64,000 bases of DNA, taken from positions 1 through 64,000 of the forward strand of contig JAJDDN010000007.1 in NCBI GenBank assembly GCA_029260295.1, given 5' to 3'. The position numbers and the translations under genes are program-made. Every line of letters begins with the position of its first letter. Positions within the stretch are counted from its first letter, which is position 1. The notes beneath the pieces are model-generated. The model saw only the letters and a list, made by a program, of their open reading frames with translations. It searched no databases and was not told the DNA's origin. Of the stretch, positions 1 to 64,000 are shown piece by piece. Source of the stretch: Phycisphaerales bacterium (GTDB taxonomy: Bacteria; Planctomycetota; Phycisphaerae; Phycisphaerales; UBA1924).

Positions 1-60
1 GTAGTTGCAGCTGGCGCAGGCGATTTGGGTGTCGACTTCGGGATGAATTGGATCTTTCAT
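1..60 (-). CDS. rpmE: 50S ribosomal protein L31, N-terminal fragment
   Basis: The first 20 codons on the minus strand read MKDPIHPEVDTQIACASCNY, which resembles the start of bL31 (Met-Lys-x-x-Ile-His-Pro, then a Cys-x-x-Cys zinc site). L31 binds the large ribosomal subunit near the central protuberance. The rest of the gene lies left of the window, so length and downstream neighbours are unknown. The upstream gene on the same strand is ftsH, 126 bases away, and two hairpin repeats fill the gap. The fragment is short, but the IHP start and the cysteine pair make the call likely. Confidence 0.75.
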   Translation of the reverse strand, partial: MKDPIHPEVDTQIACASCNY

Positions 61-87
61 GGATTGATGGAATACGAAGATGAAGAG

Positions 88-122
88 CACTGCTAGCCGA
101 AGACGGTCAAGCAGTGGCACCC
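88..122 (+). repeat. Hairpin repeat copy A
   Basis: The arms CACTGCT and AGCAGTG enclose the core GCC-GAAGAC-GGT, and the tail GGCACC follows. This is the first of eight copies between positions 88 and 11412, all with the tail on the plus strand. It pairs with copy B 15 bases downstream. Confidence 0.8.
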
Positions 123-136
123 GATTGATACGAAGA

Positions 137-170
137 CACTACTGCGCCGAGGACGGCGAGTAGTGGCACC
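137..170 (+). repeat. Hairpin repeat copy B
   Basis: The arms CACTACT and AGTAGTG, then CGCC/GGCG with one bulged G, enclose the loop GAGGAC; the tail GGCACC follows. It ends 16 bases after the ftsH stop codon in the ftsH direction of transcription, so it might also act as a 3' end structure for ftsH. Confidence 0.8.
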
Positions 171-186
171 CTGCTGCTCGAACTGT

Positions 187-2217
187 TTAGGCCGGGCTTG
201 GGAGGGTGTCTGGGGGGGTGTCGGTGTCGGGGGTTTCGGCTGCCGATGGTGTTGAGGTGCCGTTGGTGGGGGTTTTCGGGGGGTCGGCGGCGAGGAGGTC
301 GGCTACTGTGGAGCGGCCGATGGATTCGCCTCGCATGACGGAGTGGACTTCGTCGGCGGTGAGGTTTTCGTACTTCAACAAGGCTTGGGCTACGGCTTCG
401 ACTTTTTCCCAGTTTTCGGTGAGCATGGACTCGGCTTGGGCGTAGGACTCGTCGACGAGGCGTTTGGTTTCTTCGTCGATGATCCGTGCGGTTTCGTCGG
501 AGTAGTCTTTGTCGGGGATGTAGCCTTCGGCGTTGTCTTGGCCGGAGTAGTTGACGAAACCGAGTCTTGGGGACATGCCCCATTCGAGGATCATGGCTCT
601 TGCGAGGCTGGTGACTTGCTGGATGTCTGACGAGGCGCCTGAGGAGATGTCGTCCATGGCTTTGGATTCGGCGATGCGTCCGCCGCAGATGACGCGCATG
701 GTGGCTTTGAGCCATTTGAGGGAGTAGCCCATGCGGTCTTTTTCTGGGAGGGAGAAGGTTGCCCCCCCACTGGCACCGCGGGGGATGATGGTGACTTTGT
801 GGAGCGGGTCGGCGTCTTTGAGGAGTGCTTGGAGGACGGCGTGGCCGGCTTCGTGGTAGGCGACCAGGTTGTTCTCGTCTTTTTCGCGGACGCGGGACTT
901 CTTGGCGCGGCCGAACTTAACTTTGTCTCTTGCTTCTTCGAGGTCTTCGTGCTCGATGAAATCCTTATTTTGCATAGTTGCGCCGATGGCGGCTTCGTTG
1001 ATGATTGCTGCGAGGTCTGCGCCGGAGAACATTGGGGTGCCTCTTGCGAGTTTGGAGAGGTCGACATTTGGTCCGAGCTTGACTTTTTTGGAGTGGACTT
1101 TGAGGATTTCGAGGCGGCCTTTGACATCTGGTAGGGAGACGCTGATCTGGCGATCGAAGCGGCCTGGGCGGACAAGTGCGGGGTCGAGGACATCTGGGCG
1201 GTTGGTTGCGGCGATGACGATGACGCCGTCTCCGGACTCGAAGCCGTCCATTTCTACGAGGATTGCGTTGAGTGTTTGCTCGCGTTCGTCGTGTCCGCCT
1301 GTGGTGAACCCGCCGCCGCGGCGACGGCCTACGGCGTCGATTTCGTCGAGGAAGATGATGCAGGGGGATGCTTCTTTGGCTTGTTTGAAGAGGTCGCGGA
1401 CACGGCTTGCACCGACGCCTACGAACATTTCTACGAAGTCTGAGCCTGAGATGGAGAAGAAGGGGACATCTGCTTCGCCTGCGATTGCTTTGGCGAGGAG
1501 TGTTTTGCCGCAGCCTGGTTGTCCTGCGAGGAGGACGCCGCGGGGGATTCTTCCGCCGAGTTTGGTGAACTTCTTTGGTGTTTTGAGGAACTCGATGATT
1601 TCGGAGACTTCGTCTTTGGCTTCTTCGATCCCTGCGACATCTTTGAAGGTGACGCCGGTCATTTCTTTGGTCATGGCTCGGTGCTTTGACTTTCCGAAGG
1701 AGCCGAGCATTCCGCCGCCGCCTCCGGCGCCGCGCATGGAGCGTGAGAGGAGGAACCAGATGAGGAGGAGGATGATGAGGATGGGGCCTATTGAGTAGAG
1801 GAAGAGGACGAGGCCTGAGGTTGGTTTTTCGATGACCTTGCCGTCGGTCATGGCGTAGATACGCTCGGCGATGACCTCACGGGAGATCGCGGTGATGGGG
1901 ACGCGGACGGAGGTGGATTCGCCTTCTTGTGCTTCGGAGTCAACGAGCTTTGCGGTGACGGCGGCGTCTGTGATGACGACGGAATCGACCTTTACCTTTT
2001 TGGCTTCGTAGTACTGCTCGAGTTGCTGGACGGTGATCTGGCGGCCCTGCTGTTGTGCGGAGCTGAGGAACATGGCGAGCATGAAGACCATGAGCATGAT
2101 GACGATGAAGCCGAAGGCGCCGCGGGTCTTTTGTGGGGGCTGGGGTGGCTGCTTGCCCTTTTGGTCTTTGTTGGACTCGGTGGGCTTGTCTTTTTTGGTA
2201 TCTTTGGGGTCGGTCAT
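187..2217 (-). CDS. ftsH: ATP-dependent zinc metalloprotease FtsH
   Basis: Membrane-anchored AAA+ protease that degrades misfolded or regulated membrane and cytosolic proteins as a hexamer. The 676-residue product has a polar N-terminus, a first membrane helix at about 33-53, an extracytoplasmic domain, and a second helix at about 135-158. The AAA module follows: Walker [10 protein letters not shown] near 231-239, Walker [10 protein letters not shown] near 286-293, and the arginine-finger region ending RPGRFDR near 350-356. The zinc site HEAGH is at 455-459. Walker A reads QPGCGKT where PPGTGKT is usual; the catalytic Lys and Thr are kept. Length is normal for the family. It lies downstream of lptE on the same strand with a 126-base gap, so it may have its own promoter. 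Confidence 0.97.
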
Positions 2218-2343
2218 GTGGAGTGTTATCGGTTTGATGGGGGGCGGTATTCCATTGCGATCCTATATTGGGTTGGATCGGCGGAATTTGCCCGGTTTTG
2301 GGGTTTGATTCTATTGTAGGTACGCTTGGGGGTGGTGGAAGGT

Positions 2344-2859
2344 TTACCAGCTTTGGCGGAGTTGTGAGATTACATCTCTGGCGAGTTCTTCGATTGCTTC
2401 TCGCTGGCCGTGCTCGATGCGTTCTCCGACGCCTCTTTGGGGGACGAATGTGGAGGTTGCGGCGAAGCCGTTGCGGGCGACGAGGATCTTGCCTGTGCGG
2501 TTGTCACGCCATTCGAAGTTGATGGTGATCTGGACTGTTTGCTCTTGGACGAGGCCTGTGCGGGGGGCCTGGGAGAGTTGGGCGAGGGAATGGGAGGTGA
2601 TGACTCCAACGAGGGAGGTTTCGGCGCGGTCTGATTTTGAGAGGGTCCAGGGGGTGCGGGCTCTGATTTGTTTGTTGAGTGATTCTGCGAGCTGGATTTC
2701 GAGGCCGCGTTGGAGGGTGTCGTTTTGGAAGATGGGGACGGCGATTGTTTTGATTGAGTCGTCAAAGTTTGTGCCGGTGGTGTAGCGGCCTGTGGAAGAG
2801 CAGGCGCTGAGCGGGAGGAGGGTGATCAGGATGAGGAGGGATAGGAGGCGGGTCATCAT
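2344..2859 (-). CDS. lptE: LptE-like outer-membrane lipoprotein
   Basis: A 171-residue predicted lipoprotein. The signal peptide ends in the lipobox LSAC, with Cys20 the predicted lipidated residue. The body resembles the LptE/RlpB family: a short stretch about an NDT-containing strand (IAVPIFQNDT), then 'RGLEIQLAESL', then beta strands with ITINFEWRD. LptE plugs the LptD barrel that places lipopolysaccharide in the outer leaflet. The gene starts 3 nt after the stop of the BamD-like gene, so the two are probably co-transcribed and both serve outer-membrane assembly. LptE sequences diverge strongly and no LptD is in the window, so the family call is good but not certain. Confidence 0.8.
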   Translation of the reverse strand: MMTRLLSLLILITLLPLSACSSTGRYTTGTNFDDSIKTIAVPIFQNDTLQRGLEIQLAESLNKQIRARTPWTLSKSDRAETSLVGVITSHSLAQLSQAPRTGLVQEQTVQITINFEWRDNRTGKILVARNGFAATSTFVPQRGVGERIEHGQREAIEELARDVISQLRQSW

Positions 2860-2862
2860 GTA

Positions 2863-3855
2863 TTACTCTGAGTCGTTTGTTGATTGGTCTGAATCGGCTT
2901 CAAAGGAGAGCCAGTCGTGCTTGAGCATGAGATCGATGGCTTGGTCGGCCGCGATGGTGGCCGGGTGACGGCGGAGGAGACGGGCGAGGATGAACTTTGC
3001 GCTGGGGAGATCGTTTGTTTTGAGGTACCACTTGGCGGTGTCGAGTGCTTGCTGGGCGGCGGATTCGTCGATCCATGCGTCGAGTCCTTCGGTGACGCCC
3101 GAGCGGATGGACTCGCCTGGGTAGTCTCGCATGTATTCTTCGATGAGGAGTTTGGCGTCGAGGAGTCCTGAGCCGTCGTAGCGTGGGCCTTTGAAGCGGG
3201 CGATGTTGCATTCGATCTGGCGGAGCATGGCGTAGCGGAGGTTGCGTGATTCTGGGTGGTTGATGCGGAAGATGTCGTACATCTCCGCGGCGAGTTTGAG
3301 CTGGCGGCGTTCGTAGTAGTGGTTTGCGAGATCGAGGGCGGCGGTTTCGGCGATTTGTGAGCCTGGGAGTCGTTCTTGGGTGCGGATGAGGAGCTCTTCG
3401 GCGATTGGGCGTCCGCTTTCAAAGCGCATGCCTATGAAGCGTCGCCTGAGGCCTGCGAGGTAGAGCTGGGCGATGTCGAACTCACGCTCTACGGCTTTGG
3501 TGTAGAACTCGGAATCTGAGAAATCGCGGATGACGATTTCGAAATCGAAGAGGGCTTTGTATTCTCTGTCGTTTTCGAGGCGGGCGAGGCCTCGGAGGTA
3601 GTAGGCTTGGGCGATGTAGGGAGTGCGGGTGCGTTTGTTCTTTTCGATCCAACTGGAGAGTTTGGAGACGGCTTTGCCTGGGTTGCCCTCGGCGATGTAG
3701 CGTTGGGCGTCGGCCATGATTGCGGCGTCTGATCCTGGCTCTGGGGCGGTTGTGGTTTGCCAGAGGCCGTCGTCGTTGAGCTCGGTCTCGGTCTGGGCGA
3801 GGGCTGGGCTTGTGAGGAGGGCGAGAACGATCAGAATGAGTGGTGTTTTGGTCAC
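2863..3855 (-). CDS. BamD-like TPR outer-membrane assembly protein
   Basis: A 330-residue exported protein with a signal peptide of about 20 residues (cleavage after SPALA). It carries helical repeats of TPR type, such as 'AQRYIAEGNPGKAVSKL' and 'AQAYYLRGLARLENDREYKAL'. Repeats of this kind occur in BamD/YfiO, which joins the machine that inserts beta-barrel proteins into the outer membrane. Unlike classical BamD there is no lipobox cysteine at the cleavage site, so it would be periplasmic or held by partners. The start chosen is GTG at 3855; a TATCCT hexamer lies exactly 6 nt upstream, suggesting a leaderless message. Its neighbour is the LptE-like gene. A general periplasmic TPR protein is the main alternative. 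Confidence 0.72.
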   Translation of the reverse strand: MTKTPLILIVLALLTSPALAQTETELNDDGLWQTTTAPEPGSDAAIMADAQRYIAEGNPGKAVSKLSSWIEKNKRTRTPYIAQAYYLRGLARLENDREYKALFDFEIVIRDFSDSEFYTKAVEREFDIAQLYLAGLRRRFIGMRFESGRPIAEELLIRTQERLPGSQIAETAALDLANHYYERRQLKLAAEMYDIFRINHPESRNLRYAMLRQIECNIARFKGPRYDGSGLLDAKLLIEEYMRDYPGESIRSGVTEGLDAWIDESAAQQALDTAKWYLKTNDLPSAKFILARLLRRHPATIAADQAIDLMLKHDWLSFEADSDQSTNDSE

Positions 3856-3861
3856 GATGCA

Positions 3862-3867
3862 AGGATA
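3862..3867 (-). promoter_or_regulatory. Candidate -10 element, leaderless start of the BamD-like gene
   Basis: On the minus strand TATCCT is followed by six bases and then the GTG start at 3855. There is no room for a ribosome binding site if transcription begins 6-7 nt after the hexamer. No convincing -35 was seen. Confidence 0.5.
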
Positions 3868-3886
3868 GGAGGGGATAAGAGAAGAA

Positions 3887-3905
3887 GGGGAGGGAGGGAA
3901 GAGGG
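3887..3905 (+). other. Potential G-quadruplex motif
   Basis: Four G runs (GGGG, GGG, GGG, GGG) are separated by loops of 1, 1 and 4 bases inside a purine-rich tract (3861-3910). The motif lies just upstream of the BamD-like gene, on the strand opposite to its coding strand. Confidence 0.5.
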
Positions 3906-3913
3906 AAGAGTTG

Positions 3914-3933
3914 GAGCCCTCAATGGGAGAGGG
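3914..3933 (+). repeat. Deleted copy of the DUF559-element end repeat
   Basis: The sequence GAGCCCTCA joined to ATGGGAGAGGG matches the copy at 31677-31717 except that 21 internal bases are missing, removing one arm of its hairpin. The purine-rich lead-in resembles that of the other copy. Confidence 0.6.
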
Positions 3934-3983
3934 AGGAAGAGCACGCCTAGCTCAGGGTGCAGAAAGGTTGATAAGAACCCGAA

Positions 3984-4001
3984 GGAGCATCGGAATGCTC
4001 C
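3984..4001 (+). other. Perfect 7-bp hairpin upstream of the LysR gene
   Basis: GGAGCAT and ATGCTCC pair around the loop CGGA. No T-run follows, so it is not a typical terminator. It lies in the 203-base gap between the divergent BamD-like and LysR genes. Confidence 0.5.
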
Positions 4002-4047
4002 GACGGGCCACCCTGGGGAAGATTGGGCTTTGGGTGTGGGATTCATA

Positions 4048-4053
4048 TAGGAT
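4048..4053 (+). promoter_or_regulatory. Candidate -10 element of the LysR gene
   Basis: TAGGAT lies 5 nt before the ATG at 4059. The overlapping GGATGGGG could instead serve as a ribosome binding site, so this example is ambiguous. Confidence 0.4.
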
Positions 4054-4058
4054 GGGGT

Positions 4059-4943
4059 ATGGATTTACGGTCGATGACTCAAATGGTGGAGATTGCTCGG
4101 TTTGGGCATATGACGCGGGCGGCGGAGTCGCTTGGGGTTTCGCAGCCTGCGTTGTCGGCGGCTTTGCGGAAGATGGAGGAGGAGCTCGGGACGGAACTCT
4201 TTCATAGGACGGGGCTTGGGGTTGAAGTGACCGAGGCGGGGAAGGTGTTTGTTGAGCATGCGAAGGTGACGCTCCGGGCCGGGGAACGGGCCAAGGAGGC
4301 GGTGCGGGAGTTGGTGGGTTTGGAATCGGGGTCGATTAAGGTTGGGGCGGGGGCGACGGCGACGGGGTATTTATTGCCTGCGGCGATCCATGCGGTGCGG
4401 GATGAGTATCCGGGGTTGAAGTTTTCTATCCGGGAGGCGGGGAGTTTGGCGGTGGCGGAGGGGGTGGTTTCTGGGGAGCTGGATCTTGGGATTGTGACGC
4501 TGCCTGTGGATCATCCGCGCGGGGAGGAGTTGATGGTGGTTCATGAGATCAGCGATGAGTTGATGCTGATTGTGCCGAGCGGGCACAAGTTGGATGGGCG
4601 GAAGAGCTTTCGGTGGGGTGATCTTGAAGGGGAATCGGTCATCGCGTTTGAGGCGGGGTCGGCGGTGCGGGGGATCCTGGATTCGGCGGCTTTGGCGCAT
4701 GGGGTGAATCTTGAGGTGGTGATGGAGCTGCGGTCGATCGAGGCGATCGTGCAGATGGTGCGGGCGGGGATCGGGGTTGGGTTTGTGTCGCGGTTTGGGT
4801 TGGAGGATGGGGAGGGGATTCGGGCGAAGGATGGACGGCTTACTCGGACGCTTGGGGTTGTGCGGAGACGGGATCGGTTTTTGAGTCATGCGGCGGGGGC
4901 TTTTGAGCGGGCACTTTTGATTGGAGATACGATAAAGCGATGA
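4059..4943 (+). CDS. LysR-family transcriptional regulator
   Basis: A 294-residue LysR-type regulator. The winged helix-turn-helix is at residues 1-60, with the recognition segment around AESLGVSQPALSAALRKMEE. A linker helix and a periplasmic-binding-like effector domain follow, starting near SGSIKVGAGA. The ATG at 4059 is preferred because it puts the HTH at the very N-terminus; an upstream TTG at 4023 would add 12 atypical residues. LysR proteins often control a divergent neighbour, which here would be the BamD-like gene. That gene is an unusual target, so the regulon is unknown. The ligand cannot be told from the sequence. Confidence 0.93.
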   Translation: MDLRSMTQMVEIARFGHMTRAAESLGVSQPALSAALRKMEEELGTELFHRTGLGVEVTEAGKVFVEHAKVTLRAGERAKEAVRELVGLESGSIKVGAGATATGYLLPAAIHAVRDEYPGLKFSIREAGSLAVAEGVVSGELDLGIVTLPVDHPRGEELMVVHEISDELMLIVPSGHKLDGRKSFRWGDLEGESVIAFEAGSAVRGILDSAALAHGVNLEVVMELRSIEAIVQMVRAGIGVGFVSRFGLEDGEGIRAKDGRLTRTLGVVRRRDRFLSHAAGAFERALLIGDTIKR

Positions 4944-4999
4944 ACACACATAATAAATAAGCAGCTAATGTACAGATTCTGTCTAAGCACCGATTCCAT

Positions 5000-5329
5000 G
5001 TGGTCTGCTCTACAGTGTGTTTATCTCTCGCGTCGGGTGTATGGGTTTCATTGATACTGAGCCGTGATGATGTATTTGATTCAGACTATTTTATACCCGC
5101 AATGATGGGCCTGGGGATGCTATCGATCTGGAATATCGTTGCGTGTGTCCTGTTGATGGTGGCGATGAGAACACGCAAAGAACTGATCGTCCTGGTTGGT
5201 TTAATAGCGTATTTTGCGGGCTGGTTGGTTGGTGTCGTGTTGATCATTCGATCAAGTATCAAGATTATCAATTTACAGAATCAGTCGCTTGATTCGGAAA
5301 ACCCTCATTGCGCCGGGGACGGCGGGTGA
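5000..5329 (+). CDS. Small membrane protein of unknown function, C-terminus made by a repeat
   Basis: I do not recognise a family. The 109-residue product has three hydrophobic segments: near the N-terminus, around 'MMGLGMLSIWNIVACVLLMV', and around 'LIVLVGLIAYFAGWLVGVVL'. Base use is more AT-rich than in neighbouring genes. The last nine residues (NPHCAGDGG) and the stop codon are encoded by hairpin repeat copy C, so the original C-terminus was probably replaced when the repeat arrived. The start is uncertain: GTG at 5000 is used, with no clear ribosome binding site. It may be a degraded or recently acquired gene. Confidence 0.45.
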   Translation: MVCSTVCLSLASGVWVSLILSRDDVFDSDYFIPAMMGLGMLSIWNIVACVLLMVAMRTRKELIVLVGLIAYFAGWLVGVVLIIRSSIKIINLQNQSLDSENPHCAGDGG

Positions 5330-5337
5330 GGGCACCC
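5302..5337 (+). repeat. Hairpin repeat copy C
   Basis: The arms CCCTCA and TGAGGG, then CGCC/GGCG joined through two T-G appositions, enclose the loop GGGGAC; the tail GGCACCC overlaps the arm end. It encodes the end of the ORF at 5000-5329. Confidence 0.75.
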
Positions 5338-5371
5338 GGCGCTTTTGATGGGGGTGTAGGGCTTTGTGGAT

Positions 5372-5405
5372 CGTGCTTCGCCGAAGACGGTCGAAGCACG
5401 GCACC
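5372..5405 (+). repeat. Hairpin repeat copy D
   Basis: A perfect 9-bp stem (CGTGCTTCG with CGAAGCACG) encloses CC-GAAGAC-GG, and the tail GGCACC follows. It lies 13 bases beyond the 3' end of the DUF6624 gene. Confidence 0.8.
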
Positions 5406-5417
5406 GTGCGTATCGCA

Positions 5418-6098
5418 CTACCAGTCTGTGAAGTCTGCTGGGTAGGTCCAGGGTTTGGCGGGGCCGTGTATTTTGTGTTGTTGTTGGTTGACCATGTGGT
5501 TGAGCTCTGACATTTCGTTCATGTATTGCCAGAGGGGGGGGAGGCCGACTTCGGTTCTTCGTTGGTCGACTGACTGGGGGTCTTGGATTGGTTTGGGGTA
5601 GGCGCGGGCTGTTTTCATGTTGTAGAGGACTTGGGAGCCGTAGATTTGGGGGCGGTTTGTGTTGATGTGGACGCGGTCGGTGAGCATCGCGAGATTTTCG
5701 GCGGGGGCCTCTCCTTGGATGACGGCTTGCTTCATGGCGATGGCGACTTGTTGTTGGAAGGCGGGGTCGGCGTCGGCGTGTTGGACGAGGAGCCAGAAGG
5801 CTTGGGAGGCGTCTGTGCCGACGAGTGTGTTTGTGGGGTAGCCGATTTGGTTGAAGATTTCTTTGCAGCGTTTGGCGTTTTGTGCTTGTGCTTGGTCTTT
5901 GCGTTTGAAGAATCCTGGCTCGGAGATTTGGGGGTCTTGGTTGACGACGAGGTGTTCGAGTCTTTGGTCGGAGGCTCTCATTGTGAGGAGTTCTTTGGCG
6001 ATTGATTCTGTTGAGGGGGCTCGGCTTTGTTGGGAAGTACATCCGGTGATGATTGACAGGATGAAGAAGGCTGAGAATCGAATTGTACGATTGGGCAT
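5418..6098 (-). CDS. DUF6624 family lipoprotein
   Basis: A 226-residue predicted lipoprotein. The N-terminus MPNRTIRFSAFFILSIITGC has a short hydrophobic run ending in a lipobox (Ile-Thr-Gly-Cys20). The C-terminal half carries the pattern I associate with DUF6624: a helical segment on 'AFWLLVQHADADPAFQQQ', then 'AMLTDRVHINTNRPQIYGSQ', then 'RRTEVGLPPLWQYM'. The function of the family is unknown. The start at 6098 is chosen for the lipobox and a GAGGAG ribosome binding site 7-8 nt upstream; a longer frame to 6206 is open but reads into repeat DNA. Two hairpin repeats flank each side of the gene, which makes it a possible cassette. Confidence 0.78.
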   Translation of the reverse strand: MPNRTIRFSAFFILSIITGCTSQQSRAPSTESIAKELLTMRASDQRLEHLVVNQDPQISEPGFFKRKDQAQAQNAKRCKEIFNQIGYPTNTLVGTDASQAFWLLVQHADADPAFQQQVAIAMKQAVIQGEAPAENLAMLTDRVHINTNRPQIYGSQVLYNMKTARAYPKPIQDPQSVDQRRTEVGLPPLWQYMNEMSELNHMVNQQQHKIHGPAKPWTYPADFTDW

Positions 6099-6183
6099 GT
6101 GAGACTCCTCACTCGGTGGGATTCTGAGTGTGTTATCTAAGATGGTCCAGATTGGGCTTTCTGTCATTGATTGGGAAGAAAGG

Positions 6184-6226
6184 CACTGTTTGCCGCCCCC
6201 CAACAAGATGGTTAAGCAGTGGCGCC
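6184..6226 (+). repeat. Hairpin repeat copy E, degenerate
   Basis: The arms CACTGTTT and AAGCAGTG (one G-T pair) enclose an enlarged, altered loop. The tail reads GGCGCC instead of GGCACC. It is the counterpart of copy A, standing 12 bases before copy F. Confidence 0.65.
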
Positions 6227-6238
6227 CGCGCCCAAAGA

Positions 6239-6272
6239 CACTACTGCGCCGAAGCGGCGAGTAGTGGCACCC
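6239..6272 (+). repeat. Hairpin repeat copy F
   Basis: The arms CACTACT and AGTAGTG, then CGCC/GGCG with a bulged G, enclose the loop GAAGC; the tail GGCACCC follows. The stem is the same as in copy B. Confidence 0.8.
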
Positions 6273-6386
6273 AGATATGAGGGGCGATATATAAATGGCT
6301 TCTATTGATCTTGTAAATATGATTGATTTGATTCATGGCGGTTTGGGGCCGATACTTCTTATACACCACCGAATAAGGAGCACAGC

Positions 6387-9158
6387 ATGACGACCGACCA
6401 GTTTAACGCACACGATTCACTTGATGTTAATGGGGAGAGCTATTCGTATGTTCGGCTTGCGGCTTTGCAAGAGGCGGGGCTGGGGGATATGTCGAAGATG
6501 CCTTATTCGATCCGGGTGTTGCTTGAGGCGATGGTTCGGAATCATGATGAGTTTATTGTGACGGCGGATCACATCAAGGCGTTGGCGGGATACAACGCTG
6601 GGTCTGTTGTGGCGGTGGAGATGCCGTTTATGCCTGGGCGGGTGGTGTTGCAGGACTTTACTGGGGTGCCTTGTGTTGTTGATTTGGCGGCGATGCGGGA
6701 TGCGATGAAGAATCTTGGTGGGGATGCTTCTGCGATTAATCCTGCGGTGGCGTGTGATCTTGTGATTGATCACTCGGTGCAGGTGGATGACTTTGCTTCG
6801 TTTGTCGCTCTGACGATCAATGCGGAGAAGGAGTTTGGGCGGAACAACGAGCGGTATACATTTTTGAAATGGGGTCAGGAGTCGCTTGATAACTTCCGGG
6901 CTGTGCCTCCTGCGACGGGGATTGTGCACCAGGTGAACCTTGAGTACTTGGCTCGCGGGTGCTTGAGCAAGACTGTTGATGGTGTTCAGTGGGCGTACCC
7001 GGACTCGCTTGTCGGGACGGATTCGCACACGACGATGATTAATGGGGTTGGTGTTTTGGGTTGGGGTGTTGGTGGGATTGAAGCGGAAGCGGTGATGTGC
7101 GGGCAGCCGGTGTATATGTTGACGCCTGAGGTTGTTGGGTTTAAGTTGATTGGCAAGCTGCCTGAGGGGGCGACTGCTACTGATATGGTGCTGACTGTGA
7201 CGGAGATGCTGCGGGCGCATGGGGTGGTTGAAAAATTCGTTGAGTTCTTTGGTGATGGGATGGAAGAGCTTTCCATTCCTGACCGCGCGACGATCGCGAA
7301 TATGGCTCCGGAATACGGGGCGACTTGTGGGTTCTTCCCGATTGATGCCAAGACGATTGAGTTCTTCCGGTTTACTGGCAAGAGCGAAGAGGAATGTGCT
7401 TTGACTGAAGCATGGGCCAAGGCGTCTGGGTTCTTCTGGACTGCGGAGTCGCCTGATCCTGAGTTTGGTGCGGTGCTTGAGTTGGATCTTTCGACGGTGA
7501 AACCTTGTGTTGCTGGTCCGAAGCGGCCTCAGGATCGGATTGATTTGGATTCGCTGCATACGGCGTTCGGCGAGATGCTGACTCGTCCGATGGGGCCGCA
7601 GGGGCTTGGGATTGATCAGGCGGATATTGGTAAGAGCGTGACGATTACGCATACGGCTGAATCGCATCCGGCTGAGGTTGGGATGACTTCTGAGCTGAAG
7701 CATGGGTCGATTGTGATCGCGGCGATTACTTCTTGTACGAATACATCGAATCCTGATGTGCTTGTGGCGGCGGGCTTGGTTGCTCGGAAGGCTCGGGCGC
7801 TTGGGTTGAATCGGAAGCCTTGGGTGAAGACTTCGCTGGCACCGGGTTCGAAGGTTGTGACTGAGTATCTTGATAAGGCGAACCTGAGCGCGGATCTTGA
7901 TGCGATTGGGTTCCAGACTGTTGGGTATGGGTGCACGACTTGTATTGGGAACTCTGGGCCTTTGCCTTCTGAGATTGAGGACGGGATTCAGGAGGGGGGC
8001 TTGGCCGTGACTTCGATTCTTTCTGGGAACCGGAACTTTGAGGGCCGGATTCATCCGGAGATCAAGGGAAACTTCTTGGCGTCGCCGCCGTTGGTTGTTG
8101 CGTATGCGATGGCGGGGCGGATTGATATTGATATTTATAATGAGGCGTTGTGTCAGACTCCGGATGGGAAGGATGTGTTCTTGAAGGACATTTGGCCTAC
8201 GAATCAAGAGGTTTCCGAGGCGGTGGCGTCTTGTGTGACGACGGAGCAGTTTGTTGCCAAGTACGGTGCGGTGTACACGGAGAATGAGCAGTGGAATGCG
8301 GTGCCTGCGTCGCAGAGTGATTTGTTCCCTTGGGAGGACAAGAGTACTTACATTCAGAACCCGCCGTTCTTTGAGGGGATGACGGAGGATGCGCCTGGGT
8401 TTAGTAAGATCGCGGATGCTCGGGTGTTGTGTTTGCTTGCGGATTCGGTGACGACGGATCATATTTCGCCTGCGGGTCGGATTGAGCCTGAGACGCCGGC
8501 TGGGCAGTACCTCATTGGACAGGGCGTTGATCCTTCGAACTTCAACTCGTTTGGTTCGCGGCGTGGCAATGACCGGGTGATGACACGCGGGACCTTTGCC
8601 AATGTTCGTGTCAAGAACCAGATCGCTGCTGAAAATGGGAAGCAGCCGGAGGGGGGATGGACTCGGAACTTTACGAAGGGGGATGATCTTTCGTCGGCTC
8701 CTGTTGAGTACATTTATGATGTGGCGATGGATTACAAGAAGGCCGGGACGACTTTGGTTGTGATCGCTGGTCAGGATTATGGGATGGGGTCATCGCGTGA
8801 CTGGGCGGCGAAGGGGACTTTGTTGTTGGGTGTTAAGGCCGTGATTGCTGAGAGCTTTGAGCGGATTCATCGGAGTAATCTGGTGTTTATGGGTGTGCTT
8901 CCGGTTGTGTTTAAGAACGGGGACTCGGCCAAGTCGCTTGGGATCAAGGGCGATGAGACCTTTGATGTGTTGATGCCTGCGGATCTTTCGCCGCGGTGTG
9001 ATGTGCCTGTGAAGGCGACGCGTCCTGATGGGAGTTCGTTTGAGTTTTTGACGATGTGCCGGGTGGATACGCCTGTGGAGATTGAGTATTTCCGGAATGG
9101 CGGGATTTTGCATACGGTGATTCGGAAGAAGTTGAATGAGGCGAAGCAGTTGGCGTGA
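6387..9158 (+). CDS. acnA: Aconitate hydratase
   Basis: Cytosolic 4Fe-4S enzyme of the citric acid cycle that isomerises citrate to isocitrate. At 923 residues it fits the AcnA/IRP-type class. Visible signatures include 'GTDSHTTMINGVGVLGWGVG', the cluster cysteines in 'AAITSCTNTSNPDV' and 'GYGCTTCIGNSGPL', and the swivel-domain segments 'LLADSVTTDHISPAG' and 'IAGQDYGMGSSRDWAAKG'. The start ATG has an AAGGAG ribosome binding site 6 nt upstream. The stop overlaps the GTG start of the next small ORF by 3 nt. The enzyme looks complete with no missing ligand residue. Confidence 0.97.
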   Translation: MTTDQFNAHDSLDVNGESYSYVRLAALQEAGLGDMSKMPYSIRVLLEAMVRNHDEFIVTADHIKALAGYNAGSVVAVEMPFMPGRVVLQDFTGVPCVVDLAAMRDAMKNLGGDASAINPAVACDLVIDHSVQVDDFASFVALTINAEKEFGRNNERYTFLKWGQESLDNFRAVPPATGIVHQVNLEYLARGCLSKTVDGVQWAYPDSLVGTDSHTTMINGVGVLGWGVGGIEAEAVMCGQPVYMLTPEVVGFKLIGKLPEGATATDMVLTVTEMLRAHGVVEKFVEFFGDGMEELSIPDRATIANMAPEYGATCGFFPIDAKTIEFFRFTGKSEEECALTEAWAKASGFFWTAESPDPEFGAVLELDLSTVKPCVAGPKRPQDRIDLDSLHTAFGEMLTRPMGPQGLGIDQADIGKSVTITHTAESHPAEVGMTSELKHGSIVIAAITSCTNTSNPDVLVAAGLVARKARALGLNRKPWVKTSLAPGSKVVTEYLDKANLSADLDAIGFQTVGYGCTTCIGNSGPLPSEIEDGIQEGGLAVTSILSGNRNFEGRIHPEIKGNFLASPPLVVAYAMAGRIDIDIYNEALCQTPDGKDVFLKDIWPTNQEVSEAVASCVTTEQFVAKYGAVYTENEQWNAVPASQSDLFPWEDKSTYIQNPPFFEGMTEDAPGFSKIADARVLCLLADSVTTDHISPAGRIEPETPAGQYLIGQGVDPSNFNSFGSRRGNDRVMTRGTFANVRVKNQIAAENGKQPEGGWTRNFTKGDDLSSAPVEYIYDVAMDYKKAGTTLVVIAGQDYGMGSSRDWAAKGTLLLGVKAVIAESFERIHRSNLVFMGVLPVVFKNGDSAKSLGIKGDETFDVLMPADLSPRCDVPVKATRPDGSSFEFLTMCRVDTPVEIEYFRNGGILHTVIRKKLNEAKQLA

Positions 9159-9433
9159 GTGACCAGTTTACCAACTCAATTGGGCCGCTTACCCCTGATG
9201 AGATCAAGCTTGATGCCGAGCTTGAGGTGTTGGGCTATAGCATTGAGTGGATTCGCTGGGGGATACTGACTGCAGATGAGTTTCGGAAACAGTTAAAGGA
9301 ATATCTTGAGGCAATTCAAGCTCGGAGTACCGATGAAGATTCGGAAGCCGATGACAACCCAGAGCATTATCGATACAAGTCTTTGAACGAATGGTTCAGC
9401 TTGCATTCAGAACTTAGTGATCTTGAACTCTAG
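9155..9433 (+). CDS. Hypothetical protein, possibly the 5' half of a broken gene
   Basis: No family recognised. The 92-residue acidic product begins with a GTG that overlaps the acnA stop, so it could be translated by coupling. It ends at a TAG codon, and the same frame stays open beyond that codon to 9811: 21 codons lead directly into the ORF at 9497. The protein-like sequence across the gap suggests one original gene of about 218 codons with a single nonsense change, or a stop that is read through. Codon use is less G-rich than acnA. Whether the short protein works alone is unknown. Confidence 0.45.
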   Translation: MSDQFTNSIGPLTPDEIKLDAELEVLGYSIEWIRWGILTADEFRKQLKEYLEAIQARSTDEDSEADDNPEHYRYKSLNEWFSLHSELSDLEL

Positions 9434-9496
9434 CGAGTAGTTTGGCTCGATCGGCACGACAGGCACTATTCTCAAGAAGGCGGCATCTGCCACTCG

Positions 9497-9811
9497 TTGA
9501 TCCGAGGGACCTATGCAGATCTGACGGACTCGCAGTTTGAGTATGTGGCAAGTATCATGTCAGCAAATGGGAATGGCCAAGTCGTAGATGAAATGATCGC
9601 AATTCGAAAATGTTCAAGCGAGCCTTGGTCTGAAGAAATTCGCGATCTCTTACTCACCACAGTCTGCGGACGGTATCAGGTGAGGGTTATTGATGAGTTT
9701 CTTGAGGACATGACACGGGATGATCTTGTTGCCTTTGCTGAACGAGGAGCAAGCAAAGCCGCACGGAACTTGGCTAAAGAAAAACTGAACTCTAGAAAAT
9801 TCAGAGATTGA
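9497..9811 (+). CDS. Hypothetical protein, possibly the 3' half of the same broken gene
   Basis: No family recognised. The product is 104 residues from a TTG start, or 84 from the ATG at 9560. Neither start has a good ribosome binding site. The frame is identical to the ORF at 9155-9433 and no other stop lies between them. The helical C-terminal part ('DDLVAFAERGASKAARNLA') resembles a short HEAT-like or adaptor helix pair, but that is impressionistic. RidA starts 14 nt downstream. I favour a 3' remnant of a single gene over an independent one. Confidence 0.4.
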   Translation: MIRGTYADLTDSQFEYVASIMSANGNGQVVDEMIAIRKCSSEPWSEEIRDLLLTTVCGRYQVRVIDEFLEDMTRDDLVAFAERGASKAARNLAKEKLNSRKFRD

Positions 9812-9825
9812 ATGCGAGGTAATGT

Positions 9826-10233
9826 ATGGGGATTGATGCTCGGGTATCGACGGGGAATGAGTGGGAGGGGCGGTATGGGTATTCTCGGGCGGTGCGTTCT
9901 GGGAATCTGATCTTTACGACTGGGACGGTGTCGATGAATGCGGATGCTTCGGCGTTTGTGCCTGATGATGGGTTTGCTCAGGCGGGGCGGTGCCTTGAGA
10001 TTATTGAGCGGGCGGTTGTTGAGCTTGGGGGTGTCAAGAGCGACATTGTTCGGACTCGGTTTTATGTGACGGATATATCGAGGGCGGATGAGTTTGGGCG
10101 GGCGCATAAGGTGTTCTTTGGGGATGACGGTCTGGATCATGCACCGGCGCTGACGATGGTTGAGGTGAAGGGGTTGATTGATCCGGGGTTTTTGGTTGAG
10201 ATTGAAGCGGAGGCGGTGGTTGGGTTTGAGTAA
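9826..10233 (+). CDS. RidA family protein (enamine/imine deaminase type)
   Basis: A 135-residue YjgF/YER057c/UK114-fold protein. RidA enzymes hydrolyse reactive enamines and imines, such as 2-aminoacrylate, to ketones and ammonia. Visible features are the strand-turn 'SGNLIFTTGTVSMNADA', the helix 'AGRCLEIIERAVVELGGVKS', the segment 'IVRTRFYVTDISRADEFG', and the C-terminal strand 'APALTMVEVKGLIDPGFLVE'. The arginine usual in true RidA active sites is not at the expected place before the last strands, so this may be a different Rid subgroup with another substrate. The protein is full length and probably a cytosolic trimer. Confidence 0.88.
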   Translation: MGIDARVSTGNEWEGRYGYSRAVRSGNLIFTTGTVSMNADASAFVPDDGFAQAGRCLEIIERAVVELGGVKSDIVRTRFYVTDISRADEFGRAHKVFFGDDGLDHAPALTMVEVKGLIDPGFLVEIEAEAVVGFE

Positions 10234-10238
10234 GAGAC

Positions 10239-10251
10239 GGGCTGGAAGCCC
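10239..10251 (+). repeat. Short hairpin GGGCT-GGA-AGCCC
   Basis: A 5-bp stem with a GGA loop, followed by CATCCCACC. Similar 'GGGCTGGAAGCCC' intergenic motifs are, from memory, common in planctomycete genomes. It begins 5 bases after the RidA stop. Confidence 0.5.
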
Positions 10252-10271
10252 ATCCCACCAGAAAAGAGAAG

Positions 10272-10303
10272 ACCGCTTCCTTACGGTCGCGGCTCGTTGA
10301 AGA
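10272..10303 (+). repeat. GTAA-loop repeat, left copy beside the SDR gene
   Basis: A 32-base unit running from ACCGCT to GGCTCGTTGAAGA, identical at 31 of 32 bases to 11314-11345. Read on the minus strand it folds as CCGC-x-ACC-GTAA-GG-x-x-GCGG, with a possible GNRA tetraloop. Its minus-strand translation includes SRDRK, a string I recall from spurious planctomycete ORFs. Confidence 0.75.
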
Positions 10304-10335
10304 TTGAGTCTGTTTGTGAAACTGGTTGTTCAAGA

Positions 10336-10370
10336 CACTACTGCGCCCAAATCGACGAGTAGTGGCACCC
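10336..10370 (+). repeat. Hairpin repeat copy G
   Basis: The arms CACTACT and AGTAGTG pair, but the core is altered to CGCC-CAAATCGA-CG; the tail GGCACCC is intact. It follows the GTAA-loop repeat after 32 bases and lies 32 bases from the SDR stop. Confidence 0.75.
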
Positions 10371-10402
10371 TCAAACTACCGATCCCTTCCCTACGCGTGA
10401 TC

Positions 10403-11218
10403 TTAACTTTGGGGGGTTTGTGGGGCTGGGGGTGTTGAGACGCCGGCGAGCATGCCGCCGTCTAGGTTGATTTCGGTGCCTGTGGTGTAGGCGGATTCGT
10501 CGCTGGCAAGGTAGACGGCGATGGCGGCGACTTCTTCGACGGTGCCGAAGCGGTTGAGGGGGGTGCCTTTGGCGAACTTGGCGATGTTGGCTTCTCGGTC
10601 GTCGCCTGTGCCGACCATGGCGTCCCACATGGGGGTGAGGATGGCGGCGGGCTGGACAGCGTTGCAGCGGATGGTAAGGCCTTCTTCGGCGCAGTAGAGG
10701 GCGACGGTTTTGGAGTGGTTGCGGATGGCGGCTTTGCTTGAGGCGTATGCGGCGGCGCGGGGGATCCCTACGACTCCGGATCTTGAGGACATGTTGATGA
10801 TTGATCCGGTTTGGGCGGGGCGCATGGCGGCGATGGCGTGTTTGCATCCGAGGAAGGTGCCGTCGAGGTTTGTTTGGTGGACGCTGCGCCAGGAGTCGAG
10901 GGTGGCGTGCTCGGGGTCTTGCGGACCGGCGTCGAGGTCGAAGCCGGTGACTCCGGCGTTGTTGACGAGGATGTCTAGTTTTTTGTGTTCTTGTATGATT
11001 GCTGCGATGGTGTCGATCCATTTTTGTTCGTCGCAGACATCGAGGTGGGTGTAGGAGGCGTTGGCCCCAAGCAGGCCGGCTTGCTGGGCGCCGAGCTGGT
11101 CGTTGATGTCGGTGAGGATGACTGTGGCGCCTTGGTTGATGAATGCTTTGGCGATTCCGAGTCCGATGCCTTGGGCGGCTCCGGTGACGAGGGCGACTTT
11201 GTTTTGGAGGCGGGGCAT
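10403..11218 (-). CDS. SDR family NAD(P)-dependent oxidoreductase
   Basis: A 271-residue classical short-chain dehydrogenase. The Rossmann motif [12 protein letters not shown] is near residues 12-23, the NNAG motif lies in '[12 protein letters not shown]', the catalytic Ser in '[11 protein letters not shown]', and the Tyr-x-x-x-Lys pair in '[12 protein letters not shown]'. It probably interconverts a hydroxyl and a keto group. The segment '[14 protein letters not shown]' near the C-terminus is typical of the family; the substrate cannot be read from sequence. The start has an AGGA ribosome binding site about 9 nt upstream. The gene is bracketed by two direct composite repeats (10272-10370 and 11314-11412). 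Confidence 0.93.
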
Positions 11219-11313
11219 GGGTTTGATCCTGGGTGAGTTGATGAAGTTGAATTCCCCTCGAATGAATGGAATAGTAGACGGTGGATGAAGTGCCTCGATA
11301 GGAGAACTTAAAA

Positions 11314-11345
11314 ACCGCTCCCTTACGGTCGCGGCTCGTTGAAGA
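11314..11345 (+). repeat. GTAA-loop repeat, right copy beside the SDR gene
   Basis: Matches 10272-10303 at 31 of 32 bases and has the same orientation. It lies upstream of the SDR start and is followed by hairpin copy H after 33 bases. Confidence 0.75.
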
Positions 11346-11378
11346 ACTGTGTACTGGATGTTTGTTGGTGCTCAAAGA

Positions 11379-11412
11379 CCCGACGCGCCCAAAGCGGCGG
11401 GTCGGGGCACCC
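11379..11412 (+). repeat. Hairpin repeat copy H
   Basis: The arms CCCGAC and GTCGGG, then CGCC/GGCG, enclose the loop CAAAGC; the tail GGCACCC follows. The arm sequence differs from every other copy on both sides, keeping the pairing. It ends 6 bases before the peroxiredoxin stop codon. Confidence 0.8.
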
Positions 11413-11418
11413 TGATTC

Positions 11419-11958
11419 CTATGTTTTGATGAAGTCTTTGCCTGGGGACCAGTTGCAGGGGGTCATTTCGTCGGATTGGACGGCGTCGATGACGCGGAGG
11501 GTTTCTTTGACAGAGCGGCCGACCGGGAGTGGGTTGACATTGACCCATTGGACGATGCCTTGGGGATCGACGAGGTAGGTTGCTCTGTAGCAGACGCCTT
11601 CGACATCGTGGGTGATGCCGAGTTCGTTTGCGAGTCTTTGGGTTGCGAGGAGCGGGTAGGGGAGTTCTTTGAGCATGGGGTTGGAGTTGCGCCATGCGAG
11701 GTGGGAGAACTCGTTGTCTGTGGAGGCGCCGAAGAGGTCTACATTGCGCTGGTCGAACTCGTCAACGCATACGCCGAACTCGACGAGTTCGGTTGGGCAG
11801 ACGAAGGTGAAGTCTTTGGGGTAGAAGAGGAAGAGGGACCAGCGGTCTGGGTTGCTGATGGCGCGGTCTGCGGAGCTGATTGTGGTGAGGTCTGCGTGGT
11901 CGTTTCCGACGCAGGCCTTGCATGTCCAGTTTGGGAATTGTTGTCCTACACAGAGCAT
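11419..11958 (-). CDS. Peroxiredoxin, AhpC/TSA type
   Basis: A 179-residue cytosolic thiol peroxidase reducing hydrogen peroxide and organic hydroperoxides. The peroxidatic Cys54 is in TFVCPTE. A C-terminal Cys168 in TPCNWSPG is placed like the resolving cysteine of 2-Cys AhpC. The segment 'FGASTDNEFSHLAWRN' is a family hallmark. The start at 11958 is supported by AGGAG 8 nt upstream; a longer frame to 11994 has no such site. No AhpF-type reductase is adjacent, so the electron donor lies elsewhere. The gene is divergent from recQ, with about 150 bases between. Confidence 0.95.
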   Translation of the reverse strand: MLCVGQQFPNWTCKACVGNDHADLTTISSADRAISNPDRWSLFLFYPKDFTFVCPTELVEFGVCVDEFDQRNVDLFGASTDNEFSHLAWRNSNPMLKELPYPLLATQRLANELGITHDVEGVCYRATYLVDPQGIVQWVNVNPLPVGRSVKETLRVIDAVQSDEMTPCNWSPGKDFIKT

Positions 11959-12095
11959 TTTTAGTCTCCTGAATATGGTGATCTGATCCTGCAATCTTTC
12001 TTTAGAATGCTTCTAAATCATTGGCTTGATGTCTCTGATTTTCAAGTCTTGACGGCGGATTTGGGGAAGATTGGGTTTGCGAATGGATTCCTTTG

Positions 12096-12101
12096 TATAC
12101 T
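12096..12101 (+). promoter_or_regulatory. -10 element of a leaderless recQ transcript
   Basis: TATACT lies exactly 6 nt before the ATG at 12108. TTGGGT at 12071-12076 could be a -35 element with 19-base spacing. No ribosome binding site is present between the hexamer and the start. Confidence 0.6.
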
Positions 12102-12107
12102 GGTTTC

Positions 12108-13982
12108 ATGCCTATTGATTCCCAAACATCTGTTGCTGAAGCTGTTCACCGGATTTGGGGGTTTGACACGCTGCGTCCGATGCAGGAATCGGCGATCGCG
12201 GCGGGTGTTGAGGGGCGTGACTGCCTGACAGTATTGCCTACTGGTGGCGGGAAGAGCTTGTGCTATCAGGTGCCTGCGCTGGTGACGGGGAAGGTGACGA
12301 TTGTGGCTTCGCCATTGATTGCGTTGATGCGGGATCAGGTGCGGGGGCTTGAACTCAATGGGTACAAAGCAGCGGCGTTGCATTCTGGGGTTGAGCCTGA
12401 GGAGGCGCGGGAGATTATTACGGGTGCATTTGATGGCTCGATCAATCTGATCTTCGCGGCTCCGGAGCGGTTGGTGACTTCTGGGTTCAAGGTGATCCTC
12501 GGAGAGTTGCATGACGCGGGGCGGCTTGGGGGGATCGCGATTGATGAGGCGCATTGTATTTCGCAATGGGGGCATGACTTTCGGCCTGAGTTCCGGCGGC
12601 TCAAGGAACTGCGGAAGGTGGCGCCGGGGGTTGGGATTCAGGCGTTTACGGCGACGGCTACGCCTCGGGTGCGTGATGACATTGTTGAGCAGTTGGGGCT
12701 GGTTGATGCGGAGGTGTTGGTTGGGACCTTTGATCGGCCGAACCTGACTTACCGGGTGCAGGCGCGGGGGAAGAAAGAGGAGCAGATCGCTGAAGCGGTG
12801 CGTCGGCATCGGAGTATTGGCGATGGGGGCGGGACGATTGTGTATTGTTTATCGCGGAAGGACACCGAGGGACTGGCGCAGGATTTGGTGGAGTTGGGCT
12901 TGGATGCCGATGCATACCACGCTGGGCTGAGTGAGAAGAAGCGGCAGTCGGTGGAGACTGCGTTCTTGAATGAGACACTTGATGTTGTGGTTGCGACGGT
13001 GGCGTTTGGGATGGGGATTGATCGGAGTAATGTTCGGCTGGTGGTGCATGCGACGATGCCTAAAAGTGTAGAAGCGTATCAGCAGGAGACGGGGCGGGCG
13101 GGGCGTGACGGGGAGCCTGCGGAGTGTTTGCTTTTATATTCGCCGAGTGATGCGGGGCGGTGGGAGCGGTTGATTGGGCTGAGTGCGGAGGATTCTGGGA
13201 GTGATCCGGCGGGGCAGTTGAAGTTGATCCGGGAGATGCGGGGGCTTGTGGCTTCGATGGGGTGCCGGCATAAGGCGTTGAGTGAGTACTTTGGGCAGGG
13301 GCTTGAGATCGATAATGAGTCTGGGTGCGGGGCGTGTGATGTGTGCCTGGGGGAGACGGAGGTTGAGAAGGACTCGGCGAAGGTGGCGCAGGTGTTGTTG
13401 TCGGCGGTGGCGCGGACCGGGCAGCGGTATGGGGCGGCGCATGTGTGTGATGTGGCGCGGGGGGCGAAGACTGAGAAGATTTTGAGCCGAGAGCATGATC
13501 AGTTGAGTGTGCATGGGATGCTGGCGACGCATAGCAAGGCGCAGCTTGCGATGTATCTGGATCAGTTGATCTCGCTTGGGGCTCTGGAGAAAGTCGTTGA
13601 GGATCGGTTTGAGACGCTGCGGTTTGGGGAGCTTGGGGTGTCGGTGATGAAGGGGGCGGCCGAGGTGGTGTTGCGGAATCCGATCGGGACTGGATCTGCC
13701 AAGAAGGAAAGAACGCGGGGACGCAAGCAGGGACGCGAGGCGATTCTGCTTGATGTGGATCAGCAGGTTGTGTTTGAGCGGCTGCGTTTGCTTCGGACGA
13801 GTATTGCGCGGGAGCGTGGGGTGCCGCCTTATGTGGTGTTCTCTGATGCGACCTTGCGGGAGCTTGTCAAGGACTGCCCTGCTACTCGCAATGAGATGCT
13901 TCGGGTCAAGGGTGTGGGACAGGCGAAGCTGGATTCGTTTGGGGAGGCGTTTCTTGAAGCGCTTGGAGCTGAGGATGAGTGA
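12108..13982 (+). CDS. recQ: ATP-dependent DNA helicase RecQ
   Basis: A 624-residue 3'-5' helicase acting in recombination and replication-fork repair. Walker A LPTGGGKS places Lys49 at the ATP site, and DEAH is at 146-149 within AIDEAHCISQWGHDF. Helicase motif VI is the QETGRAGRDG segment. The RQC zinc site is formed by the Cys in GCRHKA and the three in CGACDVC, and a C-terminal HRDC domain spans about 540-620 ('LRLLRTSIARERGVPPYVVF'). All domains of a full bacterial RecQ are present. The start at 12108 is chosen because a -10 hexamer lies 6 nt upstream. The GNAT gene overlaps its 3' end by 8 nt. Confidence 0.96.
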   Translation: MPIDSQTSVAEAVHRIWGFDTLRPMQESAIAAGVEGRDCLTVLPTGGGKSLCYQVPALVTGKVTIVASPLIALMRDQVRGLELNGYKAAALHSGVEPEEAREIITGAFDGSINLIFAAPERLVTSGFKVILGELHDAGRLGGIAIDEAHCISQWGHDFRPEFRRLKELRKVAPGVGIQAFTATATPRVRDDIVEQLGLVDAEVLVGTFDRPNLTYRVQARGKKEEQIAEAVRRHRSIGDGGGTIVYCLSRKDTEGLAQDLVELGLDADAYHAGLSEKKRQSVETAFLNETLDVVVATVAFGMGIDRSNVRLVVHATMPKSVEAYQQETGRAGRDGEPAECLLLYSPSDAGRWERLIGLSAEDSGSDPAGQLKLIREMRGLVASMGCRHKALSEYFGQGLEIDNESGCGACDVCLGETEVEKDSAKVAQVLLSAVARTGQRYGAAHVCDVARGAKTEKILSREHDQLSVHGMLATHSKAQLAMYLDQLISLGALEKVVEDRFETLRFGELGVSVMKGAAEVVLRNPIGTGSAKKERTRGRKQGREAILLDVDQQVVFERLRLLRTSIARERGVPPYVVFSDATLRELVKDCPATRNEMLRVKGVGQAKLDSFGEAFLEALGAEDE

Positions 13983-14418
13983 GCGGCTGCCGATTGTTGA
14001 TATTACTGCAGAGCAGACTCGGGAGGTCCGGCGGTCGGTGCTGCGGCCTCATCAGGACGCGTCGATGCTCGTCTACCCCGGCGATGATGATCGGGAGTCG
14101 ATCCATCTGGGGGTGGTTGATGGGGAAACCATCGTTGCGATTTTGTCGATGTATCACATGGCTCGCGAAGGGGAAACGAGCGGATGGCGGATTCGGGGGA
14201 TGGCTTCGGTGCCTGCGGTTCGGGGCGATGGGTACGGACGCGAGCTTGTGGAGGTGGCGCGGGACCGGGCTTGGGGGATTGATCGGGCGGAGATCTGGTG
14301 CAATGCACGCGAATCTGCGTTTGGGTTTTATGAGAAGCTTGGGTTTGTTGTGGTGGGTGATCTGTTTGAGATCGAGGGGATCGGGGTCCACGCGGTGATG
14401 AAGCTTGCGTGCGATTAA
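13975..14418 (+). CDS. GNAT family N-acetyltransferase
   Basis: A 147-residue GNAT-fold protein that probably transfers an acetyl group from acetyl-CoA to an amine. The CoA pyrophosphate loop appears in 'VRGDGYGRELVEVARDRA', preceded by the strand 'RIRGMASVPAV'. The C-terminal 'NARESAFGFYEKLGFVVVGD' is the typical last helix-strand. The start overlaps the recQ 3' end by 8 nt in another frame, so it is likely translated from the recQ message. The substrate is unknown; the ElaA-like look of the C-terminus is only suggestive. Confidence 0.88.
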   Translation: MSERLPIVDITAEQTREVRRSVLRPHQDASMLVYPGDDDRESIHLGVVDGETIVAILSMYHMAREGETSGWRIRGMASVPAVRGDGYGRELVEVARDRAWGIDRAEIWCNARESAFGFYEKLGFVVVGDLFEIEGIGVHAVMKLACD

Positions 14419-14445
14419 AGATTCTGATTCGTAAGGGGATTTGGC

Positions 14446-15264
14446 TTAGGCGGAATCTGAGCTTGCAGCGGTGCGGGCTTTTTTGCGGTGACCGGCTTTC
14501 ATGTTGACGAGCTCTAGGGCGAAGGCGAAGACGATGGCGAAGTAGATGTAGCCGCGGTTGAAGTGTTCGCCGATGCCTTCGGCGACGAGGAGCACGCCGA
14601 TGAGGACGAGGAAGGCGAGGGCGAGGGTCTTCATGGTTGGGTGGGCTTTGACGAAGTCGGCGATGGGGGTCGCGAAGGCGAGCATGACGATGATGGAGAT
14701 GACGACGGCGGTGGCCATGATCCAGTAGTTGGTGGTCATGCCTACGGCTGTGATTACGGAGTCGATTGAGAAGACGGCATCCAACACGAGTATTTGGGTG
14801 AGGACCGAGGCGATGGAGACGGCTTGTTTGCGTTTGGTGTCGTTGATTGTTTGTTCTGAGCCGTGCTCCATGAGGTGGTGGAGTTCTTTGACGGCTTTAA
14901 AGATGAGGAAGAGGCCGCCGACCAGGAGGAGAAGGGATTTTGCGGAGATGTCGTGGTCGAGGACGGTGAAGAGGGGTGTGGTGAGTTTGACGATCCAGAA
15001 CGCGGCGGCCAGGAGGATGAGGCGCATGACCATGGCGAGCAATAGCCCGATGGTGCGGATTTTGGGTTGTTGTTTTTCGGGGAGTCGTTCGGTCAGAATG
15101 GCGATGAAGACGACATTGTCGATGCCTAGGACGACCTCAAGGACGGTGAGGGTGAGGAGGGCCATCATGCCTGCGATGGAGAAGAAGACAACGGTGGTCG
15201 GGTCGGCTAACGATAGCGATGGATCACTGGCGAGGGCGAGGGTTGGGAGGAGTTGATTGATCAT
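14446..15264 (-). CDS. TerC family integral membrane protein
   Basis: A 272-residue polytopic protein with roughly seven to nine membrane helices. It has the TerC hallmarks 'EVVLGIDNVVFIAILTERLP' in the first third and 'AVFSIDSVITAVGMT' in the second, where acidic residues in the membrane are thought to bind metal. TerC relatives (Alx, MeeF/MeeY) export manganese and assist metal loading of secreted proteins. The start codon overlaps the nuoN stop as ATGA, so it is the last gene of the nuoJKLMN run and should be co-transcribed. The link to complex I is unexpected and may only reflect operon packing. Confidence 0.93.
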   Translation of the reverse strand: MINQLLPTLALASDPSLSLADPTTVVFFSIAGMMALLTLTVLEVVLGIDNVVFIAILTERLPEKQQPKIRTIGLLLAMVMRLILLAAAFWIVKLTTPLFTVLDHDISAKSLLLLVGGLFLIFKAVKELHHLMEHGSEQTINDTKRKQAVSIASVLTQILVLDAVFSIDSVITAVGMTTNYWIMATAVVISIIVMLAFATPIADFVKAHPTMKTLALAFLVLIGVLLVAEGIGEHFNRGYIYFAIVFAFALELVNMKAGHRKKARTAASSDSA

Positions 15265-16844
15265 TCTTCGTGATCGGCGAGGGCGTGCTCAGCCGGTTGA
15301 TCTTGCTGGGTGTCGGTCTGGTGTGGGACGGGTGCGTTGAAGTCGGCGGCTTTGTGGGCGCCTTCGATGAGAGGCTGGGCAACGACGAGCAGCAGGACGA
15401 CACCGGCCGCCGAGCAGACGCCGGCAAGGCGGCGGGAGGCGTATGGGGAGAGGGTGGCGACGGTCGCGGGCTTATCGCCTTTATCTAGGTAGGCGACGGC
15501 GACGAGACGCAGGTAGTAGACTGCGGCGATGGCGGAGTTGAGTCCGAGGATGATGACGATGGGGATTTGCCCGGCGCTGATGCCTGCAGAGAAGAGGCCG
15601 AGCTTACCGATGAATCCGAGGAGGGGTGGGAACCCGAGCATGGAGAGGGCGCAGACGACGACGGTCCATCCGAGGACCGGGTGGGTCTTGCAGAGGCCTC
15701 GGAGGTCTTCGATGTCGTCGGCTTCTGATGTTGTGCCGTCGGCGTTTCGTTTTTCGATTGCGCCCAACACGGCGAAGACACCGATGGTCATGACGCCGTA
15801 GCAGAGGAGGTAGAAGAGGATGGCGGCGATGCCGTTGCGGTAGAAGGGTGCGCCGTCTGGGCCTGGTCCGGCGAGGATGCCGACGAGCATGTATCCGGAG
15901 TGGGCGATGGAGGAGTAGGCGAGCATGCGCTTGACGGAGGTTTGGAGGAGTGCGAGGGTGTTTCCGACGAACATGGTCAGGGCGGCCATGATCCAGAGCA
16001 TGGATTCGACTGTTGCGGGGAGGCGGCCGAACTCGTTCCAGCCGACGGTTGCGGTGATCGCGATGATCGCGAGGAAGCCCGCGGTTTTGGGGACGAAGGC
16101 GAGCATGGCGGAGACTGGTGAAGCGGCTCCTTGGTAGACATCGGGGGTGTAGAAGTGCATTGGGATGGCGGCGATTTTGAAGCTCATGCCGAGGAGGGCG
16201 ATGAGGACACCGGCGAGGCCGATGGTTCCTAGGCCGTTGTCTGAGAAGTGGACTGCGATTTCACTGAGGTTTGTTGAGCCTGCGGCGCCGTAGATGAGGG
16301 CGAATCCGTAGAGGAAGATGGCGGCGCCGAGAGCGCCGAGGAAGAAGTACTTGACGGCGGCTTCGCGGGATTGGTTCTTATGAGTTGAAATGGCGACCAT
16401 GATGTAGGTCGGGAGGGAGGTGAGCTCTAAGGCGAGGAAGAGCCAGATGAGATCGTCGGCCGATGCGGTGAGCATGAGGCCGGTGATGGAGAACATGAAG
16501 AAGGCGTAGAACTCGGCACCGGTTGAGCGGATGGGGAGGAAGGGTTTGCCGTTGTCGACATCGTCTTCGAGCTCGCGGTCTACGGTGCCGGTGAGGTTGA
16601 TGACCAAGAGGATCGCGACGGCGGCGATGATGAACTTGGCGTAGGGCATGATATTGGGGAAGAGGGCGGCGGGATCGCCGGGGGTCATCGCGGCGACCAT
16701 GCCGGCGAGGACGAGGGCGATGCCACAGATCCAGGGGGTGAAGTTACGGATGGCGCGGACGGGCCATTGGCCGGTGACCATGACCAGGCAGGTGGCGATG
16801 AAGAGGATGAGTTCTGGGATAATGAAGGCGAGCTTTTCGGTCAC
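15261..16844 (-). CDS. nuoN: NADH-quinone oxidoreductase subunit N
   Basis: Antiporter-like proton-pumping subunit of complex I in the cytoplasmic membrane. The 527-residue product has about 14 hydrophobic helices, and its core 'SSIAHSGYMLVG' and 'VKYFFLGALGAAIFLYG' segments carry the Mrp/Nuo family signature. Lys and Glu residues within helices, such as 'ALELTSLPTYIM', belong to the proton path. The start overlaps the nuoM stop as ATGA, and its own stop overlaps the terC start. The hydrophilic tail of about 30 residues is rich in Gln, His and acidic residues. Length is slightly above the 480-490 typical of proteobacterial NuoN. Confidence 0.96.
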   Translation of the reverse strand: MTEKLAFIIPELILFIATCLVMVTGQWPVRAIRNFTPWICGIALVLAGMVAAMTPGDPAALFPNIMPYAKFIIAAVAILLVINLTGTVDRELEDDVDNGKPFLPIRSTGAEFYAFFMFSITGLMLTASADDLIWLFLALELTSLPTYIMVAISTHKNQSREAAVKYFFLGALGAAIFLYGFALIYGAAGSTNLSEIAVHFSDNGLGTIGLAGVLIALLGMSFKIAAIPMHFYTPDVYQGAASPVSAMLAFVPKTAGFLAIIAITATVGWNEFGRLPATVESMLWIMAALTMFVGNTLALLQTSVKRMLAYSSIAHSGYMLVGILAGPGPDGAPFYRNGIAAILFYLLCYGVMTIGVFAVLGAIEKRNADGTTSEADDIEDLRGLCKTHPVLGWTVVVCALSMLGFPPLLGFIGKLGLFSAGISAGQIPIVIILGLNSAIAAVYYLRLVAVAYLDKGDKPATVATLSPYASRRLAGVCSAAGVVLLLVVAQPLIEGAHKAADFNAPVPHQTDTQQDQPAEHALADHEE

Positions 16845-18493
16845 GGGGTGGCCTCCGTCATTGGATTGCTGATCGTGTCAGTAGGTTCGATCATGGCATG
16901 GTCTTCGGCTTGATCTATGTGGTGCTCTGGCTGCGGGGGTTGCTGGCTCGTGGTTGCGGCGGCGACGGTCTGGTTGATTGGATCGGAGATCGCGTCGAGC
17001 AGGAGATTGGGCTTGAGTCCGAAGACGAGGCAGGCGACTGCGAGCGGGATCAGGGTCCAGATTTCGCGGCGGCTGAGATCGGTTGGGAGTTCTTCATGGG
17101 CGTGGTGATCATCTGGCTCGCGGAGCGGACCGAAACAGATTTTGCCGACCATGATGAGGAGGTACATCGCGGCGATGACCATGCCTGTTCCTGCGAAGAC
17201 TGCGAACCATGGGCCGAGGGTTGTGCCCCAGGCGCCGGCTTCGTGCGCGGCGGACCATGATGCGTCGGACTGGAATGCGGAGATGAGGCAGAGGACTTCT
17301 GATGGGAAGCCGTTGAGGCCTGGGAGACCGACGGAGGCCATGGTGAAGAAGATCATGAAGAATGTCCAGACGGGCATCTTGGATGCGAGGCCCCCTACTG
17401 CTCTCATGTCTCTGGTGTGGTAGCGTTCATACATGAATCCGATCATGAGGAAGAGTCCGCCGGTGGAGAGGCCGTGGGAGAGCATGTAGAGGACGGAGCC
17501 TGACAAGCCTGACACATTGAGGGCGGCGAGTCCGAGGACACAGAACCCTAAGTGAGAGACGGATGAGTAGGCGACGAGCTTTTTGATGTCTTCTTGGACC
17601 CAGCAGATGAGGCCGGCGTAGATGATGCCGATGACTGAGAGCACGCCGAGTGCGGGTGCGTACTGGATGAAGGCGTCTGGGGTGATGGGGATTGCGAAGC
17701 GGAGGATGCCGTAGGTACCGAGTTTGAGGAGGACACCTGCGAGGATGACTGATCCTGCGGTCGGGGCTTCGGTGTGGGCGAGGGGGAGCCAGGTATGGAA
17801 CGGGAAGAGCGGCACCTTGACGGCGAACCCTGCGAGCATGGCCAGCAAGACCCATGCTTGGTGCTCGACTGGCATGCGCGGTGCGATGGCGGTGAGCGTT
17901 GCGATGTCGAGGGTCCAGGTGCCGGTTTGCTGAGCGACGAAGTAGACGACATAGATGAGACCGGCGAGGGTCATCATGGAGCCGGTGAAGGTGTAGAGGA
18001 AGAACTTGGTGGAGGCGGCGACTCTGTTTGTTGATCCATAGCAGCGGATGAGGATGAACATCGGCAGGAGCGTGAACTCGAAGCAGATGTAGAAGAGCAT
18101 GAGGTCGCGGGCGGCGAAGACACCGACCATGGCGGCTTGGAGCACGAGGAGCCACGCGTAGTACTTGCGGCGGTCTTCTTTGATTGCTGTCTTGGACGCG
18201 GCGATGACGATCGGTCCGAGGAGGACCGTCAGCACGATGAGCAGGAGGGAGATGGCGTCGGTGCCTATGGAGAGTTTGATGCCTAGGTCCGGGATCCATT
18301 TGACGCTTGCGGCTCCCTGATGGACAGCACCGAGGGTGAAGTCAAAGTACCAGAGCATGACTGCCGCGGGGATCAGGGTGACGAGCATGGTGCGCATAGC
18401 TGCGCCATAGGCGCGGTCTTCGCGACCAAAGGCGACCATGAGTGCACCGATGAGGGGGAGGGCGATGAGGAGGAGTGTCCAGATGGGGTTCAT
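16841..18493 (-). CDS. nuoM: NADH-quinone oxidoreductase subunit M
   Basis: Second antiporter-like proton-pumping subunit of complex I. The 550-residue product has about 14 membrane helices. The family core is visible as 'FFLYTFTGSMMTLAGLIYVV', 'HTWLPLAHTEAPTAGSVILA' and 'VAYSSVSHLGFCVLGLAAL', the last containing the conserved Ser-His pair. Lysines in helices 7 and 8, as in KVPLFPFH, lie at the expected place. The gene overlaps nuoL and nuoN by 4 nt at each end. A polar tail of about 40 residues, ending TDTISNPMTEATP, is longer than in most NuoM proteins. Confidence 0.97.
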   Translation of the reverse strand: MNPIWTLLLIALPLIGALMVAFGREDRAYGAAMRTMLVTLIPAAVMLWYFDFTLGAVHQGAASVKWIPDLGIKLSIGTDAISLLLIVLTVLLGPIVIAASKTAIKEDRRKYYAWLLVLQAAMVGVFAARDLMLFYICFEFTLLPMFILIRCYGSTNRVAASTKFFLYTFTGSMMTLAGLIYVVYFVAQQTGTWTLDIATLTAIAPRMPVEHQAWVLLAMLAGFAVKVPLFPFHTWLPLAHTEAPTAGSVILAGVLLKLGTYGILRFAIPITPDAFIQYAPALGVLSVIGIIYAGLICWVQEDIKKLVAYSSVSHLGFCVLGLAALNVSGLSGSVLYMLSHGLSTGGLFLMIGFMYERYHTRDMRAVGGLASKMPVWTFFMIFFTMASVGLPGLNGFPSEVLCLISAFQSDASWSAAHEAGAWGTTLGPWFAVFAGTGMVIAAMYLLIMVGKICFGPLREPDDHHAHEELPTDLSRREIWTLIPLAVACLVFGLKPNLLLDAISDPINQTVAAATTSQQPPQPEHHIDQAEDHAMIEPTDTISNPMTEATP

Positions 18494-20757
18494 GCGACAC
18501 CTCCCTGCAAGATTATGACAAAGACGACAAGGAGCAGGATGGTGACCCCGCCGGCCATTGATACGGCGTAGCCCTGGAGGACGCCTGACTGGCTTGGTTT
18601 GAGTATCCAGGCGAGGAGTCTTGGGAGGAATCCGAAGATGTTGACGAGGCCGTCGACGAGGAGTTTGTCGATCCAGTGGAAGATGTGGGAGATGATTCGG
18701 AGGGGGGTTACGAGGATCATGTGATAGATCTCATCGACATACCACTTGTTCTCTGCCATCTTGGGGATTGGGCCGCACATGCGGGCGATTGGATCCATTC
18801 TGCATTCTGCAGCGTTGGTGCGTCCGCCGATGAAGAGACCTTGCCAGCCCTTGGGGCCCTGGAGGAGTGCTGCTAGGAGGATGCCGACGACGCCGAAGAC
18901 GGCGGAGACATAGTACATGACTTTGTGTGGGTCGCCGCCGATGATTGGCATGGAGAGTTCATGGTCGATGGTGCCTCTTGGTCCTGCGCCGGCGTTTGGA
19001 TCGTGAGAATCATGCGCGGCGTGGATGGCGTGCTTGGAGTATGGGGACTCGTAGTTTGCGGTTGAGGCCATGACCATTGTTTGGGCGTAGTGCTTGGTGT
19101 GGGTGTCTTTGTTGCCGCCGACGAAGTAGAGGCCTGAGGCGGCGATGGAGCAGACGGTGAGTGTCAGCAAGACCGAGTTGACGGCCCAGCCCGGTGCGTG
19201 TGGGTGGAAGTCGTGACCATCGTCGCCGTGGTGTTCTTCACCGGCGTGGTATTCGACCGGGCCTGTGAAGACGCGGAAGAAGACGCGGAAGGTGTAGTAG
19301 GCGGTGAGTCCGGCGGTAAAGAGGAGTATCCAGCCGATCATTGATGCGCCGGGGGTGACGAATGCTTCGGCGATGATGGTGTCTTTGGAGAAGAACCCGG
19401 CGGTGAAGGGGACGCCGGCGAGGTTGATGCAGCCGATGAACATGCCGAGGGTGACGATGCCCCAGCCTTTGACACTGCGGAGGCCTGAGAGTTTGCGGAG
19501 GTCGAGCTGTCCGGCGAAGCCGTGCATGACGGCACCGCAGCAGAGGAAGAGCAACGCTTTGAAGAATGCGTGGGTCAGCACATGGTACACGCCGCCGGTT
19601 GGGGTGAGGACGCCGAGGCCGGCGAACATGTATCCGAGCTGGGAGACGGTTGAGTAGGCCATGATTCGTTTGATGTCGAACTGGGCCATCGCAATCGTGG
19701 CTGACAACAAAGCAGTAATGGTGCCGACCCATGCGACGATGGGGAGGGCGTACTCGCTGGTCAGGAACATCGGGTAGGTGCGTGCGATGAGGTAGACGCC
19801 TGCGGTGACCATGGTGGCGGCGTGGATCAAAGCCGACACTGGGGTTGGGCCTTCCATTGCGTCGGGGAGCCAGACATAGAGGGGGAACTGTGCGGATTTA
19901 CCGAAGGCACCGACCATGAACAGCAGCGGGATCCACTGGGCCATTCTTGGGATTGCGGAGAAGTCGCCGGTCTTGGCGGATTCGATGTAGCCCAGGAGTG
20001 TTGGGTCGTTGAAGAGGACGGCGTATTCGAGCGATCCAAAGTGCACAAAGGTCAGGTACACGCCAAGGGCAAGACCAAGGTCGCCGATGCGGTTGACGAT
20101 GAATGCTTTCTTGGCGGCGGCGACGGCTTCTGGTTTCTTGTAGAAGTAACCAATCAGGAGGTACGAGCAGAGGCCCACGCCTTCCCAACCGAGGTAGAGC
20201 ATGAGGAGGTTGTCGCCCATGACGAGGCAGGCCATGGAGAAGACGAACAAACCAAACGCGCCGAAGAAACGGCAGTAGCTGGTGCCCAGATCGTGGGACA
20301 TGTATTCAGAGGCGTACAACGCGATGAGAGTCGCGAGGCCTGTGACGAAGAGCATCCAGTAGATGGTGAGGGTGTCGATGTAGAAGGAGAAGTTGGCGAT
20401 CATTGATTTGTCGCCCCCCTCTGAAGAAAAGTGGACTTGTATCCAGTCGAATGCGTGGACGGTGTAGGGGGTGCCGTCGAAGGACATGTACATCGCGAGT
20501 GTTGTCAGGAATGCGATTCCTGATCCTGCGACGACGGTCCATGCGGGTAGTTTGGTTTTGTTGCCGATCATGGCGTAGATGCCGCACAAGATCGATGTCA
20601 GGAAGGGAAGGCCGATGATGAGCAGGATCCACTTGGGGCCTGTGCCGACTTCGGCGATTTGCGTTGCGGCATGGGTCACTGCGGGCGCATGCGTATCGAC
20701 AGCGTGACCGTCTTGGAGCATGGCAAGCGTACTTGTAAGGAAGGTTGTGTTGATCAC
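18490..20757 (-). CDS. nuoL: NADH-quinone oxidoreductase subunit L
   Basis: Largest antiporter-like subunit of complex I, whose C-terminal lateral helix braces the membrane arm. The 755-residue product keeps the core 'FPLYVWLPDAMEGPTPVSAL', 'HAATMVTAGVYLIAR' and 'AYSTVSQLGYMFAGLG'. It is longer than the usual 610-650 residues. The excess lies mainly after helix 13, where a His/Asp-rich loop (about 505-525, 'EEHHGDDGHDFHPH') and a second His-rich stretch ('HAIHAAHDSHDPNAG') occur. The stop and start overlap nuoM and nuoK by 4 nt. The His-rich loops could bind metal, but this is inference. Confidence 0.97.
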   Translation of the reverse strand: MINTTFLTSTLAMLQDGHAVDTHAPAVTHAATQIAEVGTGPKWILLIIGLPFLTSILCGIYAMIGNKTKLPAWTVVAGSGIAFLTTLAMYMSFDGTPYTVHAFDWIQVHFSSEGGDKSMIANFSFYIDTLTIYWMLFVTGLATLIALYASEYMSHDLGTSYCRFFGAFGLFVFSMACLVMGDNLLMLYLGWEGVGLCSYLLIGYFYKKPEAVAAAKKAFIVNRIGDLGLALGVYLTFVHFGSLEYAVLFNDPTLLGYIESAKTGDFSAIPRMAQWIPLLFMVGAFGKSAQFPLYVWLPDAMEGPTPVSALIHAATMVTAGVYLIARTYPMFLTSEYALPIVAWVGTITALLSATIAMAQFDIKRIMAYSTVSQLGYMFAGLGVLTPTGGVYHVLTHAFFKALLFLCCGAVMHGFAGQLDLRKLSGLRSVKGWGIVTLGMFIGCINLAGVPFTAGFFSKDTIIAEAFVTPGASMIGWILLFTAGLTAYYTFRVFFRVFTGPVEYHAGEEHHGDDGHDFHPHAPGWAVNSVLLTLTVCSIAASGLYFVGGNKDTHTKHYAQTMVMASTANYESPYSKHAIHAAHDSHDPNAGAGPRGTIDHELSMPIIGGDPHKVMYYVSAVFGVVGILLAALLQGPKGWQGLFIGGRTNAAECRMDPIARMCGPIPKMAENKWYVDEIYHMILVTPLRIISHIFHWIDKLLVDGLVNIFGFLPRLLAWILKPSQSGVLQGYAVSMAGGVTILLLVVFVIILQGGVA

Positions 20758-21116
20758 CCGTTGAGTTCCTTCCAGGCTTGTGCCGAGAGGGTTTCTTTAT
20801 GCCGGAAGAGGAGGACGACGAGTGCGAGTGCCATCGCGGCTTCGGCGGCGGCGACGCAGAGGACAAAGATGACGAAGGTTTGGCCGTCGGCACCGAGGTG
20901 GTGACGGCCGAAGGCGATGAGTGCGAGACCCGCGCCTTGGAACATGAGTTCGGTGCAGAGGAACATGACGATCATGTTTTTGCGGGTCAGGAACCCGACG
21001 AGCCCCATGACGAACATGGCGGCGGAGACGAAGAGGTAATGGGCCATGGTGACGGCGGGCACGGCTTCTGGGAAGGCGAGCTGTGCGAGCTGGGTTGAAT
21101 GAAGTAGATGATCCAT
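20754..21116 (-). CDS. nuoK: NADH-quinone oxidoreductase subunit K
   Basis: Small three-helix membrane subunit of complex I, 120 residues. The conserved glutamates needed for proton transfer are in 'MFLCTELMFQGAGLALI' and 'VAAAEAAMALALVVLLF'. The start at 21116 is used because it gives a normal NuoK length, shares one base with the nuoJ stop codon, and excludes an upstream open stretch that is the nuoJ region in another frame. The N-terminal 35 residues before the first core helix are about 15-20 longer than in E. coli NuoK. Confidence 0.95.
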   Translation of the reverse strand: MDHLLHSTQLAQLAFPEAVPAVTMAHYLFVSAAMFVMGLVGFLTRKNMIVMFLCTELMFQGAGLALIAFGRHHLGADGQTFVIFVLCVAAAEAAMALALVVLLFRHKETLSAQAWKELNG

Positions 21117-22114
21117 TAGGCGTTCCCCGTTCCGGCTGTTGGGCTCATCGAGTCGCCTAGCTTGCGGGCTTGGGCGGCTTTGAGGTCTTCTTCGAGTTCG
21201 ATGTGCTTGCGGGCAAGAACCACTGCTCCGAGCATGGCCATGAGGAGGATGATGCCTGCGATCTCGATGGTCATGGGGTGATCGTGCATGAGGTTGTAGC
21301 CCAAGCGATCGAGGTTGCCCGCGGCGAGTTTGTCGGGCCATTGATCAGAGTCGAGGAGGCGGACCGTGTGGAGATCGGTGTTCTCGATGGTGATGGTGCG
21401 GTTGACGATGTCGATGGCGGCTGTGCCGTCTTCGTTGCGGGCTACGCGTTCGTGATCTTGGAGGACGCCGGCGCGATCGAGGATGCGGTCAACCTTGCGT
21501 GGGAGGTTCAGGAGGACGGAGTCTTGGGCGAGGGCCATTTGGGTTTCTGGATCTGAAGGGGTTGGGAGATCGCTCACGCCTCGGAACATGGCGGTGGTGA
21601 GGATTGCCAGGAGTACGAATCCGATGACGCAGGAGATGACGGGCTCGCGTGCGACAGAGTCGGTTTCGTCGATGAACTGTTCGGATGCTGAGGAGGGTGC
21701 CTGGGTGGCGAGCATGATGACGAAGAGGTAGGTAATAAGGATGGCGCCTGCGTAGATGATGACAAGGGCGAAGGCCATGAACTCGGCCGACAAGAGGAGG
21801 TACATGCCGCAGGAGGCGATGATGGTGAGGATGAAGTAGAGGGCGGAGTAGACGGGACGCGGGTGGGTGATCATGCGTGCTGATGCACCGAGCGCGAGGA
21901 TTGCGAATGGATAGAAGAAGTAGTTGGGGAGGGGTTGTCCTGATTCGGTGGCGTTGAGCCCGAGGACAAGAACCGCGAGACCGATGGCGGCGGCGAAGAC
22001 GAGCCCGCCAGTGATCTCGAGTGCTTTATTGCGGCGCGGGAGGGCCGCGGCGATGCCGAGGGCTCCGAGGACGCAGATGAGGTAGAGGGCGATCGGGCTG
22101 ATGATGGTGTCCAC
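21116..22114 (-). CDS. nuoJ: NADH-quinone oxidoreductase subunit J with an inserted domain
   Basis: Membrane subunit of complex I. The 332-residue product begins at a GTG at 22114 with GAGGA 9 nt upstream; a longer frame to 22204 has no comparable site. The family core is 'HPRPVYSALYFILTIIASCG' followed by 'LLSAEFMAFALVIIYAGAI'. E. coli NuoJ is 184 residues. Here about 110 extra residues (roughly 185-295, from 'DLPTPSDPETQMALAQDSVL' to 'LDRLGYNLMHDHP') separate the fourth helix from the last one ('IEIAGIILLMAMLGAVVLA'). It is the first gene of the run; no nuoH or nuoI lies upstream. Confidence 0.94.
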   Translation of the reverse strand: MDTIISPIALYLICVLGALGIAAALPRRNKALEITGGLVFAAAIGLAVLVLGLNATESGQPLPNYFFYPFAILALGASARMITHPRPVYSALYFILTIIASCGMYLLLSAEFMAFALVIIYAGAILITYLFVIMLATQAPSSASEQFIDETDSVAREPVISCVIGFVLLAILTTAMFRGVSDLPTPSDPETQMALAQDSVLLNLPRKVDRILDRAGVLQDHERVARNEDGTAAIDIVNRTITIENTDLHTVRLLDSDQWPDKLAAGNLDRLGYNLMHDHPMTIEIAGIILLMAMLGAVVLARKHIELEEDLKAAQARKLGDSMSPTAGTGNA

Positions 22115-22383
22115 CGCGTTGTTCCTCGGATCGTTGGGGCCGGTTTGGGACTCTTGCCACGAGGCGGATGGAGCAACCCCCGGCCGGGGCGAACCATCAC
22201 TCAATCATTCACAGACGGATACCAATCAAGGCACCCGCGCTGTGACCCTCAGGATAGTTCAATAGGCGGCTTTCTTCAACTCCGAGGGGGTGTTGTGGGT
22301 GTCTTTGGTCGGTTTGTTTGATGGTCTTACTTTGGGGGTTTACTTTGAGGGATGGAGGGTGGGACTTTGGAGGGTGGTGTCGA

Positions 22384-22389
22384 TAGGAT
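22384..22389 (+). promoter_or_regulatory. -10 element of a leaderless pgsA transcript
   Basis: TAGGAT lies 6 nt before the ATG at 22396. No ribosome binding site intervenes. The 190 bases between this point and the nuoJ upstream frame show no other clear feature. Confidence 0.5.
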
Positions 22390-22395
22390 CGGGTT

Positions 22396-23223
22396 ATGAC
22401 ACAGATGCAAACAATGATGCAGGCGACGAAGCAAGATCGCAAGGTTCACATCCCCAACATACTGACGATGGGGAGGGTGGGACTGGCGATTGTGTTTGTC
22501 GCGCTGCTTTCGAGCGTCTCGGCGCCCGTGATGAACGCGGAAACCGCGCTTGGCGATCGGATCGGGCAGTTGTCGTCGGGATCGACGACGATCCTGATTA
22601 TCGCGACGGCGATCTTCATCATCGCGGCTCTCACCGATGCTCTTGATGGGCATTTGGCCCGTAAATGGAAGGCTGAAACGAAGTTCGGACGGATCATGGA
22701 TCCGTTTGCCGACAAGCTTCTGATCTTGGGTGGGTTTGTGATGCTTGCGGGGCCAAATTTTGTAAGCCCTTTGATTTCAGGCGGTTCGATGCAGCTCTCT
22801 GGAGTCGCGGGGTGGATGGTTGTGGCGATGATCGGGCGTGAGCTTTTGGTCACCTCGATCAGGGGGGTGTTCGAGGGCGACGGGGTTGATTTCTCTGCTG
22901 GGTCGATGGGCAAGGCGAAGATGATCTTGCAGTCGGTCACGATCCCCATCATTCTGTTGATGATCGCGTTTGCATCGCCTGGGCCCGAGTCTGGAGAGCG
23001 GACGATCATTGTGCTTCTTGTATGGGCGACGGTTGTGGTGACGCTGCTTTCGGGGTTGCCTTATATTGGCAAGGCACTGCAGTTTACGATTGATGAGAAC
23101 GCGAAGATGCTTGAGATCATGCGTGGGAAAAAGGCCGGGAAGTCTACGAAAACGGCTGGTGTGCCTGGTGCGAAATCTCGCCCCAAGGGATCCGGTGGCG
23201 GGCAGGGCAAGAAGCGTCGATAA
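22396..23223 (+). CDS. pgsA: CDP-diacylglycerol-glycerol-3-phosphate 3-phosphatidyltransferase
   Basis: Integral membrane enzyme joining CDP-diacylglycerol and glycerol-3-phosphate to make phosphatidylglycerophosphate. The 275-residue product carries the CDP-alcohol phosphatidyltransferase motif D-x2-D-G-x2-A-R-x8-G-x3-D-x3-D in 'LTDALDGHLARKWK' and 'TKFGRIMDPFADK'. Hydrophobic helices flank it, and a basic Lys/Gly-rich tail of about 30 residues lies at the C-terminus. pgpA, the next enzyme of the pathway, starts 21 nt downstream, which supports PgsA rather than another CDP-alcohol transferase. Confidence 0.94.
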   Translation: MTQMQTMMQATKQDRKVHIPNILTMGRVGLAIVFVALLSSVSAPVMNAETALGDRIGQLSSGSTTILIIATAIFIIAALTDALDGHLARKWKAETKFGRIMDPFADKLLILGGFVMLAGPNFVSPLISGGSMQLSGVAGWMVVAMIGRELLVTSIRGVFEGDGVDFSAGSMGKAKMILQSVTIPIILLMIAFASPGPESGERTIIVLLVWATVVVTLLSGLPYIGKALQFTIDENAKMLEIMRGKKAGKSTKTAGVPGAKSRPKGSGGGQGKKRR

Positions 23224-23244
23224 AGTGGGATAGGAGATCTGTTC

Positions 23245-23751
23245 ATGAACACTATTTCACCGACTGCTGAGGGACTACTGACCACATTCGGGCTTGGGCA
23301 TTGGAAACCTGCATCGGGGACCTGGGGGTCGATGCCTCCGGTATTTGTGGCGGGAGCGATTGCTGCGATCGGGATCTCAAATCCTGCTGTTCGCGGGATT
23401 TATGATGTACTGATGGTTCTGATTTTCGTGATTTTCAGCGCGGCGTGTGTCTTTTGGGGGACGGATGCTGAGGCGCGATGGAAGAAGGATCCGGGTCAGG
23501 TGGTGGCTGATGAGACTGCGGGGCAGTGTGTGACACTCATCATGATCCCCTCGGTGATGCTTACGAGCCCGATGTCGGCGTTTATGACGCTTGTGGGGGC
23601 TTTTTTGTTGTTCCGGGCGTTTGATATTCTGAAGCCTTGGCCTGCTGGGGCGATGCAGAATATTCGTGGGGGATGGGGGATCCTGCTTGATGACTGGGTT
23701 GCTGGGTTTATGGCGGGTGCTGTGATCTGGATTATTCATATCGCGTTGTAG
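23245..23751 (+). CDS. pgpA: Phosphatidylglycerophosphatase A
   Basis: Membrane phosphatase that removes the phosphate from phosphatidylglycerophosphate to give phosphatidylglycerol. The 168-residue protein has the PgpA pattern: 'TTFGLGHWKPASGTWGSM' near the start, then the acidic segments 'DPGQVVADETAGQCVTL' and 'FRAFDILKPWP', then 'ILLDDWVAGFMAGAVIW' in the last helix. The GAG-type ribosome binding site 'TAGGAGATCT' precedes the ATG. Placement directly after pgsA makes a two-step operon. Confidence 0.94.
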   Translation: MNTISPTAEGLLTTFGLGHWKPASGTWGSMPPVFVAGAIAAIGISNPAVRGIYDVLMVLIFVIFSAACVFWGTDAEARWKKDPGQVVADETAGQCVTLIMIPSVMLTSPMSAFMTLVGAFLLFRAFDILKPWPAGAMQNIRGGWGILLDDWVAGFMAGAVIWIIHIAL

Positions 23752-23806
23752 AATCATATCAATTTAATTGATGAATGCTGAAAATCAATCGCCTTAATGG
23801 TGGATC

Positions 23807-23812
23807 TAGAAT
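23807..23812 (+). promoter_or_regulatory. -10 element of a leaderless dus transcript
   Basis: TAGAAT lies 6 nt before the ATG at 23819. No ribosome binding site and no convincing -35 element were found. Confidence 0.5.
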
Positions 23813-23818
23813 ACACTT

Positions 23819-24958
23819 ATGTGCGCATTGCCTTTGAACTTGACGACGCCGGGTGGGCTGGTAAGTCTTGAGAGCAACCTGATGTTGGCCCCGATTGCCG
23901 GGTGGTGCGAGCTTGCGTGGCGGGTTTCCGTGCGTGGGCTCAACGGGACCAACGGCGGGCTGGGGCTCGCGTGCACCGATCTGCTCAACCCGCAGGGGCT
24001 TGTTGGCGGACGGGATGCCGCGAGGGATTTGGCTCGCACAAATGATTTAGATCAGCCGATCGGGATGCAGTTGTATGGTGCTGAGCCCGGGGTTTTGGCT
24101 GAGGGTGCGCGGTGGTGTGCTGAACACGGGGCGAGTGTGGTGGACATCAATATGGGGTGCCCGGTTGATAAGGTTTGTAAGCGGATGGGGGGATCGAAGC
24201 TGATGTGTGACTTGCCTCGGACCTTTGAGATCTTTGAGGCGGTGCGGGATGCGCTGCCTGGCTCAATCCCGCTGACGGCCAAGATGCGGTTGGGTTGGGA
24301 CGACGAGGCGCAATCAGAAGGTGTCGCGTGCGAACTTGCAGTCGGATTATGCGAACGAGGCGCGGCGTGCATCACGGTGCATGGACGGACGACGGCGCAG
24401 AAGTTCAAAGGGTCGTGCGATCATGATGGGATCAAGCGGGTGGTTGATGCGGTGCGCGAATCGACGGGCGTGTATGACGGGACGGCTGATGGGGGCGTGC
24501 CTGTGCTTGGGAATGGTGATATTAAATCGGCGATGGATGTGATTGTGATGCGTCGCAATACGGGATGCAGCGGGGTGATGATCGGGCGGGGGGCGTTTGG
24601 GAATCCTTGGATCTTTGGGCAGGCGTGGGGATTGCAGCAGCGGATCGATGCGCTGGGGATTGATTGGTTTGATGACGAGGCGATCAATGCGATTGATGTG
24701 AGTGATTTGGAGCCGAGCGATGATGAGCGGCTGGACTTTGTGCGTGATTATTTTTTACGGATGATCGAGTATCGCGATGTGAAGCACGCGATGCATGTGA
24801 TCAGCATGAAGATCCGTTGGATTGGCAAGACGATCAATGGGGGGCATTGCCGAGATCTGAAGGAGGCGGTGCGGGTTGCGGAGAATCCGGAAGAAGTGCT
24901 GGGGGCGATTGAGGCGTGGAGAGCGTTGAGTCAGGCTTCGGCTGAGGGAATGGCGTGA
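23819..24958 (+). CDS. tRNA-dihydrouridine synthase
   Basis: A 379-residue flavoenzyme that reduces uridines of the tRNA D-loop. The TIM-barrel start 'LMLAPIAGWCELAWRVSVR' is followed by the catalytic-cysteine segment 'DINMGCPVDKVCKRMGGSKL' (Cys114), 'TAKMRLGWDD', the FMN-phosphate site 'ITVHGRTTAQKFKG', and 'VLGNGDIKSAMD'. It is most like DusB, although an extra loop of about 30 residues precedes the C-terminal helical domain ('LDWFDDEAINAIDVSDLEPS' region). The stop overlaps the start of the following membrane protein. The start at 23819 depends on the leaderless promoter. Confidence 0.93.
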   Translation: MCALPLNLTTPGGLVSLESNLMLAPIAGWCELAWRVSVRGLNGTNGGLGLACTDLLNPQGLVGGRDAARDLARTNDLDQPIGMQLYGAEPGVLAEGARWCAEHGASVVDINMGCPVDKVCKRMGGSKLMCDLPRTFEIFEAVRDALPGSIPLTAKMRLGWDDEAQSEGVACELAVGLCERGAACITVHGRTTAQKFKGSCDHDGIKRVVDAVRESTGVYDGTADGGVPVLGNGDIKSAMDVIVMRRNTGCSGVMIGRGAFGNPWIFGQAWGLQQRIDALGIDWFDDEAINAIDVSDLEPSDDERLDFVRDYFLRMIEYRDVKHAMHVISMKIRWIGKTINGGHCRDLKEAVRVAENPEEVLGAIEAWRALSQASAEGMA

Positions 24959-26109
24959 TGTTTGCGTTGTTGGTGGCGTATGTGCAGGGGCGGGGCGGGG
25001 TCTTGGATGACCGGGGGGTTGTGATTGATTCGGAGATGCACGGAGAGTGGGACCCGGATGCTCAGAATCCGTACGACTATGACGAAGACCCTGCCAATGT
25101 TGCGGACACCATCGTGACAGAGAGCCGATTGCGCAGACTTTTTACTGCGTGCTGGGGGATTGGGTCTGTATCGATCAGTCTATTGTCAGTACTGGTGGGG
25201 ATTTATTTCGTATGGAGAATCTCAGGATGGCTTGGACATTCGTTGTTCGGGGTGTCTGGCGCCTTGGGCAACATCGTCGGGTTGGTTGCGGGGGTGATTG
25301 TATTTCTTGGGTGCATATTTCTGTCATCACGCTTGCAGGATGCGAGACGAGCAGTGCGGGCTGGGTGTGGACAGCGAAATCTAAATGATTGCATCGACAT
25401 CTTTGATCTAGTTGATCTCTCAGATCGGTGCGGGGCATGTGCTTTTTTAATCCGAGACTTGGCTCCCAACGAGGACGACGGATATGTGCAGTGTCCTGAA
25501 TGCGGAGCCGTCTGGGATCGGGTGTTGTGGGTTGGGTTTCTAAAAACCGATCGGGTTGGTGTTTTAATGAACCTGAGGATGAAACAGCGGAGACGGAGTT
25601 GTCAGTATGATGGGAGGGGGCAAATGATGCGGGTGATGGCAAGCCGGGATGGGGATGGCCGTGACGAGCAGATCAAGTCGTGCCGAGCTCGGATGGCGAT
25701 CTGGGATGTGTTCTTGTTTATGATCATTCTCTTGTTTCTTGGTGGAGCTTGCGTAGGTGTGGTGTACTTTGCCTTGTTCACTGTTGCAGATATTGGTGGT
25801 CTGATTGCAGCCAGTATCGCGGCGGGGCTGTTGCTGATCGTCACTATCGTGGCGGTCATGGCATTGAATCATGGTGTATGGGTTCGTCGTGTCAAGCAGT
25901 TTATTCGGGATCAGATTGATGACCGTGTGTGCCCTTCGTGCGAAGAATCGCTTGGGGATGAGCCGCATCCTGTGGATGGGGCGTTGGTGTGCGAGGGGTG
26001 CGGATTGGCGTGGGATCCGGCGACGAAACGGCGGGGGCACCATTCTCGGAAGCGGGTGCCAGACGAAAGATACAAAGCTGATCCGGTTTTTGTTGAGATA
26101 CCCGCTTAG
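24955..26109 (+). CDS. Membrane protein with two zinc-ribbon segments
   Basis: No named family recognised. The 384-residue product has four hydrophobic helices in two pairs ('SISLLSVLVGIYFVWRIS', 'IVGLVAGVIVFLGCIFLSS', 'FLFMIILLFLGGACVGVVYF', 'IAASIAAGLLLIVTIVAVMA'). It also has two cytoplasmic-type ribbons: Cys-x2-Cys in RCGACAF with VQCPECGAVW, and CPSCEESLG with VCEGCGLAWD. Internal duplication of a ribbon-plus-helices unit is possible. The start is uncertain: GTG at 24955 overlaps the dus stop, ATG at 24958 is adjacent, and ATG at 25036 would give a hydrophilic N-terminus. It is probably co-transcribed with dus. Confidence 0.7.
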   Translation: MMFALLVAYVQGRGGVLDDRGVVIDSEMHGEWDPDAQNPYDYDEDPANVADTIVTESRLRRLFTACWGIGSVSISLLSVLVGIYFVWRISGWLGHSLFGVSGALGNIVGLVAGVIVFLGCIFLSSRLQDARRAVRAGCGQRNLNDCIDIFDLVDLSDRCGACAFLIRDLAPNEDDGYVQCPECGAVWDRVLWVGFLKTDRVGVLMNLRMKQRRRSCQYDGRGQMMRVMASRDGDGRDEQIKSCRARMAIWDVFLFMIILLFLGGACVGVVYFALFTVADIGGLIAASIAAGLLLIVTIVAVMALNHGVWVRRVKQFIRDQIDDRVCPSCEESLGDEPHPVDGALVCEGCGLAWDPATKRRGHHSRKRVPDERYKADPVFVEIPA

Positions 26110-26249
26110 TTTGTGGGTTTTTGACCGATTACGAATGGGCACCCAGGGAACCCCGCGGGCTCTGGTGCGAATACTCTTGCAGAGGGCACATTCGTTGTCT
26201 TGGTTATCCTGACTGCACACATCCCCACAACCGTCTCTGGAGCGTTGTT

Positions 26250-27686
26250 ATGCGTATTGCACTCTCGTTTTCTGTACTCCTCGCCCTTTCTGCTGGCTCG
26301 GCGATGGCTGAACCTGTGTCTGTTGACCATGCCGGGCATGGGCATGATGGGGACATGGTCTCTGTGCACGGGTGCTTCGGGGATGCGGCGGGGAAATTGT
26401 CTGGGGGGATTCACCAGGTTCCTTTGGATGATGAAGTGCGTGAGTTTCTTGATGCGATGAACACGGCCAATGCGGGGGCTTTGGACAATCGGCTTGACCT
26501 TGTGATTGTGGGCGATGGGTACACGGCCGGGGAGATGGGTCAGTTTCATATCGATGCTGATGGGATCGTGGCCTCGTTGTATCAGTATGAGCCGTTCACG
26601 AGCTACCAGTCGTACTTTCGGGTGATCAAAATTGAAGTGATTTCAAATGAATCGGGTGTTGATAACGATCCGAATCCGGGTGTGAGCAGGGATACGGCGC
26701 TTGACATGACCTACTGGTGTTCGAACATCGAGCGGCTGTTGTGTGTCAATGTTGGTAAGGCGTACAACGCGGCGTCTGCGGCACCGGATATTGATCAGGT
26801 GATCGCGATCTCAAACTCGAGCAAGTATGGAGGGGCGGGGTATTCGAGCAACAACCTGGGGACCGCGGCGGGACAGAACTCTGCGGCGGCGGATGTCGCG
26901 ATCCATGAACTGGGGCATTCGCTCGGGGATCTGGCTGATGAGTACACTTATGGTGGGCCGACGACTTATACCGGGGGCGAGTTGTTCCCGGTGGATGTGT
27001 CTATTTATAACCAGAGCGAGCAGATTGCTCAGAGCCGGAAGTGGCACAACTGGATGGGGGCTTCGCTTACAGGTTTTGACAACCCGATCAATGCATACGA
27101 GGGCGGGAACTATTCACAGTTCGGCGTATACCGGCCATCAACCAACTCGATGATGCGGTCGCTGGGGCGTCCGTTTAACTTGGTGAGCGCCGAGCAGTTG
27201 CTCAAGGAGATTTACCGCGAGGTGAATCCGATTGATGACGGCACAGCCAATGGGGCCGCGCTGGGCCGCGACGATTCGGCTTGGATTATTCCGATGCGTC
27301 CGTTGAATCATGACCTGACGGTGCTGTGGTATCTTGATGATGTTTTTCGGCCCGATCTGATCGGTGCTGAGACTGTTGATATTGCATCGCTGGGACTCGA
27401 TGACAATGAGCACGAGCTGCGGGTGGTTGTTGTTGATGGGATCAACTGGGTCCGCGATGCCGCTATGCGGGATCAGTTCATGACCGGCGAGCGGATTTAT
27501 TCGATCCCTTCGATCGTGTGCCATGCGGATATCAGTGGGGATGGCGCCCTTGATTTCTTCGACATCGCCGGCTTCCTCACGCTGTTCAGTTCAGGAGACC
27601 TGGCGGCTGATTTCAGTGGGGATGGATCGCTGGACTTCTTTGATGTCGCGATATTCCTGTCGATGTTCAGTTCGGGATGCCCATAA
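26250..27686 (+). CDS. Secreted M64-type metallopeptidase with a dockerin pair
   Basis: A 478-residue exported protein with a 20-residue signal peptide ending GSAMA. The mature start is His-rich ('VDHAGHGHDGD'). The zinc site H219-E-L-G-H223 lies in 'IHELGHSLGDLADEY', the arrangement of IgA-peptidase M64 enzymes. The C-terminal 55 residues hold two matching calcium-loop repeats, D-I-S-G-D-G-A-L-D-F-F-D and D-F-S-G-D-G-S-L-D-F-F-D, followed by SSGCP, a planctomycete-style dockerin ending. Such domains probably attach or sort the enzyme outside the cell; the partner is unknown. The start at 26250 is chosen for the signal peptide. Confidence 0.88.
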   Translation: MRIALSFSVLLALSAGSAMAEPVSVDHAGHGHDGDMVSVHGCFGDAAGKLSGGIHQVPLDDEVREFLDAMNTANAGALDNRLDLVIVGDGYTAGEMGQFHIDADGIVASLYQYEPFTSYQSYFRVIKIEVISNESGVDNDPNPGVSRDTALDMTYWCSNIERLLCVNVGKAYNAASAAPDIDQVIAISNSSKYGGAGYSSNNLGTAAGQNSAAADVAIHELGHSLGDLADEYTYGGPTTYTGGELFPVDVSIYNQSEQIAQSRKWHNWMGASLTGFDNPINAYEGGNYSQFGVYRPSTNSMMRSLGRPFNLVSAEQLLKEIYREVNPIDDGTANGAALGRDDSAWIIPMRPLNHDLTVLWYLDDVFRPDLIGAETVDIASLGLDDNEHELRVVVVDGINWVRDAAMRDQFMTGERIYSIPSIVCHADISGDGALDFFDIAGFLTLFSSGDLAADFSGDGSLDFFDVAIFLSMFSSGCP

Positions 27687-27865
27687 TTGCGGGTTTTCAG
27701 GTTCACGGAGGGGCTGTGATCCCGTGATTCTCAACAATTGGGCCTGGAATAATTGTTTTCGGACTCACCGCCTGCAATATGGTTCATTCAGGTGCGTTTG
27801 GCGGACGGATTCAAGGAGACGGTTGGTTTGTATTGGCGGCCCAACCGATATGAGTATTTCTGGAT

Positions 27866-27896
27866 AGCGGGCTTTTGAGTATTGTGAGCCCGCTTT
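27866..27896 (+). terminator. Hairpin terminator after the M64 peptidase gene
   Basis: AGCGGGCT and AGCCCGCT form a perfect 8-bp stem with a 13-base loop, followed by a short T run (TTTAT). It stands about 180 bases beyond the stop. The rest of 27687-27988 shows nothing else convincing. Confidence 0.6.
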
Positions 27897-27988
27897 ATGA
27901 TGTATGAATACGGCCAATATTTGTGGGCAGTAGACCTAGTGTTGAGCCGCCTGAGTAAATGCAACCCAGACAATAAGGACAGATGACC

Positions 27989-29188
27989 ATGAAACTGACT
28001 ACACGACACCTATGCGCCCTATCGATTTCGATGCTTGGACTGATTTCCGGTGCATCCATCGCTCAAACTGCCGGTGCTGCCAAGGAACAAACCAAATCCA
28101 CTCAGCCAGCGGTTGAACCTGGTCATGAGGGACACAACCACAGTAATGGTGTCGCACCCACGACTGTCCGCCCGATTCAGACCCAGGCGGGGCACGGGGC
28201 TGCTCAACCGGTCGCTGGTCCGTCGGCCAGATCGATATTGTTGTTCAAGGAAACGACCGTGAGCACTGGTCAGATCTTGGACAACGAGCCCGCGGTTGTG
28301 GAGTTTAAGTTTAAGAACACGGGCTCTGAAGATCTTGAGATCCAGTTGATCAAGCCTGCTTGTGGCTGCACCGTTCCTGATATGGCTCAGAAATCTTACA
28401 AGGCTGGCGAGTCGGGTGTCATGAAAGTCACCTTCGATCCTTCGGGCAAAAAGGGTCCTATTTCGCGTCAGATTACGATCTACACCAACTCGACAACGAA
28501 GCCGGTTCACACGATCAACCTGACATCGTTTGTGAAGCCTGTGGTTATTACTGAGCCTCGGATTCTGGCGTTTGATCTGACCCAGAAGGGGCACAGTGCC
28601 ACCAAAGAGTTCAAGATTTACGGCCGTTTCGATGGGTTCAAGGTCAGCCGAGCGACGACACAGGATTCTGATACCTTTGGTGTCGAAATCATTGATGGTG
28701 GCAAGGTTGAAAAAGATGGCGAGGAACTGTGGCTTCAGATCATCCGCGTTTCGATTCTTGAGAGTGCCAAGCCTGACAGTCATCGTACTGAGATTACAGT
28801 CCGAACAAACGAAGAGCACAAGAAGATCTTCTCGCTGGCGGTTGTCGGCCGGGTGATCGGGGATCTTGAGCTCACCCCTGTGCGGATGACCATGGGACGG
28901 CTTGTGGTTGGTGATGAGTTTGAACGCCAGGTAACGATGCGATCCAAGGCTGGAAATGCCTTTGAGATCAAGTCGGTCAACTCGATCAATGTCGTCCTTG
29001 ACGCAACCTACACGGCTGAGCCAGTGGATGCTAAGAAGCGTGACGAGTGGGTCATCACGGTCAAGGGGACTGTTGCGCATCCTGCCCAGCGGTTCAATGC
29101 TCAGATGAATGTGGTGACCGATGTGGCTGATGAAGAGATGATGACGGTACAGATGTACGGTCAGTTGCAGCCTAAGAGCACTCCCTGA
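27989..29188 (+). CDS. DUF1573 domain exported protein
   Basis: A 399-residue protein with a signal peptide of about 25 residues (ending GASIA). A His-rich linker follows ('EPGHEGHNHSNGV', 'AGHGAA'), then a DUF1573 immunoglobulin-like domain around residues 90-170: 'VEFKFKNTGSEDLEIQLIK' and the hallmark 'PACGCTVPD'. Two further beta-rich segments fill the C-terminal half ('ELTPVRMTMGRLVVGDEFER'). The function of DUF1573 is unknown. The ATG at 27989 has AAGGA 8-10 nt upstream. It heads a run with the rhodanese and MauE-like genes, which suggests a role near periplasmic redox or sulfur chemistry. Confidence 0.87.
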   Translation: MKLTTRHLCALSISMLGLISGASIAQTAGAAKEQTKSTQPAVEPGHEGHNHSNGVAPTTVRPIQTQAGHGAAQPVAGPSARSILLFKETTVSTGQILDNEPAVVEFKFKNTGSEDLEIQLIKPACGCTVPDMAQKSYKAGESGVMKVTFDPSGKKGPISRQITIYTNSTTKPVHTINLTSFVKPVVITEPRILAFDLTQKGHSATKEFKIYGRFDGFKVSRATTQDSDTFGVEIIDGGKVEKDGEELWLQIIRVSILESAKPDSHRTEITVRTNEEHKKIFSLAVVGRVIGDLELTPVRMTMGRLVVGDEFERQVTMRSKAGNAFEIKSVNSINVVLDATYTAEPVDAKKRDEWVITVKGTVAHPAQRFNAQMNVVTDVADEEMMTVQMYGQLQPKSTP

Positions 29189-29230
29189 TATTTGATTCGG
29201 CCTAGTTCCCCGGCTTGAGGTGTATTGCGT

Positions 29231-29830
29231 ATGAAGACTCTGCAACGGGTGCTTGCGATTGTTGGTGGTGCGTTCCTGATCGGTACGGTTCAGGCGGTGG
29301 TCTTCGGGCCGGTGACGCTTGGGCCTGCCAATCTCACTGCGGGAACAGATAAACCCAAAGGAAATCCCGACCGGCCATCTGCCGATCCGATCCCAGAGAA
29401 CCCTGATCCGCCGATTGACCGTCCTGTTGCGACCTACACGGGCAAGGCTGATCCGCTGCTTGATGCACCGGTTCCTGAAGGATCGTTAACACTCCGGGAA
29501 GCAAAGGAACTCTGGGATGCAGCGGCGTACTTTATTGACGCCCGGCATGAGCATGAGTTTGAGGCGGGGCATATTCAGTACGCGGCATTCCTTGAATCAA
29601 AGCTATTTGATACCGACATTGCTCGGGCCAACGCGGTGATGGATTCGATCCCACTGGACGGGACCATCGTGCTGTACTGTGTCGGCGGCGAGTGCGATGC
29701 TTCCAAAAACACGGCGGCGTTGCTTGAGCAGTATGGGTATACGGATCTGCGGATTATGGGCGCGGGGTACGAGCATTGGGTCGCGGCTGGGTTTGAAACC
29801 GCGACGGGTTCAGATGGGGGGACGCCATGA
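29231..29830 (+). CDS. Membrane-anchored rhodanese-like protein
   Basis: A 199-residue protein with an N-terminal membrane anchor (about 5-25), a Pro-rich linker (about 40-68), and a rhodanese domain from about 85 to the end. The domain starts with 'AAYFIDARHEHEFEAGHI' and has the active-site loop 'VLYCVGGECDASKN' with Cys150 as the predicted sulfur carrier. The linker and anchor imply an extracytoplasmic position. GAGG stands about 10 nt before the ATG at 29231. The stop overlaps the start of the MauE-like gene by 4 nt. Sulfur transfer or thiol chemistry on the outside of the membrane is inferred. Confidence 0.88.
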   Translation: MKTLQRVLAIVGGAFLIGTVQAVVFGPVTLGPANLTAGTDKPKGNPDRPSADPIPENPDPPIDRPVATYTGKADPLLDAPVPEGSLTLREAKELWDAAAYFIDARHEHEFEAGHIQYAAFLESKLFDTDIARANAVMDSIPLDGTIVLYCVGGECDASKNTAALLEQYGYTDLRIMGAGYEHWVAAGFETATGSDGGTP

Positions 29831-30366
29831 GTGGCACGAAACCTGGCGCCAAACTCTGGGCCGAATCGATTTTGCTTCAACTCCCTTTGCGGGTTGGGCT
29901 TGGCGGGGTGTTTGCCTTTGCGGCGTACAACAAAATCGGGAGCACGCAATCGTTTGCCAACGCGATCAAGGGGTTCCGGATTGTCGATGCTGACAAATAC
30001 GGTCATCTGATTGTGACGGCGGCGTACACGATGCCTTGGATCGAGATGATCGCTGGGGTGCTCCTGGTGCTCGGGCTGTGGTCTCGGGCGAGTGCGGTGG
30101 CGATCCAGATTATGCTGGTCGCGTTCATCGTGGCGTTGATCCATGTGATTCTTGATGAGTCGATCAGCGCGGATTGCTCGTGCTTTGGGGACATGAATCT
30201 GGTGTGTGAATCCAGCGTGGGGTGGTGCCAGGTGATTCGGAACTCGATATTGCTGGTGCCATGTTCGTATCTGGTATGGCATCAGGGTGGGCTTTTGGCG
30301 TTGGATCGGGTGTTCCGGGATAAATCCGGGGACAATGACCCCCGGTGGACGGTCGACCGGGAATGA
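29827..30366 (+). CDS. MauE/DoxX family redox-associated membrane protein
   Basis: A 179-residue membrane protein with four hydrophobic helices. It begins with 'PLRVGLGGVFAFAAYNKI', continues with 'AYTMPWIEMIAGVLLVLGLW' and 'AVAIQIMLVAFIVALIHVI', and has a Cys pair in the last loop ('SADCSCFGDMNLVCESSVGW'). The Cys-x-Cys-Phe-Gly arrangement is typical of MauE-like proteins thought to assist disulfide or thiol transfer across the membrane. The 4-nt overlap with the rhodanese gene fits joint function. The real partner is unknown. Confidence 0.87.
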   Translation: MSGTKPGAKLWAESILLQLPLRVGLGGVFAFAAYNKIGSTQSFANAIKGFRIVDADKYGHLIVTAAYTMPWIEMIAGVLLVLGLWSRASAVAIQIMLVAFIVALIHVILDESISADCSCFGDMNLVCESSVGWCQVIRNSILLVPCSYLVWHQGGLLALDRVFRDKSGDNDPRWTVDRE

Positions 30367-30371
30367 TTGAG

Positions 30372-30410
30372 TTACGCCCCTCCGGGCGTAAGTTGGCTCG
30401 ACAAGCGAGC
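30372..30410 (+). other. Tandem hairpins between the MauE-like gene and rpsR
   Basis: TTACGCCC-CTCC-GGGCGTAA is a perfect 8-bp stem (30372-30391). GCTCG-ACAAG-CGAGC (30396-30410), followed by TTT, forms the second. They could end the upstream run or shape the rpsR leader. Confidence 0.5.
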
Positions 30411-30513
30411 TTTAGAGGCCTAAACTCCTCTCCGCTAAGTAAATCCGTCGCTCGGATGGCTGGCAGCGTTTGCCAAAAATCTGGGCCTCAACGACCAAGA
30501 CGGAGTGAGAACA

Positions 30514-30753
30514 ATGAGCCGATTTGACCGATTCCCAACGACCCCGACCAAAGCTACGAAGACTTCTGGCAAAGGGATCGAATACTGTGACTACAAGGAC
30601 ATCGAGAGCCTTCGTCGCATGATGACCCCCAACGGCAAGATTTATGGCCGCAAGCGGCTCGGCACCAATGCTCGCCAGCAGCGGATGGTTGCACAGGCGG
30701 TTAAGCGTGCACGCTTTATGGGTATGCTCCCATTCACCAACGCGACCCTCTAA
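30514..30753 (+). CDS. rpsR: 30S ribosomal protein S18
   Basis: A 79-residue bS18 protein, recognised by 'YCDYKDIESLRRMMTPNGKI' and 'RQQRMVAQAVKRARFMGMLP', which match the RNA-binding helix and the platform interface with S6. The start at 30514 is used, with GGAG about 9 nt upstream; a TTG or ATG three codons earlier is possible. The usual partners rpsF, ssb and rplI are not adjacent, so rpsR stands alone, followed by a strong terminator. A first-site Cys (CDYKD) is kept. Confidence 0.95.
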   Translation: MSRFDRFPTTPTKATKTSGKGIEYCDYKDIESLRRMMTPNGKIYGRKRLGTNARQQRMVAQAVKRARFMGMLPFTNATL

Positions 30754-30786
30754 CACCGCTTAAAGTTAGATAGCACTGAATACTGA

Positions 30787-30815
30787 ACCGATCGGATCTT
30801 CCGGTCGGTTTTTTT
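30787..30815 (+). terminator. Rho-independent terminator of rpsR
   Basis: ACCGATCGG and CCGGTCGGT form a 9-bp stem with one G-T pair and an ATCTT loop, followed directly by at least six T residues. It is the clearest terminator in the window. Confidence 0.9.
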
Positions 30816-30816
30816 A

Positions 30817-30844
30817 TTGAACGGGTTCGTAATCCGTATAGAAT
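30817..30844 (+). promoter_or_regulatory. Promoter of the free methionine sulfoxide reductase gene
   Basis: TTGAAC (30817-30822), a 16-base spacer and TAGAAT (30839-30844) form a good sigma-70 type promoter. The ATG at 30850 begins 5 nt after the -10 element, so the transcript should be leaderless. It abuts the rpsR terminator T-run. Confidence 0.7.
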
Positions 30845-30849
30845 ACGGC

Positions 30850-31344
30850 ATGGCTGTGTATGACCGAGAGTATGAGCCGGTGGCGATGGCGCTCAATCAT
30901 GTGGCGGGGAGTCGTGACCGCCGGATGCGTGAGGTTGCCGATACGCTGTGGCGGTTCTTTCGGCATGATGGTGTGTCTTGGGTTGGGTTCTATACGATTA
31001 ATGATGATCAAGAAGGAATGACACTTGGACCATCACGCGATACGCCGGCGTGCTCGCCGATCGGGTTGCACGGGGCTTGTGGTAAATCGTGGCGGACGGG
31101 GCGGCCGATGATTATTGGGGATGTGGTGAATCTTGGGCCTGAGTACATCGCGTGTGATCCGCGTGACAAGTCGGAGATTGTGATCCCGATGTTCTGCGAC
31201 AAGGGCAAGTGCTGGGGGGTGCTGGATGTGGACTCGCGGGAACGCGATGCGTTCAGCGAGATGGATCTGTTTGAACTGCGAAGGATTCTGGAATCAACGG
31301 GGCTTTCATGGCCTAAGGCGCATCTGGACCCGCTGCACTACTGA
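30850..31344 (+). CDS. msrC: Free methionine-R-sulfoxide reductase, GAF fold
   Basis: A 164-residue GAF-domain protein. Three cysteines, Cys68, Cys77 and Cys102, sit at spacings very close to the three catalytic cysteines known in fRMsr. The segments 'GLHGACGKSWRTGRPMIIGD' and 'YIACDPRDKSEIVIPMF' match that enzyme; the third cysteine would be the one attacking the sulfoxide. It reduces free methionine-R-sulfoxide in the cytosol, using thioredoxin. The start at 30850 follows a strong promoter; a longer frame to 30817 overlaps that promoter and is unlikely. The family member could also be a general GAF protein, but the cysteines argue otherwise. Confidence 0.87.
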   Translation: MAVYDREYEPVAMALNHVAGSRDRRMREVADTLWRFFRHDGVSWVGFYTINDDQEGMTLGPSRDTPACSPIGLHGACGKSWRTGRPMIIGDVVNLGPEYIACDPRDKSEIVIPMFCDKGKCWGVLDVDSRERDAFSEMDLFELRRILESTGLSWPKAHLDPLHY

Positions 31345-31386
31345 TTTGGGTGGAATAAAGACCGGCCCGCATTGGCTCTCTTGTGT

Positions 31387-31569
31387 ATGAGTACCAATGA
31401 GACGAATCAGAAAGCGTGCAAATCCGGATTGTGTTCGACGGGGCTGATGAAGGCGGGGTGCCCGAGTTGTTTGTTGATCGGGCTGGTGGTGTTGCCGTTC
31501 GAGCTGTTGTTTCGGTGGGTGCGGGGGTTGATTGCGGGGCCGGTGAGTGAGTCGGTGGTTGAAGAATAA
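31387..31569 (+). CDS. Small Cys-containing membrane protein, unknown
   Basis: No family recognised. The 60-residue product has four cysteines before or at the start of a single hydrophobic helix ('CPSCLLIGLVVLPFELLFRW'). The first half is 'KACKSGLCSTGLMKAGC'. The ATG at 31387 has no clear ribosome binding site. Base use is like that of neighbouring genes, which supports coding. It ends just before a repeat block. It may be a real small protein, but I cannot exclude a chance frame. Confidence 0.4.
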   Translation: MSTNETNQKACKSGLCSTGLMKAGCPSCLLIGLVVLPFELLFRWVRGLIAGPVSESVVEE

Positions 31570-31585
31570 GAAAGACCCCCTCCGT

Positions 31586-31626
31586 CCGCGAAGACGCGGC
31601 CACCTCCCCCGTCAGGACGGGGGAGG
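31586..31626 (+). repeat. Two adjacent perfect hairpins in a repeat block
   Basis: CCGCG-AAGA-CGCGG (31586-31599) and an 11-bp stem at 31603-31626 (arms CCTCCCCCGTC and GACGGGGGAGG, loop AG). The block 31573-31725, purine-rich between its hairpins, has no gene and also holds the DUF559-type end repeat at 31677. Confidence 0.65.
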
Positions 31627-31676
31627 AGAAAGAGATAAAGAAGAAGGAAGAGGAGGAAGAATTGGGAGAAGCCATA

Positions 31677-31717
31677 GAGCCCTCACCCCGGCCCTCTCCC
31701 ATCAGAATGGGAGAGGG
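31677..31717 (+). repeat. Solo copy of the DUF559-element end repeat
   Basis: GAGCCCTCACCCCGGCCCTC-TCCC followed by a different loop (ATCAGAAT) and GGGAGAGGG. It matches the right end of the 37368-37876 element except in the loop. It lies immediately downstream of the rluA stop in the minus direction, with no endonuclease gene nearby. Confidence 0.7.
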
Positions 31718-31724
31718 AGGAAGA

Positions 31725-32453
31725 TTAGAACGGGTCGGGGGCTTTGAAGGTGAGTTGTTTGCCTGTGATGGGGTGGTGGATGGTGAGCATTGAGGCGTGG
31801 AGCATGAGTCGGGGGGCTGTGGGTGCGTCGATGTTGTGGCCGTAGAGTTCGTCTCCGACAATGGGAGCATCGAGTCCGGCGGTTTCTGAGTCGGTTGGGT
31901 CCCCCACTGTGGTCACCGCTGGGTGGGCGCAGTGGACGCGGAGCTGGTGGGTCCGGCCGGTGTGGGGCTGGAGCTCGATTCTGGTAACGGGGTTGCCGTT
32001 TAAGGTTTCACGGGCGAGGACGGTGTAGTGGGTGACGGAGGGTTTGCCGTAGAGGTGGTCGACGCACATGAGGGGGCGGACATCCATGTCTTTGCGGATG
32101 GGGGTGTTGATGGTGCCGGAGTCTGAGTCCGCTTGTACAGATAGATGGCCTTCGATGAGGGCGAGGTAGCGTTTGGCTGTTTGGCGGTCTTCGAACTGCT
32201 TGGAGAGGTTTTTGTGGGTCTTGGGGTCCAGGGCGAGGATCATGATGCCTGAGGTTGAGAGATCGAGGCGGTGGACGGTGAGGGGGCCTGTGGCGTCTGG
32301 GTACTGGGCCTGGATTCGCGAGCGGGTGCAGTCTTGTTTTTCGGGTGCGATGCCCGGGACCGACAAGAGACCGGCGGGTTTATCGACGACGACGAAAGAT
32401 TGATCTTCGAAAAGAATCGGGACTGGGCCTTGCGGCGGGGCGTACTCGAACAT
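31725..32453 (-). CDS. rluA: RluA-family pseudouridine synthase
   Basis: A 242-residue enzyme turning uridine into pseudouridine in tRNA and/or 23S rRNA. The catalytic Asp is in 'TVHRLDLSTSGIMILALD'. The start 'YAPPQGPVPILFEDQSFVVV', the motif 'DKPAGLLSVPG', and the C-terminal 'LMLHASMLTIHHPITGKQL' then TFKAPDPF closely resemble E. coli RluA, which is 219 residues. The ATG at 32453 is chosen because the homology begins there. An upstream ATG at 32546 would add 31 residues and overlap the divergent TolB-like start; a TACACT hexamer lies 7 nt upstream of it. The start is therefore open. Confidence 0.92.
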   Translation of the reverse strand: MFEYAPPQGPVPILFEDQSFVVVDKPAGLLSVPGIAPEKQDCTRSRIQAQYPDATGPLTVHRLDLSTSGIMILALDPKTHKNLSKQFEDRQTAKRYLALIEGHLSVQADSDSGTINTPIRKDMDVRPLMCVDHLYGKPSVTHYTVLARETLNGNPVTRIELQPHTGRTHQLRVHCAHPAVTTVGDPTDSETAGLDAPIVGDELYGHNIDAPTAPRLMLHASMLTIHHPITGKQLTFKAPDPF

Positions 32454-32533
32454 TGGTATGGGTCCGGTCTGGACGCGGCGAATTATCGACTCGTCGATCG
32501 TTGGCGGATTCCGATATTTTCGTCTTGAAGACC

Positions 32534-32539
32534 TAGTAT
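32534..32539 (+). promoter_or_regulatory. -10 element of the leaderless TolB-like gene
   Basis: TAGTAT lies 5 nt before the ATG at 32545. No ribosome binding site is present. The hexamer lies inside the possible 5' extension of the divergent rluA. Confidence 0.5.
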
Positions 32540-32544
32540 CACCC

Positions 32545-33825
32545 ATGAACACAAGTGTATCCGTCTCCGCTGATCGTGCCCAAAACTTGCTAAGTTTGGG
32601 TGTTGCTGTTTCTGTTCTTGGTGTGTCCTCGGCTTCGCTGGCCGGGAACCCGAATCCTGAGTGGGACTCGGATTGGTCCGAGAATGAGTCGGTGTTCCTG
32701 ACGAACCACCTGCAGATCACCGATACGGACCGGTTTGTCAAAGCTGGGGAATCGTACTTCTCGCATGATGGGAAACGGATTATCTTTCAGGGGATCCCGG
32801 TGCCGGCCAAGGGGGACGAGGCACTCGAGCACTACCTGATGTATGTGTGCGATGTGGTCCGCGATGAAGATGGCGACATCACCGGCGTTGAACACTTCAC
32901 CAATCTATCAAACTTCGGATCGTCCAATACTTGTGGATGGTTCCATCCGTCGGATTCGTCGCGTGTGCTGTTCGGTACAACTATAACAGTTCCCGGCGGG
33001 AACGATGTTGCTGGGTTCCAGCGGGACACCTCGAAATACTCTTGGCAGTTCCCGCGTGAGATGGAAATGGTCGAGATGACACTCACCGAGGCGGAAGGGA
33101 TGTGCTGCGCTGAGATGGGGCTGAGCGAGCCAGAGCTCATCTGGGAGCGGGATGGGTACGACGCTGAAGGATCGTGGTCGCCTGATGGGCGGTTTATTCT
33201 GTACACACGGCTTGAGCCGGGGGATACCAATGGGGATCTTTGGATGTATGACTCTACGGACGAGTCGCACACGGAGCTTGTTGCCGAGCCGGGATACGAC
33301 GGCGGGCCTTTCTTCTCGCCTGATGGGAAGTCGATCTGTTACCGGTCGGATCGCAACGACGACAAAATGCTGCAGGTGTTTGTGGCGACCTTGGCGTTTG
33401 ATTCAGACGGCAAGGTAACGGGGATCAAGCGGGAAATCCCGATCACGAGCAACGAGCATGTGAACTGGTGCCCGTTCTACACGCCTGACGGGAAGTACTT
33501 GTTCTATGCATCGAGCCAGGTTTCGCACGGGAACTACGAGGTATTCTGTGTGGACGCGACGGGGGATTACCCGATTGACGAGACGCCTCGGATGCGGATC
33601 ACCAATGCGCGTGGGTTTGACGGGCTGCCTGTGTTTTCGCCGGATGGGAAATCGATGATGTGGACGGCCCAGCGGGGCGCGTTTATTGATGGATCTGATA
33701 AGCCCAGCTCCCAGATGTGGGTTGCTGATATTGATCTCAAGAAGGTTGATAAGGCGTACAAGAAACTCCGTGAGGCGATGATCGAGAAGAAGGAAGCGGA
33801 TTCCTTTGATAACTACACGCCTTGA
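32545..33825 (+). CDS. Exported TolB-like beta-propeller protein
   Basis: A 426-residue protein with a signal-like N-terminus (hydrophobic run around 'LLSLGVAVSVLGVSSASLAG'). PD40/TolB-type blades follow, each with S-P-D-G-K or a variant: 'SWSPDGRFILYTR', 'FFSPDGKSICYRSDR', 'FYTPDGKYLFYASSQ', 'VFSPDGKSMMWTAQR'. These propellers usually bind proteins or carbohydrates in the periplasm. No TolB N-terminal domain is evident, so a Tol-system role is doubtful. Two Cys-Cys pairs ('EGMCCAEMG') are unusual. It may be a periplasmic reporter or lytic accessory protein; function unknown. Confidence 0.82.
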   Translation: MNTSVSVSADRAQNLLSLGVAVSVLGVSSASLAGNPNPEWDSDWSENESVFLTNHLQITDTDRFVKAGESYFSHDGKRIIFQGIPVPAKGDEALEHYLMYVCDVVRDEDGDITGVEHFTNLSNFGSSNTCGWFHPSDSSRVLFGTTITVPGGNDVAGFQRDTSKYSWQFPREMEMVEMTLTEAEGMCCAEMGLSEPELIWERDGYDAEGSWSPDGRFILYTRLEPGDTNGDLWMYDSTDESHTELVAEPGYDGGPFFSPDGKSICYRSDRNDDKMLQVFVATLAFDSDGKVTGIKREIPITSNEHVNWCPFYTPDGKYLFYASSQVSHGNYEVFCVDATGDYPIDETPRMRITNARGFDGLPVFSPDGKSMMWTAQRGAFIDGSDKPSSQMWVADIDLKKVDKAYKKLREAMIEKKEADSFDNYTP

Positions 33826-33874
33826 TCGGATGTATAGTTTATGAAGAGGGCTGCCTGGAGACTCGCGACTCGTA

Positions 33875-34999
33875 ATGGATTCGATTCCAACTGATTTCGG
33901 GCTTGACGCGGTGCGGACCTATTCGCATGTGGGCGATCCAACGCCCGGGCCTGAGCATTCCGTGTTCTGGAATGCGTGGTTTGAACGGCTTAGGCATGAA
34001 TCCCCGGTGCTCAGAAAGCGCACAGAGGTTGATGAGTCTGATCCATCTGCGACGCACGAGTTTATCTCGACGCACGGGGTACGGATCGGGTGCCGGTTGG
34101 TTACGCCTCCGGAAGGGACGGCGGTGCGGGCATCGCTGGTCCGGGTGCACGGATACTCGGTGCCTAAGTCACTGGAGCACGAGGAACGCAGTCTGCATGA
34201 GATCTGCGCCCGCGGGGTGGCGGTGCTCTCGATACGGCTTCGGGGGTATCCGGGGTCACGGCGGGATACCAATGGGAATTTGATCGATCTTGACGCCAAT
34301 GACCGGTCCTGGGTTGCTCAGGGGTTTGATTCATATGAGCACAAAGACTGGGTGCTGACCCATGCACTGGGCGATGTGTGCAACGCGGTTCGGGTGATGC
34401 GCAACGCGCTGCTCGGGCGGGATGCCAAGGATCTGGATCCTTGGATGGCGGGCGAGGCACGGCGGCCAGATGTATTTTTGCACGGGCGGTCGCTGGGAGG
34501 CGGGCTTGCGACGATCGCGGCGGCGCAGTTGTCGGGGCGGATGCTTGGGCGGACGATTGTGGATCGGCTGGCCATCGAAGTGCCATCGCTGGGGGCGTGG
34601 CGGTGGCGGCTTAAAAACTCTGGCATTGGTCTGAGCGGGGAGTTTGCTTCGATCATCGAGGCTACGCCGGATCGTCGCGAGGAGTTGATTGATCGGCTCA
34701 GGTTGATGGACGCGGTTGTGCACGGGCGGAAGGTTCGGATCCCGACGATCTCGATGCTTGCCGGTCGCGACGAGGTGGCCCCGGCGCCGTCAGCGGCCGC
34801 GGTTTTCAACGCGATTGATGCTGATCCGGGCCAGAAATGGCGGTTCTGCATCCCCTACGGGCACCGGCACGGCGACACACACAACACGCGGCGGGTGGCG
34901 CTCTTCCAGCAATCGCTGGCGGATTTCTTTGACCCGTCTAGGTGCCCGATGGACTCGATGTCTGACTGGGAACCTCGCATGCGGATGGACGGCTCCTGA
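33875..34999 (+). CDS. Alpha/beta hydrolase, acetylxylan-esterase-like
   Basis: A 374-residue cytosolic alpha/beta hydrolase. The nucleophile elbow is G-R-S-L-G with Ser206 in 'DVFLHGRSLGGGLATIAAAQ'. The acid is probably Asp in 'SMLAGRDEVAPAPSAAAV' and the base His in 'PYGHRHGDTHNT'. The order of motifs and the long N-terminal strand region ('VRVHGYSVPKSLEHEE') recall the AXE1/cephalosporin-C deacetylase group, which removes acetyl groups from sugars or drugs. GGAG lies about 13 nt before the ATG, and a TATAGT -10 stands at 33833. The substrate is unknown. Confidence 0.82.
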   Translation: MDSIPTDFGLDAVRTYSHVGDPTPGPEHSVFWNAWFERLRHESPVLRKRTEVDESDPSATHEFISTHGVRIGCRLVTPPEGTAVRASLVRVHGYSVPKSLEHEERSLHEICARGVAVLSIRLRGYPGSRRDTNGNLIDLDANDRSWVAQGFDSYEHKDWVLTHALGDVCNAVRVMRNALLGRDAKDLDPWMAGEARRPDVFLHGRSLGGGLATIAAAQLSGRMLGRTIVDRLAIEVPSLGAWRWRLKNSGIGLSGEFASIIEATPDRREELIDRLRLMDAVVHGRKVRIPTISMLAGRDEVAPAPSAAAVFNAIDADPGQKWRFCIPYGHRHGDTHNTRRVALFQQSLADFFDPSRCPMDSMSDWEPRMRMDGS

Positions 35000-35021
35000 T
35001 ACGGGCGGGCGAACGGGAACC

Positions 35022-35027
35022 TATTGT
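35022..35027 (+). promoter_or_regulatory. -10 element, leaderless start of the 35033 gene
   Basis: TATTGT lies 5 nt before the ATG at 35033. No ribosome binding site or -35 element is evident. Confidence 0.4.
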
Positions 35028-35032
35028 TGCAG

Positions 35033-36004
35033 ATGAGTGATACAGAAACAAACTTGCGGGCGAGCGTGCGGACGCTGATGGGCGGGCTGATTGATTACGC
35101 GGGGTTGTTCCCGCCCAGCAAGCTTGAGATGGGCAAGGCGACGGAGAACTACGCAAAGTACCTTCGCGCCCAGCATGCAGACTTTGTGGGTCGGTTTATC
35201 TGCCCGGCATCGAGGCTTGAAGAAATGTCTAAGGCGGCTTCGATTGTGATGCCTGGGACCTACGCGACCAGCGGGTATCCGGAGCATCTTGATGACATCG
35301 AGCCTTGGCAGATCTCGGCGATCATTATGGGGGATCTGGAAGAGAATCTGGAGATGATTTATAGGTTCAACGAGCATCATGATGACGAGGCCAACGGGCT
35401 GGCGATGGTTGATGCGATCGAGATGCGGGTGTCGAGCAGCGATGATATTGATGAGGCGCTTGAGATTATCCCGGAGATGATTGATGCGGCGTTCGAGATC
35501 CCTCAGGATGTGATTATGAATGGTGATCCGCGGGGATTGATCGCGGCGATGTCTGGGGCGGGAGTCCTGGCCAAGATGCGGTGCGGGGGTGTTGAGGCGA
35601 GCATGTTCCCGAGCTGCGAGAATATTGCTGATTTCATGATGGCGTGCAAGAATGCTTCGGTGATGTTCAAATGTACTGCGGGGTTGCATCATCCGATCCG
35701 CGGGGAGCATGCGTTGACTTATGACGAGAATCCGCCTCGGGGTGTGATGCATGGGTTTATCAATGTGTATGTCGCGGCGGCGTATGTGCTTTGTGCCAAG
35801 AAACCAGATTTCGGGACGGCTGTTGGGATTCTTGAGGAGATGGATCCCAAGGCGTTTAAGTTCAACGAGGACGGCGTGATCCACAAGCGGACGCGGGTCT
35901 CGACGATCGAGCTTGGGCAGATGCGTGAGGGGTTTGCGATGGGGTATGGGAGCTGCTCGGTTGATGAGCCTGTGGCGGATTTGACTGCGATGGGTCTGCT
36001 TTGA
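35033..36004 (+). CDS. Conserved-looking protein of unknown function
   Basis: No family recognised with confidence. The 323-residue cytosolic product has no signal or membrane helix. A probable TIM-barrel-like series is suggested by the repeating strand-helix pattern ('GLFPPSKLEMGKATENY', 'RFICPASRLEEM', 'VMFKCTAGLHHPIRGEHAL'). The motif F-K-x-T-A-G-L-H-H-P looks catalytic: a Lys, two His and an Arg. It is translationally coupled to the MFS gene (TTG start overlapping its stop) and lies before fumarylacetoacetase, so a role in aromatic or organic-acid breakdown is conceivable. This is inference from position only. Confidence 0.7.
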   Translation: MSDTETNLRASVRTLMGGLIDYAGLFPPSKLEMGKATENYAKYLRAQHADFVGRFICPASRLEEMSKAASIVMPGTYATSGYPEHLDDIEPWQISAIIMGDLEENLEMIYRFNEHHDDEANGLAMVDAIEMRVSSSDDIDEALEIIPEMIDAAFEIPQDVIMNGDPRGLIAAMSGAGVLAKMRCGGVEASMFPSCENIADFMMACKNASVMFKCTAGLHHPIRGEHALTYDENPPRGVMHGFINVYVAAAYVLCAKKPDFGTAVGILEEMDPKAFKFNEDGVIHKRTRVSTIELGQMREGFAMGYGSCSVDEPVADLTAMGLL

Positions 36005-37347
36005 GCGATACCAAATCTCGGGCATCCCGGTTTTTTTATGGCTGGGTGATGCTTGGGGTTGCTGTGCTGATGGCGATGGCGACGATGCCATCGCAGACGG
36101 TGCTGGTGTCGCTTTTTAATGTGTCGTTTCGTGAGAAGCTTGGGCTGAGTGTGGCGCAGTTGAGCTTGGCGTACACGGTTGGGACGATTATCGCGGCGTT
36201 TCCGTTGTCGTGGATTGGGAAGGCGGCCGACCGGTTTGGGATCCGGGCTGTTGCGCTTTTTGTGACGGTTGCGTATTCGCTTTCGTTGATGGTTCTGCAT
36301 GAAGCTATCGGGATTGTGACGCTGGGGATTGGGTTCTTCTTTATTCGGTTCTTGGGGCAGGGGTCGCTGGGGATGCTGAGTGGTCACACGATTGCGATGT
36401 GGTTTGAACGGAAGCTCGGGTTTGCGCATTCGGTGCTTGCTGTTGGCGGGTTTGCATTGGGGTCTGCGATTCTTCCCAAACCTGTCGCGTGGATGATCGG
36501 GGAGTATGGGCCGGCGCGGACGATGATGTTTTTGGGGGTTGGGGTTGCGGTGGCGTTGTTGCCTTTGATTGTGTTTGTGTTTCGGAACTCGCCTGAGGCG
36601 ATCGGGCAGCATCTTGATGGAGATTCAAAGGAACACTCGACTCATGATGTCGCTCATGGCGGGTCGGCTCCGGCTGGTGATCCCGCGTTTAGTCTTGCTC
36701 AGACACGGCGGACCGGGGCGTTCTGGATTCTGCTGACGCTCTCGTGTACCTCTGGGTGTATCGGGACGGCGTTGTTGTTTCATATGCAGGAGATGATCCG
36801 GGTTGGCGGGGGCGAGGGGACGGCCAGTGAGGCGGCGGGGGCGAATCAGATGTGGGCGATCAGCTTTGGGCTCGGGATGCTGTGTACCGGATGGATGGCC
36901 GACAAGTTCCGGCCTCGGGTGTTGCTGCCGATCGCGCCGGTGATGATGATGCTGGGGAGTTTGGTGTGCTGGTATGGGGCGACGGGGCGGTCTGATGATG
37001 TGGTGATGACCATGAAGATCGGGATGCTGCTCTATGGGCTTGGGATGGCGGTGTCGGTGGCGGTGGGATCGCCGGCGATTGCCCGGTTCTTTGGGCGGAC
37101 GCACCACGGGGCGATCCGCGGGTTTATGACGAGCTTCGGGGTCGCGGCGACGGGGCTTGCGCCGTTTCTTGCTGGGGGCTGGTATGAGCTTGCGGGGGAT
37201 GACTTTGGTCCGGTGTTGATTGCGTTTGTGGCGTGGTGTGTGCCGTTGGTTGTGATGACGGCTATGCTCAAGAAACCTTCGCCGCCGGCGGATCGGGACC
37301 TGAATCCTGAGCCTGATCCGGTGGATATGCATGAGGTTGAGTTGTAG
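36001..37347 (+). CDS. Major facilitator superfamily transporter
   Basis: A 448-residue carrier with about 12 membrane helices and a central polar loop around 'DGDSKEHSTHDVAHGGSAPA'. The family signature G-x-x-x-D-R-x-G appears as 'SWIGKAADRFGIR' after helix 2. The N-terminus 'FFYGWVMLGVAVLMAMATMP' resembles oxalate/formate or monocarboxylate carriers of this superfamily. The TTG start overlaps the stop of the preceding unknown gene by 3 nt. The substrate cannot be fixed; a carboxylate fits the neighbouring fumarylacetoacetase. Confidence 0.92.
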   Translation: MSDTKSRASRFFYGWVMLGVAVLMAMATMPSQTVLVSLFNVSFREKLGLSVAQLSLAYTVGTIIAAFPLSWIGKAADRFGIRAVALFVTVAYSLSLMVLHEAIGIVTLGIGFFFIRFLGQGSLGMLSGHTIAMWFERKLGFAHSVLAVGGFALGSAILPKPVAWMIGEYGPARTMMFLGVGVAVALLPLIVFVFRNSPEAIGQHLDGDSKEHSTHDVAHGGSAPAGDPAFSLAQTRRTGAFWILLTLSCTSGCIGTALLFHMQEMIRVGGGEGTASEAAGANQMWAISFGLGMLCTGWMADKFRPRVLLPIAPVMMMLGSLVCWYGATGRSDDVVMTMKIGMLLYGLGMAVSVAVGSPAIARFFGRTHHGAIRGFMTSFGVAATGLAPFLAGGWYELAGDDFGPVLIAFVAWCVPLVVMTAMLKKPSPPADRDLNPEPDPVDMHEVEL

Positions 37348-37367
37348 GGTTCTTGTCTTATCTTGCC

Positions 37368-37403
37368 CCCTCTCCCTCGGGGAGAGGGCTGGGGTGAGGG
37401 CTC
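37368..37403 (+). repeat. Left inverted end of the DUF559 unit
   Basis: Reads CCCTCTCCCTCGGGGAGAGG then G-CTGGGGTGAGGG-CTC. Its reverse complement matches 37841-37876 except for one T-to-C difference. Confidence 0.8.
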
Positions 37404-37435
37404 TTGGCCTCCAACTCTCCTATCCTCAATTACTC

Positions 37436-37831
37436 ATGCCCTATCCAAACGAGCCAACCTATCCGACCCAGCGAGCGATGGATAACTCTGCGAAGCTCCG
37501 CGCTGATACAACTCCCCCAGAACAAGTCCTTTGGGCACACCTAAAGAATCGGCGGCTAGGCAGTTTCAAGTTTCGCCGACAACACCCGATTGGATCGTTT
37601 GTAGCAGATTTCTATTGTGATGAGGTAAAATTGGTTGTTGAACTGGATAGCTCATACCACTCAGGCAGACAAAAACAAGATGCAGAGCGGGACGATTGGA
37701 TGAATTCGCAAAGTATTGCTGTATTACGCGTCACTGCGTCCCAGCTTGCGAAGAATAAGGATGGTGTGTTGTCGGAAATACTTCTGACAGCACAGGATCT
37801 TCTTCAAGATCGAGAGATGGAGAAGAGGTAG
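37436..37831 (+). CDS. DUF559 endonuclease-fold protein
   Basis: A 131-residue Vsr-like/restriction-endonuclease-fold protein. It has the DUF559 pattern 'TPPEQVLWAHLKNRRLGSFK', 'FRRQHPIGSFVADFYC', and Asp58 with the Glu69-Leu-Asp71 pair in 'KLVVELDSSYH', which fit a metal-binding nuclease site. DUF559 proteins are predicted nucleases of unknown role. The ATG at 37436 is chosen because an upstream extension would translate the inverted repeat. Codon use lacks the G-rich third positions of its neighbours, which suggests an acquired gene. It may act in moving the 509-bp unit or in repair; neither is shown. Confidence 0.87.
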   Translation: MPYPNEPTYPTQRAMDNSAKLRADTTPPEQVLWAHLKNRRLGSFKFRRQHPIGSFVADFYCDEVKLVVELDSSYHSGRQKQDAERDDWMNSQSIAVLRVTASQLAKNKDGVLSEILLTAQDLLQDREMEKR

Positions 37832-37840
37832 GAAGACAGG

Positions 37841-37876
37841 GAGCCCTCACCCCGGCCCTCTCCCCGAGGGAGAGGG
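37841..37876 (-). repeat. Right inverted end of the DUF559 unit
   Basis: Begins GAGCCCTCACCCCGGCCCTC and ends AGAGGGAGAGGG-like; it is the inverted partner of 37368-37403 (35 of 36). Confidence 0.8.
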
Positions 37877-37897
37877 AGGAAGAAAGGATTATTTAGT

Positions 37898-39283
37898 ATG
37901 GCCTACGCGATTGATGAGACCCATGATGTGAAACTAGAGTCTTGGGTGGAGAGTGCGAACGATCCAACTACAGACTTTCCGATTCAGAACCTGCCATTGG
38001 CGACGATGGTTCGGCCTACGGATGAATCTGACGAAGAGAACGACTACACGCTATCAGCGGTCGTCGCAATCGGCGATATGCTGCTGGATCTCAATCGGCT
38101 CTCGATGACCGATCTTGCTCCGGAAGATGATTCGGACTGGGACTTTATTGCGGTCGACCAGATTGTCGCGGAGGGCAAATGGTCGAGCTTGCGGAAGAAG
38201 GTGCAGAAACTTCTTCTCAAGGACAACCCGGCGTTGCGGGATCATCCGCAGGTCAATGACATTGTGATCCCTCGGGATGATGCGATGTTGTCGATGCCGT
38301 TTGTTGATCCGATTGGGGACTATACCGATTTTTACGCGTCGTTGTTTCACGCGACCAATGTCGGGTGCATGTTCCGCCCGGACAATCCGTTGTTGCCGAA
38401 CTACAAGCACATCCCGATCGGGTATCACGGGCGGGCGTCGTCGATTGTGCCATCTGGGACGATTATCAAACGACCTGTCGGGCAAACAGCACCGACCGAA
38501 GAAGGCGGATCACCTGGATTTGGGCCTTGCAAGCTGCTGGATTATGAGATGGAGATGGGGGTCGTCATGGGACGGGGGAACGAGCTTGGGGAGCCGGTGT
38601 CGATTGAGGATGCTGAGGATCACATGCTCGGGATGTGCATTTTGAATGACTGGTCGGCTCGGGATCTGCAGAAGTGGGAGTATGTGCCGCTGGGGCCGTT
38701 CTTGGCGAAGAACTTTGCGAGCACGATCTCGCCTTACATTGTGACGATGGAGGCGCTCGCGCCGTTCCGGTGCGAAGCGCAGGAGCGGGATGCCAGTGAT
38801 CCGCAGCCGTTGGCGTATATGGATAGCGACGGGAACCGCAAGGCAGGCGGGATTGACATCAAGGTCGAGGTGCATCTGTCGTCGGCCAAGATGCGTGAGC
38901 AGGGCATGGACCCGGTTCACCTGTCCACCGGCAACTTCAAGGACATGTACTGGACGCTGGCGCAGATGGTGACGCACCATACGGTCAACGGGTGCAATTT
39001 GAATCCGGGCGATTTGCTTGGGTCGGGGACGATCTCTGGGCCGACGCGGGATGCACGCGGGTCGATGCTCGAACTCACCTGGGACGGCGACCCGTTTGCC
39101 AATCCTCCGATCTCGGCACCGGGAACGCAGCGGACGCCGCTTGTGCTTCCTACTGGCGAGGAGCGGAAGTTCATTGCTGATGGTGACGAGGTGATCATGA
39201 AGGCGTATTGCGATCGCGAGGGGTTTAGAAGGATTGGGTTTGGGGAATGCCGGGGGATTATTGAGGCGGCGCGGTCGGTATGA
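37898..39283 (+). CDS. fahA: Fumarylacetoacetase
   Basis: Final enzyme of tyrosine and homogentisate breakdown, splitting 4-fumarylacetoacetate into fumarate and acetoacetate. The 461-residue product begins with the FAH N-terminal SH3-like domain, then the catalytic His and acidic ligands in 'DFYASLFHATNVGCMFRPDN' and 'IGYHGRASSIVPSG', 'LLDYEMEMGVVMGRGNELG', and 'CILNDWSARDLQKWEYVPLG'. The C-terminal 'LTWDGDPFANPPISAPGTQR' segment follows. Length suits the bacterial 420-460 range. Homogentisate dioxygenase and the isomerase are not here. The stop overlaps the start of the GT87 gene by 4 nt. Confidence 0.95.
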   Translation: MAYAIDETHDVKLESWVESANDPTTDFPIQNLPLATMVRPTDESDEENDYTLSAVVAIGDMLLDLNRLSMTDLAPEDDSDWDFIAVDQIVAEGKWSSLRKKVQKLLLKDNPALRDHPQVNDIVIPRDDAMLSMPFVDPIGDYTDFYASLFHATNVGCMFRPDNPLLPNYKHIPIGYHGRASSIVPSGTIIKRPVGQTAPTEEGGSPGFGPCKLLDYEMEMGVVMGRGNELGEPVSIEDAEDHMLGMCILNDWSARDLQKWEYVPLGPFLAKNFASTISPYIVTMEALAPFRCEAQERDASDPQPLAYMDSDGNRKAGGIDIKVEVHLSSAKMREQGMDPVHLSTGNFKDMYWTLAQMVTHHTVNGCNLNPGDLLGSGTISGPTRDARGSMLELTWDGDPFANPPISAPGTQRTPLVLPTGEERKFIADGDEVIMKAYCDREGFRRIGFGECRGIIEAARSV

Positions 39284-40629
39284 GTGATGCAAAGGCGGGG
39301 CAGATTGATGATCGGCAGTTGAGCAGGAAGTATAAAATCCTGCTTGCGATTATCATCGGGTTCTTTTGTGTCGTGACCTTCGAGAGCGCGAGGCGGTTTT
39401 TGGAGTTCCCGATGAGCGGGGATTTCAAGCATTTTTATTACGCGGCCTACGGGATCGTGCATGACCAGAATATTTACACCTCTGGGTACCCATTCACCGG
39501 GCAGCATTGGTACGCGTACATGCCTTTGTTTGCGATTGTGCTCTCGCCGCTGGTTTGGCTGGGGCTTGGCGGGGCGGGTGCTGCGTGGACGGTGATCAAT
39601 GCGGGGTTGATCGCAAGCTGTATCTTTATCGCGGTGCGAGAATCCATCACGAGGCTCGGAATGAAAGCGACGCCCAATATGCTCGTTGGCGTGTCGTTTC
39701 TTGTGGTGCTGATCTTTATGGACAAGCTCCGGGGCGAGCTTCGGCTTGGGCAGTCGGACGCGTTTGTGATGATCTGGATGATGCTGGGGTTGATGTGGAT
39801 CGGGAAGCGGCCGATCTTGGGGGGGATCATGCTGGGGGGATCGGTGAATGTGAAACTGCAGGGGCTTGTGTTTTTGCCGTACTTGATTGCTCGGGGGCGG
39901 GTGAAGAACTTGGTCGGGTTTGTGATCGGGACGGTGTTCTTTGCGATGGTTGGGTCGCTGATCTGGGGGGTCGAACAGAACATGCAGTACCTGAGCACAA
40001 TGCTGGGTTGGGTGGGCGATCTCATCGGATTTGAATCAACAACGGCGACGGTTGCCAAGTCTGAGCTCTACCCGCTGGAGTGGGAACGGAGCTTGGCGAT
40101 CCCCAGCGTGCTGGCGCGGGCGCAGCTGCACTGGGGTTTGAGTGAATCGTTTGTAAAGATCGGGACACTGGCGATGATCGGCGTGATGGTGGCGATGGGG
40201 TGGGGGTTGTATCTCAAACGGGGTGTTGGGCTGCTCAAAGGACGGAATGGGAAGAAAGATGACGGTTCGGCAAGAGGCCGCGGGCTCATCGGGATCGAAT
40301 GGTCCGGGCTCATCGTGGGGATGCTGATCTTCTCGCCTCAATCGACGGTCCGGCATTTCTTCCTTGCGATCATCGTTGTCGCGCTGGGGGCGGCGATCCT
40401 GCATGCGGAGATTTCTCGGAAGCGGAAGATGGGTGTGGCGATCGCTATGTTTGTATTCTGGGTATCGATTACTTTCCCGCCTGGGGGTGATGAGTTCGTC
40501 ACGGCGACTGCTGGCTGGCGTGCGGTTGGCGGGGCGATGTGGGCGCTTGTGGCGTTGTACATGTCGGTGGTGTGGGCGGGGCTTGGGATCGTCCGAGAAC
40601 TGCCTGAAACCGGGCCTGAATCCGGATGA
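39280..40629 (+). CDS. GT87/DUF2029 family membrane glycosyltransferase
   Basis: A 449-residue polytopic protein with about ten membrane helices. The first loop contains 'SGDFKHFYYAAYGIVHDQN', the D-x-x-x-x-Y region typical of GT87 enzymes, followed by 'HWYAYMPLFAIVLSPLVWLG'. GT87 proteins use polyprenyl-phosphate mannose to elongate lipid-linked glycans. The next gene is a GtrB-type GT2 that would charge polyprenyl-phosphate, so the two may form a pathway pair, although a gap of 85 nt and a separate promoter lie between them. The start overlaps the fahA stop. The sugar is not known. Confidence 0.85.
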   Translation: MSDAKAGQIDDRQLSRKYKILLAIIIGFFCVVTFESARRFLEFPMSGDFKHFYYAAYGIVHDQNIYTSGYPFTGQHWYAYMPLFAIVLSPLVWLGLGGAGAAWTVINAGLIASCIFIAVRESITRLGMKATPNMLVGVSFLVVLIFMDKLRGELRLGQSDAFVMIWMMLGLMWIGKRPILGGIMLGGSVNVKLQGLVFLPYLIARGRVKNLVGFVIGTVFFAMVGSLIWGVEQNMQYLSTMLGWVGDLIGFESTTATVAKSELYPLEWERSLAIPSVLARAQLHWGLSESFVKIGTLAMIGVMVAMGWGLYLKRGVGLLKGRNGKKDDGSARGRGLIGIEWSGLIVGMLIFSPQSTVRHFFLAIIVVALGAAILHAEISRKRKMGVAIAMFVFWVSITFPPGGDEFVTATAGWRAVGGAMWALVALYMSVVWAGLGIVRELPETGPESG

Positions 40630-40714
40630 TAGCTGGTGCTGAGCGGGTCTCTTTATGGGTGGCGGGGCCGTGATTGGCTATACTTAGAGCACACTCAGCC
40701 GGGGAATGCTCTTT

Positions 40715-41803
40715 ATGAAAACTGTCTCGATCATTGTGCCGTGTTATAACGAGGAGGAAGTCCTCCCGGAGTTCTACAAGCGCAGTGTTGATGCGGCGGC
40801 CGAGATTCATGGGTGGGACCACGAATGGATCTATGTCAATGACTGCTCCTCGGACCGGACAGGCAATCTGCTGGCGGCCTTGGCGGTCAACGATAACCGG
40901 GTCAAGGTGATCAACCTGGCTCGCAATCGCGGGCACCAGATCGCGGTGACGGCGGGGCTCGACTTCGCTCATGGCGATGCGGTCGTGATTATTGATGCGG
41001 ATCTGCAGGATCCGCCCGAGGTGATCGCGCGGATGCTGTCGCTGATTGATGAAGGCTTTGATATTGTCCATGCGCAGCGGACGCAGCGTCCGGGCGAGAC
41101 GATCTTTAAGCTCTGGACCGCGAAGATGTTTTATTCGATGCTCCGGAGGATCGGCGATGTGAAGGTTGTTGAGAACGCTGGGGACTTCCGGTGTGTTTCG
41201 AAGCCGGTCGCTGAGACAATGCGGGCATTCCGTGAGCCGCATAGATTTTTACGCGGGATGTTCTCGCACCTTGGGTACGAGCAGTGCATTTTGCAGTACG
41301 ACCGTGATATTCGGCATGCGGGGGAGAGCAAATACCCGTTTATCAAGATGGCCAAGCTGGCCGCCGATGCGGTGTTCAGTATGTCGTCTGCGCCGATCCG
41401 GTCGATCCTGTGGGCGGCGGGGATTACCTGGGGCTTTGGGCTGCTCTACCTGATGTATTCGGTCATCACTTACTTTACGGTCGGGATCAATGAGCCTGGC
41501 TGGACCTCGGCGGTGTTCTTGCTGACGGTGTATACGGGGGTGATCCTGATGTCGATCGCGGTCGTCGGGCAGTACATCGGGCGGATCTTTGAGCAGGGTC
41601 AGGACCGGCCTTTGTACTGGGTCTCCAAGACGCACAATATCGAATCCGGACACTTTGAGCAGCCGATCCCTGAGGTGAAGCTGGCACGCAAGACGCGGGT
41701 CGAGGATCAGGAGACGGTCACATCGAGCTCGATGGCCGAGCCCAAGGTGTTTGTCGCCAAGCGGCCCGCCGATGGCTGGGCTTCGGTTGCGAGCGATTCC
41801 TGA
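40715..41803 (+). CDS. GT2 polyprenyl-phosphate glycosyltransferase, GtrB-like
   Basis: A 362-residue membrane-bound GT2. The catalytic GT-A domain starts 'SIIVPCYNEEEVLPEFYKR' and has the D-x-D metal site in 'DAVVIIDADLQDPPEVIARM'. The acceptor region is 'RFLRGMFSHLGYEQC', and two membrane helices near the C-terminus ('WAAGITWGFGLLYLMYSVIT', 'SAVFLLTVYTGVILMSIAVV') match the GtrB fold. It should charge undecaprenyl-phosphate with a sugar from a nucleotide sugar. A TATACT hexamer stands at 40679-40684. The ATG at 40715 has GGGGA 9 nt upstream; an ATG at 40706 would lie on top of it. The polar tail of about 50 residues is unusual. Confidence 0.92.
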   Translation: MKTVSIIVPCYNEEEVLPEFYKRSVDAAAEIHGWDHEWIYVNDCSSDRTGNLLAALAVNDNRVKVINLARNRGHQIAVTAGLDFAHGDAVVIIDADLQDPPEVIARMLSLIDEGFDIVHAQRTQRPGETIFKLWTAKMFYSMLRRIGDVKVVENAGDFRCVSKPVAETMRAFREPHRFLRGMFSHLGYEQCILQYDRDIRHAGESKYPFIKMAKLAADAVFSMSSAPIRSILWAAGITWGFGLLYLMYSVITYFTVGINEPGWTSAVFLLTVYTGVILMSIAVVGQYIGRIFEQGQDRPLYWVSKTHNIESGHFEQPIPEVKLARKTRVEDQETVTSSSMAEPKVFVAKRPADGWASVASDS

Positions 41804-41877
41804 GCGTGCCTCTTTGTGAGCGGCCCTGACCTATGATCCTTTCGATCTAGAGCTACTCAACACAGAGGATACGGACG

Positions 41878-42738
41878 ATGGGCACTGACCAGCAGACACT
41901 CGATAATCCGGCCAATGACAAGACCGAAACCACCGAATCGGTCCACCAGAGCGAAGCCGCGTTCCACGATGAGTGGGCCGAATCTACTCCGGTTGAAGAG
42001 ATCAATGTGTTCGAGGCCTTCGAGGCCCCCACCGCTCCTGAGAACAAGTTCATGATCGAGAAAATGGGCGACTTGAAGGGCAAGAAGTTGCTGGACATTG
42101 GCGCGGGGCTGGGAGAATCGTCGGTGTACTTTGCGCTCAAGGGTGCACAGGTCACGACCAGCGATATTTCTCAAGGGATGGTTAACAAAGCGATCGAACT
42201 CGGGAAGCATCATGGCGTTGAACTCGAAGGACTCGTCGCGGCTGGCGAAACGATTGATGTCGAAGAAGGGACTTTCGATATTGTCTATATCGCCAACACG
42301 ATCCATCATGTGACCGACAAGCGGGCGATGTACGAGCAGGTTCTCCGGGCGCTCAAGCCTGGGGGCTGGGTGTTTACTTGGGACCCGATCGCGTACAACC
42401 CGGTGATCAATGTGTACCGGAAGATGGCGATGGATGTGCGAACCGAGGACGAGGAGCCTTTGACATTCAAGGATGTTGATATTCTGGGCGAGTACTTTGA
42501 CAATGTTCAGCACCGCGAGTTCTGGATCGCTTCGCTTGCGATCTTTTTGAAGTACTACCTGATTGATTCGGTGCAGCCCAACGACGACCGGTACTGGAAG
42601 CGGATCTTCAAGGAAGACCCGAAGAAGCTGTGGTGGTGGAAGCCGCTGGCGAAGATGGACACGGTTCTGGGACGCATCCCGCTGGTTCGGCGGATGGCGT
42701 GGAACATGGTGATGTACGGGCAGAAGCCGAGCAAGTAA
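41878..42738 (+). CDS. SAM-dependent methyltransferase
   Basis: A 286-residue class I methyltransferase. The SAM-binding motif I is 'KLLDIGAGLGESSVYFAL', followed by 'TTSDISQGMVNKAIELGKHH' (motif II region) and 'EGTFDIVYIANTIHHVTDKR' (motif III/IV). The long C-terminal part ('ALKPGGWVFTWDPIAYNPVI') is like lipid, quinone or sugar methyltransferases. GAGGA lies 8-9 nt before the ATG, and a TATGAT hexamer stands upstream. It lies downstream of the GT2 gene, so it could methylate a glycan or a lipid carrier; this is positional inference. Confidence 0.9.
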   Translation: MGTDQQTLDNPANDKTETTESVHQSEAAFHDEWAESTPVEEINVFEAFEAPTAPENKFMIEKMGDLKGKKLLDIGAGLGESSVYFALKGAQVTTSDISQGMVNKAIELGKHHGVELEGLVAAGETIDVEEGTFDIVYIANTIHHVTDKRAMYEQVLRALKPGGWVFTWDPIAYNPVINVYRKMAMDVRTEDEEPLTFKDVDILGEYFDNVQHREFWIASLAIFLKYYLIDSVQPNDDRYWKRIFKEDPKKLWWWKPLAKMDTVLGRIPLVRRMAWNMVMYGQKPSK

Positions 42739-42765
42739 TCACACCGACCTGATACAGACAAATAC

Positions 42766-43605
42766 TTACCCGTTTGGGCAGAAGGTGCATTGCTTGCCCG
42801 CGATGTATTCTGGTGCGCATCGGAGTTTGGTAGTTAAAGCGTGACCACAGCCGGGGCAGAACTTGGCGTCTTCGGATGGTGCGAGGTCGTGGTTGACGCC
42901 GACGCGTTCGTCGAAGACATAGCAGTCGCCCTTCCACATGGATTCTTCTGCGGGGATTTCTTCGATGTACTTGAGGATGCCGCCTTGGAGGTGGTAGACA
43001 TTCTCGAAGCCCTGGTCGAGCGCCCATGCGGTGGAGCGTTCGCAGCGGATGCCCCCGGTGCAGAACATGGCGACCTTCTTGTGGACCTTTGGGTCGTAGT
43101 TGTTCATGACGAACTCTGGGAAATCGCGGAAGCGTTTGATGTCGGGATCAACGGCGCCCTCGAAGGTCCCGGCGTAGAACTCGTAGTCGTTGCGGGTGTC
43201 GATCAGGACGACCTCTGGGTCTGAGATCAGCGCGTTCCAGTCTGTGGGTTTGACATACTCGCCAACATGCTTGTTTGGATCGGCGTCAACACCGATGCTG
43301 ATGAGCGAGGGTTTGACCTTGACCTTGGCGCGGTTGAAGACATGGGCGGGGGCGAAGCTGGATTTGTAGGGGAGGTCTTCGAGGCCCTCGTGGGCTTGCA
43401 TGATCTCTTTAATTTCGGCGATAGATTCTGGGAGTCCGCAGATGGTGCCGTTGATGCCTTCATCTGCGAGTAGGATGGTGCCGAGGATATCGCGGTCGAG
43501 CATCTGTTGTTTGAGCTCTGGGGCGAAGGTGTCGCAATCGTCGATGTGGACAAACTTGTAGAAGGCGATGATTTCGTAGGTATCTGTATAAATTTCGGTT
43601 TGCAT
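42766..43605 (-). CDS. trhO: tRNA uridine 5-oxyacetic acid hydroxylase TrhO (rhodanese-type)
   Basis: A 279-residue UPF0176/TrhO protein that hydroxylates U34 of several tRNAs to ho5U. The N-terminal ferredoxin-like domain includes 'LLADEGINGTICGLPESIAE', and the rhodanese domain has the loop 'VAMFCTGGIRCERSTAWALD'. Three Cys pairs near the C-terminus ('AKFCPGCGHALTTKLRC') then CTFCPNG suggest zinc binding. The ATG at 43605 is used, with AGGG about 7 nt upstream; the open frame continues to 44301 only because it reads through the tRNA gene and beyond. It converges on the methyltransferase gene. Confidence 0.93.
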   Translation of the reverse strand: MQTEIYTDTYEIIAFYKFVHIDDCDTFAPELKQQMLDRDILGTILLADEGINGTICGLPESIAEIKEIMQAHEGLEDLPYKSSFAPAHVFNRAKVKVKPSLISIGVDADPNKHVGEYVKPTDWNALISDPEVVLIDTRNDYEFYAGTFEGAVDPDIKRFRDFPEFVMNNYDPKVHKKVAMFCTGGIRCERSTAWALDQGFENVYHLQGGILKYIEEIPAEESMWKGDCYVFDERVGVNHDLAPSEDAKFCPGCGHALTTKLRCAPEYIAGKQCTFCPNG

Positions 43606-43730
43606 TTTGACCCTGCGGGGTTTGTTCGTTTCTACGCAATCTTCCGGAGAAGACTTTGGCAGCCGGGGACAAACCGGCGTGCGAGGATGGATCGCATCCT
43701 GCGGAACGAATCTCGGACGAATCCGGGAAG

Positions 43731-43803
43731 TGGAGGGCAGGGGACTTGAACCCCTAACTTCCAGCTTGCAAAGCTGGCACTCTACCAATTGAGTTAGCCC
43801 CCC
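43731..43803 (-). tRNA. tRNA-Ala (anticodon TGC)
   Basis: The minus strand folds as a 73-nt tRNA. The acceptor stem is GGGGGGC with GCCCTCC (one G-T), the D-arm is around TAGAGTGCC, the anticodon loop TTTGCAA sits on CCAGC/GCTGG, and the T-loop is GTTCAAG. The discriminator base is A, and CCA is not encoded. Confidence 0.95.
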
Positions 43804-43936
43804 AGGGCTAATGATCTGACCGATACTGGATCGGCTTGATCGGGTCATGAGTGTAGCCTCTATCAGATGAATCGACGACATGACGGCCTCAGAATATTGC
43901 GTGGGATTGAGGTATGATGGGGCACAGGAGATATTC

Positions 43937-44914
43937 ATGATGGAAAATGCCCAATCCGCCCCGTTTTTGATTCGTTCTGCCCTGCTAGCCGCATTGGTCG
44001 GTGGATCTGGGCTCGCTTTTGCTCTGGACATTGAAGACAGTGGTGGTCCAGAAAAGCTTATTACGCCCGATGATTCGGAATGGACAGTGACTCTGGATCT
44101 GGGGGCGTCGTTTATAAGCGAGGCGGACTTTGATACCACGGCGGGGACGATCGAATCGACCTCGTTTGGGGCCGAACTCGGTATTCTGATCCCGGTCGGT
44201 GATCGGGCTCGTTTGCTGCTGAGCTTTGGGGCTGATGTGACTGAATATGACATCACGCCCGCGGTCGGGGCGGTGGGCACCACGGCGGGGACCGTGGGCA
44301 CGCAGTTTGATACCGTGACCGAATATGGATTCGACGGGCTCTACACCCGCGCGATCGATGGGGACACCTCGTTCTTTGTTGGCGGCGGGATCGGGGTCGC
44401 GGCCGAGGGCGGGGCGAGCGATGCAATTGTTTGGAACGGGGTCGGCGGGTTCTCGTTCAAGGTGACCCCGAAGCTTCGGCTTGGGATGGGGGTCGGGGTG
44501 TTCTCGCAGATTGAGGACGATGTGCGGATTGTGCCGCTGCCTCAGGTGCACTACACGATTGATGATCGGTGGTCGATCCAGAGCAAGGGGGTCGGGGGGA
44601 AGATTGAGTACAAGTGGAGCGACGAGCTGTCGATGGGGGTGCTTGGGCAGTTCGACGGGCGGAGCTTCCGGATTGATGGCGATAACACGCTTGTGCCTGA
44701 CGGTGCGGTGACGATGACGGGGTTCCCGATTTCGTACTACCTGGATTACTCGGGCGGGGAAGTTGGGGGGACTTCGAATATCTCGATCTTTGCGCAGGTG
44801 GGTGTGGTGGTCGCGGGGTCGATGGAGATCCTGGACTCGACTGGAACCACCGTGGTCGATGAGGACATCGATCCGGGTGTGTTTGCTGGGGTTGGTCTCA
44901 AGATCGAGTTCTGA
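43937..44914 (+). CDS. Outer-membrane beta-barrel protein
   Basis: A 325-residue protein with a signal peptide ending near GSGLAFA. After a short linker, alternating beta strands run to the end ('WTVTLDLGASFISEADFDT', 'RLLLSFGADVTEYDI', 'TSFFVGGGIGVAAEG', 'ISIFAQVGVVVAGSMEIL'), and the last residue is Phe, the usual barrel-insertion signal. It may belong with the DUF6268-like barrels. The start at 43937 is supported by AGGAG 8 nt upstream; a longer open frame to 43880 lacks a site. It lies between the tRNA gene and a convergent cyclophilin. The substrate is unknown. Confidence 0.8.
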   Translation: MMENAQSAPFLIRSALLAALVGGSGLAFALDIEDSGGPEKLITPDDSEWTVTLDLGASFISEADFDTTAGTIESTSFGAELGILIPVGDRARLLLSFGADVTEYDITPAVGAVGTTAGTVGTQFDTVTEYGFDGLYTRAIDGDTSFFVGGGIGVAAEGGASDAIVWNGVGGFSFKVTPKLRLGMGVGVFSQIEDDVRIVPLPQVHYTIDDRWSIQSKGVGGKIEYKWSDELSMGVLGQFDGRSFRIDGDNTLVPDGAVTMTGFPISYYLDYSGGEVGGTSNISIFAQVGVVVAGSMEILDSTGTTVVDEDIDPGVFAGVGLKIEF

Positions 44915-44919
44915 TCTGA

Positions 44920-46005
44920 TTATCTATCTGGTTCGCCGGGCGTTGTTTGAACCGGGACTTGTTGCTCGATGGTTGAGAGCGCGGGGAGGCGTTCTTGGAT
45001 CGGCGGCGCGTCGCGGGTTGTGCAGCTCTGCAGCATCGGCGGGTCGAGCGGGCGGTCTTCGTTCCCGACGGGGACTGCTGCGATTTCTTGGATGATGCTC
45101 GCCCCCCCTACCGCTTCAGCGAAGGCGGTGTAGCGGCCGTCGAGGAAGCTGGTGCCTTCTTTGGAGAGGGCTACGAAGACCTGGGAGCCGTTGGTATCGG
45201 GGTCACTATCTCGGGCCATGGAGAGGACACCGAAATCGTGGGGGAGTGATGAGTCTTCGAGGTCGATCATGTATCCGGGTCCGCCCGAGCCGCTGCCTGA
45301 GAGATCGCCGACCTGGATGACAAAGGGTGTGCCATCGGCGCGGGCGGCGACGATGCGGTGGAAGATGATGTTGGTGTAGAACCCGCCCTCGGTAAGGTGG
45401 AGGAAGTTGAAGGCGGTGTTGGGGGCGGCGTCTGGGCGCATGCGGTAGATGATGTCGCCCATGCTTGTTTTCATGACGACTTCTTGGTCGACATAGATGC
45501 GGAATCCTGAGAACTCGATCTCGCGGAAGTCGGTTTCGATTTTGCCGAGGGCTTTGAGTGAGATGAGGCGGTCGTCTTCGAAGATGACCTGGCCTCTTGG
45601 ATCTTCGGAAATATCCATCGTGGCGGCGTCGACGATGACGGCACGGTTGGGAGTTACAAGTGGCTGGAGGACAAGGGGGGCGCCGGTGGGGATGCCGTCG
45701 AGTTCGAGTTGGGCGTAACTGACGGTGTGGGGCTTAGATTCCCAGAGGTGCGGGAGGAGGCTTGTGAGGTCCACGCGTCCTGCCGCTGCGGGGGCCTCAT
45801 GGGTCCATTCTTTGGTCGCGGGATCGTAGAGGCGGATGGTGATCTCGCCGGCAAATCCATCGGGGACCTGTATTTTGATGGGGACGCGCTGGCCCACGCC
45901 GTAGTAGAGGCGTTCTGGGGCGAGCTGGGCTTGAGAAGACTGAACGGCAGCGAGAAGTGCGGCCAGGACTACGAATATTCTGAGGGATTGGGCTGTAGTG
46001 TGCAT
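44920..46005 (-). CDS. Peptidylprolyl isomerase, cyclophilin type, exported
   Basis: A 361-residue protein with a signal peptide of about 26 residues. It has an N-terminal beta domain of unknown type (about 30-175) and a cyclophilin domain (about 185-330). Cyclophilin features are 'AAPNTAFNFLHLTEGGFYTN', 'IIFHRIV' with the catalytic Arg, 'GGPGYMIDLED' and 'NGSQVFVALSKE'. It should catalyse proline isomerisation of exported proteins. The ATG at 46005 is chosen because a TATTGT hexamer lies 6 nt upstream. The tail is Pro- and Gln-rich. It is convergent with the barrel gene, whose stop lies 5 nt from its own. Confidence 0.9.
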   Translation of the reverse strand: MHTTAQSLRIFVVLAALLAAVQSSQAQLAPERLYYGVGQRVPIKIQVPDGFAGEITIRLYDPATKEWTHEAPAAAGRVDLTSLLPHLWESKPHTVSYAQLELDGIPTGAPLVLQPLVTPNRAVIVDAATMDISEDPRGQVIFEDDRLISLKALGKIETDFREIEFSGFRIYVDQEVVMKTSMGDIIYRMRPDAAPNTAFNFLHLTEGGFYTNIIFHRIVAARADGTPFVIQVGDLSGSGSGGPGYMIDLEDSSLPHDFGVLSMARDSDPDTNGSQVFVALSKEGTSFLDGRYTAFAEAVGGASIIQEIAAVPVGNEDRPLDPPMLQSCTTRDAPPIQERLPALSTIEQQVPVQTTPGEPDR

Positions 46006-46011
46006 GTGTAC

Positions 46012-46017
46012 ACAATA
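46012..46017 (-). promoter_or_regulatory. -10 element of the leaderless cyclophilin gene
   Basis: On the minus strand TATTGT lies 6 nt before the ATG at 46005; TATATT overlaps it at 8 nt. No ribosome binding site is seen between. Confidence 0.5.
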
Positions 46018-46101
46018 TACGCACAAGAACATCCTTGCAGATGCATCACGAATCTGTAGATTTGGGGGGGAGGGGGTATTCTTGCGATCAGAATCTGCAG
46101 A

Positions 46102-46881
46102 TTATGGAGTGACAGTCGAGCCGCCGTCGAAGAGTTGCCATGCTGTGTTGGTATCGTCAACGATTGAATCATCGGTGCGTGACATGACGGATTGCATGAT
46201 CTGGCTGTCGATATCGTCGTACCAGTTCACCGAAAGGCCCGCGGCCAGGACATTGAGCCCGTTTTCGTGATTGATGTCTTCAATCGTGCGAAGCGAGTCG
46301 GTGACAAGGGCGGCGGTGGAGTTCATGGTGTAGAGATGGCGTTGGCCGTCTGGGCCGATGCCTCTGTATTGGTAGTTGGCGATGATCTCGGTTGAAGAAT
46401 CAAAGTTCCATTGGTCTTCGTAGACTTCGAGGCCGTTGTCCCCGGTGTGGCTTGGGCAGTAGTAGACGCCGGCGGCGCTGATGTAGCCCTTGTAAAAGAG
46501 CAAGCCGAGCCCGTCCCACTGACCCCAGACGCGGTCTTCGTATTCTGCTGGGCTGGTGCGGATGGTGTCCATCAGGTGCGGGAACATTGCACGAGCTGTT
46601 CTGCCTCCATCGTCGTCGAGGAAGACACTCGATGGGAGCATGTCCTTGTTGTCTTCAGCATAGAGGTTCATGCCTAGACCGATCTGTCGCATGCCTGATG
46701 AGCAGATGACTTTGCGGGCTGATTCACGGACCATTGAGATGCTCGGGAGCATGAGCCCGATAAGCAATGAGATGACTGCGATTGAAACGAGCACATCAAT
46801 CAGAGTGAACGCGCCGGAACGCGATCTTCCGTTGGAGCTGCCTTTGAATTGCGTCTGAATCTGTACCACGAGATAGACCAC
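46102..46881 (-). CDS. Prepilin-type pseudopilin-like protein
   Basis: A 259-residue protein with a type IV pilin/pseudopilin N-terminus: a basic leader, 'SGAFTLIDVLVSIAVISLLI' and then a helix. The position after Phe-Thr-Leu-Ile that normally holds Glu5 is Asp, a conservative change. The rest is a soluble domain with 'CPSHTGDNGLEVYEDQWNF', unlike the major pilins. It resembles the type II secretion-like or DUF1559-type proteins of planctomycetes, which are numerous and mostly uncharacterised. The start is uncertain: GTG at 46881 or GTG at 46869. Function is unknown. Confidence 0.8.
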   Translation of the reverse strand: MVYLVVQIQTQFKGSSNGRSRSGAFTLIDVLVSIAVISLLIGLMLPSISMVRESARKVICSSGMRQIGLGMNLYAEDNKDMLPSSVFLDDDGGRTARAMFPHLMDTIRTSPAEYEDRVWGQWDGLGLLFYKGYISAAGVYYCPSHTGDNGLEVYEDQWNFDSSTEIIANYQYRGIGPDGQRHLYTMNSTAALVTDSLRTIEDINHENGLNVLAAGLSVNWYDDIDSQIMQSVMSRTDDSIVDDTNTAWQLFDGGSTVTP

Positions 46882-47200
46882 TTTCTATTTTTCAGTATCG
46901 GTCGAGCACCCATCTTTTGAGTAAACGAACCATTCTGAAACCAGACCGATTTCACAGGCCTGTACCATCCCTAACGCGTCTCCAATATAGTGGGTTCGTG
47001 AAATTTATGCAAGCCCTATTTTGGGTGTAATTTGACAAGAATGGCGTTATACCACACATATACCGAACCCGTCTAGCGATATTATGCAGAAAATTACTCG
47101 TATTAAGGACTTGCAAGCATCCGTAGTGATGTGATAGCGTATGGACTGGTGTCCTGTGGTCGTTACGCAGGCACCGGGCACGCTCGTGGATCCCGGATAT
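46882..47200 (+). promoter_or_regulatory. Intergenic region upstream of the ECF sigma gene
   Basis: A 319-base gap without a convincing gene. TTGACA stands at 47032-47037, and a weak -10 may lie about 17 bases downstream around 47055. The region is more AT-rich than the coding parts. It separates the divergent pseudopilin and sigma genes and probably holds the promoters of both. Confidence 0.4.
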
Positions 47201-47884
47201 ATGAATAAAAGAGAATCGGAACAACCCGGAAATACTCAGCCTTCGAATCCCACTCAGGGAGGGGCTGATCAAGACTCACCGCCAATGCGGGCGAGTGATT
47301 TTACGGGCCAAGGCAGGATTGATTTCGAGTTGATGCAGCGAGTAGCAGCCAATCAAGAAGCCGGTGTCGGCGAACTCTACGACCGTTTTGGGTCGCTGGT
47401 GTATCGCATGGCGATCCAATCGCTCCCAACGCGGGACGAGGCTGAGGACGCGGTTCAGGAAATCTTTGTCCGCTTGTGGAAGACCGCTGACCGGTACGAC
47501 CCACGCAAGGCGGCACTGGTGACCTGGGTGATGCTGCTGACACGGCGTCATCTTGTGGATAAGTTGAGACGAAAGCGGGCGAGAATCAAAACCTCGCTCT
47601 TTGATGACGGGAGCACGGGAGCGACGGGGAACGGGCGCAATACGCCTGCGACCAAAGACATCTCAGCCCGTATGGAAAAGGACGAGAACTTCAGGGCGTT
47701 GATGATTCGTGTCGATACGCTGCCTGAACTCCAACGCACAGTTGTTATTCGTGCGTACCTGGGCGGCCAGACGCTCAGGCAGATTAGTGAAGAACTCGGT
47801 ACCCCATTGGGTACGATTAAGTCCGCCTTGAGCCGAGCACTCGTTCGTCTCCGGGAACGCACAGAAGAAGAAGTACCATCATGA
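47201..47884 (+). CDS. ECF-type RNA polymerase sigma factor
   Basis: A 227-residue ECF sigma factor. Region 2 ('ELYDRFGSLVYRMAIQSLPT', 'DEAEDAVQEIFVRLWKTADR') binds the polymerase and the -10 element. Region 4 ('LPELQRTVVIRAYLGGQTLR', 'QISEELGTPLGTIKSALSRA') has the HTH for the -35 element. The product resembles the SigK type that is controlled by a membrane anti-sigma factor. The start ATG at 47201 is used; an upstream ATG at 47141 is possible. The stop overlaps the start of the anti-sigma gene by 4 nt, so the two are made together. Confidence 0.95.
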   Translation: MNKRESEQPGNTQPSNPTQGGADQDSPPMRASDFTGQGRIDFELMQRVAANQEAGVGELYDRFGSLVYRMAIQSLPTRDEAEDAVQEIFVRLWKTADRYDPRKAALVTWVMLLTRRHLVDKLRRKRARIKTSLFDDGSTGATGNGRNTPATKDISARMEKDENFRALMIRVDTLPELQRTVVIRAYLGGQTLRQISEELGTPLGTIKSALSRALVRLRERTEEEVPS

Positions 47885-48726
47885 ATACGCAAGAACTTAT
47901 TGAAAGCACAATGCTCCACACACTCGGCTTGCTCGATGATCATGAGATCGAGGCGTATGAAGCGGCCTTTGATGCTGCTCCGGGATCGGTGCAGTTGTTG
48001 GTTCGTGAAGAAGCCCTCCGCATGGGTGACTTTGGTGATCTGATGCCAAACAACGAACCGGATCCGGCACTGCGTGAACTCGTGGTTTCTGCGGTCCGTG
48101 CTGCGATGCGTGAGCAGGACAACGAGTTGCGGCTTGCTGCTGGCCCGGTTCCAGCCCCAGCGGTTGTTGGTCGGATTGACCCTCAATCAGCCCGGCGCGC
48201 TCAGCCCAAGATTTCGACAACTCCTCGCGTGCATCGCCTGTGGCGTGCTTCGACAATCGGTTTTGCGGCCGCGACCATCGCTCTGAGCGTGGTGTGGACC
48301 AACAATAACCAGACCTACAACCAGGTATCGCCCGACGCGTTCCTCGGGAAGATCTATGACACCATCGGCGCTGAGTTCCTTGAATCCACCCTGTTTGATT
48401 CGACAACCGAGCGTGTATCGATGGTTTCATCCAGCGGCTCATCCAACTCGATGGCTGCTATTTGGCATAACCCGGACTGGGATTCAGCCCGCTTGTTCGT
48501 CAAGAACATGCAAGCAAGCGAAGAGAACCCGTACCGCCTGGTCGTGCTTGATGAGAATGGCGAGATCGTCCGCGAGGTCGCAACCTTCGCTTCGGCGGGT
48601 GAGCTTGAAAACTTTGATGTTGTCGTCAACCTCAAGAGCGAACGCCGGCTTGCGATTTATCAGGGGATCAACGATGCGATCGAGAGCAACGAGCCGTTGA
48701 TGTCAACGCTTGATTCCGATCTCTAA
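47881..48726 (+). CDS. Membrane anti-sigma factor
   Basis: A 281-residue protein with a cytosolic N-terminal helical domain resembling RskA/anti-sigma K ('MLHTLGLLDDHEIEAYEAAF'), a linker, one membrane helix ('ASTIGFAAATIALSVVWT', about 120-140), and an outer domain. The start overlaps the ECF sigma gene by 4 nt. It should hold that sigma factor at the membrane until a signal, perhaps a proteolysis cascade, releases it. No zinc-binding His-x3-Cys-x2-Cys motif is evident in the N-terminal part. Confidence 0.88.
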   Translation: MNTQELIESTMLHTLGLLDDHEIEAYEAAFDAAPGSVQLLVREEALRMGDFGDLMPNNEPDPALRELVVSAVRAAMREQDNELRLAAGPVPAPAVVGRIDPQSARRAQPKISTTPRVHRLWRASTIGFAAATIALSVVWTNNNQTYNQVSPDAFLGKIYDTIGAEFLESTLFDSTTERVSMVSSSGSSNSMAAIWHNPDWDSARLFVKNMQASEENPYRLVVLDENGEIVREVATFASAGELENFDVVVNLKSERRLAIYQGINDAIESNEPLMSTLDSDL

Positions 48727-48740
48727 AGCGAATATTCGCT
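48727..48740. other. Perfect 14-bp palindrome after the anti-sigma stop
   Basis: AGCGAATATTCGCT begins directly after the TAA stop. It may be an operator-like site or part of the 3' end structure. Confidence 0.5.
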
Positions 48741-48766
48741 TACGGTAGCCAATCACAAAGAACAAC

Positions 48767-48799
48767 AACCGCCGCAACAGAATCTCTGATGCGGCGGTT
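48767..48799. terminator. Bidirectional hairpin terminator
   Basis: AACCGCCGCA and TGCGGCGGTT pair perfectly over 10 bp around a 13-base loop that can form a further CAGA/TCTG stem. It lies between two convergent genes. Read on the minus strand a T-rich stretch follows the stem. Confidence 0.7.
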
Positions 48800-48839
48800 T
48801 GCGTTGGTGTATTGGGCAGTCCGGGGGAGAGCCTTGGCT

Positions 48840-51176
48840 TTATTTGCCATCAACTTCCCATGAGCTTTCATCAAAGAGCGGTTCGATGCGAGAATCTCGT
48901 TCGAAGTTGGCTTTGACTTTGGACAAGCGTCGCCAGAAGAGCCCGCCAAGGGTGAAGGTTGCCAATGAGGAGCCACCAAAGATCATGCCCGCGGTTTGGA
49001 TGCGAGCGGAATCGAGCGGTGCTTGGCCTGCTGAGGCGTTCTCGACGATCGAGGTCAGGGCGCCGTCGATGCGGCGGGCGCGGGCGGCGTTGGCCTGGGC
49101 GGAGATGGTCAGGGCGTAGGTATCGAGAATCCGCTGGGTGCGGGCGGGGCCTTGGCCTCTGTATTCAAAGTGAATTGAACCCGGCTCGGCGACCACGACA
49201 TCAAGCGACTCGCTCATGTGGGCGCTGAGGACGCCTGGCACTGCCAGATCGGTGATCCCTCTGCGTTTCATGCCTTGGGCGGCTTTCTCGATAAACTGCG
49301 GATCGGTCGTCAGCTGCTGGACATAGCCCTGCCATGATTCGATGTCTTCGGTGGTGAGCGTACGCTCGCCGGCCTTGGCTGTCAGGGTGATGCTCGATGC
49401 GTATGCACCGGGGGTCACTTGCCCGGCAACGAACCAGCTCATCCCCGCGATGATCATGAGGAGAAGCCCGAAGCCCGATAAACCCATGAGAGCGCCCGAG
49501 CGGGCCTCGCCTTTGGCGAGCTTGGCCTGCGCATCGGTCACGGCTTGGTAGGCGTCGACAAGTTCGGTTCGTTTAGTCAATACCTGCTCGCACTGGTCGT
49601 AGCGATCACGGAGGGCTTCGGTCGCGCGGCGGATCTTGTCGGACTGGACCCGGAGAATCGATTTCATGCGCAGTAGGCGTTCTCTCCGGCTCACTGTCCA
49701 TTCGTCGGACTTGATGGCCCCTTGTGATTCCATGCCCTCTAGTAGTTCGTTGAGCTCGGCGATCTGCCCGACGAGCTCGGCTTCTTGTGCGCTGGACTCT
49801 TTGAGGAGGCCACCGAGCTTGTCGATCTTGGCTTGGGAGTCTTGGGCGAGGGCTTGCTCCTCGGTGAGCTGGTTTGAAATCTCATCGTACTCGGATCGGA
49901 TTGTTTGGATCTGCTCGTCGCGTTCCTCTAGATGCGACTGGAGCTGACTGATTTCTGACTGGTGTGTCCCGGATAAGTCTTCGAACTGCTTTCCTGCACG
50001 GATTGCTTGGTCGAGCTTGGACTGCAGATCCTGCTGGATCTGATCTCGGGTTGACTGGGCATCTTGGATCCCGGAGCTGGCGTCGCCAAGCTCTTTGGTA
50101 AGCTTAGCGATCTGGGCATTGGAAGATCCGAGCTCTTTGGCTGCGTTTGCGCCCTCGGTCTTGAGCTGCTGCTGGAGATTTGAAGCGTGTGATTTTGACT
50201 CTTTGAGTTCCTTGATGGAATGGTCGAGCTGGAGCTGGATCTGATCGAAAGATTCTTTGCTTGCTTTGTCACTGCTGCCATGCTTGGAGATTGTTTCGTT
50301 GGCGGATTTGAGGTCGTTGTCGAGGTCTGTGGCGATGGATTCGAGTTCGTCGATGCGGTCCAATGCCCGCTTCATTGCTTTGTCGTGGCCGCCGATTAAA
50401 TCGGTGGCTTTGTCGAGCTGGCTCTGCATATCTTCGAGGAGAGAGAGTGAATCTTCCTCGTCGGCTTTGGACTTGCCTGAGAGTTCGTCCATTTGTTTTT
50501 CGAGCTTACCTGCTTGGACAGCGAGGTCCTCGATCACTTTGGCGCGTTCTTTGAGTTCGATCTCTCGGCCGCTGAGTGACGCCTTGGTCTGGTCGAGCTC
50601 GGTGGACAACTCGCCGATCTTTGTTTCAAGGGTTGAATCGAGCTCGATGCGTGCCCGTGCTTGCTCCTCGAGCTTTGCGAGCTCGTCTTTGCGGTTAGAT
50701 ATGCCTTCGAGTTGTTTATCGAGTTCTTCGACGCGCTGGTCGATTTGTTTGGACTTGGATTCGACGGTTGCTTCGAGTCCCTCGACAGACTCGGCGTGCT
50801 GGGCGAGCTGGGATTCGCGTTGCTCGAGCCCGGATGCACGCCGGGCGATGTCGGCTTCGCGGCCTTCGAGGTCCTCACGCATCTCGGCAAGCTCAATTTC
50901 TTGGCCTGAGAGTTCCGACTCTCTTGATTCGATTTGATCGGCGGTTTCTTCGATCTGGGCCCTGCGGACGGAGAGCTCTGCAGATATCTTGCGTTGTTCT
51001 TCGTGGGCTCCGCGGAGGGCGTCGAGTTGTTTTTCGACACCTTCGATGGCGCCCAGGACTTCATCCGAGTCCTTCTGAGGCTTAATTTCTGGCGCCTCGG
51101 TTCTCAAACGATCGGCCTTTGCGGCCTTGTTTGATTGACGCCCTGTGTTGCGTGTTGACTGGTTGTCGTTACTCAT
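48840..51176 (-). CDS. Long coiled-coil membrane protein with a Wzz-like C-terminal part
   Basis: A 778-residue protein. A basic disordered N-terminus (about 1-35) is followed by about 500 residues of almost continuous coiled coil rich in Glu, Leu, Lys and Gln. Two membrane helices come next ('MGLSGFGLLLMIIAGMSWFV' near 575 and 'GMIFGGSSLATFTLGGLFW' near 735). Between them lies an outer domain of about 130 residues with 'YASSITLTAKAGERTLTTED', recalling the Wzz chain-length or Wzc N-terminal domain. The helix pair plus the outer loop fit Wzz topology, but the huge cytosolic coil is unlike it. GGAGG stands 10 nt before the ATG. Function unknown; a scaffold for glycan export is a guess. Confidence 0.75.
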   Translation of the reverse strand: MSNDNQSTRNTGRQSNKAAKADRLRTEAPEIKPQKDSDEVLGAIEGVEKQLDALRGAHEEQRKISAELSVRRAQIEETADQIESRESELSGQEIELAEMREDLEGREADIARRASGLEQRESQLAQHAESVEGLEATVESKSKQIDQRVEELDKQLEGISNRKDELAKLEEQARARIELDSTLETKIGELSTELDQTKASLSGREIELKERAKVIEDLAVQAGKLEKQMDELSGKSKADEEDSLSLLEDMQSQLDKATDLIGGHDKAMKRALDRIDELESIATDLDNDLKSANETISKHGSSDKASKESFDQIQLQLDHSIKELKESKSHASNLQQQLKTEGANAAKELGSSNAQIAKLTKELGDASSGIQDAQSTRDQIQQDLQSKLDQAIRAGKQFEDLSGTHQSEISQLQSHLEERDEQIQTIRSEYDEISNQLTEEQALAQDSQAKIDKLGGLLKESSAQEAELVGQIAELNELLEGMESQGAIKSDEWTVSRRERLLRMKSILRVQSDKIRRATEALRDRYDQCEQVLTKRTELVDAYQAVTDAQAKLAKGEARSGALMGLSGFGLLLMIIAGMSWFVAGQVTPGAYASSITLTAKAGERTLTTEDIESWQGYVQQLTTDPQFIEKAAQGMKRRGITDLAVPGVLSAHMSESLDVVVAEPGSIHFEYRGQGPARTQRILDTYALTISAQANAARARRIDGALTSIVENASAGQAPLDSARIQTAGMIFGGSSLATFTLGGLFWRRLSKVKANFERDSRIEPLFDESSWEVDGK

Positions 51177-51414
51177 CGTTTCGTATCCTCCCTGTCCCAG
51201 CAGCCGATTGCCCGATTGAGTCCTGTAGAGGTTGGGCGCCGGTGTCCGTAGCCGGCGTTCTGTGGCTGTTATAAATGTCTATTACCACGGGGATGAATGC
51301 TCGGCACTCTCTCCTATGGCGTGGCTTACTAGGCAGTCTGTTCCGATTGGGTGATCCGGATTGGTAATCGGACTTCATTGGAGGTCCGATCATGGGCCTG
51401 AAAGAGTTGTGGTC

Positions 51415-51420
51415 TAGAGT
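51415..51420 (+). promoter_or_regulatory. -10 element of the leaderless aldose epimerase gene
   Basis: TAGAGT lies 5 nt before the ATG at 51426. No ribosome binding site is present. Confidence 0.4.
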
Positions 51421-51425
51421 CTGGC

Positions 51426-52355
51426 ATGGCCCCGATTGAACTTGCCAACCAAACCGTGCGCGTCGTGATCGACCCTTCCAATGGGTGCCGGGTTGATGCC
51501 CTTGAGATCCGCGACCCCAACGGCGGATGGCATGGGGTGCTGAGGTCTGGGGCTGATGGTGTAGGAAGCTTTGTGATGGTGCCTTGGACGAATCGGATCA
51601 AGGACGCGAGCTTCGGGTTCGATAACCAATCGCACAAGCTCATACCCAACCATCCTGACGGGACTGCGATTCATGGGATCGGTCGGGATCATGCCTGGGT
51701 GATCGGGGACCGATCGCCATTTTCGGCACGATTTGCGTTCGACTCTCGGCTTGCTGAGGGTTTGAACTTCCCGTTTGGGTTTGGGGCGGTGATGCGGGTG
51801 GAGATCAGCAAGTCGGGCCTGGAGATTGATCTGGATCTGACGAACCTGGGGAGTGTTCCGATGCCTGGGGGGGTTGGGCATCATCCGTATTTCATGCGGG
51901 CGTTGTGGGACCAAGGGGACGAGTTGAAAGTGAAAGCTGATGTGGGCGGAAGGTACCCGTGCGTTGATCAGATCCCGATTGGGGCGATGGTGGATGACGA
52001 TGTGAGTGGCGGCTTGAGAGCGGGCGGGGCGATCGGGAATCCTGGGCTTGATGATGTGTTTGGGGGGTTTGGGGGGAATGCTGAGCTTGTGTGGGACAAG
52101 AGCGGGGTTCGGTGTTTGATGGAGTGCAGTGAGTCGCTTGGGCATCTGGTAGTGTTTACGCCTCGGGATGCTGACGGCGACCCACCCCCCCCAATGCCTT
52201 GGGTGTGTGTTGAGCCGATGTCGATGGTCAATGATGGGTTCAATAGCGATGCTGGTGACGACGCCACAGGTGTGCGGTCTTTGCAGCCCGGCGAGACGCT
52301 TGCAACTCGGATGCGGTTGTCCTTTAGTATGCTTGCTGGGTTTGGCTCAGATTAA
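51426..52355 (+). CDS. Aldose 1-epimerase family protein
   Basis: A 309-residue galactose-mutarotase-fold protein converting alpha and beta anomers of sugars. Catalytic-type residues are His in 'TAIHGIGRDHAWVIGD', His in 'GGVGHHPYFMRALWDQ', and Glu in 'PWVCVEPMSMVNDGF'. The N-terminal 'LEIRDPNGGWHGVL' and the turn 'VPWTNRIKDASFGF' are typical of the family. The start ATG follows a TAGAGT hexamer by 5 nt. It is monocistronic as far as seen. The exact sugar is unknown. Confidence 0.92.
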   Translation: MAPIELANQTVRVVIDPSNGCRVDALEIRDPNGGWHGVLRSGADGVGSFVMVPWTNRIKDASFGFDNQSHKLIPNHPDGTAIHGIGRDHAWVIGDRSPFSARFAFDSRLAEGLNFPFGFGAVMRVEISKSGLEIDLDLTNLGSVPMPGGVGHHPYFMRALWDQGDELKVKADVGGRYPCVDQIPIGAMVDDDVSGGLRAGGAIGNPGLDDVFGGFGGNAELVWDKSGVRCLMECSESLGHLVVFTPRDADGDPPPPMPWVCVEPMSMVNDGFNSDAGDDATGVRSLQPGETLATRMRLSFSMLAGFGSD

Positions 52356-52477
52356 ATCGATCGAAAACTTAGACAACGCGACTGATCGGAAACTCTGGTG
52401 CATCTGGGTTGTAGCACAGGGATGCGAATGACTCGCGGTCCTTCTCCACTCGAACCACAGAATATTTGGAGCCCACC

Positions 52478-53758
52478 ATGTCGATTATCCCAGCTTTCGT
52501 AGCCGCTGCAGCCTTTGTTGCGACTTCAACTGTTTCGGTCTTGAACAAATCATCGGATACTGAGTCACTGATTGCTGAGCTTGCTCAGGAGATCCGGGAC
52601 AACTATGTGTTCCCTGAGCTTGGCCAGAAGACGGCCGACTTCCTGCTCAAACGATCGGATGAGGGCGCCTACGACGGGCTCGACAAGCAGCAGCTCTCGA
52701 TGCAGGTAACCCAAGACCTTCGCGAGATGACGCACGACCTGCACTTTGGGTTCCGGGCATTGCCTGAGGACTGGGCTCCGCAATCAGAGAGCGACGGTAG
52801 CGAACTCGCTGATCCGCGACGCAACACCTCACCCAACGGGTTCATGAGAGTCGAACGGCTCAACGGGAACATCGGGTATCTTGAACTTGAAGGGTTCATG
52901 GAGATCGAATCTGCACGCGATAACGCCAATGCCGCGATGCAGCTGCTTGCGGGATCCAGCGCGTTGATTATTGATCTGCGCCAAAATGGCGGCGGGCATC
53001 CTGGGACTGTCCAGCTTCTTTCAAGCTACCTGTTTGATCCCAATGAGCCGGTGCATCTCAACTCGCTGTACTTCCGTCCGAGTGATGAGACGACCGAGTT
53101 CTGGACACACGACAATATTCAGGTCGAGAACGCGATGCCTGATGTCCCTGTGTATGTGCTGACCAGCGGGCGTACCTTCTCGGCGGCTGAGGAGTTTTCT
53201 TATAACCTGCAGTGCCTTGATCGGGCAACGATCATTGGCGAGACTACCGGCGGCGGGGCACACCCGGTTGATGGGTTCATCATCTCCGATCAGTTTGTGG
53301 CCAATATCCCTGTCGGTCGTGCGATCAATCCGATCACCAAGACCAACTGGGAGGGCGTGGGGGTGGTTCCTGATATCACTGTGGCCGCGCCCGACGCGCT
53401 CGATGCCGCAATCGGGCAGGCACTGCAAACACTGGCCGATATGGGTGATGCGGGGGCGTTGTGGGGTCTAGTTAGTCACAACGCAGAGAACAATCCATTG
53501 GTGCTTTCAATGGCTGAACTGGGTGAATACGCGGGTCAGTACACAGACCGCGAACTCATGCTTGAGAATGGCGAACTCATGTACCGGAGGATCGGGAACC
53601 CGAACTGGAGCCGATTGATCGCGGCCGAAGAGGACATCTTCGTGATCGACGGGTTCGACGGCTTTCAGATGCACTTTGAGCGTGATTCATCGGGCACGAT
53701 CGAGCAGATCGTTGGACACTACGAGCAGGGGCGGATTGATTATTCGGTTCGTCAGTAG
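52478..53758 (+). CDS. S41 family peptidase, exported
   Basis: A 426-residue protein with a signal-like N-terminus ('MSIIPAFVAAAAFVATSTVS'). It has an N-terminal IRBP/S41-type helical domain and a peptidase domain. The catalytic Ser region is 'YVLTSGRTFSAAEEFSYNL', followed by 'RATIIGETTGGGAHPVDGF' and 'NWEGVGVVPDITV'. Peptidases of this group have no PDZ domain, and this one shows none. The C-terminal 110 residues form a separate domain ('LSMAELGEYAGQYTDRELML'). GGAG stands 6 nt before the ATG at 52478. The substrate is unknown. The gene converges on the GGDEF-EAL gene, only 12 nt away. Confidence 0.9.
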   Translation: MSIIPAFVAAAAFVATSTVSVLNKSSDTESLIAELAQEIRDNYVFPELGQKTADFLLKRSDEGAYDGLDKQQLSMQVTQDLREMTHDLHFGFRALPEDWAPQSESDGSELADPRRNTSPNGFMRVERLNGNIGYLELEGFMEIESARDNANAAMQLLAGSSALIIDLRQNGGGHPGTVQLLSSYLFDPNEPVHLNSLYFRPSDETTEFWTHDNIQVENAMPDVPVYVLTSGRTFSAAEEFSYNLQCLDRATIIGETTGGGAHPVDGFIISDQFVANIPVGRAINPITKTNWEGVGVVPDITVAAPDALDAAIGQALQTLADMGDAGALWGLVSHNAENNPLVLSMAELGEYAGQYTDRELMLENGELMYRRIGNPNWSRLIAAEEDIFVIDGFDGFQMHFERDSSGTIEQIVGHYEQGRIDYSVRQ

Positions 53759-53770
53759 GTCCGCCGGCAA

Positions 53771-56314
53771 TCAGGCCGCGTGGCGAGATTCATTGTTATT
53801 GGCAAGGAACTCAATGACATCGTCGTAGAACAATGGCTTGGCGAAGAAATACCCTTGGACCATATCACAGCCATGGGCGATGAGTGTGGTGACCTGGGTT
53901 TCGGATTCGACACCCTCGGCGACGATCTCCATCCCGGTGTTCTTGGCGAGCTCGATTGTGGCGTGGAGCACGGCCCCGATGTCGTGGCTCAGGTCCATAT
54001 CATGGATGAAGCTCTGATCGATTTTGAGCACATCGAACTTGAACTTGTGCAGGAGACTCAATGATGAGTGCCCGGTCCCGAAGTCATCCATGGCGATCTT
54101 GACACCCAACTCGCTGATCTCATTGATTACATCACCCATGCCTGACCTTGGATCGACGATGGTGGATTCTGTGACTTCGACTTTGAGATTTGCAGGGTTG
54201 ATCCCGGTTGATTCGAGCACCCATTTGAGGTGGGTCATGAACCCGGCATACATAAGCTGGCGTTTTGACACATTCACATTGACCGAGAGTTGCTTATCAG
54301 GGGGCAGGTCTTTGTTCCATGATCGAAGGTCTTGGATTGCACGCTCGATAATCCATTCGCCGATCTCGATGATCTTTCCGGTGTCCTCTGCGATCTCGAT
54401 AAACTGATCCGGTCTAATCCAGCCGAGCTCTGGGTGATTCCATCTGATCAAGGCTTCGAAACCATCCGTTTCCATTGTTTCGAGATTGACGATTGGTTGG
54501 TATGCGAGGTGGAGCTGTTGCTTTTCGATGACGCGGTTGAGATCTTCCTGGATTTTGAGGCGGAACTTGGCGCCTTCGAGCATTTTCTGGTCGAAGCGGA
54601 CAACCCGGCCTTTGCCATCGAGCTTTGCTTGGTACATCGCGGCATCCGCATCGCGGATCATTTCGTCAGCGGTGGTGTATCTTGGATCGGCGGTAACAAG
54701 CCCGATGCTTGCTGTGGATGTGATTTCATTCCCGTCTAAGAGATGGTGCTTCTCAAAGAGTTTAAGTAATCGATCGGCGCCTTCCATTGCGTGATCAAGC
54801 GACTGGACGGGCGAGAGCATGACAACAAACTCATCGCCCCCGAATCTAGCCGTGAGATCTGTCTTCCGCAGGCTCTCTCGGAATCGATCGGCGATCGAGC
54901 AGAGCAACGCATCACCCGCGGCATGTCCGAGAGAATCGTTCACGAGTTTGAAGCGATCGAAATCAAAGAACAGAACTGTGATCAGATTTGAATCATCCTC
55001 TTTGTACCGTTCGAGTTCTTGGTTTAGTCTCTGGCAGAAGAGATGGCGGTTTGCGAGTCCGGTGAGTTTGTCGTGATCTGAATCATGCTTGAGTTGTTCG
55101 TTGAGCCATGTGAGCTGAGCGGTTCGCTCTTCAACCTCGAAATCGAGCCTGTCGATCTGTTGCTTGAGGGAAAATCGCATGTCATTGACGGCGCTTTGGA
55201 GCTGCCCGATTTCATCATTGCTTGAGACTTCAATTTCTCGATGGAGATCACCCGCGGCAACCGCATTGGCCGATTGAACGAGTGCTTTGATAGGATCTCC
55301 GAAGATTCGTGCTACAACGACCCCGGTCAAGCCACAGAGTGCGAGGATGATCGCTCCGACTACAGCGAAGCTGAACTGCTGGGCGAGCGTTGGGGCCATG
55401 ACTTCATCATGATCAATCTCGATGCACAACACCCATGGGAAGATGTCCGACGGGAGGTACACGCCGAGGACTTCTTTCTCTTCGAGCTGATAAAGCCCAG
55501 AGACCATCTGACGCTCGTCGATTGCTGCCCTGAGGCCCTCGCTTTGATTGAACTCTTTATCAGATTCGTCTTTGAGATGCACAACAAGCTGGCCTGAGCT
55601 GGTTGTCAGATACAGCCGGCCTGAGTCTCCGAGTTTGAAGTTGTCGAGCAGCAAGAGTTGGGTGGTGTCGATTGAGACTTCGATTGCAACCAAGCCAATG
55701 ACCTCGCCGTCTATCGAGCGGACCGGATGCATGGCGAGTTGATGGAAGTGGTCCCGCTCGCTGAAACCGAAAAAACCGCTGACGGTTGGCCTGAGTAGCG
55801 CGGCTCTGAAGTTGCCGGCGTCTGCGATTGATTTGTTGAAGTGCGGGCTCTGGGTATACTGGATCTGGTATGAGGTCAGATCTGGCTTCTCCCAACCTTC
55901 CTTTGGCGGGGAGAGAACGACGAGGCCATCGATGTCAACTAAGAAAATATGATGGGTCAGACCCCATGTGGATTGCTGCAGGGCGTTCACATCCTTGGCA
56001 ACCTTTATCAGATCTTCGCCGCTGAAGTCTGTTTCTGCGTTGATCTCGGTGAGCATTTTCGCAACCGAGGGCATCATCGCGAGCGCCTGGGCATGATTCT
56101 GGATGCTCTCGATATGCTCGCGGAGGAGCCGCTCGCGAGAGGTTGCCATCTCAACGAGTTGGCGTTCTGTGTTCTCTTGGGTTTGTGAGCGTGCGTTCTT
56201 ACCGATGAGCCCGAAGCCAATAATTAATGGGACCGCAGAGGCGACAAAGAATGCGATCGCCATCTTTGTCGAGATGGATTGCACTCGATCTTTGAGTTTC
56301 CTGATCTTGCTCAT
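53771..56314 (-). CDS. Sensor GGDEF-EAL protein with a dCACHE input domain
   Basis: An 847-residue membrane protein for c-di-GMP turnover. The first helix is about 17-40, a dCACHE-type outer domain covers about 40-300, and a second helix sits at about 315-340. A HAMP domain follows, then GGDEF (RFGGDEFVVML, near 510) and EAL (near 605-840, 'FEALIRWNHPELGWIRPDQF'). The G-G-D-E-F motif is intact, so diguanylate cyclase activity is expected. The EAL domain keeps E-A-L and 'DDFGTGHSSLSLLHKFKFD', so phosphodiesterase activity is possible too. The ATG at 56314 is taken; a TTG two codons earlier is an alternative. Confidence 0.95.
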   Translation of the reverse strand: MSKIRKLKDRVQSISTKMAIAFFVASAVPLIIGFGLIGKNARSQTQENTERQLVEMATSRERLLREHIESIQNHAQALAMMPSVAKMLTEINAETDFSGEDLIKVAKDVNALQQSTWGLTHHIFLVDIDGLVVLSPPKEGWEKPDLTSYQIQYTQSPHFNKSIADAGNFRAALLRPTVSGFFGFSERDHFHQLAMHPVRSIDGEVIGLVAIEVSIDTTQLLLLDNFKLGDSGRLYLTTSSGQLVVHLKDESDKEFNQSEGLRAAIDERQMVSGLYQLEEKEVLGVYLPSDIFPWVLCIEIDHDEVMAPTLAQQFSFAVVGAIILALCGLTGVVVARIFGDPIKALVQSANAVAAGDLHREIEVSSNDEIGQLQSAVNDMRFSLKQQIDRLDFEVEERTAQLTWLNEQLKHDSDHDKLTGLANRHLFCQRLNQELERYKEDDSNLITVLFFDFDRFKLVNDSLGHAAGDALLCSIADRFRESLRKTDLTARFGGDEFVVMLSPVQSLDHAMEGADRLLKLFEKHHLLDGNEITSTASIGLVTADPRYTTADEMIRDADAAMYQAKLDGKGRVVRFDQKMLEGAKFRLKIQEDLNRVIEKQQLHLAYQPIVNLETMETDGFEALIRWNHPELGWIRPDQFIEIAEDTGKIIEIGEWIIERAIQDLRSWNKDLPPDKQLSVNVNVSKRQLMYAGFMTHLKWVLESTGINPANLKVEVTESTIVDPRSGMGDVINEISELGVKIAMDDFGTGHSSLSLLHKFKFDVLKIDQSFIHDMDLSHDIGAVLHATIELAKNTGMEIVAEGVESETQVTTLIAHGCDMVQGYFFAKPLFYDDVIEFLANNNESRHAA

Positions 56315-56435
56315 ACTCAATAGCCCCGCTTGTCCGACCCGCGGTATGACCGGTCACATGGTGGGTATCGCCTTGTTTCACAGATTACTTATTTCTAGTC
56401 TGTGCACGCGGGCAATATTGGCCTTAATTAGGTAT

Positions 56436-57524
56436 TCAACCCCTGTTGTGGAAGCGTTCGACCTGCTGATCAGCGAGATAACTCGAACGGACGAGGGGGC
56501 CTGAGACGACGAGTTTAATGCCTGCTTTTTCGCCGACTTCTATGTACTCTTGAAACTCGTCTGGGTGGACCCATCGGTCGATCGGGAGGTGGTTGCGGGT
56601 GGGCTGGAGATATTGCCCGATGGTGATGATGTCGCAGGCGTCCCCGTTGTGATCAGTCATGGACACCAGATCGTTGAACATCTCGAAGACTTCTTCTTTG
56701 CGTTCTCCGATGCCGACCATGATGCCGGTTTTGGCAATGCCTCCTTGGGCTTTGACGCGGGCGAGGAGTTCCATGGTGCGTTGGTACTTGGCGCTTGGGC
56801 GGACTGCCGGGTGGCAGCGTTTGACGGTTTCTAGGTTGTGGGCGATTATTTCGGGCTTGGCATCGATGACCATCTGCAGGGCGGCCTCGTCGCCTTGAAA
56901 GTCCCCCACTAACACCTCTATGGACATGTCTGGGCAGGCTTCTCTGGTGCGGACGATGGTCTCGGCCCAGATGCCTGCGCCGCCGTCGGGGAGGTCGTCG
57001 CGGTCAACGGAGGTGATGACGATGTGCTTGAGCCCGGCACCTTTGAGGGATTCGGCAACTCTTCTGGGTTCGTCTTTATCAACAGCGGCTGGTTTACCGG
57101 TTTTGACATTGCAGAAGCCGCAGGCGCGGGTGCAGGTGTCGCCGAGGATCATGATGGTGGCGACGCCTTTGGCCCAGCACTCGCCCATGTTTGGGCAGGC
57201 GGCTTCTTGGCATACGGTGTGAAGGTTGTGGGCATCGATGGTGGATTTGGTGGACTGAAAACCCGCCCCGCCCGGGAGTTTTGCTTTGAGCCAGCTTGGT
57301 TTCTTTTTGATGCTGAGATGATGGACCGCGTCGTCCTCGTTGTTGAGGATCATTGAGCTAAGAGAGACAACTGGTTTGAGGGTACGGATCGGATCGCCAC
57401 CCAGCGGGCGGGGATGGCGTTGGACGGTCCGAGAGAGCCCAGAATCACTGGGTTTTGGGGCGGCGTCTGCGGATTGATCCTTGGATGGCGAGGGGTTGTT
57501 TGTCACGGGAGAGTTTATGTCCAA
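56436..57524 (-). CDS. lipA: Lipoyl synthase
   Basis: Radical SAM enzyme inserting two sulfurs into octanoyl groups to form lipoate. The auxiliary cluster is in 'VCQEAACPNMGECWAKG', and the radical SAM cluster C-x3-C-x2-C in 'DTCTRACGFCNVKTG'. The N-terminal part is long (about 75 residues before 'KKPSWLKAKLPGGAGF'), where most LipA have 10-40. The start used is a TTG at 57524; an ATG at 57353 would give 305 residues and a typical size. Which is used is uncertain. It lies divergent to the Wza-like gene. Confidence 0.93.
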   Translation of the reverse strand: MDINSPVTNNPSPSKDQSADAAPKPSDSGLSRTVQRHPRPLGGDPIRTLKPVVSLSSMILNNEDDAVHHLSIKKKPSWLKAKLPGGAGFQSTKSTIDAHNLHTVCQEAACPNMGECWAKGVATIMILGDTCTRACGFCNVKTGKPAAVDKDEPRRVAESLKGAGLKHIVITSVDRDDLPDGGAGIWAETIVRTREACPDMSIEVLVGDFQGDEAALQMVIDAKPEIIAHNLETVKRCHPAVRPSAKYQRTMELLARVKAQGGIAKTGIMVGIGERKEEVFEMFNDLVSMTDHNGDACDIITIGQYLQPTRNHLPIDRWVHPDEFQEYIEVGEKAGIKLVVSGPLVRSSYLADQQVERFHNRG

Positions 57525-57812
57525 AGAAATGAGTTTGTGAGAACGCGGAGAATCTTGGGGTCGTATATCTCGGTGTGATTTGTAAATATCTTGATCGGCT
57601 TAAGTAAGTGATCAGGTTTAGAATCTTGACAGAGCGCAATCGATGTCCCAACGCCCGAAAATGAAGCGTTTTTGGGTGTTGAAATCAACTTAGGGGGGGT
57701 TGGTGGTCGATGGAGCGAGACAGAGAACCAAGCGCATTGCTTGGCGGGTGCTACACTGTGGCATTCGAGGCGATTGCGCATGTTCTCGATGTAATTTGTG
57801 CCGTGATCTGAG

Positions 57813-57828
57813 TTGATCATGAGATCAA
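57813..57828 (+). promoter_or_regulatory. Inverted repeat upstream of the Wza-like gene
   Basis: TTGATC and GATCAA around ATGA form a 16-bp inverted repeat, 37 bases before the GTG start. It could be an operator for the exopolysaccharide run. The rest of 57525-57864 shows no other clear signal. Confidence 0.4.
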
Positions 57829-57864
57829 GTCGATCATGGTTTGAATGAATGCAGGAGCCAGCCC

Positions 57865-59442
57865 GTGTCCCAGAAGACTTTGAAACCCGATGTATTGAGA
57901 GCCCAGAGCCAGCATTGCTCGACCAGTCGAGTATGCAAAATCGGCATGATCGCCGGGATAACCGCCCTGATTGCCTCTCTTGGGGGGTGTATCGGGAATG
58001 ATTCATTTCTGAATCCGAGTGTTACCGGACGCTGGGAACATACGCCAACTCGTGTACCGATTCTTGAGCATCTGGCGGCTATTGAAACGCCAGCGGATGA
58101 TTGGGTTGAGATTTCAGAAATTACCAACGAAGATCTGATCCCCCAGTCATCGGTGTATCGGGTGTCTTCGGGCGATGTCCTGACGCTGAGTATCTGGGAC
58201 CTGATCTCGACCAACCAGGTTGAAATTCTTATCCGGCAGGTGGACCCCAATGGGTATGTCGAGGTTCCTCAGCTCGGTCGTATCTTTGTGACCGGATTGA
58301 CCGAGAAGGAAGTCGGCCAACGGATCGAAGATTCAATGGTCAAACTGGTCGCCGACCCACTTGTTTCGGTCGTGGTCGATCAACGACGAGAACAATCATT
58401 CTTCCTGATGGGCAATGTGTCCAATCCTGGCCCATATGTCGTTCCTAGTACTGACTTTAGAATCCTACAAGGGCTTGTTGGCGCCGGTGGAATTCCCCAG
58501 TTTGTTGAAGAAATTTTTGTGATTCGACAGGTGCCTTTAGATGATTCACTGAGCAAGATTCAGCGAGAATCACGGCCGAGTGCCACTCCAGGCAATCTCG
58601 ATGGTGGCTCTGAAGGCGAGAACTTGCTTGATGTGATTGATGACTTATCAAGCCCTGGAATGATGTCGGGCTCTGGGAACGGATTGATCGCTCCTTCTGC
58701 CCACTCGGCACCAGATGGCGATGACCCGCTAATCGATCTGATTGAGCCCAGTGCGAGCAGTGGCCAGTCAGCCGATTTTGCTGATTCAACCGACCAAAGC
58801 GTGGACATTGAACCATCTCGGATGCTGAGTCCTCGGTGGCGTTTTGTCGATGGGCGTTGGGTGCGTGAAGCGATCCCGGTGGCTGCTCGACAGACGATCC
58901 CGAGCGTCGATGACTCGATGATGCCTGTGGATTCACGCGGGCAGTTATTTACACAGCGGAAGATCCGGATTCCGGTCAAGCCTTTGCTTGCTGGGGATGC
59001 CCGGTACAACATTGTGATCAGAGCTGGGGACATTATTAGTGTGCCCCCGTCACCGATCGGCAATGTATATATTGACGGGCAGGTTCAGGGACCCGGGGTG
59101 TACAACCTCCCGGTGACCGGACGACTGACTCTGACCCGAGCAATTACCAGTGCTGGCGGGCTCAATGGCGTGGCAATCCCTGAGCGTGTGGACCTGACCC
59201 GTATTGTTGGGGTCAATGAACAGGCGACGATTATGCTGAATCTCCGGGCGATCCAGGAGGGGACCCAGCCTGATGTGTACATCAAGCCTGATGACCGGAT
59301 CAATGTTGGTACGAACTTCTGGGCGACGCCTCTGGCGGTGCTTCGGTCCGGATTCCGGACGAATTACGGGTTTGGTTTCTTGCTTGATCGCAACTTTGGT
59401 AATGATGTGTTTGGTGCTCCGCCATCAAATGTCAACCGATGA
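57865..59442 (+). CDS. Wza-like polysaccharide export lipoprotein
   Basis: A 525-residue predicted lipoprotein with a lipobox near 'ALIASLGGC' (Cys after Leu-Gly-Gly). The Poly_export domain begins 'YRVSSGDVLTLSIWDLIS', continues 'VPQLGRIFVTGLTEKEVGQR', and is followed by SLBB-type segments ('GNVYIDGQVQGPGVYNLPVT'). It forms the outer-membrane channel for capsular or extracellular polysaccharide. A GTG start at 57865 has AGGAG 8 nt upstream; an upstream TTG frame lacks one. A long Ser/Asp-rich insertion (about 240-330) is unusual. It is followed by the exosortase gene, about 180 nt away. Confidence 0.92.
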   Translation: MSQKTLKPDVLRAQSQHCSTSRVCKIGMIAGITALIASLGGCIGNDSFLNPSVTGRWEHTPTRVPILEHLAAIETPADDWVEISEITNEDLIPQSSVYRVSSGDVLTLSIWDLISTNQVEILIRQVDPNGYVEVPQLGRIFVTGLTEKEVGQRIEDSMVKLVADPLVSVVVDQRREQSFFLMGNVSNPGPYVVPSTDFRILQGLVGAGGIPQFVEEIFVIRQVPLDDSLSKIQRESRPSATPGNLDGGSEGENLLDVIDDLSSPGMMSGSGNGLIAPSAHSAPDGDDPLIDLIEPSASSGQSADFADSTDQSVDIEPSRMLSPRWRFVDGRWVREAIPVAARQTIPSVDDSMMPVDSRGQLFTQRKIRIPVKPLLAGDARYNIVIRAGDIISVPPSPIGNVYIDGQVQGPGVYNLPVTGRLTLTRAITSAGGLNGVAIPERVDLTRIVGVNEQATIMLNLRAIQEGTQPDVYIKPDDRINVGTNFWATPLAVLRSGFRTNYGFGFLLDRNFGNDVFGAPPSNVNR

Positions 59443-59623
59443 TTTGAGTCATTCTCTGAACCTTGCGATGATCCCTCTCGTACACATATGAGTTGAGATT
59501 TCGGAATTCGATCATCTATTCAGGTGAGCATCTCCAACAGGTGTGTTTGTGCGCCAATCATCTTGTCCTTAGGAAGCAAACCAAAGAATCCGGCTTTATT
59601 GGCCGATCAGCGTACTACCCGAT

Positions 59624-60586
59624 ATGAGCACCCAGAGCACTCCATCGAACCAGATTCAAACCCTCACGACGCGTAGCGATGAGGGGCTTGTCTTTGGGAT
59701 GTTTACTCGGCGGGGGCTTCTGATTACCGGGGTGCTTGGGGCGTTGTTTGTGATCCTGTTTCATCAGTGGTTTTTGTTCCAGTTCAAGATGAGCTGGGAG
59801 AACAAAGAAGACTGGGGGCACGCGCTGGTGATCCCGTTTATTTCTTGGTATCTGCTGTGGCTGAGCCGGGAGAAGATTGCCCAGACAGCGGTACGGGCCT
59901 TCTGGCCTGCGTTGGTGCCTTTATTAGTTGGGATTCTTGCGTACTCGTATAACTTGTTCTTTACGAGCAACCCGATGCTGCAGGGTTTTTCGATGGTGCT
60001 GAGCTTGGGCTCGATGGTGCTGCTGCTTACGGGGCCTGCGATGCTCCGGTATACTTTTTTGCCGATCCTGTACCTTGTGTTGATGGTGACGATTGCCGAG
60101 GCGATCATGCTGAAGGTGACCTTTGGTCTCCAGCAGCTGGCGTCGCAGGGTTCATGGTTGATGCTGAGTGTGATCGGCGAGCCGTTTGAATGGTTCTCGG
60201 TGGACCTAATCGGCAACCAGCTTGACATCACGACGAGTTCTGGCGAGTCGCTCCCGCTCAATGTGGCCGAGGCGTGTTCTGGCATGCGTATGGTGGTGGC
60301 GTTTTATGCTTTGGCTGGTGCCGTTGCGTTGCTTGGCTGCACACAATGGTGGCAGCGGATCGCGTTGATTCTGCTGGCCGGACCTGTAGCGATTTTGATG
60401 AATATGGTGCGGGTGACTGTGCTGGGGCTGCTTTCACTTGTTGATCCGAATCTGGCTTCTGGAGATGCCCACACGATCATTGGGACGCTGCTGCTGATCC
60501 CATCTCTTGGATTGTTTATGGGCGTGGTCTGGATGCTTAATCGAATAATTGGCGGTGGCAGTGTTGATCAGGAGCAAACAGCATGA
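59624..60586 (+). CDS. Exosortase/archaeosortase family protein
   Basis: A 320-residue membrane protein with about eight helices, predicted to cut proteins that carry a C-terminal sorting tail and pass them on. The triad is visible: Cys218 in NVAEACSGMR, Arg263 in NMVRVTV, and His283 in SGDAHTIIG. Such enzymes act at the outer face of the inner membrane and occur in exopolysaccharide loci. EpsI follows with a 4-nt overlap. No PEP-CTERM-like protein was found in the window, so the substrates are elsewhere. The subtype is not known. Confidence 0.93.
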   Translation: MSTQSTPSNQIQTLTTRSDEGLVFGMFTRRGLLITGVLGALFVILFHQWFLFQFKMSWENKEDWGHALVIPFISWYLLWLSREKIAQTAVRAFWPALVPLLVGILAYSYNLFFTSNPMLQGFSMVLSLGSMVLLLTGPAMLRYTFLPILYLVLMVTIAEAIMLKVTFGLQQLASQGSWLMLSVIGEPFEWFSVDLIGNQLDITTSSGESLPLNVAEACSGMRMVVAFYALAGAVALLGCTQWWQRIALILLAGPVAILMNMVRVTVLGLLSLVDPNLASGDAHTIIGTLLLIPSLGLFMGVVWMLNRIIGGGSVDQEQTA

Positions 60587-61461
60587 CTCAACGCACCGGG
60601 AGTATCTTTGCGCCTTTGCTTGTCGGAACGATCCTGATCGGGTCTACCGCGGGGATCGGTGCGTACATCAAGTTCGCGGATCTTCATATGCAGAAGAGCC
60701 CGATCTACCCCGAGAATAACCGACAAGTTTCGGCAATCCCGACCGAAACCGAGAACTGGATCCGGATGGGATCTGATCGGATTTCGTCGAGCGAGATCAT
60801 CGAGACGCTTGGCACACAGAACTATGTTTCGCGTGATTACATCCGCAAAGACTCGCAAGAGACAAAGAGCCCTGTCGTTCTTGAGTTACATGCTGCGTAT
60901 TACACCGGGATGATTGATACGGTGCCTCATGTTCCCGAGCGGTGCTTTGTGGGCGGGGGTTTGCAACAGAGCGAATCATCTCGGAACATGAAACTGAATC
61001 TAGACACGAGCTCTTGGCGGCACGACAACGCTGTTGCCCCTGAACTTTCTGGGCTTGCGGGCAAGTTGTACACGGTTCGTTTGAGCAACAACAGGAAGTG
61101 GAGTGATGCGCCTGGGATGCGTGTTCGGCTGCCTCGTGATGTGACGCCTGAGAATGAGTTGCTGATGCGTTGCTCGGAGTTTGTGCTCGGGGATGGCCGC
61201 AAGATTTATGCGGGGTACTTCTTTATCGCCAACGGCGGGACCAAGGCCAATGCCAACGAGGTCCGCACTCTTGCGTTTAACCTGACTGATGATTATGCGT
61301 ATTACCTGAAGATCCAGGTGAACTGTGTTACTGCTGAATCGATGGATGAGTTTGTGGAATATGCGGGGCAGCTCACAAGCGACCTGCTCGGTGAGATGAT
61401 GCGGTGCACACCCGACTGGGTGGATGTCCAGCGGGGGGATTACCCGCCTGGGGAACAGTGA
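60583..61461 (+). CDS. Exosortase-associated EpsI-type protein (DUF3485)
   Basis: A 292-residue protein with one N-terminal membrane helix and an outer EpsI domain. The family signature 'DTVPHVPERCFVGGGLQQ' is present, as are 'AAYYTGMIDT' and 'FVLGDGRKIYAGYFF'. The domain is fused to some exosortases in other bacteria and separate here. Its role is unknown, but it always accompanies exosortases and exopolysaccharide genes. The start overlaps the exosortase stop by 4 nt, so the proteins are made together. Confidence 0.93.
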   Translation: MTQRTGSIFAPLLVGTILIGSTAGIGAYIKFADLHMQKSPIYPENNRQVSAIPTETENWIRMGSDRISSSEIIETLGTQNYVSRDYIRKDSQETKSPVVLELHAAYYTGMIDTVPHVPERCFVGGGLQQSESSRNMKLNLDTSSWRHDNAVAPELSGLAGKLYTVRLSNNRKWSDAPGMRVRLPRDVTPENELLMRCSEFVLGDGRKIYAGYFFIANGGTKANANEVRTLAFNLTDDYAYYLKIQVNCVTAESMDEFVEYAGQLTSDLLGEMMRCTPDWVDVQRGDYPPGEQ

Positions 61462-61580
61462 ACTCATACACATGTGCGGGTGTTCCGCGGGTGTGTTGAA
61501 AGCCTAAGAACTTGACGGAATGAACCCGTCAGAACGAAGTCTAAACCGCGATGTGCGGGAATAGCAAAGAGGAAATGATC

Positions 61581-64000
61581 ATGGCATCTCGTGTGAATAC
61601 CAAGTTTGTCGTCATTCTGATTGTGGCCGTGATCGCCATGCTGGGGATGCTGTTTGCGGCGTACTCCGTGGTATACAAGACCGCAGGCGACCTGGCGGCT
61701 CTGGGCGACGAGGCCATGGCGCAAGGAGATGCCAACAAAGCACGGAAGCTGTATTCCAAGGCTGTTAATAAAGACCAGACCATTGTCGTGAACATCGAGA
61801 AATGGATTGATGCACTCGAACAATGGACTCCCGATACCGAGACCGCGTACTACGACGCGTTCCGTGGTGATTACCTTGGTGCCATCCATCAGGCGGCGAT
61901 CGTTCAGCGTTCAAATATCGATGCTTACCACAGAGAACTCGGGATTTCGTATGACTCGCTCTCGCGACGATACTCGCGTACGCAAGCGGATCAGTTAATC
62001 CGTCGGACGACCGAGGCGCTCGGGTTCTTTGATGGGATCCCTGGTGTTGATCCGGGGTGGCCTACTCTGCGTCGGTATCGCGGGCTTGCGTGGGAACGGG
62101 TATCTGCCGCCAATGGTGTAATTGAAGAGTCCCAGTTCGAGATCATCAAGGAAGACCTCCTGGCGGCACTCTCGGTCAACCCTGACGACGACCGCGCTCG
62201 GAGCGCACTGATGCGATGGACTGTGTTCCAGTCTGTCCAAGAGATTGTCAACGAAGATACTTCTGGTGTGACTGCGGCGCGGCGTGAGGCGGTTCTGATG
62301 GGCCAGAAGCACTACGAGGAGTTCAGCAACTCACCGCTCGTGCTTGTAACGAGTTTGATGATTGAGATGGAACTCGCCAGATCAGAGGCCCGCGAGGCCA
62401 ACCCTGTCAACGAATCCGCTCGCACAAAGGCTGTGCAGGATGCACTGATCGCTTTTTCTCCTCGCTTAGATGCTATTTACAATGCCTTGACGGAAATACC
62501 GGTGAGCAATCTTTCACTGGGTATCGTGAATAACTTTCGGCTTGTAGAGTACCTGGCCGAGCCCCAGAATAACTTCTCCCGGAGCATCATTCTTTTCGAG
62601 AAGATGATCGAAGCGGAGCCTGAGGCATCGGATGTATTGCTCGCCACGGCAGCGATATATACAAGCCAAAGGCAGATGGAGAAGGCATCGGCGATGTATG
62701 AGCGGATCATCGAGCTCCCTATCCCGCCGGTATCCATTCAAGGCGTTTACACCTTTAATGCTCAGCGTGAGGCGTTGATCACAAAGGCGTCAATGAAGCT
62801 TGAGGAGTATCAGCGTCTCGCTTCGAGCGAAGATGCCAAGGAAGAAGAAATTGAACAGCTTCTTGAGCTGGCAATTTCGGCTCGCGATCGGTATGCCGAG
62901 CGTGTCACTGAGGACAACACCCCGCTGATGATCATTGATGGGCAGATCGCTTATGCCCATGGCGAAACTGAAAAGGCGCTGCGGCTCTTTAAACAGTTTA
63001 TTGATCTGAATGACAACCCAAGATCCAAAGCACGCGGGCTGTGGCTCGAAGCGATGGCTGCCAGTGAGTTGAATCAGAACGGTACGGCCCGCACAGCGTT
63101 GACGGCCCTGCTAGAGCATCAGCCTTATGATGTCCGTGCGTTGCTGATGCTTGCGGGGATCGAGTCCCGTCTTCAGGACTTCCATCGCTCTAAGACATTG
63201 TATCAGCAGGTCTTGATCTATGACCCTGATAACCAGACCGCACGCAATGCGATTGTGAACATCAACGCGATTGATGACCCGTCGTTGCTCAACGATCCCG
63301 CGCTTGAGTTGATTATTACTTCGCGTGGTCTTCGTCGCGGAACCGACGACAACCCGGGCGACATGTCCGCGTCGATTTCGGTGCTGACCGATGGGATTGA
63401 GTCTGTAAACTATGCACCAAATGTCAGCCGCGAGCTGGCCTCAATCTTGCTGGATCAAGGAGATATTACTGGTGCACGCAGCCTGCTGAAGCTAGCGGTT
63501 GCGGCCAATCCTGACGACGAGGGGCTCATAAAGTTCCTTGAAGCCGTCAAGAGCGACGACGAGTTTGAGATTCTTGTTTCGATGATCCGAAACAATCAGC
63601 CTGACCCGATTGAACGGTTGGTATCAATCGCCAATATTGCATCGTCGCGTGGAAGGTTTGAAATTCTTGACGATTCGCTCAGTGAACTTGCTGAGATCGC
63701 CCCGAATGACCCACGATTATTAAACCTTTCCTTTGTTCGAGCGCTCGAACTTGACCAACTCGACAGAGCCAATGAAATTGCTAAGAATGCTCAAGCCAAC
63801 AACTCTGATCGGGTAAACGGATTGAGTTTCCAAGCTCGGCTGGCATCGTTTGAGGGCAATAACGAGCAGGCCGCCCAACTGCTCCAGCAGGCTATCTCCG
63901 GCGGCGGCGCTGACTCTTCGCTCTACAGGATGCTGGCTATTGAACAGCTCATGCTCGGTCGGATCGATGCGATGATCGAATCCTTTGAACAAGCCTTGAA
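61581..64000 (+). CDS. Large TPR protein of the exosortase locus, 3' end off the window
   Basis: At least 806 residues with no stop before the window edge. A single N-terminal membrane helix ('FVVILIVAVIAMLGMLFAAY') is followed by a long series of helical TPR units, for example 'LGDEAMAQGDANKARKLYSK', 'LIDGQIAYAHGETEKALRLF' and 'LMLAGIESRLQDFHRSKTLY'. AAGAGGAAATG precedes the ATG at 61581. Large TPR proteins, such as PrsT/EpsH-type, often accompany exosortases. It is separated from EpsI by 119 nt, where a small hairpin (TGACGG/CCGTCA) stands. Its end and any C-terminal domain cannot be seen. Confidence 0.88.
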   Translation, partial: MASRVNTKFVVILIVAVIAMLGMLFAAYSVVYKTAGDLAALGDEAMAQGDANKARKLYSKAVNKDQTIVVNIEKWIDALEQWTPDTETAYYDAFRGDYLGAIHQAAIVQRSNIDAYHRELGISYDSLSRRYSRTQADQLIRRTTEALGFFDGIPGVDPGWPTLRRYRGLAWERVSAANGVIEESQFEIIKEDLLAALSVNPDDDRARSALMRWTVFQSVQEIVNEDTSGVTAARREAVLMGQKHYEEFSNSPLVLVTSLMIEMELARSEAREANPVNESARTKAVQDALIAFSPRLDAIYNALTEIPVSNLSLGIVNNFRLVEYLAEPQNNFSRSIILFEKMIEAEPEASDVLLATAAIYTSQRQMEKASAMYERIIELPIPPVSIQGVYTFNAQREALITKASMKLEEYQRLASSEDAKEEEIEQLLELAISARDRYAERVTEDNTPLMIIDGQIAYAHGETEKALRLFKQFIDLNDNPRSKARGLWLEAMAASELNQNGTARTALTALLEHQPYDVRALLMLAGIESRLQDFHRSKTLYQQVLIYDPDNQTARNAIVNINAIDDPSLLNDPALELIITSRGLRRGTDDNPGDMSASISVLTDGIESVNYAPNVSRELASILLDQGDITGARSLLKLAVAANPDDEGLIKFLEAVKSDDEFEILVSMIRNNQPDPIERLVSIANIASSRGRFEILDDSLSELAEIAPNDPRLLNLSFVRALELDQLDRANEIAKNAQANNSDRVNGLSFQARLASFEGNNEQAAQLLQQAISGGGADSSLYRMLAIEQLMLGRIDAMIESFEQAL

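What the first reader, a model, noticed from the sequence alone, without database searches (positions are those of the whole stretch)
37368..37876. A DUF559 endonuclease gene in a 509-bp unit with near-perfect inverted ends
The ends (37368-37403 and 37841-37876) match as inverted repeats at 35 of 36 bases, and each contains a 9-bp hairpin. Only a Vsr-like DUF559 gene lies inside, with codon use unlike its neighbours. Solo ends occur at 31677 (different loop) and 3914 (21-base deletion). This is the layout expected of a minimal element that a nuclease moves or maintains. DUF559 genes next to such CCCTCACCCC/CCCTCTCCC repeats seem familiar from other genomes, but I know of no formal description.
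Basis: partly seen in the sequence, partly recalled or inferred. Interest (0 to 1): 0.75.

Follow-up and report, generated by a model that had tools for sequence, protein, structure and literature searches.

The report
Nuclease gene paired with triplex-forming repeats
A small Vsr-like nuclease gene (DUF559) sits between two copies of a hairpin-plus-tail DNA repeat that is also scattered round the genome, and comparison across many bacteria suggests that this nuclease is the missing partner enzyme of the long-known but unexplained BoxC 'triplex' repeats.

Summary
In detail: 37368-37403 and 37841-37876 match as inverted repeats at 35 of 36 bases around one DUF559 gene. The ends are the known BoxC/PIT/intrastrand-triplex motif (TM; Holder 2015), whose authors found no mobility gene beside it. 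New is the link to DUF559. (1) Inward exact TMs are about 200-fold denser within 100 bp of DUF559 genes than beyond 1.2 kb. (2) Different DUF559 clades tend to carry different motif families of one architecture (hairpin, linker, tail mirroring the arm); the two DUF559 genes of this genome differ accordingly. (3) Copy number tracks the gene: among 60 genomes of one enterobacterial family, 7 of 7 with a strong DUF559 hold >=10 TMs, against 1 of 53 without. (4) Gene and both ends are absent together at the orthologous site of two congeners. (5) The two hairpins of a unit are homogenised. It works like REP/RAYT, but with an unrelated Vsr-type nuclease and a different repeat. The whole unit seems to move rarely; mainly the repeats disperse. 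Nicking and copying at the structured end is inferred, not shown. Ten searches of open papers gave no statement of the link.

The parts
37368..37403 (+). Left end: TM/BoxC-type repeat, hairpin 37368-37388 (9-bp arms, loop TCG), linker CT, tail GGGGTGAGGG 37391-37400 facing the gene (strand here = strand with the G-rich tail)
37436..37831 (+). DUF559 (PF04480) gene, 131 aa from ATG 37436; Vsr-related nuclease family; invariant R22 E29 W33 F46 R47 Q49 F59 C61 E69 D71 H75 D82 R85 R98 in 53 aligned sequences (this one included)
37841..37876 (-). Right end: TM/BoxC-type repeat inverted, linker CC, same loop as the left end
31680..31717 (-). Solo TM copy with loop ATCAGAAT, the commonest loop among the solo copies printed, and the loop (in reverse complement) of both ends of the unit in G001
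3914..3940 (-). Degraded solo TM copy with a 21-base deletion of tail, linker and one arm
31577..31609 (-). Copy of the second motif family (B) of this genome, the family found beside its other DUF559 gene (contig 3, L002); about 70 bp from the solo TM

Best explanation
The 509-bp unit is a REPtron-like locus: a Vsr-like DUF559 nuclease gene bounded by an inverted pair of its own cognate repeats, each a hairpin plus a purine tail that mirrors the hairpin arm (the known BoxC/intrastrand-triplex motif). Shown here: gene and repeat families are associated in place, orientation and clade, repeat copy number tracks gene presence, and gene and ends are absent together at an orthologous site. Inferred: the nuclease recognises the structured end when it is single-stranded (for example on the lagging strand), nicks beside it, and repair or strand transfer copies or moves the repeat, alone or as an inverted pair, to other intergenic sites in trans; occasionally the whole unit moves, and the two ends are homogenised in the process.
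For: Exact inward TMs around 80 DUF559 genes: 31 in 15.8 kb (1.96 per kb) at 0-100 bp, 1 in 111 kb (0.01 per kb) at 1.2-2 kb. All families: 4.50 against 0.02 per kb (patterns partly taken from these flanks). 91 of 103 genes have a motif (loose patterns) within 300 bp, 59 of 103 an inward motif on both sides. Motif family follows the DUF559 tree: 22 changes against 52.6 shuffled, as low in 0 of 200. Tail matches the mirror of its own arm 0.788 against at most 0.734 in 300 permutations. Family of G047: >=10 TMs in 7 of 7 genomes with a strong DUF559 (E < 1e-15) and 1 of 53 others, p 2e-8. Relatives: >=30 copies of TM plus B in 9 of 15 with a strong DUF559 against 1 of 26 others, p 1.2e-4. Strict H pattern: 7 of 7 genomes whose own ends match it, 1 of 45 others (the eighth H-labelled genome, G065, has shorter ends and 0). 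Family of G061: >=3 H copies in 5 of 9 against 1 of 51; by flank, 4 of 4 genomes with H-flanked genes. Joint absence in G004 and G006. Same loop at both ends 15 of 47 against mean 1.67, max 7 of 1000. Profile relatives: 3hrl 'Endonuclease-Like Protein' (6e-36), 3r3p 'Mobile intron protein' (2e-4).
Against: No activity is shown for any of these DUF559 proteins. No target-site duplication is visible at the sites compared. G100 has 66 TMs and no detected DUF559; G155 has 6 H copies and none. Pairing is not exclusive: the TM pattern also occurs in 14 of the 24 genomes that I had not picked for TM ends, among them all 7 with strict H ends (3-31 copies), whose further DUF559 genes were not all examined; G185 has 6 H copies though its strong gene is not H-flanked. 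Two of 15 strong-DUF559 relatives (G027, G033) have neither counted family (their genes carry family Z). 12 of 103 genes show no motif. Doublet orientation is not constant: 19 of 19 close pairs in G175 have the unit's orientation, but 10 of 10 in G100 and 5 of 6 in G108 the opposite. Enterobacterial genes have the inward motif downstream only, and in Cedecea (L041) the motifs on both sides point outward. E. coli K-12 ycjD has a degenerate near copy (by eye) and TM number 9 about 170 bp away. Genomes are not phylogenetically independent.
Confidence: 0.57

Rival explanations
1. Homing-like spread: DUF559 makes breaks at repeat sites (or at repeat-free sites), and homologous repair from other copies converts and spreads the repeats; no true transposition step exists.
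For: The DUF559 profile matches 3r3p 'Mobile intron protein' (E 2e-4), by recollection the Vsr-like homing enzyme I-Bth0305I; both ends of a unit are homogenised, as conversion would do; enterobacterial genes carry an inward motif on one side only.
Against: The printed solo copies of this genome lie in differing flanks beyond the repeat's own short extension, which simple homing does not give; close pairs have narrow spacing within a genome (53-93 bp in G175).
Confidence: 0.22
2. Domesticated processing nuclease: the repeats arise by other means and DUF559 is a host repair enzyme that trims these hairpin/triplex structures; its gene collects repeats because they regulate it or are selected to stay near it.
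For: Holder et al. report instability around TM sites and no mobility genes nearby (PMC4666352); deletion alleles at E. coli BoxC sites; a genome with 66 TMs and no detected DUF559.
Against: It does not explain why DUF559 clades carry their own motif families, why copy number tracks the gene, or why the motifs nearest the gene mostly face it.
Confidence: 0.13
3. Autonomous minimal transposon: the whole 509-bp unit jumps, the nuclease being its transposase.
For: Inverted ends; joint absence in G004/G006; a unit of another clade with other ends in the same intergenic region in G007.
Against: In the two multi-copy genomes examined, five copies in G014 and four in G015 are at most 66% identical to each other; units share their neighbours in G000/G001 (one side) and G000/G015 (both sides); enterobacterial loci with an inward motif on one side only.
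Confidence: 0.06

Closest known systems
REP/RAYT system (REPtron) and REPINs
   Same: Enzyme gene flanked by two inverted palindromic repeats; repeats dispersed in intergenic DNA, also as inverted doublets; repeat family matches enzyme clade; several diverged enzymes per genome (PMC2817692 and PMC3116915, passages read)
   Different: RAYT is an IS200/IS605-related tyrosine transposase; DUF559 is a Vsr-related nuclease family. The repeat has no GT(A/G)G head but a purine tail mirroring the hairpin arm. The inward motif can be on one side only (enterobacteria).
BoxC / PIT / intrastrand triplex motif (TM_ECO)
   Same: The window's ends are this motif: hairpin CCCTCTCCC/GGGAGAGGG, linker types with T or CC, tail GGGTGAGGG; the five paired copies in E. 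coli MG1655 always combine type A and type B (PMC4666352)
   Different: Described as a repeat without any enzyme; the paper states that no mobility functions were found in the contexts. Here it is tied to DUF559, and further motif families (H, B, X, Z) of the same architecture are added.
Vsr-like homing endonucleases (3r3p)
   Same: Profile similarity to the DUF559 alignment (E 2e-4); small single-domain protein
   Different: No intron or interrupted host gene here; dispersed repeats instead of a homing site
MITEs
   Same: Short non-coding doublets with the same ends as a coding unit
   Different: No DDE transposase in the unit, no target-site duplication seen at the sites compared

Membership tests
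DUF559 (PF04480) / YcjD family | Match over the curated Pfam cut-off | tested here: met
   114.7 bits against 20.6
DUF559 (PF04480) / YcjD family | Conserved acidic/His residues of catalytic type | tested here: met
   E69, D71, H75, D82 invariant, D58 at 90% or more in 53 sequences; catalysis itself not tested
BoxC / TM repeat | CCCTCTCCC-loop-GGGAGAGGG hairpin, short linker, GGGTGAGGG tail | tested here: met
   exact at both ends and at 31680; compared with Table 1 of PMC4666352
BoxC / TM repeat | Forms an intrastrand triplex | not testable with these tools
   reported in vitro for E. coli oligonucleotides in PMC4666352; here only arm/tail mirror covariation
REP/RAYT (REPtron) | Enzyme gene flanked by two inverted repeats also dispersed in the genome | tested here: met
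   59 of 103 related genes have inward motifs on both sides
REP/RAYT (REPtron) | Enzyme is a RAYT (tyrosine transposase) | tested here: not met
   PF04480 is the only Pfam match at E <= 0.001
REP/RAYT (REPtron) | GT(A/G)G head next to the palindrome | tested here: not met
   sequence of the ends; definition as in PMC2817692
Classical IS / MITE | Target-site duplication | tested here: inconclusive
   none visible in G000 against G004/G006 or in two E. coli sites; flanks are diverged
Classical IS | Several near-identical copies per genome | tested here: not met
   copies in G014 and in G015 at most 66% identical to each other; own genome has two genes of different clades
Anti-phage defence system | Match to a PADLOC model | tested here: not met
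   window protein 0 families at E <= 0.01; L002 has four weak partial matches (best DpdF 1.4e-5; Vsr 8e-4)

The most novel reading that the evidence does not exclude
DUF559 proteins are the dispersal enzymes of bacterial intrastrand-triplex repeats: a Vsr-type nuclease family that reads a folded single-stranded hairpin-plus-third-strand end and spreads it, a transposition-like system with no HUH, DDE, serine or tyrosine recombinase chemistry. The arm/tail mirror covariation would then be evolutionary evidence that the DNA triplex itself is selected in vivo.
Probability: 0.4. Interest if true: 0.93.

Novelty: new variant of a known kind. Interest (0 to 1): 0.82.

Why it matters
[quoted passage not shown] that paper states that the mechanism is unclear and that no mobility activities were found nearby. 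A partner enzyme would turn an unexplained repeat into a testable system, and the lab strain E. coli K-12 carries both parts (ycjD and 23 TMs). It would also give a function to a DUF family present in many phyla, and a second, independently evolved solution to what REP/RAYT does. The mirror covariation between arm and tail makes the in vivo role of DNA triplexes directly testable.

Tried and rejected
Considered and rejected or downgraded: a chance or composition effect (the pattern read backwards: 0 in one of 41 genomes; inward TM density falls from 1.96 to 0.10 per kb by 400-800 bp and 0.01 beyond 1.2 kb); a regulatory element of the DUF559 gene alone (does not explain dispersed copies or clade-specific families); a defence gene (no PADLOC family for the window protein); a known structured RNA (only sub-threshold matches to whalefall-1, 19.4 and 17.3 bits against a cut-off of 37, and mir-320); an autonomous transposon (see rivals). 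G-quadruplex instead of triplex: the purine half also fits a four-run pattern, and PMC4666352 mentions this possibility; the mirror relation with asymmetric arms (151 flanks: own mirror 0.783, direct 0.712, permuted at most 0.722) speaks for the triplex rule but does not exclude quadruplexes.

Led nowhere: the de novo inverted-repeat threshold was spoilt by N-masked flanks, so only its medians and its list were used (observed 47.5, cross-locus 20, mirrored control 22). Rows dropped: five weak DUF559 loci without a tblastn match (L127-L130, L140); three masked loci (L117, L126, L139) after it. Weak DUF559 matches were counted as 'without': 4 of 19 genomes (G008, G019, G034, G039), 2 of 9 (G121, G123), 12 of 21. 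The reverse-pattern control at 3 mismatches was uninformative because the reversed pattern can match the same sites. A fold search could not be done. Paper searches gave no paper linking DUF559 or YcjD with repeats: 0 papers hold DUF559 with 'inverted repeat'; 14 hold DUF559 and 8 hold ycjD, seen as listings except PMC1189080 (passages); PMC12306157 (RepRanger) was searched for six terms with no hit. Supplements, preprints and subscription journals were not seen.

Full report
CHECK. The inverted ends are real: 35 of 36 bases, each a 9-bp hairpin with a 3-nt loop plus an inward tail. The gene is DUF559. The motif CCCTCACCCN{1,6}CCCTCTCCC occurs 40 times in the 2.9-Mb genome, 0 times for the pattern read backwards. 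The solo copy at 31680 and the copy with a 21-base deletion at 3914 are as described. The first in-frame ATG (37331) lies outside the left end; 37436 is the likely start. Codon use was not tested.

WHAT THE REPEAT IS. A text search led to Holder et al. 2015 (PMC4666352; I saw the outline with abstract, sections 15, 18 and 19, part 1 of 2 of section 20, and passages with Table 1). Their TM, formerly BoxC or PIT, has the same hairpin, linker and tail. They list 23 copies in E. coli MG1655, note five inverted pairs that always combine a type A with a type B linker, report instability around TM sites, and write that no mobility functions such as remnants of transposases were found in the gene contexts. 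The main text has no word beginning with 'DUF', 'endonuclease' or 'ycj'; the supplements were not seen. Yet their TM number 9 (1,351,204-1,351,239) lies about 170 bp from ycjD (1,351,407-1,351,760), which is a DUF559 gene.

ASSOCIATION. A scan of species genomes gave 496 relatives, of which the best 80 were returned, so the sample is of genes similar to this one. In 44 of 80 a TM-like repeat (up to 3 mismatches) lies within 500 bp; in 26 of 80 an exact TM lies within 300 bp. Exact inward TMs per kb: 1.96 at 0-100 bp, 0.46 at 100-200, 0.13 at 200-400, 0.10 at 400-800, 0.02 at 800-1200, 0.01 at 1200-2000; outward ones peak at 100-200 bp (0.78). A motif-free search of the flanks of 106 DUF559 genes found strong inverted pairs of other sequences as well. 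After dropping three masked loci, 91 of 103 genes have a motif of some family within 300 bp and 59 of 103 an inward motif on both sides; these patterns are loose (up to 2 mismatches) and partly read off these same flanks, so the TM-only figures are the independent ones. As a small contrast, of the weak, mostly multidomain-type matches L226-L231 only L228 and L229 gave a blast match whose flanks were printed, and by eye these hold no motif.

ARCHITECTURE. The families share hairpin, linker (a few bases, or a small hairpin) and a purine tail that is the mirror image of the hairpin's 3' arm, often with T for one A: window GGGAGAGGG/GGGTGAGGG; Hydrogenophaga (H) GGGGGAAGG/GGATGGGGG; Phycisphaerae family B GGGGGAGG/GGAGGGGG. 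Over 171 flanks the tail matches the mirror of its own arm at 0.788, against a mean of 0.714 and at most 0.734 when tails are permuted between loci 300 times; direct match 0.726, outward side 0.606. In family B the linker hairpin changes sequence freely but remains a hairpin in many listed copies (by eye). This is the rule for an intrastrand purine-motif triplex; quadruplexes are not excluded.

CLADE-MOTIF PAIRING. On a tree of 103 DUF559 proteins the motif family needs 22 changes against 52.6 for shuffled labels, as low in 0 of 200 (115 columns, many forks unresolved). 20 of 21 B-labelled genes, from Planctomycetota and Pseudomonadota among others, lie in one part of the tree (support 88, not starred), while the two DUF559 genes of this genome carry different ends (TM and B). 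Genome-wide, the strict H pattern occurs in 7 of 7 genomes whose own ends match it (7-41 copies, nearly all one genus), in 0 of 1 with shorter H-like ends (G065) and in 1 of 45 others (3 copies in G045). The TM pattern is less exclusive: 31 of 41 genomes hold it, 17 of 17 picked for TM ends but also 14 of 24 others, among them the seven H genomes (3-31 copies); further DUF559 genes of those genomes were not all examined.

COPY NUMBER TRACKS THE GENE. In an evenly drawn sample of 60 genomes of the family of G047 (the Kluyvera genome of L049), 7 have a strong DUF559 (E < 1e-15; one, G109, in two pieces) and hold 87, 17, 40, 48, 31, 33 and 10 TMs; of the 53 others, one (G100) holds 66, the rest 3, 2, 1, 1 and 48 times 0. 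Fisher p is 2e-8 for >=10, and 1.2e-6 among the 35 genomes of at least 3 Mb. Among the own genome and 40 relatives, >=30 copies of TM plus B occur in 9 of 15 with a strong DUF559 and 1 of 26 without (G008, 53 copies, only a weak domain match) (p 1.2e-4). In 60 genomes of the family of G061 (a Hydrogenophaga genome), >=3 H copies occur in 5 of 9 with a strong DUF559 and 1 of 51 others (p 1.3e-4). By eye, the strong genes of G061, G145, G160 and G175 are H-flanked (41, 13, 3 and 58 H copies); the other five (G144, G157, G183, G185, G189) have other hairpin-tail repeats beside the gene and 0, 0, 0, 6 and 0 H copies. Genomes are related, so these p-values overstate independence.

EMPTY SITES AND DYNAMICS. 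Of 12 genomes of the genus with the fumarylacetoacetase-like gene, three have a DUF559 unit in front of it: G000 (after the MFS gene), G001 (69% identity, same ends, after another gene) and G007 (a unit of clade B with B ends). G006 and G004 have MFS and this gene 38 and 24 bp apart, with no DUF559 or TM in the whole genome. G003 has an MFS homologue and G010 another window gene in front, five have other neighbours; the printed 330 bp show no unit. In G000 both ends have loop TCG, in G001 both have ATTCTGAT. Overall both ends share the loop in 15 of 47 units outside family H, against a mean of 1.67 and at most 7 in 1000 permutations. In E. coli the TM pair between hrpB and mrcB is absent in strains E70 and XJ6-3 and reduced to one hairpin in UTME-14; lldD-trmL shows an empty and several partly deleted alleles. 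Close pairs are frequent but their orientation differs by genome: 19 of 19 pairs in G175 point like the DUF559 unit and combine different linkers, 10 of 10 in G100 and 5 of 6 in G108 point the other way. Eight enterobacterial genes or remnants (L198-L205; L207 is the other piece of L204's gene) have an inward TM whose core ends 11-66 nt beyond the match, none upstream within the locus, and neither sapF nor fabI nearby. Copies inside G014 and G015 are diverged, and L002 and its nearest relative in G015 share neighbours, so whole units seem to move rarely.

MECHANISM. The family is related to Vsr (PMC1189080, passages: the YcjD profile finds Vsr at 1e-5) and matches 3hrl and, weakly, 3r3p 'Mobile intron protein'. 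I infer that the nuclease recognises the folded end and initiates its copying or conversion. Nicking, the single-stranded substrate and the triplex in vivo are not shown.

NOVELTY. The layout works like REP/RAYT (PMC2817692, PMC3116915, abstract and passages), but it is not a member: no RAYT, no GT(A/G)G head. Known separately are BoxC/TM and DUF559; their link was not found in ten searches of open papers.

Noticed in passing
G000 contig 3, 126327-126641 (L002): Second DUF559 gene of this genome, of clade B with B-family repeats on both sides; its nearest relative in G015 lies between the same neighbours.
   Followed up: partly
window 31577-31609: A B-family repeat about 70 bp from the solo TM: two repeat families sit in one stretch.
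   Followed up: no
window 36001-37347: The MFS transporter gene beside the unit is absent at this place in G001 and G007, which carry a unit there, and present in G004 and G006, which do not.
   Followed up: partly
G100 (4.7 Mb, family of G047): 66 TM copies but no DUF559 match: recent loss, assembly gap or another enzyme.
   Followed up: no
L204/L207 (G109) and L205 (G123): DUF559 gene in two pieces and a DUF559 remnant, each still followed by an inward TM whose core ends 12 and 23 nt beyond the match; G109 keeps 31 TMs, G123 has 3.
   Followed up: no
window 37843-37878 and 37366-37401: Sub-threshold matches of both ends to Rfam whalefall-1 (19.4 and 17.3 bits, cut-off 37); that RNA family may be worth comparing with these DNA repeats.
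   Followed up: no
L221-L225 (family of G061): By eye, DUF559 units in front of the same downstream gene carry H repeats in four species and a TM-like repeat in one (L223), which suggests change of motif in an orthologous unit.
   Followed up: partly
G100 and G108 against G175: Inverted motif pairs have opposite orientation in different genomes (tails outward or inward), each uniform within the genome apart from one same-strand pair.
   Followed up: partly
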